Assembly (NCBI GenBank): GCA_030828565.1 | Contig: JAURCF010000009.1 | Location: forward strand, 1-38,466 | Length of the DNA: 38,466 nucleotides | Source: Flavobacteriaceae bacterium | GTDB taxonomy: Bacteria; Bacteroidota; Bacteroidia; Flavobacteriales; Flavobacteriaceae | Reading direction: 5' to 3' | Part shown: positions 1 to 38,466 of the stretch, in pieces | How the letters are laid out: every line of letters starts with the position of its first letter | How positions within the stretch are numbered: the stretch's first letter is position 1 | The notes under the pieces: generated by a model | Told to the model about the DNA's origin: nothing | The model's input: only the letters and a program-made list of their open reading frames with translations | The model's database searches: none | Program-made: the position numbers and the translations under genes

Positions 1-1
1 A

Positions 2-259
2 GAGCGCATTATAGAAACTGCCGAAGCCCATAAAATTCCGTTCCAACGCCATGCTTCGTCACGCTCAACGGGTACAGATACCGATGCATTTGCATACAGC
101 AATGGTGGAGTGGCTTCTGCTTTGATATCATTGCCGCTTCGTTATATGCACACCACCGTTGAGATGGTGCAACGTGAAGATGTTGAAAACGTAATTCGAC
201 TCATTTATGAGACGCTATTGACCATCAAAGAAGGAGAAACTTTTAGTTACTTCGATTGA
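2..259 (+). CDS. M42-family metallopeptidase, C-terminal fragment
   Basis: The gene enters from the left edge and only its last 85 codons are visible. The fragment carries TDTDAFAYSNGGVAS followed by LPLRYMHTTVEMV, the C-terminal signature of M42 (FrvX/YsdC, glutamyl aminopeptidase or endoglucanase-M type) di-metal aminopeptidases. In the family the His of the RYMHT segment is a metal ligand. These are cytosolic tetrahedral aminopeptidases that trim short peptides. Substrate preference cannot be judged from this fragment. A strong hairpin terminator follows 15 bases after the stop. Confidence 0.85.
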   Translation, partial: ERIIETAEAHKIPFQRHASSRSTGTDTDAFAYSNGGVASALISLPLRYMHTTVEMVQREDVENVIRLIYETLLTIKEGETFSYFD

Positions 260-274
260 TTTCAATTGTTCAAT

Positions 275-304
275 AAAAAAAGCGACTTTAAGGTCGCTTT
301 TTTT
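275..304. terminator. Bidirectional rho-independent terminator
   Basis: A perfect 6-bp stem, AGCGAC (281-286) with GTCGCT (293-298), is extended by an A run on the left pairing with a T run on the right. It lies between the converging peptidase and acs genes, so it can end transcription from both strands. Confidence 0.8.
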
Positions 305-2197
305 TTATGGTTTATTTTGGATGATTTTCTGAACAATTTCGGGGTTTAAAAGAGTAGAAATGTCTCCCATATTGTCAAACTCGTCAGCGGCGATTTTGCG
401 TAAGATGCGGCGCATAATTTTACCACTTCTTGTTTTGGGCAAACCACTTACCACCTGAATACGATCGGGTTTGGCGATAGGACCAATGGTTTTTGCGACA
501 ATAGCGCGGAGCGCATCTACTAACTCTTCTTCATTATCAATGATGTTGTTGGTGATAACAAATGCATAAAGTGCGTTTCCTTTAACATCGTGAGGAAAAC
601 CAACAACGGCACTTTCAACAACCGATTCGTGTTCGTTCAATGCATTTTCTATGGGTGCAGTTCCTAAATTATGACCCGAAACAATAACCACATCATCAAC
701 CCTACCCGTAATTCGGAAGTTTCCATCGGCATCGCGAAGTGCACCATCGCCCGGAAAGTAATATCCGGGATAGGCTGAAAAATATACATTTTTATAGCGT
801 TCATGGTCTCCCCAAATGGTACGTGCTATGGACGGCCAAGGGCGCTTAATTGCTAATATTCCTTCGGCTTCGCCTTCAATTTCATTGCCTTCATTATCTA
901 ACAGTACAACTTGCACTCCAGGCATAGGAAGTGTAGCATAGGTCGGTTTTTGGGGAGTAATTCCGGCCAATGACGTAATTAAGATGCCTCCTGTTTCTGT
1001 TTGCCACCAGGTATCTACAATAGGACATTTTTTCTTTCCAACATGTTCATCATACCAATGCCATGCTTCCTCATTGATAGGTTCCCCAACAGAGCCCAAT
1101 ACTTTCAAGGAGGATAGATCGTGTTTGTACACCAATTCAGAGGGATGTTTTTGCAGCGCCCTAATGGCAGTTGGCGCGGTGTAAAACTGGTTCACTTTGT
1201 GTTTGGTACAGACTTCCCAAAAGCGATCGTGTTCAGGGTAGGAAGGAACACCTTCAAACATGAGGGTTGTTGCTCCAACAGCTAATGGACCGTATACAAT
1301 GTATGAATGCCCTGTAATCCATCCAATATCAGCGGTGCACCAATACACATCGCCTTTTTGGTATTGAAAAACATTTTGAAACGAATAGGCGGTATATACC
1401 ATATATCCCCCGCAGGAATGAACCATTCCCTTTGGTTTTCCGGTAGAACCCGAAGTGTATAAAATAAATAGTGGGTCTTCGCTATCCATAATTTCAGCAG
1501 GACAATGATCAGAAACCTTATCAAGTTCTTCATGCCACCACAAATCGATTGCGTTCCAAGCTACATTTTGTCCGGTTCGTTTGAGTACTATACAATGTGT
1601 GACAGAGGGACATTGGGTCAATGCATCGTCAGCAATTGGTTTTAATGGGGTTACTTTGCTGCCTCTATACCCTCCGTCAGCGGTTAAAAGCATTTTACAG
1701 TCGGCATCGTTAATTCTAGCAGCGAGCGCCGAGGCAGAAAACCCAGCAAAAACTACAGAATGAATTGCTCCAATTCGAGCACATGCCAAAACTGCAACTG
1801 CCAATTCGGGAACCATTGGCATATAAATGCAAATTCTATCTCCTTTTTGGGCACCATTTTTTTTGAGCATATTTGCTGCTTGGCAAACTCTGCTGTGCAA
1901 TTCTTTATATGTGATATGCTCTGCAATTTCGCTTGGGTCATTGGGTTCAAAAATGATAGCGGTTTGATTGGGTTGTGTTTTGAGGTGTCGATCGAGGCAA
2001 TTTTCTGTAATATTCAGTTTACCGCCCAAAAACCATTTTACAGTTGGTTTATGAAAATCGTATTCAAGTACTTTGTCCCAAGGTTTGTGCCAATCAAAAT
2101 TAGTGGCTACTTTGTCCCAAAAAGCTTCAGGGTTATTGGTTGCTTTGTCTTTGGCGTTGAAATAATCCTTCAGGTTTTGGTGTGTAAAATCGATCAT
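305..2197 (-). CDS. acs: Acetate--CoA ligase (acetyl-CoA synthetase)
   Basis: Activates acetate to acetyl-CoA through an acetyl-AMP intermediate in the cytoplasm. At 630 residues it is full length for Acs. The N-terminal acetyl-CoA-synthetase domain is followed by the AMP-binding core with the P-loop YTSGSTGKPKG (about 247-257) and TWWQTETGG (396-404), where the family's Trp restricts the acyl pocket to acetate. GRVDDVVIVSGHN (498-510) marks the hinge and C-terminal domain. PKTRSGKIMRR (587-597) contains Lys593, the equivalent of the lysine that is reversibly acetylated in other Acs enzymes. The segment after the hinge reads SGHNLGT where enterobacterial enzymes have SGHRLGT, a difference I believe is common in Bacteroidetes. 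The gene starts 10 bases after the M3 peptidase stop, so it is probably co-transcribed with it. Confidence 0.95.
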   Translation of the reverse strand: MIDFTHQNLKDYFNAKDKATNNPEAFWDKVATNFDWHKPWDKVLEYDFHKPTVKWFLGGKLNITENCLDRHLKTQPNQTAIIFEPNDPSEIAEHITYKELHSRVCQAANMLKKNGAQKGDRICIYMPMVPELAVAVLACARIGAIHSVVFAGFSASALAARINDADCKMLLTADGGYRGSKVTPLKPIADDALTQCPSVTHCIVLKRTGQNVAWNAIDLWWHEELDKVSDHCPAEIMDSEDPLFILYTSGSTGKPKGMVHSCGGYMVYTAYSFQNVFQYQKGDVYWCTADIGWITGHSYIVYGPLAVGATTLMFEGVPSYPEHDRFWEVCTKHKVNQFYTAPTAIRALQKHPSELVYKHDLSSLKVLGSVGEPINEEAWHWYDEHVGKKKCPIVDTWWQTETGGILITSLAGITPQKPTYATLPMPGVQVVLLDNEGNEIEGEAEGILAIKRPWPSIARTIWGDHERYKNVYFSAYPGYYFPGDGALRDADGNFRITGRVDDVVIVSGHNLGTAPIENALNEHESVVESAVVGFPHDVKGNALYAFVITNNIIDNEEELVDALRAIVAKTIGPIAKPDRIQVVSGLPKTRSGKIMRRILRKIAADEFDNMGDISTLLNPEIVQKIIQNKP

Positions 2198-2207
2198 TTT
2201 TAAAAAA

Positions 2208-4337
2208 TTAGTTATTGGGTATTGGAAAATCGCGAGCGCGCATCAATGCATCGATAGAAGCATCGCGGCCTCTAAACATTCGGTATGCTTTTGCAGGGTC
2301 GATGGAATTACGAGGAGCAAACAAATAAGTGACTAATTTGGCTGCCATTTCTTTGTCATAAAAACCGCCAGGGGCTTCTCTAAATGCTTCGGAAGCATCA
2401 GCAGTGAGGACATCTGCCCACATATACCCGTAATATGCCGTGGCATATCCTTCTCCCGAAAACACATGCCCAAAATGCGGTGTGCGGTGGCGCATTGGTA
2501 ATTCTTTTGGCATATTGAGCGCAGCCAACGTTTTGCGCTCAAAGGCTCCGACATCAATATAGGTTGGGTCTGCCAAATGCAGTTTCATATCCATAAGGGC
2601 AGACGCTAAATACTCCGTTGTTGCAAATCCTTGATTGAATGTGGCTGCTTTTTTGATTTTCGCCACAAGCACATCAGGGATGGGCTCGCCTGTTTTTTGA
2701 TGTACTAGAAAACGATCAATAACCTCATCTGTTGACAACCAACGCTCTAGGAGTTGCGATTGAAATTCTGTATAGTCTCGAACACCACTGTTTAAGGTTG
2801 GATATTTAACGTTTGACGCAAAAAAGTGTAAGGCATGACCAAATTCGTGAAAAAAGGTTGTGGCATCGTCCCAAGAAATAAGCAAAGCTTCTCCGGGTGC
2901 AGGTTTTACAAAATTGGAATTGTTGGACGCCAGCACATTGGTTTTTCCATCAAAAGTAGAATAACTTCTATAAGTTGTAGCCCAAGCTCCCGATCGTTTA
3001 CCTTCTCGGGCATAAGGGTCTAAATACCACAATCCAATGTGTTCACCAGTATCTTTGTTGGTAACTTCCCACACCTTAACATCTTCATGAAAAACAGGGA
3101 CAGAACCCTCTGGAACAGGCGAAAATTCATAGCCAAACAATCGACCCGCCACGTAGTGCATGGCATCGGTAAGTTTGTCCATTTGCAAATATTGCTTTAC
3201 CTCGTCCGAATCCAAATCGTATTTTGCTTTACGAACTTTTTCAGCATAATAGCGGTAGTCCCAAGGTTCAATGGTGATCGTATCACCCATGCTGTTGGCA
3301 ATGGCTTTCATATCGGCTACCTCTTCATCTACTCTTGCAATGGCCGCAGGCCAAACAGCTTCCATAAGTGCTAAGGCATTTTCTGGATTTTTAGCCATTC
3401 TGTTTTGCAAACGCCATTCCGCAAAATTAGCATAACCAAGAAGAGCAACACGCTCTTTACGTAATTTTAATATCTGTGCGATAATGGCTTTGTTGTCGTA
3501 TTCGTCATCATTATCACCCCGAGAGTAATAATTTGTCCACACTTGATTTCGCAATTCGCGCTCTGTGGAATAGGTCAAAAAAGGATCCATAGACGAACGG
3601 GTATTGGTTACAGCATATTTTCCTGTTTTGCCTTTGCTTTCGGCGATTCGTGCGGCTGATTTCACAAAGGCATCGGGCAGTCCATCCAACTGATTTTCAG
3701 ACAAATACGTAATATAGTTTTCCTCATCGTGTAGGACGTTATTGGAAAACTGGGTATACAAAGTGGATAACTCTTTATTGATTTCGGCGTAGCGTTTCTT
3801 TTTCTCCGCATCCAAATCAGCACCGCTCATGGCAAAACTTTGATAGGTAAGTTCCACTACCCGCTGTTGATCATTGGGAAGTGGATTTTCTTTTGATGCC
3901 TCGTATAGGGTTTTGACCCGTTGAAATAGTGACTCGTTTTGTGTGATTTTGGATTGAAATTCTGAAAACAAAGGAGCTAATTCGGTTTGTACTTCACGAA
4001 ATTCGGGAGAAGACATATTGCTGCTAAAAATACCGTAATAGGCAAAAGCACGGTCTAGCGGTGCTCCCGATCGTTCCATTTCCTCAATGGTATTTTCAAA
4101 GGTTGGTGCTTCGGGATTGGAAGCAATGGCTTCCATTTCTTCCAAACTAAGCTCCATGGCTTTGAGCATGGCGGGCTTAACGTCTGTTACCTTCATTTTA
4201 TCAAAGGCAGGCGTTCCTTGATAAGAACCTTCCCAAGGTTTGAGTAAGATGTTGGTAGATGAAGTAGATTGTGAACAAGCAGCAAAAAGTAAAACAATGG
4301 CTGCGCATGAAAAACGAAAATAAATATTTGGTTTCAT
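2208..4337 (-). CDS. dcp: M3-family zinc peptidase (peptidyl-dipeptidase Dcp type), lipoprotein
   Basis: A 709-residue zinc peptidase of the oligopeptidase A/Dcp family, which cleaves short peptides or removes C-terminal dipeptides. HEFGHALH (about 497-504) gives two zinc-ligand histidines and the catalytic Glu. RDYTEFQSQ about 25 residues later supplies the third ligand, Glu524. The reading frame is open 25 codons further upstream, but I place the start at the ATG at 4337 because it gives a clean signal peptide, MKPNIYFRFSCAAIVLLFAAC, ending in a lipobox cysteine. After the Cys comes SQSTSST without an acidic run, so a periplasm-facing lipoprotein is more likely than a surface-exposed one. 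It lies between pyrD (80-base gap) and acs (10-base gap). Dcp versus OpdA specificity cannot be settled from sequence alone. Confidence 0.9.
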   Translation of the reverse strand: MKPNIYFRFSCAAIVLLFAACSQSTSSTNILLKPWEGSYQGTPAFDKMKVTDVKPAMLKAMELSLEEMEAIASNPEAPTFENTIEEMERSGAPLDRAFAYYGIFSSNMSSPEFREVQTELAPLFSEFQSKITQNESLFQRVKTLYEASKENPLPNDQQRVVELTYQSFAMSGADLDAEKKKRYAEINKELSTLYTQFSNNVLHDEENYITYLSENQLDGLPDAFVKSAARIAESKGKTGKYAVTNTRSSMDPFLTYSTERELRNQVWTNYYSRGDNDDEYDNKAIIAQILKLRKERVALLGYANFAEWRLQNRMAKNPENALALMEAVWPAAIARVDEEVADMKAIANSMGDTITIEPWDYRYYAEKVRKAKYDLDSDEVKQYLQMDKLTDAMHYVAGRLFGYEFSPVPEGSVPVFHEDVKVWEVTNKDTGEHIGLWYLDPYAREGKRSGAWATTYRSYSTFDGKTNVLASNNSNFVKPAPGEALLISWDDATTFFHEFGHALHFFASNVKYPTLNSGVRDYTEFQSQLLERWLSTDEVIDRFLVHQKTGEPIPDVLVAKIKKAATFNQGFATTEYLASALMDMKLHLADPTYIDVGAFERKTLAALNMPKELPMRHRTPHFGHVFSGEGYATAYYGYMWADVLTADASEAFREAPGGFYDKEMAAKLVTYLFAPRNSIDPAKAYRMFRGRDASIDALMRARDFPIPNN

Positions 4338-4417
4338 ATCGGTTGTTTTAGAGCTAAAATTAAATATCGGGGAAGATACTAAAATTACTAAAAACAGGAT
4401 ATTGTATTGCATTAGTT

Positions 4418-5440
4418 TTAACTCAAAACGAGCTTACTGTTAATTTTGGTAACAATGCTTGGACCTTCATACACAAAACCAGTGTAAAGTTGTATTAATG
4501 AAGCCCCAGCAGCCAGTTTTTCTTTGGCATCATCAGGGGTATGAATCCCTCCTACTCCAATTATTGGAAAAGCTCCTTTGCTTTGGGTGTGCAAATAGCG
4601 TATTACTTCGGTACTGCGGTTGGTGAGTGGCTTGCCGCTAAGCCCACCTGCCTGTTGGGTTAGTGCCGAATGGCTTTGTAAGCCATTGCGAGAAAGGGTT
4701 GTATTGGTTGCAATAACCCCATCAATTTTGGTAGTTGCAACAATCTCAATAATATCGGAAAGCTGAGTGTCAGTAAGGTCAGGTGCAATTTTTAATAAAA
4801 TGGGTTTACGTTTGGATTTGCTATTGTTTCTTTTTTGAAGCACGTTTAGCAATGCGGTAAGGGGTTCTTTTTCCTGTAAATCACGAAGGTTAGGCGTATT
4901 GGGAGAGCTTACATTTACCACAAAATAATCCACCACATCAAATAAGGCATCAAAACAAATGAGGTAATCCTCTTGAGCATTTTCGTTTGGGGTGGTTTTG
5001 TTTTTTCCAATATTTCCACCAATAATGATATTTTTGTTACGCTTGAGTCGTTTGGCAGCAGCCACTACACCTTCGTTGTTAAAGCCCATGCGATTGATGA
5101 TGCCTGTGTCTTTTTTGAGGCGAAACAATCGGGGTTTGGAATTTCCACCTTGCGGTTTGGGCGTTACCGTTCCAATTTCGATAAATCCAAATCCAAAATT
5201 GGAAAGTTCTTTGTAAAGCTTCGCATCTTTATCAAAACCCGCAGCCAGTCCAACGGGATTTGGGAAACGAATACCAAAAAATTCGCTAGCCAATGCAGGA
5301 TCTTGAGAACTGTATAGCTTACGGATGATTCTTCCAACAAATGGAATACAATGCAATACACGTATGAAAGAAAAAGAAAAATAATGGACTTTTTCAGGGT
5401 CAAACAAGAAAAGGATTGGGCGAATTATTTGTTTATACAT
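4418..5440 (-). CDS. pyrD: Quinone-dependent dihydroorotate dehydrogenase (class 2)
   Basis: Oxidises dihydroorotate to orotate in pyrimidine synthesis, passing electrons to membrane quinones. The 340-residue protein has the N-terminal amphipathic helical region of class 2 enzymes (about 1-45) and then the FMN-binding barrel. Visible motifs are [12 protein letters not shown] (61-72), [16 protein letters not shown] (85-100), [10 protein letters not shown] (115-124), [14 protein letters not shown] (176-189) with the class 2 catalytic serine, and the phosphate-binding [13 protein letters not shown] (293-305). All key residues are present. It is separated from yajC upstream by a terminator and is probably the first gene of a pyrD-dcp-acs unit. 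Confidence 0.96.
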
Positions 5441-5483
5441 AAACTGAAATTCAGCGACTGTAAAAGTACGCCAGAGTTTTTAA

Positions 5484-5519
5484 TAAAAAAAGGCATTCTT
5501 TAGGGAATGCCTTTTTTTG
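5484..5519. terminator. Rho-independent terminator after yajC
   Basis: A perfect 8-bp stem, AGGCATTC (5491-5498) with GAATGCCT (5505-5512), has a 6-base loop and is flanked by A7 on the left and T7 on the right. On the minus strand the U tract follows the stem downstream of yajC, so it closes the nusB-DUF1573-yajC operon ahead of pyrD. Confidence 0.85.
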
Positions 5520-5537
5520 TATACAATATGCTATCGC

Positions 5538-5825
5538 TTACTTTTTAGGAGCATTTAGTTTTTGGCTTAACTCCATAGAAATCGCAGATCGATCGAATTT
5601 AATTTTACCTGCCATTGTTTCCAACACACAGGTATTATTGGAGTCGTTTAGTTCAACAACCTTTGCGTGAATTCCACTTTTGGTAATTACTCGATCTCCT
5701 TTTTTAAGGTTTGTAGCAAAGTTTTTTTCTTTTTTTTGCCGTCTTTGAGCTGGCAAAATCATGAAGAAAAAGATGACGACAAACATCATCAATAAAAAAG
5801 GCAATTGACCTGAAAATGCTTCCAT
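5538..5825 (-). CDS. yajC: Preprotein translocase subunit YajC
   Basis: Small inner-membrane partner of SecDF in the Sec holotranslocon. The 95 residues show the standard layout: one N-terminal membrane span (about 8-25, PFLLMMFVVIFFFMILPAQ), a basic RRQKKEKN stretch, and the domain with LKKGDRVITKSGIHAKVVEL. Length and order match the family. It is the last gene of a three-gene set after the DUF1573 lipoprotein, with a 24-base gap, followed by a strong terminator. Confidence 0.93.
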   Translation of the reverse strand: MEAFSGQLPFLLMMFVVIFFFMILPAQRRQKKEKNFATNLKKGDRVITKSGIHAKVVELNDSNNTCVLETMAGKIKFDRSAISMELSQKLNAPKK

Positions 5826-5849
5826 GTTTATTTTTTGAATTTATTGAAT

Positions 5850-6362
5850 TTATTGATTCGTTTGTGATGATTGCTGTCTGGCTTTCATACGTTCCTCTCT
5901 TTGTTGTTGTTTAACAGGATCGGGGGTTACAAAAGTTTTGATGCGAATCTGTTCACGAGCTTTTGCAGTGTTTGCAGTTATCGTTACTGTTTTGGATTGT
6001 AGGTTGGGTTTATTGGAAGAATCAAATTTTACTTTGATTGATGCTGACTCACCGGGTTTGATGGGTGTGTTTTTGGGGTATTCTGGAACCGTACAGCCAC
6101 AACTTCCTTTGGCGTTGGTAATAATTAGATCCGAACCCCCTGTATTGGTAAAGTTAAACACAGTTTCTACGTTGTCGCCTTCATTGATTGTGCCAAAATC
6201 GTGATCGGTTTTGTCGAATGTCATAACAGGCATATCACCGACAGATTGGGTTGATTGATTGGCAGTAGCTAAATTTTCAGTATTGACTTTTTTAGAAGGA
6301 TTGTTTGTGCAACTTGCAACTAAAAATGTAGCAAGAATAAATAGTGCGGATATATGTTTCAT
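5850..6362 (-). CDS. DUF1573 Ig-like lipoprotein
   Basis: A 170-residue secreted lipoprotein of unknown function. The chosen ATG at 6362 gives MKHISALFILATFLVASC, a signal peptide with lipobox LVASC; the frame is open 12 codons upstream but that would spoil the signal. After a linker, the segment TFDKTDHDFGTINEGDNVETVFNF and the following SCGCTVPEYP are typical of DUF1573, an immunoglobulin-like fold related to ASPM/SPD-2/Hydin domains. Residues after the Cys are TNNPSKK, with no acidic surface-export signal, so a periplasmic location is inferred. Its position between nusB and yajC is a recurring arrangement in flavobacteria. No enzymatic residues are recognisable. Confidence 0.88.
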   Translation of the reverse strand: MKHISALFILATFLVASCTNNPSKKVNTENLATANQSTQSVGDMPVMTFDKTDHDFGTINEGDNVETVFNFTNTGGSDLIITNAKGSCGCTVPEYPKNTPIKPGESASIKVKFDSSNKPNLQSKTVTITANTAKAREQIRIKTFVTPDPVKQQQREERMKARQQSSQTNQ

Positions 6363-6399
6363 GTTGTTATATATTAATTGAATGCCAAAAATAAACAAT

Positions 6400-7341
6400 T
6401 TATTGCATTCCTCGAATGCTTTTGTTGAGTTTTCCTGACTCGGTATACTCGCGAACTAGTTGATCCAATACACCATTAATAAAAACACTGCTTTTTGGGG
6501 TTGAATATTCTTTAGAAATTTCAAGGTATTCGTTAATTGTGACTTTGGTAGGTATGGATGGGAAATGCAAAAACTCAGTGATTGCCATTTTAAGAAATAT
6601 AGCATCCAGTTGAGCAATTCGATCTTGATCCCAATTTGGGGTTTTTCCAATAATTTCTTGGGATAAGGATTCGTTGTTAAGTACTGTTTTTCTAAAAAGT
6701 TGTTTTCCAAAATCTTCATCTTCATCGTCTTTGTACAAACGAGTAAGTAAGGGAGATGATTCGGGATTTTCTTTGATTTTTGATAAACTTTTTAAAACAA
6801 TGGTGTTGGCGAGTGGAATATCATCGAGCCATGAAATTTTGGATTCCTCCAAAAACTCATAAAGACCTTCGTTGGGAGCTATTACAAGGGTATACAAGTC
6901 AAGAATGAATTTTTTGTCTTCGGCAAACGAATTCTTAGGAGAATTGATATATTCTTGATAAACTTCACTTCCAACAATGGCATCAAAAATCAATCGAACA
7001 TACTCGTCACGGTCTTTCCAATAGGTAATTTTGTGGTTTTTTAGTTGACTTTGAAAGACAGCATCGGATGCTAATTGTTTGATGACCGAATTTTTACTGA
7101 ACTTTTCGATTTGTTTGGGTTTATCATTAGAAACATATTGTTTTTTTGATGTTTCAAATAATTTTTCAGCACATTCTTGCAATTCAACAAGTAGAACAAT
7201 CATCACTAAATATAACTGATAAAAGTCTTTACTACTTTGCTGAAGAATTTTTTCTTCTTTGGCAAGGTCGGTGTTTTGGGATTTGAAAAACGAATAAACA
7301 GATTGCATTACTTTTATTCGAATGTGTCTTCTTGTCAACAT
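6400..7341 (-). CDS. nusB: Transcription antitermination / rRNA processing factor NusB
   Basis: NusB works with NusE (S10) in antitermination at rRNA operons. It starts with the diagnostic MLTRRHIRIKVMQSVYSF. The protein has 313 residues, about twice the 140-150 of the E. coli protein; the longer form with an inserted middle region is usual in Bacteroidetes. The C-terminal part, from about residue 230 (TPNWDQDRIAQLDAIFLKMAI and PTKVTINEYLEISKEYSTPKS), matches the core NusB helical domain. It is the first gene of the nusB-DUF1573-yajC operon and is divergent from the ABC exporter. Confidence 0.93.
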   Translation of the reverse strand: MLTRRHIRIKVMQSVYSFFKSQNTDLAKEEKILQQSSKDFYQLYLVMIVLLVELQECAEKLFETSKKQYVSNDKPKQIEKFSKNSVIKQLASDAVFQSQLKNHKITYWKDRDEYVRLIFDAIVGSEVYQEYINSPKNSFAEDKKFILDLYTLVIAPNEGLYEFLEESKISWLDDIPLANTIVLKSLSKIKENPESSPLLTRLYKDDEDEDFGKQLFRKTVLNNESLSQEIIGKTPNWDQDRIAQLDAIFLKMAITEFLHFPSIPTKVTINEYLEISKEYSTPKSSVFINGVLDQLVREYTESGKLNKSIRGMQ

Positions 7342-7384
7342 ATCAAAGAACTAAAGAGGTTTTATAATGTTTCTTATTCGATCA

Positions 7385-7392
7385 CAAAAGTA
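7385..7392 (-). promoter_or_regulatory. Promoter -7 element (TACTTTTG) for nusB
   Basis: On the minus strand this is an exact TAnnTTTG, the Bacteroidetes -7 consensus, 43 bases before the nusB ATG. No TTG is seen at the usual -33 distance. An 18-bp palindrome lies directly upstream, where the spacer would be. Confidence 0.4.
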
Positions 7393-7396
7393 TGAT

Positions 7397-7414
7397 TATT
7401 TTATATATAAAATA
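7397..7414. repeat. 18-bp perfect AT-only palindrome in the nusB / ABC exporter divergent region
   Basis: TATTTTATATATAAAATA is its own reverse complement. It lies between two divergent genes and abuts the nusB -7 element. It could be an operator or a melting-prone AT tract. Only A and T are used, so some chance contribution is expected in an AT-rich genome. Confidence 0.5.
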
Positions 7415-7468
7415 GGATTTAATAATCTTGATGCATTGCTGTATATTTACGGCACTGAAAAACAGTTT

Positions 7469-9226
7469 ATGCAAGAGCTCAAACATCTTAATAAATACCT
7501 TAAAAAATACAAATCTAAACTTCTTATTGGTGTTTTTTTTACAATCATAGCAAGGGTGTTTGCCTTGTTTGTTCCGGATTTGGTTGGTGATTCTATCACT
7601 GCTGTAGAACAACATATTACTTCAGACTATCTTGAGCTCAATGAAGTGAAAAGGAAATTGATAATCAATATTGCTTTCATAATTGGTGCAGCAATTGTTG
7701 CTGGAGGGTTTACCTTTATGATGCGGCAAATGATCATTAACGTTTCTCGCTTCATTGAATTTGATTTAAAAAACGAAATATACCAACACTATCAAAAGTT
7801 GACACTTAATTTTTACAAAAGCAATCGAACAGGAGATTTGATGAATCGAATTAGCGAAGATGTGGGTAAAGTTCGCATGTATTTTGGTCCCGCACTTATG
7901 TATAGCATCAACACCATTTCATTGTTTGTGATTGTGATTTCTATCATGGTATCGAAAGCTCCTTCATTGACTCTCTATACCATTATTCCTCTTCCAATTT
8001 TATCTTTTATTATCTATAAATTAAGTAGAATGATAAACATTAGGAGTACGATCGTACAAGAATATTTATCCAAACTTTCGTCTTTTACTCAAGAAATATT
8101 TAGCGGAATATCAGTAATTAAAGCTTATGCTATTGAGTCAAAAATAAATTCAGAAATGGTTGTTTTAGCCAATCAAAGCAAGGAAAAAAACATGGATTTA
8201 GTCAAAGTGCAATCTTGGTTTTTCCCAATGATGATTTTACTAATTGGTATTAGCAACATCATTGTAATTTTTATTGGAGGTAATCAATATATACACGGAG
8301 ACATTGAATTGGGAGTATTGGCAGAATTTATCCTTTACGTAAACATGCTCACTTGGCCCGTAGCCACTGTAGGCTGGGTAACATCTATTGTTCAACAAGC
8401 CGAAGCTTCCCAAAAAAGAATTAACGAGTTTTTGAAAGCTATTCCCGAAATAAAAACCATTTCTAATGAAAAACGGGAAATAATCGGTGCTATTCAATTC
8501 AAGGATGTGCATCTTACCTATGAGGATACGCAAATCAAAGCATTGCAAGGAATTTCTTTTAAAATTGCGCAAGGAAGTACTGTAGCGATTATGGGGAATA
8601 CGGGAGCTGGAAAATCAACTGTTTTAGACCTTATTGGGCGGCTATACGACACCTCAAAAGGAGTGTTGTCAATAGACAATGTTCCAATTACAAAATTCGC
8701 TCTTAACGATTTAAGAGAAGCTATAGGGTATGTGCCGCAAAATTCGTTTCTGTTTTCGGACACTATTGCAAACAATATTCGTTTTGGAAACGAAAACGCT
8801 ACCGATCAAGAAATCATTGAAGCAGCAAAAATTTCAGGGGTACATGACAATATTGTTGAGTTCAACAATCAGTACCAAACAATGCTAGGGGAACGAGGAG
8901 TCATGTTGTCGGGGGGACAAAAACAACGAATATCTATTGCAAGGGCCTTGCTTAAAAAGCCTAAAATACTGCTCCTAGACGATAGTTTGTCTGCAGTAGA
9001 TACAGAAACAGAAGAGTTGATTTTGTCAAACTTAAAGAAATACTCCGAAGGGATTACAACAATCATTGTATGTCATAGAGTCTCTTCTGCAAAAAATGCT
9101 GATATCATCATTATGATGGAACAAGGAAGTGTTGTAGAACAAGGGACTCACGAAGAGTTATTTAAATTGAATGGGATTTATAAAAAACTTTACGAAAAGC
9201 AGCTTTCTGAAAAAGAATTGATATAA
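7469..9226 (+). CDS. ABC exporter half-transporter (membrane domain fused to ATPase)
   Basis: A 585-residue export-type half transporter in the inner membrane. The ATG at 7469 (MQELKHLNKYLKKYKSKLL) is chosen because the frame open upstream to 7367 runs through promoter-like sequence and a palindrome. Residues about 18-310 form a six-helix ABC membrane domain. The C-terminal ATPase has Walker A GNTGAGKST (376-384), signature LSGGQKQRISIARALL (about 480), Walker B ILLLDDS (500-506) and H-loop VCHR. The residue after the Walker B Asp is Asp (505), not the usual catalytic Glu, as in the degenerate halves of heterodimeric exporters such as YheI/BmrC. No partner half is adjacent. Substrate unknown; drug or lipid export is the family expectation. 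Confidence 0.9.
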   Translation: MQELKHLNKYLKKYKSKLLIGVFFTIIARVFALFVPDLVGDSITAVEQHITSDYLELNEVKRKLIINIAFIIGAAIVAGGFTFMMRQMIINVSRFIEFDLKNEIYQHYQKLTLNFYKSNRTGDLMNRISEDVGKVRMYFGPALMYSINTISLFVIVISIMVSKAPSLTLYTIIPLPILSFIIYKLSRMINIRSTIVQEYLSKLSSFTQEIFSGISVIKAYAIESKINSEMVVLANQSKEKNMDLVKVQSWFFPMMILLIGISNIIVIFIGGNQYIHGDIELGVLAEFILYVNMLTWPVATVGWVTSIVQQAEASQKRINEFLKAIPEIKTISNEKREIIGAIQFKDVHLTYEDTQIKALQGISFKIAQGSTVAIMGNTGAGKSTVLDLIGRLYDTSKGVLSIDNVPITKFALNDLREAIGYVPQNSFLFSDTIANNIRFGNENATDQEIIEAAKISGVHDNIVEFNNQYQTMLGERGVMLSGGQKQRISIARALLKKPKILLLDDSLSAVDTETEELILSNLKKYSEGITTIIVCHRVSSAKNADIIIMMEQGSVVEQGTHEELFKLNGIYKKLYEKQLSEKELI

Positions 9227-9230
9227 AGTC

Positions 9231-9261
9231 TTGGTAAGAAACTTATTTTTCTTCAAATTTG
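9231..9261 (+). promoter_or_regulatory. Promoter for the PUR-family gene
   Basis: TTG (9231-9233), a 20-base spacer and CAAATTTG (9254-9261) match the Bacteroidetes TTG / TAnnTTTG pattern with one mismatch at the first -7 base. It lies 28 bases before the ATG and 5 bases after the ABC exporter stop. Confidence 0.4.
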
Positions 9262-9289
9262 TTCTATTAGATTAACAAATGATGCCCCC

Positions 9290-9664
9290 ATGTCTGAAAA
9301 TGAAAACACTCAAATGGAAAGTGTATTTTCCAAAGTTTTGAGAGCAGGAAGAAGAACCTACTTTTTTGATGTAAGAGCTACCAAGGCTGATGATTATTAT
9401 CTTACCATAACCGAAAGTGTAAAAACCACAAACTCTGACGGTTCCTTTTTCTTTAAAAAATTTAAACTTTTTTTGTACAAAGAAGATTTTACTAAATTTT
9501 TAGAGTTTTTTAAAGAAACTACTCAATACATTATTGATAAAAGGGGTTCCGAAGTCATTAACCCAAATCATAAACCTAACTTCAAACACCAAAATAAAAA
9601 AGAAAATCAAACGACTGATCCTATAAAAGAATCTCTTAAGAATCTCAATTTTGAAGATCTTTGA
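9290..9664 (+). CDS. PUR-family DNA/RNA-binding protein (DUF3276)
   Basis: A small 124-residue cytosolic nucleic-acid-binding protein related to eukaryotic Pur-alpha and the spirochaete Pur protein. The core is VFSKVLRAGRRTYFFDVRATKADDYYLTITESVK followed by FKLFLYKEDFTKFLEFFKETTQYI, a single PUR repeat that family members use as dimers. The C-terminal 35 residues are polar and low in complexity (KPNFKHQNKKENQTT), probably disordered. The gene is widespread in Bacteroidetes; its physiological target is not settled. It converges with the csaA gene, with 17 bases between stops. Confidence 0.88.
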   Translation: MSENENTQMESVFSKVLRAGRRTYFFDVRATKADDYYLTITESVKTTNSDGSFFFKKFKLFLYKEDFTKFLEFFKETTQYIIDKRGSEVINPNHKPNFKHQNKKENQTTDPIKESLKNLNFEDL

Positions 9665-9681
9665 TTGCTATTCTAAAGGGA

Positions 9682-10014
9682 TTACTTTACCAAAGTTCCT
9701 GCTTTAACTAAAAACTCGGGCCGAACAATAAATACATCTTTTGCATTGACCGCTCCGAGTAACAAACACTCACTATCAAAAGAGCCTATTTGCTTCACTG
9801 GAATGTTTAGAAGTGCAACAATTTGTTGATTCATTAAATCCCTTGGGCTATACCTTGCTGTAATTTGAGCAGAGGTTTTCTTAATCCCCAAAGGTCCAAA
9901 ATCAATTGTAAGCTGATAAGCAGGATTGTGTGCCTCGGGAAATTCATGAACTTCCAAAATAGTCCCAACACGAATATCTAGTTTTTCAAAATCCTCAAAC
10001 TGAATCTCGTTCAT
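9682..10014 (-). CDS. csaA: CsaA-type tRNA-binding-domain chaperone
   Basis: A 110-residue stand-alone tRNA-binding (OB-fold) domain protein of the CsaA family, which in Bacillus shows export-related chaperone activity. It starts FEDFEKLDIRVGTILEVHEFPEAHNPAYQLTIDFG and ends GAVNAKDVFIVRPEF; the LDIRVGTI segment is diagnostic of the fold. Length matches CsaA exactly, so it is not a fragment of MetG or PheT. The stop of the upstream DUF962 gene directly abuts its start region (10014/10015), so the two genes form a tight pair. Confidence 0.9.
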   Translation of the reverse strand: MNEIQFEDFEKLDIRVGTILEVHEFPEAHNPAYQLTIDFGPLGIKKTSAQITARYSPRDLMNQQIVALLNIPVKQIGSFDSECLLLGAVNAKDVFIVRPEFLVKAGTLVK

Positions 10015-10479
10015 TTATTTTTTTTTAAATAGGTCGTCTAAAATCCATGCCGGACCGATTAATAAAAATTGAATGTCTTCAAAAAATGACGGTTTTTTAC
10101 CCTCAATTTTATGCCCATAAAACTGCCCTATCCATGCCGCAATAAAAATAAGTAGAGAGACCTGCCAACCTACAAAATAAAGCGCTAGCCATCCATTGGC
10201 AATTACGCAAAACATGGAGAAAACAACAATTTTAACAGCCATACTTAGTGACAAACGAACATAGAAAAAAATCACAGGAATCAAAACCACCGTAGCCCAA
10301 TTTTCAATAAAAACGTTGTCCAAGGGAATTTGTTTTTCGATAAATGAAGCAGGAATACTCATCAATAAACCTACTATAGAGAAAAAAATAGCAGGCACAC
10401 AAACAAAGTGAATGCGCTTATTGGTCTTATTCTGATGACTCTCTCCATAGGCTTCAAGCCATTGATTCAAAGATTTCAT
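10015..10479 (-). CDS. DUF962 / Mpo1-like membrane protein
   Basis: A 154-residue integral membrane protein of the DUF962 family. Yeast Mpo1 in this family is an Fe(II)-dependent dioxygenase that shortens 2-hydroxy fatty acids by alpha-oxidation. The start NQWLEAYGESHQNKTNKRIHFVCVP is diagnostic, with the HxxxxNxxIH arrangement thought to be involved in metal binding. Hydrophobic segments at about 27-46, 58-75, 78-97 and 104-124 suggest four membrane spans. The conserved QFYGHKIEGKKPS and the C-terminal QFLLIGPAWILDDLF follow. Bacterial function is untested and 2-hydroxy-lipid turnover is inference. Translation is probably coupled to the adjoining csaA. Confidence 0.82.
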   Translation of the reverse strand: MKSLNQWLEAYGESHQNKTNKRIHFVCVPAIFFSIVGLLMSIPASFIEKQIPLDNVFIENWATVVLIPVIFFYVRLSLSMAVKIVVFSMFCVIANGWLALYFVGWQVSLLIFIAAWIGQFYGHKIEGKKPSFFEDIQFLLIGPAWILDDLFKKK

Positions 10480-10551
10480 ATAGTATGTATTTTTTTCTAA
10501 AATAAGAAAAAATGATGCTAACTTTACAAAAAAGGTTTAAAAAAATAAATC

Positions 10552-11112
10552 ATGGCAAGAACACCCTCGAGTATGGTCGAATTAAATTCCAAAGCTCCTA
10601 AGTTTCGATTATTGGACACCATTGACACTAAACACAAAACTGACCACGAACTTTTTGGTGCCAAAGCTACAGTGGTGATGTTTATTTGCAACCACTGTCC
10701 GTTTGTGATTCATGTCAATCCAATGTTGGTAAAGCTGGCTCATGAATTCCAAAACCAGGGTGTGCGTTGGATTGCAATTTCCAGTAATGACGCATTACAA
10801 TACCCACAAGACGGTCCTGATAAAATGAAAATTCAAGCTCAAAAGGAAGGATATGTTTTACCTTATTTATATGATAAAACACAAGAAGTAGCAAAAGCAT
10901 ATGACGCTACTTGTACCCCTGATTTTTTTGTATATGATTCCAATCGTTTGTTGGTATATCGTGGGCAATTAGACGATTCGCTGCCTCAAAACGGGATTCC
11001 ACTCACAGGAAATGATTTGCGGCATGCAATAAAGGCATTGTTAAACAACCAACCTATAACAGCGACTCAAAAACCAAGTATCGGGTGTAATATTAAATGG
11101 AAAAAAGCCTGA
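10552..11112 (+). CDS. Thioredoxin-family protein (peroxiredoxin-like)
   Basis: A 186-residue soluble protein with an AhpC/TSA-thioredoxin fold and no signal peptide. The active site is CNHC (Cys46-Cys49) in VVMFICNHCPFVIHVNP, followed by RWIAISSNDALQYPQDGPDKM and YDATCTPDFFVYD with the cis-Pro expected in the fold. This matches the thioredoxin-like family often annotated as alkyl hydroperoxide reductase/TlpA-like, with the C-terminal KPSIGCNIKWK. The redox partner is unknown. Its stop is one base away from the stop of the converging immunophilin gene. Confidence 0.85.
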   Translation: MARTPSSMVELNSKAPKFRLLDTIDTKHKTDHELFGAKATVVMFICNHCPFVIHVNPMLVKLAHEFQNQGVRWIAISSNDALQYPQDGPDKMKIQAQKEGYVLPYLYDKTQEVAKAYDATCTPDFFVYDSNRLLVYRGQLDDSLPQNGIPLTGNDLRHAIKALLNNQPITATQKPSIGCNIKWKKA

Positions 11113-11113
11113 A

Positions 11114-12046
11114 CTATTGAATCCCTACCAATTCTACATCAAAAATAAGGGTAGCTCCAGGTGGAATCACTCCCCCTGCTCCTTGATTTCCGTATGCCAA
11201 TTCACTTGGAATCACAAAGCGTGCTTTATCTCCTTCTTTTAAAAGAGCAATTCCTTCATCCCATCCGGGAATTACTTGCCCTGTTCCAATAGGAAATTCG
11301 ATGGGCTGATTTCTTTTGTAAGAAGAATCAAAAACGGTTCCATCTGTAAGTTGCCCCTTATAATGAACAGAAACTACCTGTCCTTTTTGAGGCTGCTTTC
11401 CCGAGCCCTTTTGAATTAATTGATAACGCAAACCGCTCGAGGTCTTTTCAAATCCTTTAGACAAAGAATCGATTTCAGCACTTTTGCGATTTAGTTCTTC
11501 TTGAATTCGTTGGGTTCTGCTTCCATCAAACAAACGAAACGCCTCTATAGCATTCCAATTTTTAGCCTCATCTCCTACCCGCAGTATTTCCAATTGATCG
11601 ATGGTATCGCCTTGTGCAATTGCATCAACCACATCTTGACCCTCAACTACACAGCCAAAAACGGTGTGTTTATTGTCGAGCCATGCTGTTTCGGTATGCG
11701 TTATAAAAAACTGACTGCCGTTAGATCCTGGACCGGCATTTGCCATGGATAATATTCCTGGCTTATCGTGAGCTAAATCGGGATGAAATTCATCATCAAA
11801 TTGATATCCTGGACCGCCAACACCCGTTCCTTGAGGGCATCCAGCTTGAACCATAAAATCGGGAATTACGCGGTGAAACTTAATCCCATCGTAATAAGGA
11901 TTTCCTTGAGGTTTAAAATCATTTTCTAGATTACCTTCTGCCAAACCAACAAAGTTACCAACTGTTCCTGGGGTTTTGTCATGCATGAGTTTGGCTGTGA
12001 TTACACCTTTAGAGGTGTTGAATTTGGCGTAGATACCGTTTTCCAT
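11114..12046 (-). CDS. Dual-domain immunophilin: cyclophilin fused to FKBP peptidylprolyl isomerase
   Basis: A 310-residue protein carrying two unrelated prolyl isomerase folds. Residues about 5-160 are a cyclophilin, with the catalytic Arg in FHRV (57-60), GSNGSQFFI (107-115) and the Trp/His of WLDNKH (122-127). A 40-residue helical linker (about 165-205) follows. Residues 205-310 are an FKBP domain with [41 protein letters not shown] and [23 protein letters not shown]. Such cyclophilin-FKBP fusions have been described in flavobacteria. No signal peptide is visible, so it is probably cytosolic. It lies downstream of recQ on the same strand but has its own promoter-like -7 box. Confidence 0.93.
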
Positions 12047-12066
12047 TTCGAATACAAATTAAGCGG

Positions 12067-12074
12067 CAAATATA
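12067..12074 (-). promoter_or_regulatory. Promoter -7 element (TATATTTG) for the immunophilin gene
   Basis: An exact TAnnTTTG on the minus strand, 20 bases before the ATG at 12046. A T-rich tract lies upstream, but no TTG is at the expected -33 spacing. Confidence 0.35.
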
Positions 12075-12100
12075 AGCTAAAAAAAGGAAAGAAAACGAGC

Positions 12101-14308
12101 CTAATTGGCCACACTATTGATGAACTTAATACGGAACAATCGTAAATCATCTTCCTCATATTCTCCGTCAAATTCTTCAACAGCATGTGTAATGTCATCG
12201 GTTTCAGCTTCCATAAAATAGTCATGAAGCTCCTCTTGTTGTTCTTCATCAAAAATACTGTCTATTTCGTATTGAATATTGAGCTTTGTACCCGCGTAAA
12301 CAATGGTTTCCATCTCTTTGATGAAATTTGTCATTTCCATTCCTTTGGAGTTAGCAATGTCTTGCAAAGGAAGTTTTCTGTCCACATTTTGGATGATATA
12401 AAGTTTTATAGCTGAATTGGCTCCTGTGCTTTTAACAACCAAATCATCCGGTCGAATAATGTCATTTTCTTCAACGTAGTTTTCAATGAGTTTTAGAAAA
12501 GGAGTGCCAAATTTAAGTGCCTTTCCCTCTCCTACTCCATTCACATTTTTAAGCTCTTCAATAGTGATTGGGAATTTTAAGGCCATATCCTCGATAGAAA
12601 CTTCTTGAAACACCGCATAGGGAGGCACTCCTTGTTGTTCTGCTACTTTTTTTCTGAGACTAATGAGCATTGAAAACAATATCTTGTCAGCGCTGTTTTT
12701 ATAAGAAGATTTTTCATCAGTAATAATCAAGTCATCATTTGCTGCATGATAATCATGATCTTCTGTCATCAAAAAGGTTTCTGGAGATTTTAGAAATTGG
12801 GAACCTGTTTCTTTAAATTTGATAACGCCATAGGATTCTATTTCTTTTCGAATATATCCTCCTACTAAAAGTTGACGAAGAAGTGCCATCCAATATTTTT
12901 GATTATAATTATTCCCAATTCCAAAAAACGGTTGCTTGTGGGCTTTATGGGATTTGATAATAGCGCTTTCTTTTCCAACAAGACAATGCACCAATTCCTT
13001 GGAACGGTATTGTTCATTTGTGTCTTTTATTAATTGAAGCAGCATCAAAGCTTCTTTGGAAGCGTCTATTTTCTTTTTGGGATTGCGGACATTATCATCC
13101 ATTTCCGCACCATCTCCGTTGACTTCATCGAACTCTTCTCCAAAATAATGCAGTATAAATTTTCGTCTGGAAATTGAAGTTTCAGCATAAGAAACCATTT
13201 CTTGCAAGAGGGCATAGCCAACCTCTTGTTCTGCAATAGGTTTGCCTGACATAAACTTTTCAAGTTTCTCTATGTCTTTGTATGAGTAGAAAGCCAAACA
13301 ATATCCTTCTCCTCCATCGCGACCTGCACGACCTGTTTCTTGATAATAGCTCTCAATGCTTTTGGGTATGTCGTGGTGTATGACAAAACGCACATCGGGT
13401 TTGTCTATTCCCATTCCAAAGGCAATGGTTGCCACAACAACATCGCAATCTTCCATCAAAAACATATCTTGATTTTTGATTCTTTGCTTGGCATCAAGAC
13501 CCGCATGATAAGGAACCGCTTTGATTCCATTGACTTGAAGTACTTGGGCTAGTTCCTCAACACGCTTTCGAGATAAGCAATATACAATTCCTGATTTGCC
13601 TTGATAGCCCTTAATAAATCGAGTAATATCTTTGTCGACATCTTTTGTTTTGGGGCGCACTTCATAAAATAAATTGGGACGATTAAAAGAAGCTTTGAAT
13701 TTGTTGGCGTTGGGAATCCCTAGGTTTTTAAGAATGTCTTCTTGAACTTTGGGAGTTGCTGTGGCGGTCAACCCTATGATAGGAATGTTTTTTTCAATTC
13801 GCTGAATAATTGAACGTAAATTTCTGTATTCGGGACGAAAATCGTGCCCCCACTCAGAAATACAATGCGCCTCGTCAATGGCAAGAAAAGAAATTTTAAC
13901 CGTTTTAAGAAACGCAACATATTCTTCTTTGGTAAGAGATTCTGGAGCCACATAAAGTAACTTGGTTACTCCATTTCGTATATCATCCATTACAGAAGCT
14001 ATCTCTGTTTTATTCAAAGAGGAATTTAAAACGTGAGCAATGCCGTTCTCGGAAGAAATTCCTCTAAGGGCATCTACTTGATTTTTCATCAGAGCAATTA
14101 GTGGAGAAACCACAATAGCTGTTCCTTCCTGTATCAAAGCAGGTAATTGATAGCACATGGACTTCCCACCACCTGTAGGCATAATCACAAAAGTATCCTT
14201 TCCTCCTAATAGACTTTTTATTACTTGCTCTTGGAGACCTCTAAAAGAAGTAAATCCAAAATTATTTTTTAGAGCTAGGGCTAAGCCCTTTTCATCATAT
14301 TCTTTCAT
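12101..14308 (-). CDS. recQ: ATP-dependent DNA helicase RecQ
   Basis: A 3'-to-5' helicase for recombination and fork repair. From the ATG at 14308 (MKEYDEKGLALALKNNFGF) it has 735 residues; the frame is open 22 codons upstream, but RecQ proteins normally begin close to this point. Order: helicase core with Walker A TGGGKS (45-50) and DEAH box AIDEAHCISEWGHDFRPEY (about 143-161), the IDKPDVRFVIHHDIPKS and YYQETGRAGRDG motifs, the RQC winged helix, and a C-terminal HRDC-like segment (ILFSMLISLRKKVAEQQGVPPYAVF). The RQC zinc-binding cysteines are missing: the first site reads SISRR where E. coli has TCRR, and the CGNC.IC cluster is replaced by NGDGAEMDDN. This is probably a trait of flavobacterial RecQ. 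It is divergent from kdsD. Confidence 0.94.
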   Translation of the reverse strand: MKEYDEKGLALALKNNFGFTSFRGLQEQVIKSLLGGKDTFVIMPTGGGKSMCYQLPALIQEGTAIVVSPLIALMKNQVDALRGISSENGIAHVLNSSLNKTEIASVMDDIRNGVTKLLYVAPESLTKEEYVAFLKTVKISFLAIDEAHCISEWGHDFRPEYRNLRSIIQRIEKNIPIIGLTATATPKVQEDILKNLGIPNANKFKASFNRPNLFYEVRPKTKDVDKDITRFIKGYQGKSGIVYCLSRKRVEELAQVLQVNGIKAVPYHAGLDAKQRIKNQDMFLMEDCDVVVATIAFGMGIDKPDVRFVIHHDIPKSIESYYQETGRAGRDGGEGYCLAFYSYKDIEKLEKFMSGKPIAEQEVGYALLQEMVSYAETSISRRKFILHYFGEEFDEVNGDGAEMDDNVRNPKKKIDASKEALMLLQLIKDTNEQYRSKELVHCLVGKESAIIKSHKAHKQPFFGIGNNYNQKYWMALLRQLLVGGYIRKEIESYGVIKFKETGSQFLKSPETFLMTEDHDYHAANDDLIITDEKSSYKNSADKILFSMLISLRKKVAEQQGVPPYAVFQEVSIEDMALKFPITIEELKNVNGVGEGKALKFGTPFLKLIENYVEENDIIRPDDLVVKSTGANSAIKLYIIQNVDRKLPLQDIANSKGMEMTNFIKEMETIVYAGTKLNIQYEIDSIFDEEQQEELHDYFMEAETDDITHAVEEFDGEYEEDDLRLFRIKFINSVAN

Positions 14309-14328
14309 TCCCTTCAAAAGGTATTTTG

Positions 14329-14336
14329 TACATTTG
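14329..14336 (+). promoter_or_regulatory. Promoter -7 element (TACATTTG) for kdsD-tatC-lptB
   Basis: An exact TAnnTTTG on the plus strand, 56 bases before the kdsD TTG start, inside the 84-base region shared with the divergent recQ. No clear -33 TTG is seen. Confidence 0.4.
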
Positions 14337-14392
14337 CTCCTTAAAGATACTACATTCGTTGTAATTTTTATCACAATTAAAAAAACTATTTT

Positions 14393-15358
14393 TTGAAATC
14401 AAATAAAGAAGTTATTAAAATTGCGAAGGAAAGTCTTGTAAATCAAAGCTTGGCTATTGAAAACATTGCTTCGTTATTGGATGAAAATTTTTACAATACT
14501 GTACACGTTATTCTAGCTTCAGAAGGAAGAGTTGTGGTTACAGGTATTGGAAAGAGTGCGCTGATTGGAATGAAGATTGTAGCAACGCTTAATTCCACAG
14601 GAACTCCTGCCATGTTTATGCATGCTGCAGACGCCATTCACGGGGACTTGGGAATGATTCAGCCTAATGATGTTATTTTATGCATCTCAAAAAGCGGGAA
14701 TACTCCCGAAATTAAAGCACTCATACCGCTCTTAAAAAACATGCAAAACGTATTGATAGGAATTACAGGAGATGTGAGTTCGTATTTGGGGACTTACAGC
14801 GATCATGTTTTGAATACTTATGTTGAAAAAGAAGCCTGCCCCAACAATCTTGCGCCAACTACCAGCACAACGGCTCAGCTGGTTATGGGGGATGCACTGG
14901 CTATTTGTTTGTTAGATTCACGTGGATTTGATTCCAACGATTTCGCAAAATACCACCCGGGCGGATCGTTGGGGAAAAAACTTTATTTAAAAGTTGAACA
15001 TTTGATTGCTCATAATAAAATCCCTAAAGTAGCTTTAGATACCAAAGCCAAAGAAGTTATCATTGAAATTTCTGACAAAATGTTAGGTACTACGGCAGTA
15101 ATGAACAACAATAAGGTTGTTGGAATCATAACGGACGGTGATATTCGTAGAATGCTCACTAAATTTAACGATATTAACTTGATATCTGCTCAAGATATCA
15201 TGTCAAAAAATCCAAAGACAATTGAAAAAAATGCTTTGGTCACTAAAGCATTTGAACTTATGGAAAAGCACAGTATCAGTCAATTGATTGTTACTGATAA
15301 TGGGGAATATGTAGGAGTGATTCATATTCATGATTTAATTAAAGAAGGGATTTTTTGA
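14393..15358 (+). CDS. kdsD: D-arabinose 5-phosphate isomerase (KpsF/GutQ family)
   Basis: Converts ribulose 5-phosphate to arabinose 5-phosphate, the first committed step towards Kdo for LPS. The 321 residues have the full domain set: an SIS sugar-isomerase domain (about 30-165) with VVTGIGKSALIGMKIVATLNSTG and CISKSGNTPEI, the active-site loop AKYHPGGSLGK (185-195), then two CBS domains (about 205-260 and 268-321). The start is a TTG at 14393; the next in-frame Met is well inside the SIS domain, so this rare start is supported by the family N terminus. The stop overlaps the tatC ATG (TGATG), implying coupled translation. Confidence 0.93.
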   Translation: MKSNKEVIKIAKESLVNQSLAIENIASLLDENFYNTVHVILASEGRVVVTGIGKSALIGMKIVATLNSTGTPAMFMHAADAIHGDLGMIQPNDVILCISKSGNTPEIKALIPLLKNMQNVLIGITGDVSSYLGTYSDHVLNTYVEKEACPNNLAPTTSTTAQLVMGDALAICLLDSRGFDSNDFAKYHPGGSLGKKLYLKVEHLIAHNKIPKVALDTKAKEVIIEISDKMLGTTAVMNNNKVVGIITDGDIRRMLTKFNDINLISAQDIMSKNPKTIEKNALVTKAFELMEKHSISQLIVTDNGEYVGVIHIHDLIKEGIF

Positions 15359-16188
15359 TGCCAAAAAAAAATGATATGTCATTTTTGGATCACCTCGAAG
15401 ATTTGAGATGGCATTTGCTTCGCGCTACTATAGCTGTAATGATTGCTGCATCGGGTGCGTTTCTTGCTAAAAATTTCATCTTTGACTATGTATTATTTGG
15501 TCCAAAAAGCACCGATTTCATTACCTATCAATGGCTCTGTGACCTTTCAAGATTAATTGGAATGGACGAAAGTTTTTGTATTAAGGAAATGCCTTTTAGA
15601 ATCCAAAGCAGAACCTTGTCAGGTCAGTTTTCAGCACACATATGGACTTCCATAACCGCTGGGTTTATTGTTGCCTTTCCCTACGTTATTTATCAATTTT
15701 GGAAATTCATTAGTCCTGGACTGTATCAAAGTGAACGCAGTGCAGCCAGAGGATTTATCATTGTTTCTTCACTACTTTTCTTTGGAGGAGTTTTGTTTGG
15801 ATATTTTGTGATTACACCGTTATCAATTAATTTTTTGGGAACTTATAGTGTAAGCTCAGAAATTTTCAATGATTTTGATCTAAGCAGTTATATTAACTTA
15901 ATACGTACATCAGTGATTGCCTCTGGAATGATCTTTGAGCTTCCTATTTTGGTTTATTTTTTAACTAAAATTGGCTTAGTAACTCCAGCATTTTTGAGAA
16001 CATATCGAAAAATATCATTGGTTCTTGTATTGTTATTATCTGCTGTCATTACGCCTCCAGACATTGCCAGTCAAATCATTGTTGCTATTCCTATCTTAGT
16101 TCTCTATGAAGTGAGTATCGTAATCTCAAAAATTGTTATAAAACGTCAAGAAAAAGAGGCAAAGCGAAATACATTTACTCAAAAATGA
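15358..16188 (+). CDS. tatC: Sec-independent (Tat) translocase subunit TatC
   Basis: Inner-membrane receptor for folded twin-arginine preproteins. The 276-residue protein opens with SFLDHLEDLRWHL, the highly conserved cytosolic N terminus that contacts signal peptides, and has six hydrophobic spans. The periplasmic loop near residue 45-90 is longer than in E. coli TatC. The ATG at 15358 overlaps the kdsD stop. A second ATG at 15376 (MSFLDH) fits the family start equally well, so the exact start is uncertain by six codons. tatA/B is not in the window. Confidence 0.95.
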   Translation: MPKKNDMSFLDHLEDLRWHLLRATIAVMIAASGAFLAKNFIFDYVLFGPKSTDFITYQWLCDLSRLIGMDESFCIKEMPFRIQSRTLSGQFSAHIWTSITAGFIVAFPYVIYQFWKFISPGLYQSERSAARGFIIVSSLLFFGGVLFGYFVITPLSINFLGTYSVSSEIFNDFDLSSYINLIRTSVIASGMIFELPILVYFLTKIGLVTPAFLRTYRKISLVLVLLLSAVITPPDIASQIIVAIPILVLYEVSIVISKIVIKRQEKEAKRNTFTQK

Positions 16189-16212
16189 TATCTTTGATAG
16201 AAACTTACAATT

Positions 16213-16953
16213 ATGATTCTCCGAGCTGAAAATATCATGAAATCTTACAAGGGACGAAAAGTTGTCAAAAGCATTTCGTTGGAAGTAAATCAGGGAGAAA
16301 TTATTGGACTTCTTGGACCTAACGGCGCAGGTAAAACAACTTCGTTTTACATGATAGTTGGACTGATCAAACCCAATGGGGGTAAAATTTTTCTAGACGA
16401 TCAAGAAATTACATTGTTCCCCATGTACAAAAGGGCTCAAAGTGGAATCGGGTATTTAGCCCAAGAAGCTTCTGTTTTCAGAAAGTTAAGTGTAGAGGAC
16501 AATATTCTTAGTGTTCTTCAACTTACTTCCTTGAGCAAAAAAGACCAGCTCCATAAAATGGAATCCTTGATTGAGGAATTTGGACTGGGACATATTCGTA
16601 AAAACAGAGGCGACCTACTTTCTGGAGGCGAACGTCGTCGAACTGAAATTGCTCGTGCTTTAGCAACAGATCCTAAATTTGTGTTGTTAGACGAACCTTT
16701 TGCAGGAGTTGATCCAGTGGCTGTGGAAGATATTCAACGCATTGTTGCTCACTTGAAAAACAAAAATATTGGTATTCTAATAACCGATCACAATGTCCAA
16801 GAAACCCTTGCTATTACTGACAGAACGTATTTGATGTTTGAAGGAAGTATTTTAAAAGCAGGTATTCCAGAGGAACTTGCAGCCGATGAAATGGTAAGAA
16901 AAGTGTATTTAGGACAAAACTTTGAGCTCCGCAAAAAGAAACTTACTTTTTAG
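16213..16953 (+). CDS. lptB: LPS export ABC transporter ATPase LptB
   Basis: Cytosolic ATPase that powers extraction of LPS by LptFG. The 246 residues carry Walker A GPNGAGKT (35-42), Q-loop at Gln84 ([12 protein letters not shown]), signature LSGGERRR (136-143), Walker [14 protein letters not shown] (156-168) and H-loop His193. The segment [20 protein letters not shown] together with [11 protein letters not shown] is characteristic of LptB rather than other ABC ATPases. It lies 24 bases after tatC, giving a kdsD-tatC-lptB unit that couples Kdo supply and LPS transport. Its last 11 bases overlap the end of the converging pssA. Confidence 0.94.
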
Positions 16954-17674
16954 TTGAACTCCACAATTTAGTAACGATAGATACTAAAATATAACTAAGG
17001 ATAATTAGAGGAAACGATCCTACTTTCAACACAACGAAAAGAACCACTGCATATACCGCAAACAAATAAAGAATTTCGTTGCCCTTAAAAGATGTAGAAG
17101 TTATTTTTAAGGAAAACATGTTGATGGAGCTGTTTAAAAGGTAAGTACTTACCAAAATTAAAGTTATCAAAAACCAAGGATTTACAATCCATTGATCTAA
17201 AAAACTGGATGGAAATTCTCCCATTAAAAAAGGAATGGAAACAATTAACAACGTATTGGCTGGAGTAGGCAAACCAATGAAATGCTCCTTTTGTTCTGTA
17301 TCTATATTAAATTTTCCCAAACGATAAGCAGACGCCAACGTAACTAAAAAACCAAGGGTAGCTATCCATGAAATATCAAAGGAACCTGAAAGAGGTTGGT
17401 TTTGAAGGGCCGTTTGAAGCAATTGGTACAAAAATATTCCGGGAACCAAACCACTCGTAATCATGTCTGCGAGCGAATCTAGTTGGATCCCCAAATCGCT
17501 TTTCACATTGAGTATTCGCGCAAAAAAACCATCAAAAAAATCTAGAAAAATTCCTAGAAAAACCCAATATGCAGCATATTCCAATTGATTTTCCACTGCA
17601 TATAGTGTTGCAATGCATCCACAAAACAAGTTTAAAAGGGTTATTGCGTTGGGAATAAAAGCCTTGAGTTTCAT
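16943..17674 (-). CDS. pssA: CDP-diacylglycerol--serine O-phosphatidyltransferase
   Basis: Makes phosphatidylserine, the precursor of phosphatidylethanolamine, at the inner membrane. It is a 243-residue CDP-alcohol phosphotransferase of the small integral-membrane (Bacillus-like) type, not the E. coli peripheral type. The signature is complete: Asp45, Asp48-Gly49, Ala52-Arg53, Gly62, Asp66 and Asp70 in [18 protein letters not shown] and IQLDSLAD. The start [20 protein letters not shown] is typical. Several further hydrophobic spans follow. Its 3' end overlaps lptB by 11 bases on the opposite strand. Confidence 0.93.
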
Positions 17675-17778
17675 GAAATCGTTTTGTTGGTATAAATTTC
17701 TTTGTAAATATAGATAAAGTAGAACATATTGAAACTAGAAAAAGACAATATCGACAATAAGTATTCAAAAAAACTGTT

Positions 17779-17807
17779 TTGAATGTAAGCAGATAGTTAC
17801 ATCTTTG
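17779..17807 (+). promoter_or_regulatory. Promoter for the PorV/PorQ-family gene, three bases from its ATG
   Basis: TTG (17779-17781), an 18-base spacer and CATCTTTG (17800-17807) match the Bacteroidetes -33/-7 pattern with one mismatch. The ATG of the downstream gene is at 17811, so a transcript starting at the usual distance after -7 would have almost no leader. Confidence 0.45.
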
Positions 17808-17810
17808 CAT

Positions 17811-18878
17811 ATGCTTCGAACAATATTCCTTATTGGTTGTATCGGTGTTCTATATCAATCGACACATGCACAAGCCGTTCGCAAATACTCCAATGAATTT
17901 TTGAACATTGGTGTTGATGCGCGCGATTTTGGAATGGCTAACGCAGTAGTGGCATCCACAAACGATGTAAGCGCAACTTACTGGAATCCAGCGGGATTAA
18001 TGAACTTGAGAGATACTCAACTAAGCCTAATGCACGCTAGTTATTTTGCCAATATCGCACAATACGACGTTATTGGAATGGCTAAACCTATAGACAACCG
18101 AAGTGCTGCAGGAATCACATTATTGCGGTTTGGAGTAGATAATATCTTAAACACCACTCAACTTATTGACAGTCAAGGAAATATTGACTACAATCGAATC
18201 ACTAAATTTTCTGCTGCTGATTATGCGCTTATCATTTCCTACGCTCGAAAATCATTAACAAAAAATTATACCTACGGCATCAATGCTAAAATTATACGAA
18301 GAATCATTGGTGATTTTGCTTCGTCTTGGGGTTTTGGATTTGATATTGGAATTCAATTTTCACACAATTCGTGGTCTTTTGGACTTACCGCCAGAGATAT
18401 TACTACTACACTCAACTTTTGGCAAGTAGATACTCAAATATTTGATACGGTTAGTCAAGAATTGCCCGAGCAAGAAGCCCCAGAAACTTCCGAAATTACA
18501 CTGCCAAAAATACAGCTAGGGGTTGCTAAAATGTTCGAATTGAATCGAAGGTATTTTTTGCATACCGAACTGGATTTGAATATGCGATTTACAAAAACCA
18601 ACGACATCATATCCTCAAAAGCTGTTAGTGTTTCCCCAGCCTTGGGCATAGAACTTCAGTATGATGATTTTATTTTTTTACGAACCGGCCTTGGAAATTT
18701 TCAAAATGAACTTCAATTTGACAACTCAAATTCCGTAACTTTCCAACCCAATATAGGTGTTGGAATTATGTACAAAGGAATTGAAATCGACTATGCCCTA
18801 ACCGATATTGGAAACCAAACTACAGCTCTATACTCTAATATTTTTTCAGTAAAAATTAATTGGCAATATTTTCGTTAA
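17811..18878 (+). CDS. PorV/PorQ-family outer-membrane beta-barrel protein
   Basis: A 355-residue secreted protein. MLRTIFLIGCIGVLYQSTHAQA is a signal peptide, cleaved near THA/QA; an in-frame TTG six bases upstream is not needed. The mature start SNEFLNIGVDARDFGMANAVVASTNDVSATYWNPAGL is the characteristic PorV/PorQ (UPF0164-like) N-terminal block. The rest alternates short beta strands and ends KINWQYF with a C-terminal aromatic, as in outer-membrane barrels. Family members include the type IX secretion shuttle PorV. This one is more generic and no other T9SS gene is in the window, so a role in secretion is only possible. Confidence 0.82.
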   Translation: MLRTIFLIGCIGVLYQSTHAQAVRKYSNEFLNIGVDARDFGMANAVVASTNDVSATYWNPAGLMNLRDTQLSLMHASYFANIAQYDVIGMAKPIDNRSAAGITLLRFGVDNILNTTQLIDSQGNIDYNRITKFSAADYALIISYARKSLTKNYTYGINAKIIRRIIGDFASSWGFGFDIGIQFSHNSWSFGLTARDITTTLNFWQVDTQIFDTVSQELPEQEAPETSEITLPKIQLGVAKMFELNRRYFLHTELDLNMRFTKTNDIISSKAVSVSPALGIELQYDDFIFLRTGLGNFQNELQFDNSNSVTFQPNIGVGIMYKGIEIDYALTDIGNQTTALYSNIFSVKINWQYFR

Positions 18879-18925
18879 TTCATGAAACATTTAAAATTCC
18901 GTTCTGACAAATCAACTGGACACAA

Positions 18926-20494
18926 ATGAAAAAACATATATTTCTTTCTATACTTTCAGGCTTACTGTTGGGATTGTCATGGCCAACATACGGAGTTAGT
19001 TTTTTGATTTTTTTCAGCTTTGTTCCTCTGCTTGTTTTAGAAACACAACTTCGCTCTTCTTCTTGGAAGGTTTTTGGGTACACCTACTTAAGCATGTTAA
19101 TTTGGAACTCCATGACAAGCTGGTGGTTGTGGTATTCTTCCGTGTTTGGAATGTTTTTCGCTATTCTTGTCAATTCTCTTTTGATGACCATGGTGTTCAT
19201 GATGTATCACAAAATCTCTAGAAAACTTCCAAAAAAAACCGCTTTTCTATTTTTGCCTGCCATTTGGATTTCATTTGAGAAATTTCATTTGATATGGGAT
19301 TTTTCGTGGCCTTGGCTTAATCTTGGAAATGTATTCTCAGAAACCACCTTATGGATACAATGGTACGAATACACGGGTTCGTTTGGAGGCAGTCTTTGGA
19401 TTTGGGTTGTTAATTTACTTTTCTTTAATGCTATCATACGGTCTTCAAATAAAAAAATATTGTTAAAAAAAGTAGCTACTACCTTGCTGGTCGTTGCAAT
19501 TCCCATTGCTATTTCACTCGCTATTTTTCAAAAAACCACCATTCAAACAAATACTCCCATTTCAGTGGCTGTTCTTCAGCCAAACGTTGATCCTTACACC
19601 GAAAAATACAATCAAAAAAATGAGGAATCTCTTGCTGTTGTTCAGCAAATGATGGCTCCTTATAATATGAATTCAATTGATTTAGTAATAGCCCCCGAAA
19701 CATATTTTGCAGAAGGAGCTGGCCTCTCTTTGCGAAATTTTGAAACTTCAACACTATACAAATCGATAGATGATTGGCTATCCAATTACCCTAAAACGCA
19801 ATTTGTTACAGGAATTCAATTGTTTAAAACCTACACTAGTGAAGATACCAAAACAGCCACTTCTAACTTGATTCGAGAACAATTATGGGTTGATTTTTAC
19901 AACAGCGCATTCATCCATCCTTCATTTGATGAAAACACAATTTATCACAAATCAAAACTTGTTGTAGGAGTAGAAAACACCCCGTATCGTTCCATCATAG
20001 AACCAATTTTAGGAAATGTACTTTTGGATTTGGGAGGAACTGTCTTTACCAAAGCAACTCAAGAATATCGAACTTCATTTCCACTAATTAAAGGGGCTAG
20101 CATTGCTCCCATTATCTGTTATGAATCTGTTTACGGAAGTTTTGTGACAGACTATGTAAGGGCCGGAGCAACAATTTTAGTAATAATGACCAACGATGCT
20201 TGGTGGAGCAATACACAAGGACATAAACAACACCTTAGTTACGCTAAATTACGAGCTCTTGAAACACGAAAATTTATTGCGCGAAGTGCCAATACAGGAA
20301 TTTCAGCAATCATTGATCCTCTTGGAAAGATTGTCACCCAACTGGAATATGATACTCAGGGCGTATTAGTTTCTAGGGTTTACCCACAACAAAAAAAGAC
20401 GTTTTACGTGCTTTACGGAGATTTCATTGCTCGCATTGCAATTCTTATTGCGGGTTTGATTTTACTATTTTCAATTTCTAGAAGAAAACAGTAA
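18926..20494 (+). CDS. lnt: Apolipoprotein N-acyltransferase
   Basis: Adds the third acyl chain to lipoproteins in the inner membrane. The 522-residue protein has about six N-terminal spans (to about 200), a periplasmic nitrilase-like domain (about 210-475) and a final span (about 500-517). The catalytic triad is intact: Glu258 in IAPETYF, Lys344 in YHKSKLVVG and Cys398 in PIICYES. WPWLNLGN in the membrane part and MTNDAWW (421-427) are also diagnostic. It serves the lipoproteins encoded nearby (M3 peptidase, DUF1573, MsrA). The next gene starts at the very base after its stop. Confidence 0.95.
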   Translation: MKKHIFLSILSGLLLGLSWPTYGVSFLIFFSFVPLLVLETQLRSSSWKVFGYTYLSMLIWNSMTSWWLWYSSVFGMFFAILVNSLLMTMVFMMYHKISRKLPKKTAFLFLPAIWISFEKFHLIWDFSWPWLNLGNVFSETTLWIQWYEYTGSFGGSLWIWVVNLLFFNAIIRSSNKKILLKKVATTLLVVAIPIAISLAIFQKTTIQTNTPISVAVLQPNVDPYTEKYNQKNEESLAVVQQMMAPYNMNSIDLVIAPETYFAEGAGLSLRNFETSTLYKSIDDWLSNYPKTQFVTGIQLFKTYTSEDTKTATSNLIREQLWVDFYNSAFIHPSFDENTIYHKSKLVVGVENTPYRSIIEPILGNVLLDLGGTVFTKATQEYRTSFPLIKGASIAPIICYESVYGSFVTDYVRAGATILVIMTNDAWWSNTQGHKQHLSYAKLRALETRKFIARSANTGISAIIDPLGKIVTQLEYDTQGVLVSRVYPQQKKTFYVLYGDFIARIAILIAGLILLFSISRRKQ

Positions 20495-20965
20495 ATGCTT
20501 TACAAGCTCTACTCTTATTTAAAATATGTGTGGTTATCCAAAAACCAGCACGGTGTTCACTCTCCGTTTGTTTATGATTTAATCACAAAATCTATTTACA
20601 CACAATCCAAAACAAACAAATCCAAAAAAAAACGCATAATTGAGGGGATTTTTCAACATGTTACAATAAAGTCTTATAAAAAAGTAGGAAATCCGTTTAT
20701 GAGTTTTGATTCTAGTAAAATTCAATATTCGACAGACGGTTTACAATTGATTCATATAGAAAATCCTACGCTGATACGCTCTTTAAAAAAGGAAACAAAT
20801 CAACTAATAGTGATTGAAAAAATACATCATAACAGGCATTTTGAAAACAATTGGAAGGTGTTCTTAAAAAGTCAACCCAAAATAATTTCTTTGGATTTTT
20901 TTGTAATAGGGATTGTTTTTGCAAAAGACACTCAAGCTAAGGAGCATTTTATTCTTCGAGCGTAG
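20495..20965 (+). CDS. Shortened methyltransferase-family protein lacking the SAM-binding core
   Basis: A 156-residue protein whose ends resemble a flavobacterial class I methyltransferase family of about 220-250 residues. The N terminus MLYKLYSYLKYVWLSKNQHGVHSPFVYDLITKS matches the family's opening (the NQHGVHSPFVYDL block). The end DFFVIGIVFAKDTQAKEHFILR matches its closing strand. The glycine-rich SAM-binding segment and the Asp-rich active region expected in between are absent. In their place are a Lys-rich stretch (TNKSKKKR) and about 60 unrecognised residues. The frame is intact and abuts the lnt stop, so translation is likely coupled. It may be a non-catalytic remnant or a decayed gene. 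The family match is from memory. Confidence 0.6.
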   Translation: MLYKLYSYLKYVWLSKNQHGVHSPFVYDLITKSIYTQSKTNKSKKKRIIEGIFQHVTIKSYKKVGNPFMSFDSSKIQYSTDGLQLIHIENPTLIRSLKKETNQLIVIEKIHHNRHFENNWKVFLKSQPKIISLDFFVIGIVFAKDTQAKEHFILRA

Positions 20966-20972
20966 CAAAATT

Positions 20973-21000
20973 TTGAATTGTAAAAGTTTGCGTATTTTTA
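20973..21000 (+). promoter_or_regulatory. Promoter for the cobalamin adenosyltransferase gene
   Basis: TTG (20973-20975), a 17-base spacer and TATTTTTA (20993-21000) resemble the Bacteroidetes promoter, with one -7 mismatch at the last base. The ATG is 48 bases further on, and a palindrome at 21002-21018 overlaps the expected transcription start. Confidence 0.35.
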
Positions 21001-21001
21001 C

Positions 21002-21018
21002 ATCAAACATTGTTTGAT
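21002..21018. repeat. 17-bp palindrome at the expected transcription start of the adenosyltransferase gene
   Basis: ATCAAACA (21002-21009) and TGTTTGAT (21011-21018) are perfect inverted 8-mers around one T. The position right after the -7 box suits a repressor operator. As RNA it could form a 7-bp hairpin with a 3-base loop, but no U tract follows, so it is not a terminator. Confidence 0.5.
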
Positions 21019-21048
21019 AAATAATTTAACGATAATTCTCAAAAGCAA

Positions 21049-21597
21049 ATGAAAATTTACACAAAAACTGGCGATCAAGGTATGACATCACTTTACGATG
21101 GGATACGTATTTCCAAAAGTGATTTGAGGATGGAGTGCATCGGTACACTTGACGAATTAAATTCATGGATTGGGCTCTTATTATCGTCCAACAATCAGGC
21201 AAATCAAAAAGAAGAATTGGAAAGGATTCAAAATGAATTGTTTCAAATTGGAGCTCAACTAGCAGTAAAAAAAACAGAAAATAGCAAAGAAAAGATTGTA
21301 AAAAATAACAATGAAGTCGTGTGGCTTGAAGATTGTATTGATCGCATTGAAAAAGAATTGCCCAAAATGACTCATTTTATACTCCCTGGTGGAAATACTG
21401 AATCATCACAAGCTCATATTGCTCGCTGTGTTTGCAGGAAAACGGAGCGCTATGTGGTATTGCTTCATTCTTACGAACCCATCAATGAAACCATCCTAAA
21501 GTATCTCAATCGTCTTTCTGATTATTTATTTGTCTTGTCTCGAAAAATAATTTTGGATAGTGGCATCAAGGAAAAAAAATGGTATTCAGAAAAATAA
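21049..21597 (+). CDS. Cob(I)yrinic acid a,c-diamide adenosyltransferase (PduO type)
   Basis: Transfers the adenosyl group of ATP to cob(I)alamin, making coenzyme B12. The 182 residues contain the N-terminal ATP-binding motif KIYTKTGDQGMTSLYDG (2-18), the central GTLDELNSWIGLL and the C-terminal LPGGNTESSQAHIARCVCRKTERYVV, with the Arg and Asn/Asp residues of the trimeric PduO active site. No cobalamin synthesis gene is near, so it probably services an imported corrinoid for an AdoCbl enzyme elsewhere, such as methylmalonyl-CoA mutase. In related genomes this gene sits next to the DUF2795 and secA genes; here a GT90 gene lies between. Confidence 0.93.
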   Translation: MKIYTKTGDQGMTSLYDGIRISKSDLRMECIGTLDELNSWIGLLLSSNNQANQKEELERIQNELFQIGAQLAVKKTENSKEKIVKNNNEVVWLEDCIDRIEKELPKMTHFILPGGNTESSQAHIARCVCRKTERYVVLLHSYEPINETILKYLNRLSDYLFVLSRKIILDSGIKEKKWYSEK

Positions 21598-21647
21598 CCT
21601 CCTCAATATAAAATTCACCTATATACTCGCTAGAAACAGAAATTTAT

Positions 21648-22631
21648 ATGGGCTTTAGAAAAATATTTTTTGGTCACAAAAACAATAAAATTCAATATTA
21701 TTCTGTAAACTATTTAAGACAACTGATTCCCTCTAAATTTTTTCAAAATCGAAGGAAAATCAAACTGAAAATATTAGAATCTCTTCCAAAAGTAGATGTC
21801 GAAAAAATACTGCATCGCGTAAACTACTACAACCAACTGGAAAATTCAGTTCCCTTGAGTTCAAATGCAGAAAAGCTATCAAAAGTGAAGCTAAACAAAG
21901 CTTCGAAAGTTTACTTTTTTGATTTGTATGAATACGCTCGGTTTTTCAATCAGCAATTAAAAAGTCATTTTTTATTTGGAGATATCACTTACGTTCCAAA
22001 TCAACCAAGCTTGGTCAAAAGTCGTCCTGTTTCTAGTAAAAACAATAATTCAGTGGTTTTAAAATGGGACAAGGTTCGGCATTTTATGTTTATTAAAAAT
22101 GACAAAAAACAATTCTTACAGAAAAAAGACAAGTTAGTTTTTCGAGGAAAAGTATTTCCCAATCAAATTCATAGAGTTGCATTTCTAGAAACTTACAGCG
22201 ACCATCCAATGTGCGATATTGGAATGACAAATGAAAACAAGCTCAATCCGTTGTGGAGAGTAAAAAGAATGACCATCGACGACCATTTGGATTACAAATT
22301 CATTCTTTCCTTGGAAGGAAACGATGTTGCCACCAACTTAAAATGGGTAATGTCTTCCAATTCCATTGCGGTAATGCCAAAACCCAAATTTGAATCGTGG
22401 TTTATGGAAGGGCTTTTGATTCCCGACTACCACTATATTTTGATAAAAGATGATTATTCAGACTTATTCGAAAAGCTGGAATTCTACATCAAAAATCCTG
22501 ATAAAGCTGTCAAAATTGTGGAAAATTCTAAGCATTACATAACGCAATTTCAAAACAAGAATCATGAAGATATAATTTCGTTATTGGTATTAGAAAAGTA
22601 CTTCAAAAAAAACCAGCAACTTCTTCACTAA
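21648..22631 (+). CDS. GT90-family glycosyltransferase (LpsA/CAP10-like)
   Basis: A 327-residue cytosolic or membrane-peripheral glycosyltransferase of the lipopolysaccharide A protein / CAP10 family. The C-terminal half holds the family hallmark YKFILSLEGNDVATNLKW (216-233) followed by MSSNSIAVMPKPKFESWFMEGLLIP (235-259), the nucleotide-sugar-binding region. The basic N terminus (MGFRKIFFGHKNNK) suits membrane association. Family members add a xylosyl or hexosyl residue to LPS or capsule cores; the donor cannot be predicted. It lies 50 bases after the adenosyltransferase gene and 130 bases before the DUF2795 promoter. Gene neighbours point to envelope glycan work. Confidence 0.85.
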   Translation: MGFRKIFFGHKNNKIQYYSVNYLRQLIPSKFFQNRRKIKLKILESLPKVDVEKILHRVNYYNQLENSVPLSSNAEKLSKVKLNKASKVYFFDLYEYARFFNQQLKSHFLFGDITYVPNQPSLVKSRPVSSKNNNSVVLKWDKVRHFMFIKNDKKQFLQKKDKLVFRGKVFPNQIHRVAFLETYSDHPMCDIGMTNENKLNPLWRVKRMTIDDHLDYKFILSLEGNDVATNLKWVMSSNSIAVMPKPKFESWFMEGLLIPDYHYILIKDDYSDLFEKLEFYIKNPDKAVKIVENSKHYITQFQNKNHEDIISLLVLEKYFKKNQQLLH

Positions 22632-22708
22632 AACTCCCATAGATTTAGGGTTATATTACCAAAAATCATTTTCAAAATTAGGATTTGATTATTTTTCTTC
22701 GTTTTTGC

Positions 22709-22738
22709 TTGTTTAATTCCATTAAAAATATATTTTTG
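22709..22738 (+). promoter_or_regulatory. Consensus promoter for the DUF2795 gene
   Basis: TTG (22709-22711), a 19-base spacer and an exact TATTTTTG (22731-22738) form the best Bacteroidetes-type promoter in the window, 23 bases before the ATG at 22762. Confidence 0.55.
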
Positions 22739-22761
22739 CAAAAAATTAAACATTAAAAGCT

Positions 22762-22983
22762 ATGTACTGGACTTTAGAACTTGCTTCTTATTTGAGTGAC
22801 GCGCCCTGGCCAGCTGTCAAAGACGAATTAATCGATTACGCCATTCGAACAGGCGCACCTTTGGAAGTTGTAGAAAATCTACAAGCGATAGAGGATGAAG
22901 GCGAAATGTACGAATCCATTCAGGAAATTTGGCCAGATTATCCTACAGACGAAGATTATCTTTGGAACGAAGATGAATATTAG
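22762..22983 (+). CDS. DUF2795-family small acidic protein
   Basis: A 73-residue, strongly acidic cytosolic protein (MYWTLELASYLSDAPWPAVKDELIDYAIRTGAPLEVVENLQ, ending DYPTDEDYLWNEDEY). It matches the DUF2795 family found immediately upstream of secA throughout flavobacteria. Function is unknown. It has its own strong promoter and a terminator before secA, so it is transcribed separately rather than as part of a secA operon, despite the conserved adjacency. Confidence 0.88.
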   Translation: MYWTLELASYLSDAPWPAVKDELIDYAIRTGAPLEVVENLQAIEDEGEMYESIQEIWPDYPTDEDYLWNEDEY

Positions 22984-22997
22984 TTGATAAAACATTG

Positions 22998-23025
22998 AAA
23001 AAGTCTCTTTAGAGGCTTTTTTTTT
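22998..23025 (+). terminator. Rho-independent terminator between the DUF2795 gene and secA
   Basis: AAGTCTC (23001-23007) pairs with GAGGCTT (23012-23018) with one G-T wobble, extended by flanking A and T runs, and followed by nine consecutive T. It lies 15 bases after the DUF2795 stop. Confidence 0.75.
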
Positions 23026-23028
23026 GCT

Positions 23029-23036
23029 TAAATTTG
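23029..23036 (+). promoter_or_regulatory. Promoter -7 element (TAAATTTG) for secA
   Basis: An exact TAnnTTTG, 23 bases before the secA ATG and directly after the upstream terminator. A TTG is not found at the usual -33 distance. Confidence 0.35.
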
Positions 23037-23059
23037 AGCCTTAATAGACCTTCTTATAA

Positions 23060-26000
23060 ATGAGTTTTTTAAATTCTATCTTAAAAGTATTTGTTGGCAA
23101 TAAGGCCAAAAAAGATATTTCTTTAATCCAACCAATCGTTGATAAGGTTTTGAGCGCTGAAAAGCAACTCGAATCGTTAACTCACGACGAGCTCCGACAA
23201 AAAACCCTCGAATTTAAAAATCGTATTCAGGAAGTTCGCAGTCCTTTTCAAGAAAAAATTTCTGAAATTAAACTAGAAATTGAACAAGAGAAAGATATTG
23301 ACCTCAAAGAGGGACTTTACCAAAAAATTGACCAGTTAGATATTGAAACTTACGAAGCTGTCGAAGTTTTACTTGAGCAAATACTTCCAGAAGCCTTTGC
23401 GGTGGTTAAAGAAACTGCCAAACGATTTAAAAACAACAAAACACTGAGCGTAACAGCAACGGAGTTTGATAGAGAATTGTCGGGTTCTAAAAGTTATGTA
23501 GTTCTTAAAAACGATCAAGCTGTTTGGAATCAATCGTGGGATGCTGCTGGAAAGCAGGTAACCTGGGACATGGTTCATTACGATGTACAATTGGTCGGTG
23601 GTATTGCACTGCATCAAGGAAAAATTGCGGAAATGCATACTGGAGAAGGAAAAACCTTGGTAGCAACCTTACCCGTTTACTTAAATGCTTTGACTGGAGA
23701 TGGAGTGCATTTGGTAACAGTAAATGACTATTTAGCCAAAAGAGATAGTGCATGGATGGCGCCAATTTTTGAATTTCATGGACTGAGCATTGATTGTATA
23801 GACTACCACAAACCCAACTCTGAAGAACGTAAAAAAGCCTACCGTGCAGACATTACGTATGGAACAAACAACGAGTTTGGTTTTGATTACCTTAGAGACA
23901 ATATGGCGCACTCTCCCGATGGATTGGTTCAACGAAAACATCACTACGCTATAGTTGATGAGGTTGACTCTGTTCTGATTGATGATGCGCGAACTCCTCT
24001 TATTATTTCGGGAGCCATCCCTGAAGGAGATCGACACGAATTCAATGAATTGAAACCCAAAGTGTCCGATTTGGTTTCCCAACAAAGACAATACTTAACA
24101 GGCGTTTTGGCAGAAGCAAGAAAATTAATTGCCAGTGGCAACACCAAAGAAGGCGGCGTTTTACTATTACGAGTATTTCGAGGATTGCCAAAAAACAAAG
24201 CGCTTATTAAGTTTTTGAGTGAAGAAGGTGTAAAACAATTGCTTCAAAAAACAGAAAACTTTTACATGCAGGACAACAATCGGGAAATGCATGTCATTGA
24301 TGAAGAACTTTGGTTTGTAATTGATGAAAAAAACAATCAAATTGAACTTACTGACAAAGGGGTTGAAGCCTTATCCAAAGATGGAGATGAAAGTAACTTT
24401 TTTGTTATGCCCGACATCGGAATTGAGATTGCTAAAATTGAGTCGCAAAATCTTGAAATTGAAAAAGAAGCTGAACTAAAGGAAGTCCTTTTCAAAGAAT
24501 ATGGAATTAAAAGCGAGCGAATTCATACCCTCAATCAATTGCTCAAAGCATACACTCTTTTTGAAAAAGACGTAGCATATGTTGTAATGGATAACAAAGT
24601 TATGATTGTTGATGAACAAACGGGGCGGATTATGGACGGAAGAAGATACTCTGATGGACTTCATCAGGCTATCGAAGCCAAAGAAAATGTGAAAATTGAA
24701 GCCGCTACCCAAACTTTCGCAAGCGTTACCTTACAAAACTATTTCAGAATGTATAACAAACTTTCTGGAATGACAGGTACTGCAGTTACTGAAGCAGGAG
24801 AATTTTGGGAAATCTACAAACTCGATGTGATGGAAATCCCAACCAATCGCCCCATTGCTCGTGACGATAGAAATGACCTGATTTACAAAACCAAACGAGA
24901 AAAATACAACGCAGTTATTGAGGAGGTTGTAGGGCTCTCCAATGCAGGAAGACCTGTTTTGATTGGAACTACATCTGTAGAAATTTCTGAATTGCTAAGT
25001 AAAATGCTCGGTATTCGAAAAATCCACCACAATGTATTGAATGCAAAACTTCACAAAAAAGAAGCTGACATTGTAGCCGAAGCAGGAGAACCTGGTGTGG
25101 TAACCATTGCAACCAACATGGCAGGTAGAGGAACCGATATCAAATTGAGTGATGCCGTGAAAGAAGCCGGAGGTTTAGCTATTGTAGGAACAGAGCGACA
25201 CGACTCACGACGAGTTGACCGCCAATTGCGTGGACGATCGGGACGTCAAGGGGATCCTGGAAGTTCTCAATTTTATGTGTCCTTAGAAGACAATTTAATG
25301 CGACTATTTGGCTCCGATCGGGTAGCCAAAATGATGGATAGAATGGGACTGGAAGAAGGAGAAGTGATTCAACACTCCATGATGACAAAATCTATTGAGC
25401 GTGCGCAAAAGAAAGTGGAAGAAAACAATTTTGGTATTCGAAAAAGACTGCTGGAATACGATGATGTAATGAACGCACAACGTGAAGTAGTTTATAAGCG
25501 AAGACGCCACGCACTTCAGGGCAATCGACTAAAAGTTGATATCGCTAATATGATTTACGACACCTCGGAAGTCATTACTGAATTCAATAAAAACAACAAT
25601 GATTATAAAAATTTTGAGTTTGAACTGATTCGCTACTTTTCATTCAGCTCTCCTATTTCACAAGAAGAATTCGAAAGGAAGAGTGTCCCAGAAATTACAG
25701 AAGAAATCTACGAAATCGCACTCAAACGCTATGAAGAAAAAATGGCTAAAAGTGCTGAGAAAGCATTTCCTGTCATGAAACGAGTCTATGAGGATAACAG
25801 CAATCGTTACGAACGCATTGTTGTTCCTTTTACTGATGGGGTAAAAACACTCAACGTAGCTACGAACCTTGAACAAGCTTATCATTCAAAAGGAAGTCAG
25901 CTTATTGCCGACTTTGAAAAAAACATTTCCTTAGCGCTTATTGACGAAGCTTGGAAAACCCATTTGAGGAAAATGGATGAACTGCGACAATCTGTTCAAC

Positions 26001-26416
26001 TAGCGGTTCATGAACAAAAAGACCCATTGTTAATTTACAAATTTGAAGCCTTTGAACTGTTTAGAGGTATGTTGGATAGCGTAAACAAAGAACTCATTTC
26101 GTTTTTATTCAAGGGAGAACTTCCAACTCAAGATCCTTCACAAATTCATGAAGCTCGCCAAACTCGAAGGAAAGAAAAGTTTAACACTTCCAAAGAAGAA
26201 GTCTTGAACAGCGACGAATTGGCTGCTCGTAATAGATCAGCTGGACAAACACAACAGAGACAAGTCATTGAAACCATTGTCAGAGAACAGCCAAAAATTG
26301 GCAGAAACGATCGTGTAGTGATTAAAAATGTAGTTTCTGGTGAAAACAAAACATTGAAATTCAAGCAAGCTGAGCCATTACTAAAGAACGGTCAGTGGGT
26401 TTTGGTGGAAAACTAA
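23060..26416 (+). CDS. secA: Preprotein translocase ATPase SecA
   Basis: Motor of the Sec pathway. At 1118 residues it is longer than E. coli SecA (901) because of inserts near residues 55-125 and in NBD1, as is usual in Bacteroidetes. Visible are the Walker A MHTGEGKT (192-199), the Walker B/DEAD-like DEVDSVLIDDARTPLI (300-315), TNMAGRGTDIKL and the arginine-finger region RQLRGRSGRQGDPG in NBD2, and the helical scaffold LIDEAWKTHLRKMDELRQSVQL. The C-terminal Cys-rich zinc tail that binds SecB and phospholipid is absent. The protein ends instead with IGRNDRVVIKN and LLKNGQWVLVEN. The next gene starts 13 bases on. Confidence 0.97.
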   Translation: MSFLNSILKVFVGNKAKKDISLIQPIVDKVLSAEKQLESLTHDELRQKTLEFKNRIQEVRSPFQEKISEIKLEIEQEKDIDLKEGLYQKIDQLDIETYEAVEVLLEQILPEAFAVVKETAKRFKNNKTLSVTATEFDRELSGSKSYVVLKNDQAVWNQSWDAAGKQVTWDMVHYDVQLVGGIALHQGKIAEMHTGEGKTLVATLPVYLNALTGDGVHLVTVNDYLAKRDSAWMAPIFEFHGLSIDCIDYHKPNSEERKKAYRADITYGTNNEFGFDYLRDNMAHSPDGLVQRKHHYAIVDEVDSVLIDDARTPLIISGAIPEGDRHEFNELKPKVSDLVSQQRQYLTGVLAEARKLIASGNTKEGGVLLLRVFRGLPKNKALIKFLSEEGVKQLLQKTENFYMQDNNREMHVIDEELWFVIDEKNNQIELTDKGVEALSKDGDESNFFVMPDIGIEIAKIESQNLEIEKEAELKEVLFKEYGIKSERIHTLNQLLKAYTLFEKDVAYVVMDNKVMIVDEQTGRIMDGRRYSDGLHQAIEAKENVKIEAATQTFASVTLQNYFRMYNKLSGMTGTAVTEAGEFWEIYKLDVMEIPTNRPIARDDRNDLIYKTKREKYNAVIEEVVGLSNAGRPVLIGTTSVEISELLSKMLGIRKIHHNVLNAKLHKKEADIVAEAGEPGVVTIATNMAGRGTDIKLSDAVKEAGGLAIVGTERHDSRRVDRQLRGRSGRQGDPGSSQFYVSLEDNLMRLFGSDRVAKMMDRMGLEEGEVIQHSMMTKSIERAQKKVEENNFGIRKRLLEYDDVMNAQREVVYKRRRHALQGNRLKVDIANMIYDTSEVITEFNKNNNDYKNFEFELIRYFSFSSPISQEEFERKSVPEITEEIYEIALKRYEEKMAKSAEKAFPVMKRVYEDNSNRYERIVVPFTDGVKTLNVATNLEQAYHSKGSQLIADFEKNISLALIDEAWKTHLRKMDELRQSVQLAVHEQKDPLLIYKFEAFELFRGMLDSVNKELISFLFKGELPTQDPSQIHEARQTRRKEKFNTSKEEVLNSDELAARNRSAGQTQQRQVIETIVREQPKIGRNDRVVIKNVVSGENKTLKFKQAEPLLKNGQWVLVEN

Positions 26417-26429
26417 ATCACCCAAAACA

Positions 26430-27554
26430 ATGAATATTATACTACTGGGTCCTGCTTACCCCTATCGAGGTGGAATTTCAAACACCAACGAAGCCTTGTG
26501 TAGGAATTTGATGAAAGAGGGGCATAAAGTCAGTATATGGACTTTTACGCTGCAATACCCTTCGCTTTTATTTCCTGGAAAAACTCAATATTCACATAGT
26601 AAAGCACCCAAAAATCTTGCGATTGAAAGAAAAATAAACAGTTTGTCTCCATGGAACTGGATTCGTGTAGCGAATCAAATAAAAAAGGCACAACCTGATT
26701 TGGTGTTGGTTCGGTATTGGACTCCTTTTTTAGCGTTGGCCTTAGGTACAATTGTTAGACGTCTTAATGTTGATATTAAAAAAATTGCCATTACTGATAA
26801 TGTTCACCCGCACGAAAACACACTTTTTCAAAAGCAATTCACTCATTATTTCTGCAAACAGTTTGATGGGTTTATTACGTTTTCAAAGTCGGTCGCTTCA
26901 GAGCTTGATTTATATGTTCAAAAACCCATTGTTTTATTGCAACATCCAATCAATGATAAACTTCCACTTCCTTCAGATCAATTAAAATCCCAAAAAGAAT
27001 TAGCGTTGGATCCTTCTAAAACATATTTTCTTTTCTTTGGATTGGTCCGAAAATACAAAGGATTGGATTTGCTGTTAAAAGCGTTTTCTAGACTCCTTAA
27101 AAAACATCGCAACACACATTTGCTAATTGTTGGAGAACATTATGAATCGTCTCAAAAATACCGCAAACTCGTGTCCTCATTACAAATAGAAGCGTCCGTT
27201 ACTTTTGAGAATCGATACGTACCCACACACGAGCTATCAAAATGGTTTTCTGCATCGGACTTGGTAGTGCAACCCTATAAAACTGCAAGTCAAAGTGGGG
27301 TTACTCCATTATCAATTTGGTTCAACAAACCTACGCTTGTTACTAAAGTTGGTGGACTGTATGAGTCGGTTGTGCATAAAAAAACAGGTTGGATTGTTGA
27401 ACCTACTGTAGACGGAATTGAGAAAGGAATGGAGGATTTTTTGAACAGCAAGGACAAAGAGATTTATAAAAAAGCGCTTCAATTGCAACAAAAAAAATTA
27501 AGTTGGTCTCATTTTTGTAATGAATGCATCAAATTCAGCAAAACATTGCCATGA
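26430..27554 (+). CDS. GT4-family glycosyltransferase
   Basis: A 374-residue GT-B glycosyltransferase. The N-terminal Rossmann part opens MNIILLGPAYPYRGGISNTN, with the glycine-rich acceptor loop. The C-terminal half contains FLFFGLVRKYKGLDLLLKAF, HLLIVGEHYES and VVQPYKTASQSGVTPLSIWFNKPTLVTKVGG, the donor-binding region of GT4 enzymes in which SQSGV replaces the classical first Glu of EX7E. It lies 13 bases after secA and overlaps the msrA ATG by four bases (ATGA), so the three are probably co-transcribed. The acceptor is unknown; an LPS or surface glycan is likely. Confidence 0.88.
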   Translation: MNIILLGPAYPYRGGISNTNEALCRNLMKEGHKVSIWTFTLQYPSLLFPGKTQYSHSKAPKNLAIERKINSLSPWNWIRVANQIKKAQPDLVLVRYWTPFLALALGTIVRRLNVDIKKIAITDNVHPHENTLFQKQFTHYFCKQFDGFITFSKSVASELDLYVQKPIVLLQHPINDKLPLPSDQLKSQKELALDPSKTYFLFFGLVRKYKGLDLLLKAFSRLLKKHRNTHLLIVGEHYESSQKYRKLVSSLQIEASVTFENRYVPTHELSKWFSASDLVVQPYKTASQSGVTPLSIWFNKPTLVTKVGGLYESVVHKKTGWIVEPTVDGIEKGMEDFLNSKDKEIYKKALQLQQKKLSWSHFCNECIKFSKTLP

Positions 27555-28228
27555 AAAAATCAAACTTTTTTTTATTATTACTATTAAGCAGTTCAGTACT
27601 TCAAGCCTGCACAATGAAGCCCCCTACTCCTTCTAATAATGAAGTTCCAACTCCAACTCCCATTCCTTTATCACTCCAACATTTAGAAACTGCATATTTT
27701 GCATCCGGATGTTTTTGGTGTGTAGAAGCCATTTATGAAAGCTTACAAGGAGTCGAAGAAGTCGTTTCAGGCTATGCTGGAGGAAAAACTACCAATCCTA
27801 CTTATAAGCAAGTTATCTCAGGAAGAACCGGGCATGCAGAAACTATCCAAGTTTTTTATGATCCGAAAATCATAAGCTTTAAAACGCTTTTGAAAGTGTT
27901 TTTTGATTCCCACGACCCCACAACTCTAAACAGACAAGGACCCGACAAAGGAACACAATACCGATCCGTTGCATTTTACAAAACCAAAAAAGAAAAGGAA
28001 ATCATAGAGGATTATATCCGACTTCTTACAAACCAAAATGTTTTTAAAGGCAAAATCACTACCGAAGTGAAAAAAATGAATCAATTTTACAAAGCTGAAG
28101 AATACCATCAAGATTATGAAAGATTGAACCCAAACAGTACATACATTCAAAGAGTTTCAAAACCCAGACTCCTAAAGTTTCAAATCAACAACTCGGCTCT
28201 TTTAAAAGAAGATCAAAGTGCACATTAA
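27551..28228 (+). CDS. msrA: Peptide-methionine (S)-S-oxide reductase, lipoprotein form
   Basis: Reduces methionine-S-sulfoxide in oxidised proteins. The ATG at 27551, overlapping the GT4 stop, gives MKKSNFFLLLLLSSSVLQAC, a lipoprotein signal, then a Pro/Thr-rich linker (about 21-40) and the MsrA domain. The active site is GCFWC in FASGCFWCVEAIYESLQGVEEVVSGYAGG; GRTGHAETIQVFYDP, RQGPDKGTQYRS and YKAEEYHQDY complete it. Of 225 residues the only cysteines are the lipobox Cys and the two in GCFWC, so recycling must use that pair; the C-terminal resolving cysteines of E. coli MsrA are missing. Periplasm-facing anchoring is inferred. There is no fused MsrB. Confidence 0.93.
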   Translation: MKKSNFFLLLLLSSSVLQACTMKPPTPSNNEVPTPTPIPLSLQHLETAYFASGCFWCVEAIYESLQGVEEVVSGYAGGKTTNPTYKQVISGRTGHAETIQVFYDPKIISFKTLLKVFFDSHDPTTLNRQGPDKGTQYRSVAFYKTKKEKEIIEDYIRLLTNQNVFKGKITTEVKKMNQFYKAEEYHQDYERLNPNSTYIQRVSKPRLLKFQINNSALLKEDQSAH

Positions 28229-30177
28229 TTGGTTGAAGAACTGACTGAAAGCCTTTTGTTTATTACTCGATTCATATAGTCCTGAAAAAAAGCTTTCATA
28301 AAGCGTTCATTTTGTTCCATATCAGGAGTCTTGTTTTCCATAATATTATCAGAAAGCCCCACATCCTCAATGGCATAAACCCCTATTGTTTTTTGTCCAT
28401 CGAACACAAAAGTGTATTTACCTATTGAAAAATGATAAACAGTTCCAAAAAAGTGAACTGAAAAGGGTGTTTCATCCATTTTGGATTGCAAACTCCGACC
28501 CCATGTTTGAATGGGTTGATCATACCCTAACAAATCAACTAGGGTCGGGAAAATATCCATTTGCTGTGCCAATTCATCTGATTCTCCAACCCATGTTCCG
28601 TTTGGATCATAAAACATTATGGGTACGGCATATCGGTTAATTGGTTTTTTATATTCTGAGTAGAATGCCTCATTGCAATGATCGGCAGTAAGTACAAATA
28701 GTGTGTTGTTAAACCAAGGTTCTTTTTGGGCAGATTTAAAAAATTGCCTCAAAGCATTATCAGAATATCCTATCACATGATGCACAGGGATGTTACCCTC
28801 TGGAAAAACTCCCTCATATTTCTCAGGAACTTGATAGGGTTCGTGAGAAGTTACAGAAAAGATAGTAGCCAAAAATGGTGATTTTTTTTTGCTAAGGGTT
28901 TGATTCATAAACTGGAAAAATGGCTCATCCCAAATGCCCCATACTCCATCAAATTGTGTATTGTCATTGAACTCGTTTTTGCCGTAGTAATGATCAAATC
29001 CTAAGATATTCGAAAAGCCTAAAAACCCCATAGATCCATTGGGTGCACCGTGAAAAAAAGAAGTATCGTATCCCATTTCGTTAGCAGCCGAAACAATAGA
29101 TTGCACCTTTTGGTTGGCATAGGGAGAAGAAGTAAAAGCAATTTTGAAAGAGGGAAGACTCGCCAAAACAGCAGGCATGGCATGAATGGATTGTCTTCCA
29201 TTGGAAAAAGCATTGGAAAACACCATGCTATGATTTGCAAGGGAATCCAAAAATGGAGTATAACTTACATAATCTGGAATGCTCGTGTTTTTGTTAAAAG
29301 CGCCAATGTATTCACGTCCAAAACTCTCCATAATTAGAATAATAACATTTTTACCATTGTGTTGCCCTCCATTGTATTGCTTAATGGGGTGAATGATGTC
29401 GGTTATCTGATCTTCTGGTAAAAAATCAACTGTCTTAAAGAAGTTTTTTTTGTAAGTTCTTATCAAGCAAAAAGGTGCGTTTAAAACCAAGTCAGCATGA
29501 GTGCCATTGGTTACATGACGGTGAGCATCAACCATGTTTATGGGTCGCGTAGCATTACCAATACCACCCCGTATTCCAATAATACTAACACCAACAATTA
29601 GGATTGTGAGCAAAATAGATTGGAATATATATTTAAAAGAAAATGAATTTCCAACAGAGGAAACCTTTACCCGATTGTAAAGAACATACCAGAAATACCC
29701 CAAAACAAAAAACAGCAAAAAAACATGCCAATAGTTTTTAATAAATAATAATAAAAGAGTGAATTTGTTCTCTTCGTTTCCAACTACATCAAATACGGCG
29801 GTAGTTAATCGACTTTGGGAAAACTTGTAGTATATAAAGTCAGCAAAATTAGTTGCATAAGCAACGGCGTTGGTTACTCCATACAAGAGACCTAATCCCC
29901 ACTGAAATTTTGGATAAGTATTTATTTTAAGAGGAAGTAAACTAAGCAGCATAAACAAGCTATTTACATACAGAATAGCTGTAGTATCAAACTGAAGCCC
30001 AATAAAGGCTAACCATAAAAATTGTCCAAAGGAATCAACATCAATAAGGTCTACATTGTACAGAAAAAACAATACTCGGGCAGCAAAATAAAACAGATAC
30101 GCTAAAAAGATTCTGTAAAAAAGAGCGCGATATTCTGACACTCTAAAGCTCATAAACGAGTATGAATTCATATCCAT
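28225..30177 (-). CDS. LTA-synthase-family (sulfatase-fold) membrane enzyme
   Basis: A 650-residue inner-membrane protein: about five N-terminal spans (to about 200) and then a periplasmic alkaline-phosphatase-superfamily domain. Metal and catalytic residues are visible: Glu284 in IILIMESFGREYIG, the likely nucleophile Ser330 in NGRQSIHAMPAVLASLPS, and Asp499-His500 in FVLTADHCNE. The lipoteichoic-acid synthase fold transfers or removes phosphoglycerol or phosphoethanolamine. A Gram-negative cell has no LTA, so an LPS, periplasmic-glycan or lipid target is inferred. It overlaps the PAP2 gene by 10 bases and the end of msrA by 4 bases. Nearby in-frame Met codons at 30171 and 30153 are alternative starts. 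Confidence 0.88.
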   Translation of the reverse strand: MDMNSYSFMSFRVSEYRALFYRIFLAYLFYFAARVLFFLYNVDLIDVDSFGQFLWLAFIGLQFDTTAILYVNSLFMLLSLLPLKINTYPKFQWGLGLLYGVTNAVAYATNFADFIYYKFSQSRLTTAVFDVVGNEENKFTLLLLFIKNYWHVFLLFFVLGYFWYVLYNRVKVSSVGNSFSFKYIFQSILLTILIVGVSIIGIRGGIGNATRPINMVDAHRHVTNGTHADLVLNAPFCLIRTYKKNFFKTVDFLPEDQITDIIHPIKQYNGGQHNGKNVIILIMESFGREYIGAFNKNTSIPDYVSYTPFLDSLANHSMVFSNAFSNGRQSIHAMPAVLASLPSFKIAFTSSPYANQKVQSIVSAANEMGYDTSFFHGAPNGSMGFLGFSNILGFDHYYGKNEFNDNTQFDGVWGIWDEPFFQFMNQTLSKKKSPFLATIFSVTSHEPYQVPEKYEGVFPEGNIPVHHVIGYSDNALRQFFKSAQKEPWFNNTLFVLTADHCNEAFYSEYKKPINRYAVPIMFYDPNGTWVGESDELAQQMDIFPTLVDLLGYDQPIQTWGRSLQSKMDETPFSVHFFGTVYHFSIGKYTFVFDGQKTIGVYAIEDVGLSDNIMENKTPDMEQNERFMKAFFQDYMNRVINKRLSVSSSTN

Positions 30178-30728
30178 CTTTTTTCAATAAATTTGTAAAT
30201 AAAATAAAACAATGTTCCCGAAACAACACCAAAAATAGCTCCTGAAAGGACATCTAAAGGAAAGTGAACACCTATATAAATTCGACTGTAGGCAACAAAA
30301 CTTGCCCATACAAATAGCAACAACCACAAACGGTGAATAGGCTTGAATATTCCAAAGAAAAAAGTAGCCAGTGCAAATGAATTGGATGCATGTCCAGAAA
30401 AATAACCAAATTTTCCTCCACAGTGTTCCTTAACCAATCGCATTATATCCATTGTTTCAGGGTCAAAGCAGGGACGAAGACGCATAAAAGAATATTTAAA
30501 TAAATTGGTTGTTTGATCGGTAAAAGCAATCATAAGAACTGCAATAATCAAAATAGCGAAGAAACGTTTTTTACCTAATTTTAAAAATGCGTATCCAAGC
30601 AAGAAAATATAAAGCGGAATTGAAGATCGTTTATTGGTGATAAACATCCATAACGAATCGAACGACTCGCTGCCAAGCGAATTAAGCCATAAAAACCATT
30701 GTTTGTCCAATTCTAATATCGATTCCAT
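30168..30728 (-). CDS. PAP2-family membrane phosphatase
   Basis: A 186-residue integral membrane lipid phosphatase. The three PAP2 signature blocks are present: KYSFMRLRPC (KxxxxxxRP), YFSGHASNSFA (PSGH-type; here FSGH) and SRIYIGVHFPLDV (SRxxxxxHxxxD). Five or six hydrophobic spans surround them. Such enzymes dephosphorylate undecaprenyl pyrophosphate, phosphatidylglycerol phosphate or lipid A. The ATG at 30728 overlaps the stop of the small upstream gene (TGATG); a GTG one codon earlier is possible but unneeded. It overlaps the LTA-synthase-like gene by 10 bases, suggesting coupled production and a shared lipid or headgroup pathway. Confidence 0.92.
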   Translation of the reverse strand: MESILELDKQWFLWLNSLGSESFDSLWMFITNKRSSIPLYIFLLGYAFLKLGKKRFFAILIIAVLMIAFTDQTTNLFKYSFMRLRPCFDPETMDIMRLVKEHCGGKFGYFSGHASNSFALATFFFGIFKPIHRLWLLLFVWASFVAYSRIYIGVHFPLDVLSGAIFGVVSGTLFYFIYKFIEKRWI

Positions 30729-30961
30729 CACTCGCTCTCAAATTCTTTAATTTGATCATCGTAAAATTCAGTGGCTTTGTCAATCCAATGGGCAATTTCA
30801 GAAGTAGCTTCTTCTTTGTCGTTTGAGGTAAAGTGTTCCCACCAGGTTAGTTCGTCTGTTGCCAAATCAATTATAAACCTTGGAAATTCTGTGTGGATAA
30901 CAAATATAGAGTCAGGAAACTCCATACTATCTGCTAATAAAAAGGAGGGTAATTGACTCAT
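30728..30961 (-). CDS. Small acidic conserved hypothetical protein
   Basis: A 77-residue acidic protein (MSQLPSFLLADSMEFPDSIFVIHTEFPRFIIDL, ending FYDDQIKEFESE). No signal peptide or membrane span is visible. The FPDSIFVIHTEFPRFIIDL block is one I recall in flavobacterial proteins of unknown function near PAP2 genes. The second half is helical and rich in Glu/Asp. It overlaps the PAP2 start and lies 23 bases after the MATE stop, so it is probably the second gene of a MATE-small protein-PAP2-LtaS-like unit. No function is assigned. Confidence 0.75.
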   Translation of the reverse strand: MSQLPSFLLADSMEFPDSIFVIHTEFPRFIIDLATDELTWWEHFTSNDKEEATSEIAHWIDKATEFYDDQIKEFESE

Positions 30962-30984
30962 AAAGTATTGGATTTTATCAATTG

Positions 30985-32331
30985 TTATGTTTTAAAATAA
31001 AAACGAATATACAACATTATCGAGGAAACTACCAGTCCCGAAAGGAGTCCAATCCACACTCCAGTGGCTTCCAAAGAGGTGTGAAGTCCTAGATAAAATG
31101 AAATTGGAAATCCAACCAAACCGTAAGCAATAAATGTAATTAGGGTTGGAATATTAACATCATGCAGTGCACGCAAAGCGCCCAAAGCAACTACTTGTGC
31201 CCCATCAAATATTTGAAAAAATGCAGAAACCCATAATAAAGTAGATGCTATTTGAATCACCTCAACAACATCCAATCCTTGAGAATTATCCAAATAAACA
31301 GAGGGTAAAAATTCATTAAAAGCGATAAAGAAAATGGCAAAAATAATATCAAGAATCAAAGTGACTAAAAATATTGAGTGAGCAATATCACGAAGCGACC
31401 GAAATTGCTTCTTACCCTTTTGATTTCCAACACGAATCGTAGCAACTACACCCAGTCCCATGGCTACCATAAAGGTCATGGATGACAAATTGAGTGCAAT
31501 TTGATTAGCTGCTTGTGCATTTTTTCCAATCATTCCACACACCCATACCGCGGCTGTAAAAAAAGATACTTCAAATAACATTTGAAACGCGGAGGGAAAT
31601 CCTAGGCTAAAGAGTTTTTTAAGCATTTTTTTGCGAACATCTGAAAAATTCAATTGAGTTACAAAGTAGCGCGCCTTTGAGCTTCGAGTTAATAAAAACC
31701 ATAAAACAAAAACCATCGCTACACGAGATGCTAACGTTCCAAAGGCAGCACCTACAATTCCCAATTTGGGAAATCCCCACATTCCAAAAATTAAAACATA
31801 ATTGATAACCACATTAACAATATTGGCGAATAAAGTCGCGTACATAGGAATTCGTGTCATAGAAAGTCCGTCAGTCAATTGTTTAATGGCCTGAAAAACA
31901 ATCAAAGGAAATAGTGAAATAGAAACCCATTTTAAATAAGGAAAAGCCAGTTCAACAACCTCAGCAGGTTGTCCCATATAAAAGAGAATGGATTTTGACT
32001 GATATACCAATAGTGCTAAAATAAGCCCTAAAAACACACACCAAACCAAACCATTGGTAAAAGCTGATTTTATTTCTTTAGGTTGTCCTGAGGAATCAGC
32101 CTCGGCTACTAAGGGAGTGATTGCCGTAGAAAACCCAATTCCTATTGACATGGCAATGAATATAAACGAGTTTCCTAGCGAAATTGCAGCAAGCTCAGCC
32201 GTTCCTAATTGCCCTACCATTATATTGTCTACCAACTGCACCAGGGTATGCCCCAATAAGCCAATAATTACAGGATAAGCAAGCTTAAGATTGTATCGAA
32301 ATTCTTTGGTGTATCGCTCCAGATTTAACAT
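30985..32331 (-). CDS. MATE-family efflux transporter
   Basis: A 448-residue polytopic membrane antiporter expected to export cationic compounds using Na+ or H+. It shows twelve hydrophobic spans in two six-helix halves. The MATE signature is present in the first half (PVIIGLLGHTLVQLVDNIMVGQLGTAELAAISLGNS) and echoed in the second (MGLGVVATIRVGNQKGKK). It belongs to the NorM-like branch. It is probably the promoter-proximal gene of the four-gene minus-strand unit ending with the LTA-synthase-like gene. Confidence 0.93.
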   Translation of the reverse strand: MLNLERYTKEFRYNLKLAYPVIIGLLGHTLVQLVDNIMVGQLGTAELAAISLGNSFIFIAMSIGIGFSTAITPLVAEADSSGQPKEIKSAFTNGLVWCVFLGLILALLVYQSKSILFYMGQPAEVVELAFPYLKWVSISLFPLIVFQAIKQLTDGLSMTRIPMYATLFANIVNVVINYVLIFGMWGFPKLGIVGAAFGTLASRVAMVFVLWFLLTRSSKARYFVTQLNFSDVRKKMLKKLFSLGFPSAFQMLFEVSFFTAAVWVCGMIGKNAQAANQIALNLSSMTFMVAMGLGVVATIRVGNQKGKKQFRSLRDIAHSIFLVTLILDIIFAIFFIAFNEFLPSVYLDNSQGLDVVEVIQIASTLLWVSAFFQIFDGAQVVALGALRALHDVNIPTLITFIAYGLVGFPISFYLGLHTSLEATGVWIGLLSGLVVSSIMLYIRFYFKT

Positions 32332-32335
32332 TCGG

Positions 32336-32343
32336 CAAATATA
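32336..32343 (-). promoter_or_regulatory. Promoter -7 element (TATATTTG) four bases from the MATE start codon
   Basis: An exact TAnnTTTG on the minus strand, immediately before the ATG at 32331. If used, transcription would begin at or just inside the start codon. No -33 TTG is seen at normal spacing. Confidence 0.3.
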
Positions 32344-32401
32344 TGCAGTATGTTTTTATAAAAGTGTTTAGGGCGCTACAAATTGGGTTGTAAGGAGGAA
32401 A

Positions 32402-33568
32402 CTACCCTTTATTAGCAAAAGTAATAACATCCTCAACTGTAATCTGACCATCGCTTAAAACAGTAAGACGTTCTATTACATTGCGAAGCTCTCTTACATT
32501 TCCAGTCCAGTCGTATTGTTGAAGTTGCTTTGTCGCTTTGGAATCAATTTCTTTGACAGTCGATCCTTGATGAAATGCAATTTGTTTGAGAAAATGATGC
32601 ACTAATAATGGAATATCATCTTTGCGATGGTTTAGAGGAGGAACCGCTATTTCAATAACTGCCAAGCGATGAAACAAATCCTCTCGAAAACGGTTTTGTT
32701 TGATTTCATCTAACAAATTTTTATTAGTAGCCGCAATAACACGCACATCAACCACAATATCTTTGTCACTTCCTACCCGTTGTACTTTATGTTCTTGAAG
32801 GGCGCGTAATACTTTTGCTTGAGCGGAAAGACTCATGTCCCCGATTTCATCCAAAAACAATGTTCCACCGTTTGCAGCTTCAAATTTTCCTGCACGATCT
32901 TTATTGGCTGAAGTAAAAGAACCTTTGACATGACCAAACAATTCACTTTCTATGAGTTCAGAGGGAATGGCAGCACAATTCACTTCAATCATTGGGCCTT
33001 TGGAACGTGTACTTTTTTGATGAACCCAATGAGCTACCAATTCTTTACCTGTTCCGTTTGGACCAGAAATAAGAACTCGAGCATTAGAGGGAGCCACTTT
33101 TTCAATCATTGATTTTATCTGAACAATAGCCTCCGATTCTCCAATCATATTAAATTTGGAGGGAACTTTTTTAGCTTTTGTTGGATTATTTTGAATTTGA
33201 ATTTTAGAGTCCAAGGCATTACGGACTGCATTGAGCAATCGATTCAAATCGGGTGGTTTTGATATATAATCAAACGCCCCTAATCTCATGGCTTCAACAG
33301 CAGTTTCCAAATCGCCATGCCCAGAAATCATGACCACAGGAAGCTCGGGATGTGTGTTTTGGACTTTTCGCAACACCTCTATTCCATCCATTTTGGGCAT
33401 TTTGATATCGCACAAAATCAAGTCAACAGCATTTTTTTCAATAAAGGAACTTCCTTCAAGGCCGTTTTCGACCTCAGAAATTTTATATCCTTTGTCTTCT
33501 TCTTCCAATATTTTTACAAGAACTCTTCGAATACTTGCTTCGTCTTCAATAATTAAAATGTGCGACAT
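32402..33568 (-). CDS. NtrC-like response regulator (receiver plus AAA+) without a DNA-binding domain
   Basis: A 388-residue two-component regulator. The receiver (1-120) has the acidic pair Glu8-Asp9, phosphoacceptor Asp54, Ser82 and Lys104. The AAA+ domain (about 140-360) has Walker A GPNGTGKE (169-176), Walker B GGTLFLDEIGD (234-244) and the arginine-finger segment FREDLFHRL (294-302). The sigma54-contacting loop, GAFTGA in NtrC, reads GSFTSA (216-221). The chain ends at ITVEDVITFANKG, so the Fis-type helix-turn-helix is absent. I recall similar proteins across flavobacteria. Its ATG overlaps the mscS stop (TAATG), and no histidine kinase is adjacent. Action through sigma54 is therefore uncertain. 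Confidence 0.9.
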   Translation of the reverse strand: MSHILIIEDEASIRRVLVKILEEEDKGYKISEVENGLEGSSFIEKNAVDLILCDIKMPKMDGIEVLRKVQNTHPELPVVMISGHGDLETAVEAMRLGAFDYISKPPDLNRLLNAVRNALDSKIQIQNNPTKAKKVPSKFNMIGESEAIVQIKSMIEKVAPSNARVLISGPNGTGKELVAHWVHQKSTRSKGPMIEVNCAAIPSELIESELFGHVKGSFTSANKDRAGKFEAANGGTLFLDEIGDMSLSAQAKVLRALQEHKVQRVGSDKDIVVDVRVIAATNKNLLDEIKQNRFREDLFHRLAVIEIAVPPLNHRKDDIPLLVHHFLKQIAFHQGSTVKEIDSKATKQLQQYDWTGNVRELRNVIERLTVLSDGQITVEDVITFANKG

Positions 33569-34398
33569 TACAGATTGTTTTGCATGTGAAAAACACGTTG
33601 TGGAAAAGGAATTTCAATATTGTGTTCTCTAAACGAATTTAAAATACTAAAGCGAATATCACTTTTAGAAAGATTGGATTCGAAACTACTATTCATGCAA
33701 AAAACTAAATTAAATTCTAAGCTACTATCACCAAATAGGGACAGCATTACAAAGGGAGCCGGTTTTTTGAGGACTTTAGGATGATTCAACGCTGCTGAAA
33801 TTAACAATTCTTTCACTTTCTCAGGGTCAGAATCATAGCTAACACCAACAGCTATACTCTCGCGAGTTAGAGATCCATTGGCAGTCCAATTGTATAAAAT
33901 CGAAGTCAAATAAATATGATTGGGAATGATTAGCACTTTATTGTCAATCGTTGTAGCACGTGTAGTTCTGAGTTTGATATTTTCCACTTTACAGACTTTG
34001 TCATTAATTTCAATGACATCACCGACATGAACCGTTTGATCAGAAAGTATAAAAATTCCTGAAATAATATCTTGAAAAAATGTTTGTAACGCAAGACCAA
34101 TACCTACTAAAAGCGCAGCGGAAGCAGCGAAAATTGCCGTTATATTGACGCCAAAATTTTGCAGTGTCAATAAAAATACTACCGCATAAATAAAGTTGTT
34201 AAAAAATGAAAAAACAGATTTGAATTTCAATCGACTGTCTTGATTGAGTTTGCTTGATGCAATTCGATTGATGATTTTTAAAATAAAAGAGGTTAGAAGA
34301 AAAATGCCAATGACCATAAGTACTCCCAAAATGGAAACGGTTATTGTGTCGCCAATGACATATTCATGGGTCAGAAAGTCTAAAATTTTTGATAGCAT
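33568..34398 (-). CDS. MscS-family mechanosensitive channel
   Basis: A 276-residue small-conductance channel that releases solutes on hypo-osmotic shock. Three N-terminal spans (about 15-35, 60-80, 85-110) include the pore helix AASAALLVGIGLALQTFFQDIISGIFIL with the Gly/Ala packing of TM3. It is followed by the beta domain (TVHVGDVIEINDKVCKVENIKLRTT, DNKVLIIPNHIYLTSILYNW) and the alpha-beta C-terminal cage. Length is like E. coli MscS (286). It is translationally coupled to the response regulator downstream, hinting that the regulator may act in osmotic or envelope stress, though that is inference. Confidence 0.92.
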   Translation of the reverse strand: MLSKILDFLTHEYVIGDTITVSILGVLMVIGIFLLTSFILKIINRIASSKLNQDSRLKFKSVFSFFNNFIYAVVFLLTLQNFGVNITAIFAASAALLVGIGLALQTFFQDIISGIFILSDQTVHVGDVIEINDKVCKVENIKLRTTRATTIDNKVLIIPNHIYLTSILYNWTANGSLTRESIAVGVSYDSDPEKVKELLISAALNHPKVLKKPAPFVMLSLFGDSSLEFNLVFCMNSSFESNLSKSDIRFSILNSFREHNIEIPFPQRVFHMQNNL

Positions 34399-34445
34399 AG
34401 GTTAGATATTATCTGTAAATATAGGTAAAAGAGTGAAAATTACAT

Positions 34446-34481
34446 AAAAAAAAACCCACCCTTAAATGAATTAAGGATGGG
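34446..34481 (-). terminator. Rho-independent terminator after grpE-dnaJ
   Basis: CCCACCCTT (34455-34463) pairs with AAGGATGGG (34473-34481) with one mismatch. On the minus strand the stem is followed by a run of nine U (A run at 34446-34454). It lies about 80 bases beyond the dnaJ stop. Confidence 0.7.
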
Positions 34482-34561
34482 AAAGTTGCTATGAAAAAGA
34501 AATCAATAGACATGCTATTGATTCTCAAACATAAAAAATATTTTTAAAAAAAACCATATTA

Positions 34562-35671
34562 TTATGAAAACATATCTTTCACCTTATCAAAAAATGATTT
34601 TTCATTCTTTTCTGGAGCTGGTTGAAAATTTTCGTTATTCTTCATGTCCTCAAAAAATTGTCTTTGCTCTTTATTTAGTGTTTTGGGAGTCCAAACGTTG
34701 ATATGAACAAGCAAATCACCCGATCCATACCCATTTAGGCTAGAAACTCCTTTTCCTCTCAAACGTAATATTTTCCCAGACTGAATTCCAGCATCTAACT
34801 TAATTCGGACACCACCACTAACCGTTTCAATTTCCTTGGAAGTTCCTAAAGCGGCTTCTGATATGCTAATGTATAAATCGTAATGCAGATTATTTCCTTC
34901 ACGTTTGAGTTTATCATGAGGCAATTCCTCTATGAGCACAATAAGATCTCCTGCAACCCCATTACCAGGGGCTTCATTTCCTTTTCCAGAAACTTTTAGT
35001 TGCATTCCATCTTCAACTCCTCCTGGAATTTTAATGGACACAGTCTCTTCAGAAAGTATCAATCCTTGCGAATCTGCATTGGAGGGGCGTTTATCAATAA
35101 TTTGACCCGCACCCGAACAAGAACTGCAAGTAGTGGCTGTTTGCATTCTTCCCAAAATGGTGTTGGCAATGCGTGTCATTTGTCCTGTCCCGTTACAGGT
35201 TGAACAGGTTTTATAGGTAACTCCAGCGGCTTGTACTTTTCGTTTTACCTTTACTTTTTTATCAACACCTTGAACAATTTCAGCAAGGGTAAGTTTTACT
35301 CGAATTCGAAGATTACTGCCTTTAGAACGACGTTGACCACCTCCGCCAAATCCACCAAATCCGCCGAATCCACCGCCTCCAAAAATATCTCCAAATTGAC
35401 TGAAGATATCATCCATGTTCATTCCACCGCCTTGAAAGCCATTGCCTCCTTGAAAAGCAGCGTGACCGTATTGATCGTATTGAGCTTTTTTATTAGAATC
35501 CCCTAAAACCTCATAGGCTTCTGCCGCTTTTTTGAAATTTTCTTCAGCGGTTTTGTCCCCGGGGTTTTTGTCAGGATGGTATTGAATGGCTTTCTTTCGG
35601 TAAGCTTTTTTGATTTCGCTTTCCGAAGCAGACTTATTAACTCCCAGTATATCGTAAAAATCCTCTTTCAT
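34562..35671 (-). CDS. dnaJ: Chaperone DnaJ (Hsp40), reduced zinc-finger form
   Basis: Co-chaperone that loads clients on DnaK. The 369 residues have the J domain (4-66) with HPD at 32-34, a Gly/Phe-rich linker (about 70-115), the substrate domains with SIKIPGGVEDGMQLKVSGKGNEAPGNGVAGDL, and the C-terminal dimerisation end. Only two CxxCxGxG motifs occur (CSTCNGTG at 156-163 and CSSCSGAG at 182-189) instead of the usual four, so the protein can bind at most one zinc. I recall this reduced form in other flavobacteria. It follows grpE by 9 bases. Full J-domain, linker and C-terminal architecture supports true DnaJ rather than a zinc-free CbpA. Confidence 0.94.
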   Translation of the reverse strand: MKEDFYDILGVNKSASESEIKKAYRKKAIQYHPDKNPGDKTAEENFKKAAEAYEVLGDSNKKAQYDQYGHAAFQGGNGFQGGGMNMDDIFSQFGDIFGGGGFGGFGGFGGGGQRRSKGSNLRIRVKLTLAEIVQGVDKKVKVKRKVQAAGVTYKTCSTCNGTGQMTRIANTILGRMQTATTCSSCSGAGQIIDKRPSNADSQGLILSEETVSIKIPGGVEDGMQLKVSGKGNEAPGNGVAGDLIVLIEELPHDKLKREGNNLHYDLYISISEAALGTSKEIETVSGGVRIKLDAGIQSGKILRLRGKGVSSLNGYGSGDLLVHINVWTPKTLNKEQRQFFEDMKNNENFQPAPEKNEKSFFDKVKDMFS

Positions 35672-35680
35672 AAAAGTGTA

Positions 35681-36202
35681 TTAATTACCGACAACAACTT
35701 TAGGATATCGGATGATTTTGTCTCCTAGTGCGTACCCACTTTCAATTACATCGATAACAGCTCCTTTGAGTGATTCTTCTGGAGCAGGGATTTGAGTAAT
35801 CGCCTCATGGATTTCGGCATCAAAAAGATCTCCTTTATTGACCTCACTCTTTGTAAGACCTTGGTTTTTGAGCGTTTCTGTCAATTTGTTTTGAATAAGT
35901 AAAACACCCTTAACCAACTCTTCATTTTCTGATTTTGAAATTTCAATCATGGCTCTATCAAAATCGTCCATAACAGGAATTAAAGCGCTTATAACCTCTT
36001 GATTGGCTGTTTTATACAACTCCAATCGTTCTTTACTGGTACGTTTTTTATAGTTTTCAAATTCGGCAAACAACCGTAGAAATTTGTCTTTTTCCTGATC
36101 AATTTGTGCATGAAGTTCAGCTACCTGATCCTTGGTAGTCGTTTTATTTGCTGCTTTGGACTCCTTGGCTTTTTTAGTTTTTGACTTTTTAGCTTGGGTC
36201 AT
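35681..36202 (-). CDS. grpE: Nucleotide exchange factor GrpE
   Basis: Releases ADP from DnaK. The 173 residues comprise a Lys/Ala-rich N-terminal tail (TQAKKSKTKKAKESKAANK), a long coiled coil with DKFLRLFAEFENYKKRTSKERLELYKTANQ, and the beta-wing domain with VKGVLLIQNKLTETLKNQGL and GDKIIRYPKVVVGN. The signature VIDVIESGYALGDKIIRYPKV is clear. It is the first gene of grpE-dnaJ; dnaK is not in the window. The promoter region contains a tandem 8-bp repeat, and no CIRCE (HrcA) element is seen. Confidence 0.94.
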   Translation of the reverse strand: MTQAKKSKTKKAKESKAANKTTTKDQVAELHAQIDQEKDKFLRLFAEFENYKKRTSKERLELYKTANQEVISALIPVMDDFDRAMIEISKSENEELVKGVLLIQNKLTETLKNQGLTKSEVNKGDLFDAEIHEAITQIPAPEESLKGAVIDVIESGYALGDKIIRYPKVVVGN

Positions 36203-36238
36203 AATTTATTCAATTTAAATTTAATTATCAAAACATGG

Positions 36239-36270
36239 CAAAAGTACTGCCAATTATTGAAAAATGTCAA
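36239..36270 (-). promoter_or_regulatory. Promoter for grpE-dnaJ
   Basis: On the minus strand, TTG (36270-36268), a 21-base spacer and an exact TACTTTTG (36246-36239). The -7 box is embedded in the inverted repeat TGGCA-N7-TGCCA (36236-36252). It lies about 36 bases before the grpE ATG. Confidence 0.45.
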
Positions 36271-36277
36271 AATGTCA
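36262..36277. repeat. Tandem 8-bp direct repeat upstream of grpE
   Basis: AAATGTCA occurs twice head to tail (minus strand TGACATTT twice), overlapping the -33 element of the grpE promoter. The position is suitable for a transcription factor bound on one face, but no regulator can be named. Confidence 0.5.
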
Positions 36278-36292
36278 CTCCTGAATTATTCT

Positions 36293-37204
36293 TTATTTTT
36301 TAAAAAGTGATAAAAGGGCGGGGTGTAACTTTGAAAATTGAAATTTAAAACCCGCATTTTGAATTTTTTGGGAGCTTACTTGTTGACTTTCAAAAATAAC
36401 AGAGGCCATCTCTCCTAAAACTAATTTCATAAAAAATTGGGGAACGGGTGGAAGGAAAAGCGGTCGGTGTAATACCTTTGCTATGGACTTAATAAACTCT
36501 TTGTTGGTAACGGGATGAGGAGCCACCGCATTGTAAACTCCTTCGAGTTTGTTTGCAATAACAAAATCAATGATTCTTGCCATATCTTCAATATGTATCC
36601 ACGACTGCCACTGTTTCCCAGATCCAAACCATGAACCTACTCCGTATCGAATAGGGAGTGTTGTCATCGGTAAAGCACCGCCTTGATTAGAAAGCACCAA
36701 GCCTATACGTATTGTTGTCACTGGAATGTTAATTTTGGCAAACGACTCAACGGCGTTTTCCCATTGTTTTACAACAGTTCCCAAAAAAGAATCCGCAATC
36801 TTTGTTTCTTTTTCAGTATACAAACACTGCAAATCGTGGGGATAAATTCCAATTGCTGAGGCTGATACCAATTGCTGGATTTGATGCGTGGGCAATTTTT
36901 GAATGGCATTCACCAACAGAAGAGCTCCATTAACCCTACTCTCTTGTATTTTCTTTTTATAAGATGAAGTCCACCGTTTTGAGACTGATGCTCCGGCAAG
37001 ATTGACAACAACTTGCACTCCTTCAAAACAATTCAAATCAATTGTCTCGGATTCTGGATTCCAATAAAAAGGAGTGACATTAGGATGAGGGTGTTTGTGG
37101 TTTTTACGAGTTGTTAGGTAATGAATTTTATACTCCTTCTCTATCCACAAACGAATCAATTCTTGACCTATTAAACCTGTTGCTCCTGTAACTAATATTT
37201 TCAT
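36293..37204 (-). CDS. TIGR01777-family NAD-dependent epimerase
   Basis: A 303-residue short-chain-dehydrogenase-like protein. The ATG at 37204 starts MKILVTGATGLIGQEL, the Rossmann dinucleotide-binding motif at the very N terminus; an upstream extension of 12 codons is unlikely. Further family features are VVNLAGASVSKRWTSSYKKKI, VSASAIGIYP, PVTTIRIGLVLSNQGGALP, KQWQSWIHIEDMARI and the C-terminal LVLGEMASVIFESQQV typical of TIGR01777 (YfcH-like) proteins. The substrate is unknown for the whole family. It is divergent from ilvE across a 164-base region with a palindrome. Confidence 0.9.
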   Translation of the reverse strand: MKILVTGATGLIGQELIRLWIEKEYKIHYLTTRKNHKHPHPNVTPFYWNPESETIDLNCFEGVQVVVNLAGASVSKRWTSSYKKKIQESRVNGALLLVNAIQKLPTHQIQQLVSASAIGIYPHDLQCLYTEKETKIADSFLGTVVKQWENAVESFAKINIPVTTIRIGLVLSNQGGALPMTTLPIRYGVGSWFGSGKQWQSWIHIEDMARIIDFVIANKLEGVYNAVAPHPVTNKEFIKSIAKVLHRPLFLPPVPQFFMKLVLGEMASVIFESQQVSSQKIQNAGFKFQFSKLHPALLSLFKK

Positions 37205-37259
37205 ATGAATTGTTCTTCTTTTAATGAAAAGTTGTAGCAAGTAATTGCCTCCAGCTTAA

Positions 37260-37273
37260 ATTTTGCGCAAAAT
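37260..37273. repeat. 14-bp perfect palindrome between the epimerase gene and ilvE
   Basis: ATTTTGCGCAAAAT is its own reverse complement. It sits in the divergent promoter region, 56 bases from the epimerase ATG and 96 bases from the ilvE ATG, with a GC core in otherwise AT-rich DNA, which makes a chance origin less likely than for a pure AT palindrome. Confidence 0.5.
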
Positions 37274-37317
37274 ACTATTTTCCAAAATAAATGTATGATG
37301 TAATGAATAGAAAATTG

Positions 37318-37325
37318 TAATTTAG
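37318..37325 (+). promoter_or_regulatory. Possible promoter -7 element (TAATTTAG) for ilvE
   Basis: Differs from TAnnTTTG at one base (TTAG for TTTG) and lies 43 bases before the ATG at 37369. It is 10 bases ahead of the GTG at 37336, which makes the GTG an unlikely start. Confidence 0.3.
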
Positions 37326-37368
37326 CATTAACAAAGTGTCCTACTTAAAAACGGATAAGCATCCAATA

Positions 37369-38415
37369 ATGAAAATAGAACAAGTTACAACATCTCGCAT
37401 CGACCAAGTTGATTTTGAAAATATCTCCTTTGGCGACTTATTTACAGACCACATGTTTGTTTGTGATTACGAAAACGGAGCTTGGAAAGAGCCTACCATT
37501 ATGCCTTACCAACCGATGAGTATTTCCCCTTCAGCAAGGGTATTTCATTACGGTCAAGCTGTTTTTGAGGGGATGAAAGCCTACAAAGATGATTATGACA
37601 AGGTTTGGCTATTTCGTCCAGATGAAAACTTTAAAAGATTCAACAAATCGTCCAAGCGATTGGCGATTCCTGAATTTCCTGAAGAATACTTTTTTGAAGG
37701 ACTGGCCAAGCTCCTTCAAATGGATACCGATTGGATACAAAAAGGGATGGGCAATTCACTATATATTCGACCCTTTGTTTTTGCTACCCAAGCCAGTGTT
37801 CAGGCTTCTCATTCTGCAGAATATCGATTTATGATTATTTGTGCACCAGCTCAGTCTTATTATTCTGAAGCTGATGTTCGGGTTAAGATTGCAGACCATT
37901 ACAGTCGTGCCGCAAATGGTGGCGTTGGATCTGCTAAAGCTGCTGGAAATTACGCGGCTCAATTTTACCCTTCCAATCTTGCTAAAGAAGAAGGTTTTCA
38001 ACAAATTATTTGGACAGATGCTGCCGAGCACAAATTTTTAGAGGAAGCAGGTACAATGAATATTTTCTTTCGAATAGGAAATCAATTAATTACGGCACCT
38101 ACCAATGATCGTATTTTGGATGGTGTTACTCGAAAAAGCTTAATTGCTCTTGCCGAAAAATCAGGAATTGATATCCAGGTTCGACCCTTTTCTGTTGATG
38201 AATTGCTTGAAAGTGCCAATTCTGGTACTTTGCTCGAAATCTTCGGAAGTGGAACAGCAGTGGTGGTCAATCCTATCAAAGGATTTGGATACAAAGACTA
38301 TCGATACGATGTTCCTGATATTGAAGATTCTTTTGCACTCAAATTAAAAGAACAACTCATTGCTATTCAATACAATTTGGCTGAGGATCCTTTTCAGTGG
38401 AGATTCCCTGTTTAA
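37369..38415 (+). CDS. ilvE: Branched-chain amino acid aminotransferase
   Basis: PLP-dependent class IV aminotransferase interconverting Leu, Ile and Val with their 2-keto acids. From the ATG at 37369 it has 348 residues, standard for the longer BCAT II type. Visible features are ARVFHYGQAVFEGMKAY (56-72), the Schiff-base Lys190 in GSAKAAGNYAAQ, the PLP-contacting Glu in FLEEAGTMNIFF (about 223-234), and DRILDGVTRKSLIALA (247-262). A GTG 33 bases upstream in frame is less likely because of the promoter-like box just before it. The gene stands alone and its stop overlaps the end of a converging gene by three bases. Confidence 0.94.
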   Translation: MKIEQVTTSRIDQVDFENISFGDLFTDHMFVCDYENGAWKEPTIMPYQPMSISPSARVFHYGQAVFEGMKAYKDDYDKVWLFRPDENFKRFNKSSKRLAIPEFPEEYFFEGLAKLLQMDTDWIQKGMGNSLYIRPFVFATQASVQASHSAEYRFMIICAPAQSYYSEADVRVKIADHYSRAANGGVGSAKAAGNYAAQFYPSNLAKEEGFQQIIWTDAAEHKFLEEAGTMNIFFRIGNQLITAPTNDRILDGVTRKSLIALAEKSGIDIQVRPFSVDELLESANSGTLLEIFGSGTAVVVNPIKGFGYKDYRYDVPDIEDSFALKLKEQLIAIQYNLAEDPFQWRFPV

Positions 38416-38466
38416 CTATTGATAACTTTGGCAATGTTGGGTTTGAAATAATCGGGACCTTTAAGC
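38412..38466 (-). CDS. C-terminal fragment of an unidentified minus-strand protein
   Basis: An open frame enters from the right edge and reads LKGPDYFKPNIAKVINS before a TAA at 38414-38412, overlapping the ilvE stop on the other strand. Only 17 codons are visible and I do not recognise the protein. The lack of stops and the tail-to-tail layout, seen elsewhere in the window, support a real gene end, but the evidence is thin. Confidence 0.35.
   Translation of the reverse strand, partial: LKGPDYFKPNIAKVINS

Follow-up and report, generated by a model that had tools for sequence, protein, structure and literature searches.

Related methyltransferases and described pseudoenzymes

The closest described relatives of the protein family analyzed here are class I O-methyltransferases of the Methyltransf_24/Methyltransf_3 kind (TrmR/YrrM, COMT, and CCoAOMT), to which the long members of the family belong by both profile and fold. 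Some members are far shorter, and one of these is encoded in a 38,466-nucleotide stretch of DNA from a Flavobacteriaceae bacterium (assembly GCA_030828565.1, contig JAURCF010000009.1), which is hereafter called the window. Compared with TrmR/YrrM, COMT, and CCoAOMT, the short form retains the β1-4-5-6-7 half of the fold. Strands 2-3, the cap, the SAM loop, and the acidic residues are missing from it, and an HGxHSPF segment at the N terminus and one further strand at the C terminus are additions. The flavobacterial full-length ortholog, which is found in an ABC-F/pduO/secA locus, has its ends and, in most loci, its neighbors in common with the short form, but is ~100 residues longer and carries all of the catalytic motifs; no more precise annotation of it was found in the libraries searched.

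Pseudoenzymes are already known. The fungal Dis3L2/Ssd1 pseudonucleases are reported to have lost catalysis at least four times independently, with a proposed bifunctional ancestor and conservation of another region (PMC8097288). The present family is similar to that account in the repeated independent loss of catalysis, the proposed bifunctional ancestor, and the other region that was kept. However, Ssd1/Dis3L2, as presented there, involves active-site mutations in fungal nucleases, whereas here a bacterial methyltransferase lost the core itself, and its second function is putative. Searches of one open-access library gave no description of this bacterial family, as judged by titles and the opening of abstracts. 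The short form is a pseudoenzyme variant that arose recurrently from a known enzyme fold, and the notable part is the repeated removal of the catalytic core in place.

Genomic context of the short gene

The short gene is an open frame on the forward strand of the window (positions 20,495-20,965; 156 residues plus stop). Its ATG directly abuts the TAA stop (20,492-20,494) of lnt (18,926-20,494, forward strand; TIGR00546, E 1e-59), which confirms the initial annotation of an intact frame beginning immediately after the lnt stop. This junction is identical in G001, another genome of the same genus, and is a one-base overlap in G021. Downstream are genes for a PduO-type cob(I)alamin adenosyltransferase (21,049-21,597, forward strand; TIGR00636, E 8e-57), which is a conserved neighbor, and a GT90-type glycosyltransferase, followed by a gene that we take to be secA from its sequence. 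The Glyco_transf_90 gene (21,648-22,631) sits between pduO and secA; in G001 (locus L196), secA is located ~450 bases after pduO, and no intervening ORF of ≥75 aa is listed. This difference is a recent insertion or a loss. Upstream of lnt, positions 17,805-18,878 encode an outer-membrane protein whose match to the type IX secretion system protein PorV (E 4.7e-5) was sub-threshold.

The pduO and secA genes were found together in 142 of the 181 fetched stretches, around long and short forms alike. A gene encoding an ABC-F ATPase was directly upstream in 31/42 long loci and 97/133 short loci, and its match in G021 showed 68% identity. The ABC-F protein was considered as a necessary partner and rejected because, although it is upstream in most loci, no close ortholog was found in either G000 or G001 of the window genus (best matches with 34 and 33% identity, respectively).

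The protein can be divided into three parts, all encoded on the forward strand. The N-terminal end (residues 1-40; 20,495-20,614) consists of two helices flanking the motif HGVHSPF (residues 19-25; bases 20,549-20,569); it is conserved in short and long forms and is the slowest part in the comparison with G001. The fast-evolving middle (residues 41-101; 20,615-20,797) contains a third helix and remnants of strands β1 and β4, which survive with β5, and the segment table, alignment, and model indicate that the cap, the Gly-rich SAM loop, and strands 2-3 are missing from it. The C-terminal end (residues 102-156; 20,798-20,962) comprises strands β5 to β8, as assigned from column conservation, motif counts, and the model. 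It carries the motif D-x4-G-x2-F-x-[RK]-x2-Q-x-K-E-x-F-x-[IL]-R (residues 134-155), and the active-site DD of the ancestor is missing from it.

Long and short relatives

The ORF had no methyltransferase match in Pfam, where a single sub-threshold match to LptC was obtained (E 0.053), and it matched 0 families in NCBIfam. At E ≤ 0.01, matches were found in 64 of 99 related genomes and were of two kinds. Long frames of ~256 aa matched the ORF solely at residues ~1-40 and 100-155, and shorter frames of ~150-210 aa mostly matched it from end to end, including the G001 homolog, which is also 156 aa in length and shares 65% identity with the window protein. The three long relatives that were scanned belonged to Methyltransf_24 (E 1.6e-11 to 8.2e-14). 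The resemblance of the ORF ends to a flavobacterial class I methyltransferase, as initially annotated, is thus borne out, and because Methyltransf_24 relatives of ~256 aa match at the ends only, the pattern of two kept ends and a missing core is beyond chance. Both ends of the protein are homologous to those of the flavobacterial long methyltransferase, and the genomic locus is common to the two, as expected of orthologs. The deletion reading would be undermined if relatives encoded the same short protein and no longer homolog; short relatives do exist, but so do longer ones, and since the latter are numerous and many share the locus, this objection falls away.

The gene is widespread. A profile search across the family gave a match in 359 of 397 genomes at E ≤ 1e-5, and the places among the matches listed span at least 750 bases; the profile of the short forms matched 336/397 at E ≤ 1e-8, with at least 65 places under ~660 bases. 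The gene was absent (no match at E ≤ 1e-5) from 38/397 family genomes, or 18 of the 330 good ones. The named loci are the best 80 of 441 stretches confirmed after a scan whose pattern includes HG[VI]HSPF. Of these 80, 78 carry an intact short frame (148-212 aa), and the other two are a long form (L108) and a frameshifted gene (L105). By title, the genera represented include Maribacter, Muricauda/Allomuricauda, Flagellimonas, Arenibacter, Zobellia, Aquimarina, Polaribacter, Myroides, Capnocytophaga, and Galbibacter. At the level of the phylum, matches at E ≤ 1e-5 occurred in 100 of 296 genomes. Of the more distant families, f17 and f18 have long and short forms and f20 and f25 have short ones, and among these four the pduO neighbor was present in f25 only.

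Several individual loci deviate from this picture. In Maribacter litopenaei HL-LV01 (L105, 5001-5488), the short gene is frameshifted near its 3' end, which is a sequencing error or a fresh loss. The contig of L108 (CALPUN020000073.1) is titled Bifidobacterium breve, yet the long form that it encodes is flavobacterial, pduO and secA accompany it, and the SecA tree places L108 among Flavobacteriaceae; the contig comes from a mislabeled or contaminated bin. The reverse case was observed in L278 (6463-7116), where a 218-aa frame has the core but is missing the N-terminal motif, and the long relatives L283 and L284 have a degenerate N-terminal motif. Because this motif is degenerate or absent in some long relatives outside the family (L202, L240, L278, L283, and L284), it is not required everywhere.

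Catalytic motifs and predicted structure

Column conservation and motif counts were obtained from 175 of the 181 stretches, as L105, L189, L202, L240, L241, and L242 were dropped by a motif-based filter, and the counts, those of the long forms included, are therefore partly ascertained. Some genomes appear in both L031-L110 and L143-L242; the number 125 used below counts distinct proteins. Among the 42 long proteins, the cap motif D-x-G-x-GS was present in 41 and the SAM loop, the DGNH-type motif, and the DDI-type motif were each present in all 42. Among the 125 distinct short proteins, the cap motif and the SAM loop were present in none, the DGNH-type motif in one, and the DDI-type motif in three, while HGxHSPF was present in 119 (partly by ascertainment) and the C-terminal motif in 104. 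Of the 125, 55 were obtained not through the motif scan but by sampling genomes or from the window itself, and their counts were as follows: cap, 0; SAM loop, 0; DGNH-type, 1; DDI-type, 2; HGxHSPF, 49; C-terminal motif, 40. A pattern for the acidic residue after β2 fit just 8/42 long proteins and was left unused as uninformative.

By column, the short forms lost the former active-site stretch that follows β5, and over half of the cap segment was gone in 21/21 aligned short representatives. The positions that are 90-100% conserved in short forms are W120, D134, G139, F142, R144, Q147, K149, F152, I154, and R155; the window protein has K at position 144. Forms of other lengths retain different amounts of the enzyme: L197 (230 aa) is near full length but has none of the catalytic motifs, and L184, L088, L098, and L192 (204-215 aa) retain different parts of the core.

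The window protein has no methyltransferase profile match, no Gly-rich loop, and no acidic residues at β4/β5, and so lacks these sequence marks of an active class I SAM-dependent methyltransferase; it is an enzyme homolog without the catalytic motifs, as expected of a pseudoenzyme. The absence of the Gly-rich SAM-binding loop and the acidic active region, as initially annotated, thus holds for the window protein, and that of the loop for every distinct short protein. The related claim of an internal deletion holds in part: the protein is a reduced class I methyltransferase, in frame and with its ends kept, but its middle is an eroded remnant and not a clean join.

Structure prediction pointed in the same direction. 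The AlphaFold2 model of the window protein, built with 79 short forms, is a confident reduced fold (pLDDT 90.4, pTM 0.85) in which three helices are followed by strands at residues 58-64, 83-88, 103-108, 130-134, 138-143, and 150-154. The predicted sheet is without strands 2-3 and the Gly-rich loop is also gone, so that the model is not the complete SAM-binding fold that would have contradicted a deletion. The long relative L108 is modeled as a methyltransferase fold, with confidence low in two stretches of sparse alignment rows (63-72 and 138-158); by VIA-align, this model matched CsFAOMT1 (Z 13.7) and TrmR (Z 13.5). Among solved structures, TrmR also gave the best profile match (8k1f, E 6e-7). 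The best COMT-type match of the short model by VIA-align had a Z of 7.2 over 102 residues, which is weak taken alone but consistent with a reduced version. A Foldseek search with the short model found nothing at E ≤ 0.001.

Selection on the short forms

The short forms are under purifying selection. Between the window and G001, the whole short gene had a dN of 0.245 and a dS of 1.33 (NG86). Residues 1-40 had a dN of 0.077 and a dS of 1.13 (dN/dS ~0.07), residues 41-100 a dN of 0.39 and a dS of 0.86 (dN/dS 0.45), and residues 101-156 a dN of 0.238 with saturated dS. In 11 named pairs with a dS of 0.2-1, dN/dS was 0.16-0.47. Across 56 named pairs, which are non-independent, dN was lower than in the middle at the N-terminal end in 52 and at the C-terminal end in 55, and the N-terminal end was faster than the middle in four. 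The very close pair L073/L075 (dN and dS both 0.01) had too few changes to judge.

The constraint on the ends of the short forms is nevertheless partly relaxed, with a subset of residues kept, because at equal SecA divergence they are less conserved than the ends of the long forms. At a SecA identity of 0.85-0.90, the identity of the N-terminal end was 0.57 in short and 0.71 in long forms, and that of the C-terminal end was 0.49 and 0.82, respectively. This relaxation is what would be expected of a decaying pseudogene, in which use as an enzyme was lost and the gene is eroding, its frame still open by recency or by coupling to lnt. The same explanation can draw on the L105 frameshift, on the absence of the gene from some good genomes, and on a rate of change above that of the neighbors: amino acid identity to G001 was 65% for the short gene, but 96% for SecA, 89% for the compared part of lnt, and 86% for PduO, and dN/dS values (as dN over dS) were 0.022/0.82 for secA and 0.054/0.99 for the compared lnt part. 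However, decay is unlikely given that short frames are open in almost all named loci, that whole multi-genus clades are filled by short forms, that dN/dS is low in the 11 close pairs and at the N-terminal end of the window pair, and that specific residues remain almost invariant. The window gene does not look like a pseudogene, as its frame is open and its dN/dS against G001 is well under 1 (at a high dS), and the dN/dS values and the open frames in the named loci show maintenance by selection, as in a pseudoenzyme.

The initial annotation had left two outcomes side by side, a retained role of the terminal parts and a gene caught mid-decay. The latter is unsupported, as short forms are widespread, almost always open, and under purifying selection. 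The former is favored over decay as the more probable reading. What stands of the initial reading as a whole is thus the observation itself and a reduced methyltransferase with retained ends, but not mid-decay.

Copy number and possible enzymatic activity

The short protein might still be enzymatically active. It could catalyze a different reaction, or it could be half of a split methyltransferase and obtain the core from another gene. The invariant polar residues at the ends would fit such a role. Moreover, many short-form genomes contained other matches, which were core-only O-methyltransferase-like proteins, and stronger matches in G021, G327, and G434 were proteins of 276-287 aa that aligned from profile position ~29 or 50 onward. 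On the other side, the SAM loop and cap are absent from the entire set of distinct short proteins, and in G000 and G001 the profile at E ≤ 0.001 (in G000 also at E ≤ 10) yielded only pieces of the short gene, so that no core partner was seen in these two genomes. Residual or split enzymatic activity is therefore improbable. A second full-length, end-to-end copy was not found in any of the 47 short-form genomes searched (47/47). A second copy in the window genome had been considered and was rejected, as both profile matches were two pieces of one ORF.

Repeated loss of the catalytic core

The short forms arose more than once. On a SecA tree of 93 rows (out of 143; the 158-169 aa class was represented by 18 rows drawn at random and by further selected rows), the long/short state changed at least five times. 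On a tree of 61 hand-picked rows under a mixture model, in which the lengths of L189, L202, L240, L241, and L242 were set by hand, in part by estimation, at least four changes were required, and a single clade of short forms was rejected (p-AU 5.6e-175). The additional change in the 93-row tree may rest on L106, which has a long branch, or on L108, which covers 38% of the SecA columns. Separate short groups were the order-level family f8 (202-205 aa), a Polaribacter group (160-204), L182/L183/L089 (186-189), which are nested among long forms, and a large group that includes the window, Galbibacter, and Maribacter. With a single origin rejected by the SecA tree, the core was lost on several occasions, a recurrence that the initial annotation did not foresee. 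The tree itself gives no direction; we infer loss because the core is homologous to known methyltransferases and its regain is implausible.

That short forms instead arose once or twice and spread horizontally into the locus, as the same two ends in all of them might suggest, is very improbable, since most lineages with flanks have the identical locus, different parts of the core are retained by lineage, and, in the short forms, the identity of the ends tracks that of SecA (4851 non-independent pairs; Spearman 0.66).

Proposed function and implications

The window protein is likely a pseudo-methyltransferase, namely an in-place descendant of a class I O-methyltransferase-like enzyme of ~256 residues that was kept for a putative non-catalytic binding role. 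In this proposal, the ancestor would have been bifunctional, with ends that also had a putative binding function. The SAM-binding and catalytic core would have been lost, the catalytic residues and the cap segment possibly first and the Gly-rich loop and strands 2-3 later, and the N-terminal helices and terminal strands would remain as a single folded unit. This unit, in long and short forms, may bear a surface that binds a partner, which could be a protein, RNA, or some other ligand. Methyl transfer could be dispensable while the role is still selected because the ends would carry the binding surface; once a lineage could do without methyl transfer, the core would decay and the ends would stay under selection. 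The long-form enzyme probably shares the putative non-catalytic binding role of the short form. RNA is one reasonable candidate partner, given that TrmR-type tRNA methyltransferases are the closest relatives of solved structure by profile, and a protein partner is as likely.

The repeated in-place removal of the core from an apparent single-copy ortholog is a natural experiment, of which intermediates of about 230, 215, 205, 185, 165, and 155 residues survive, and this series of forms sorts the conserved residues into catalytic ones and those otherwise used. The repeated loss with the ends kept suggests that the ends have a second job beyond methyl transfer. More tentatively, the HGxHSPF ... 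Q-x-K-E-x-F-x-I-R ends may constitute an unrecognized stand-alone binding module, in which case many Bacteroidia would possess a bifunctional enzyme whose methylation is dispensable and whose enzyme part was repeatedly cut out while the module was kept. If the proposed reading is true, the full-length protein, which is so far known just as a methyltransferase, is predicted to have a second function.
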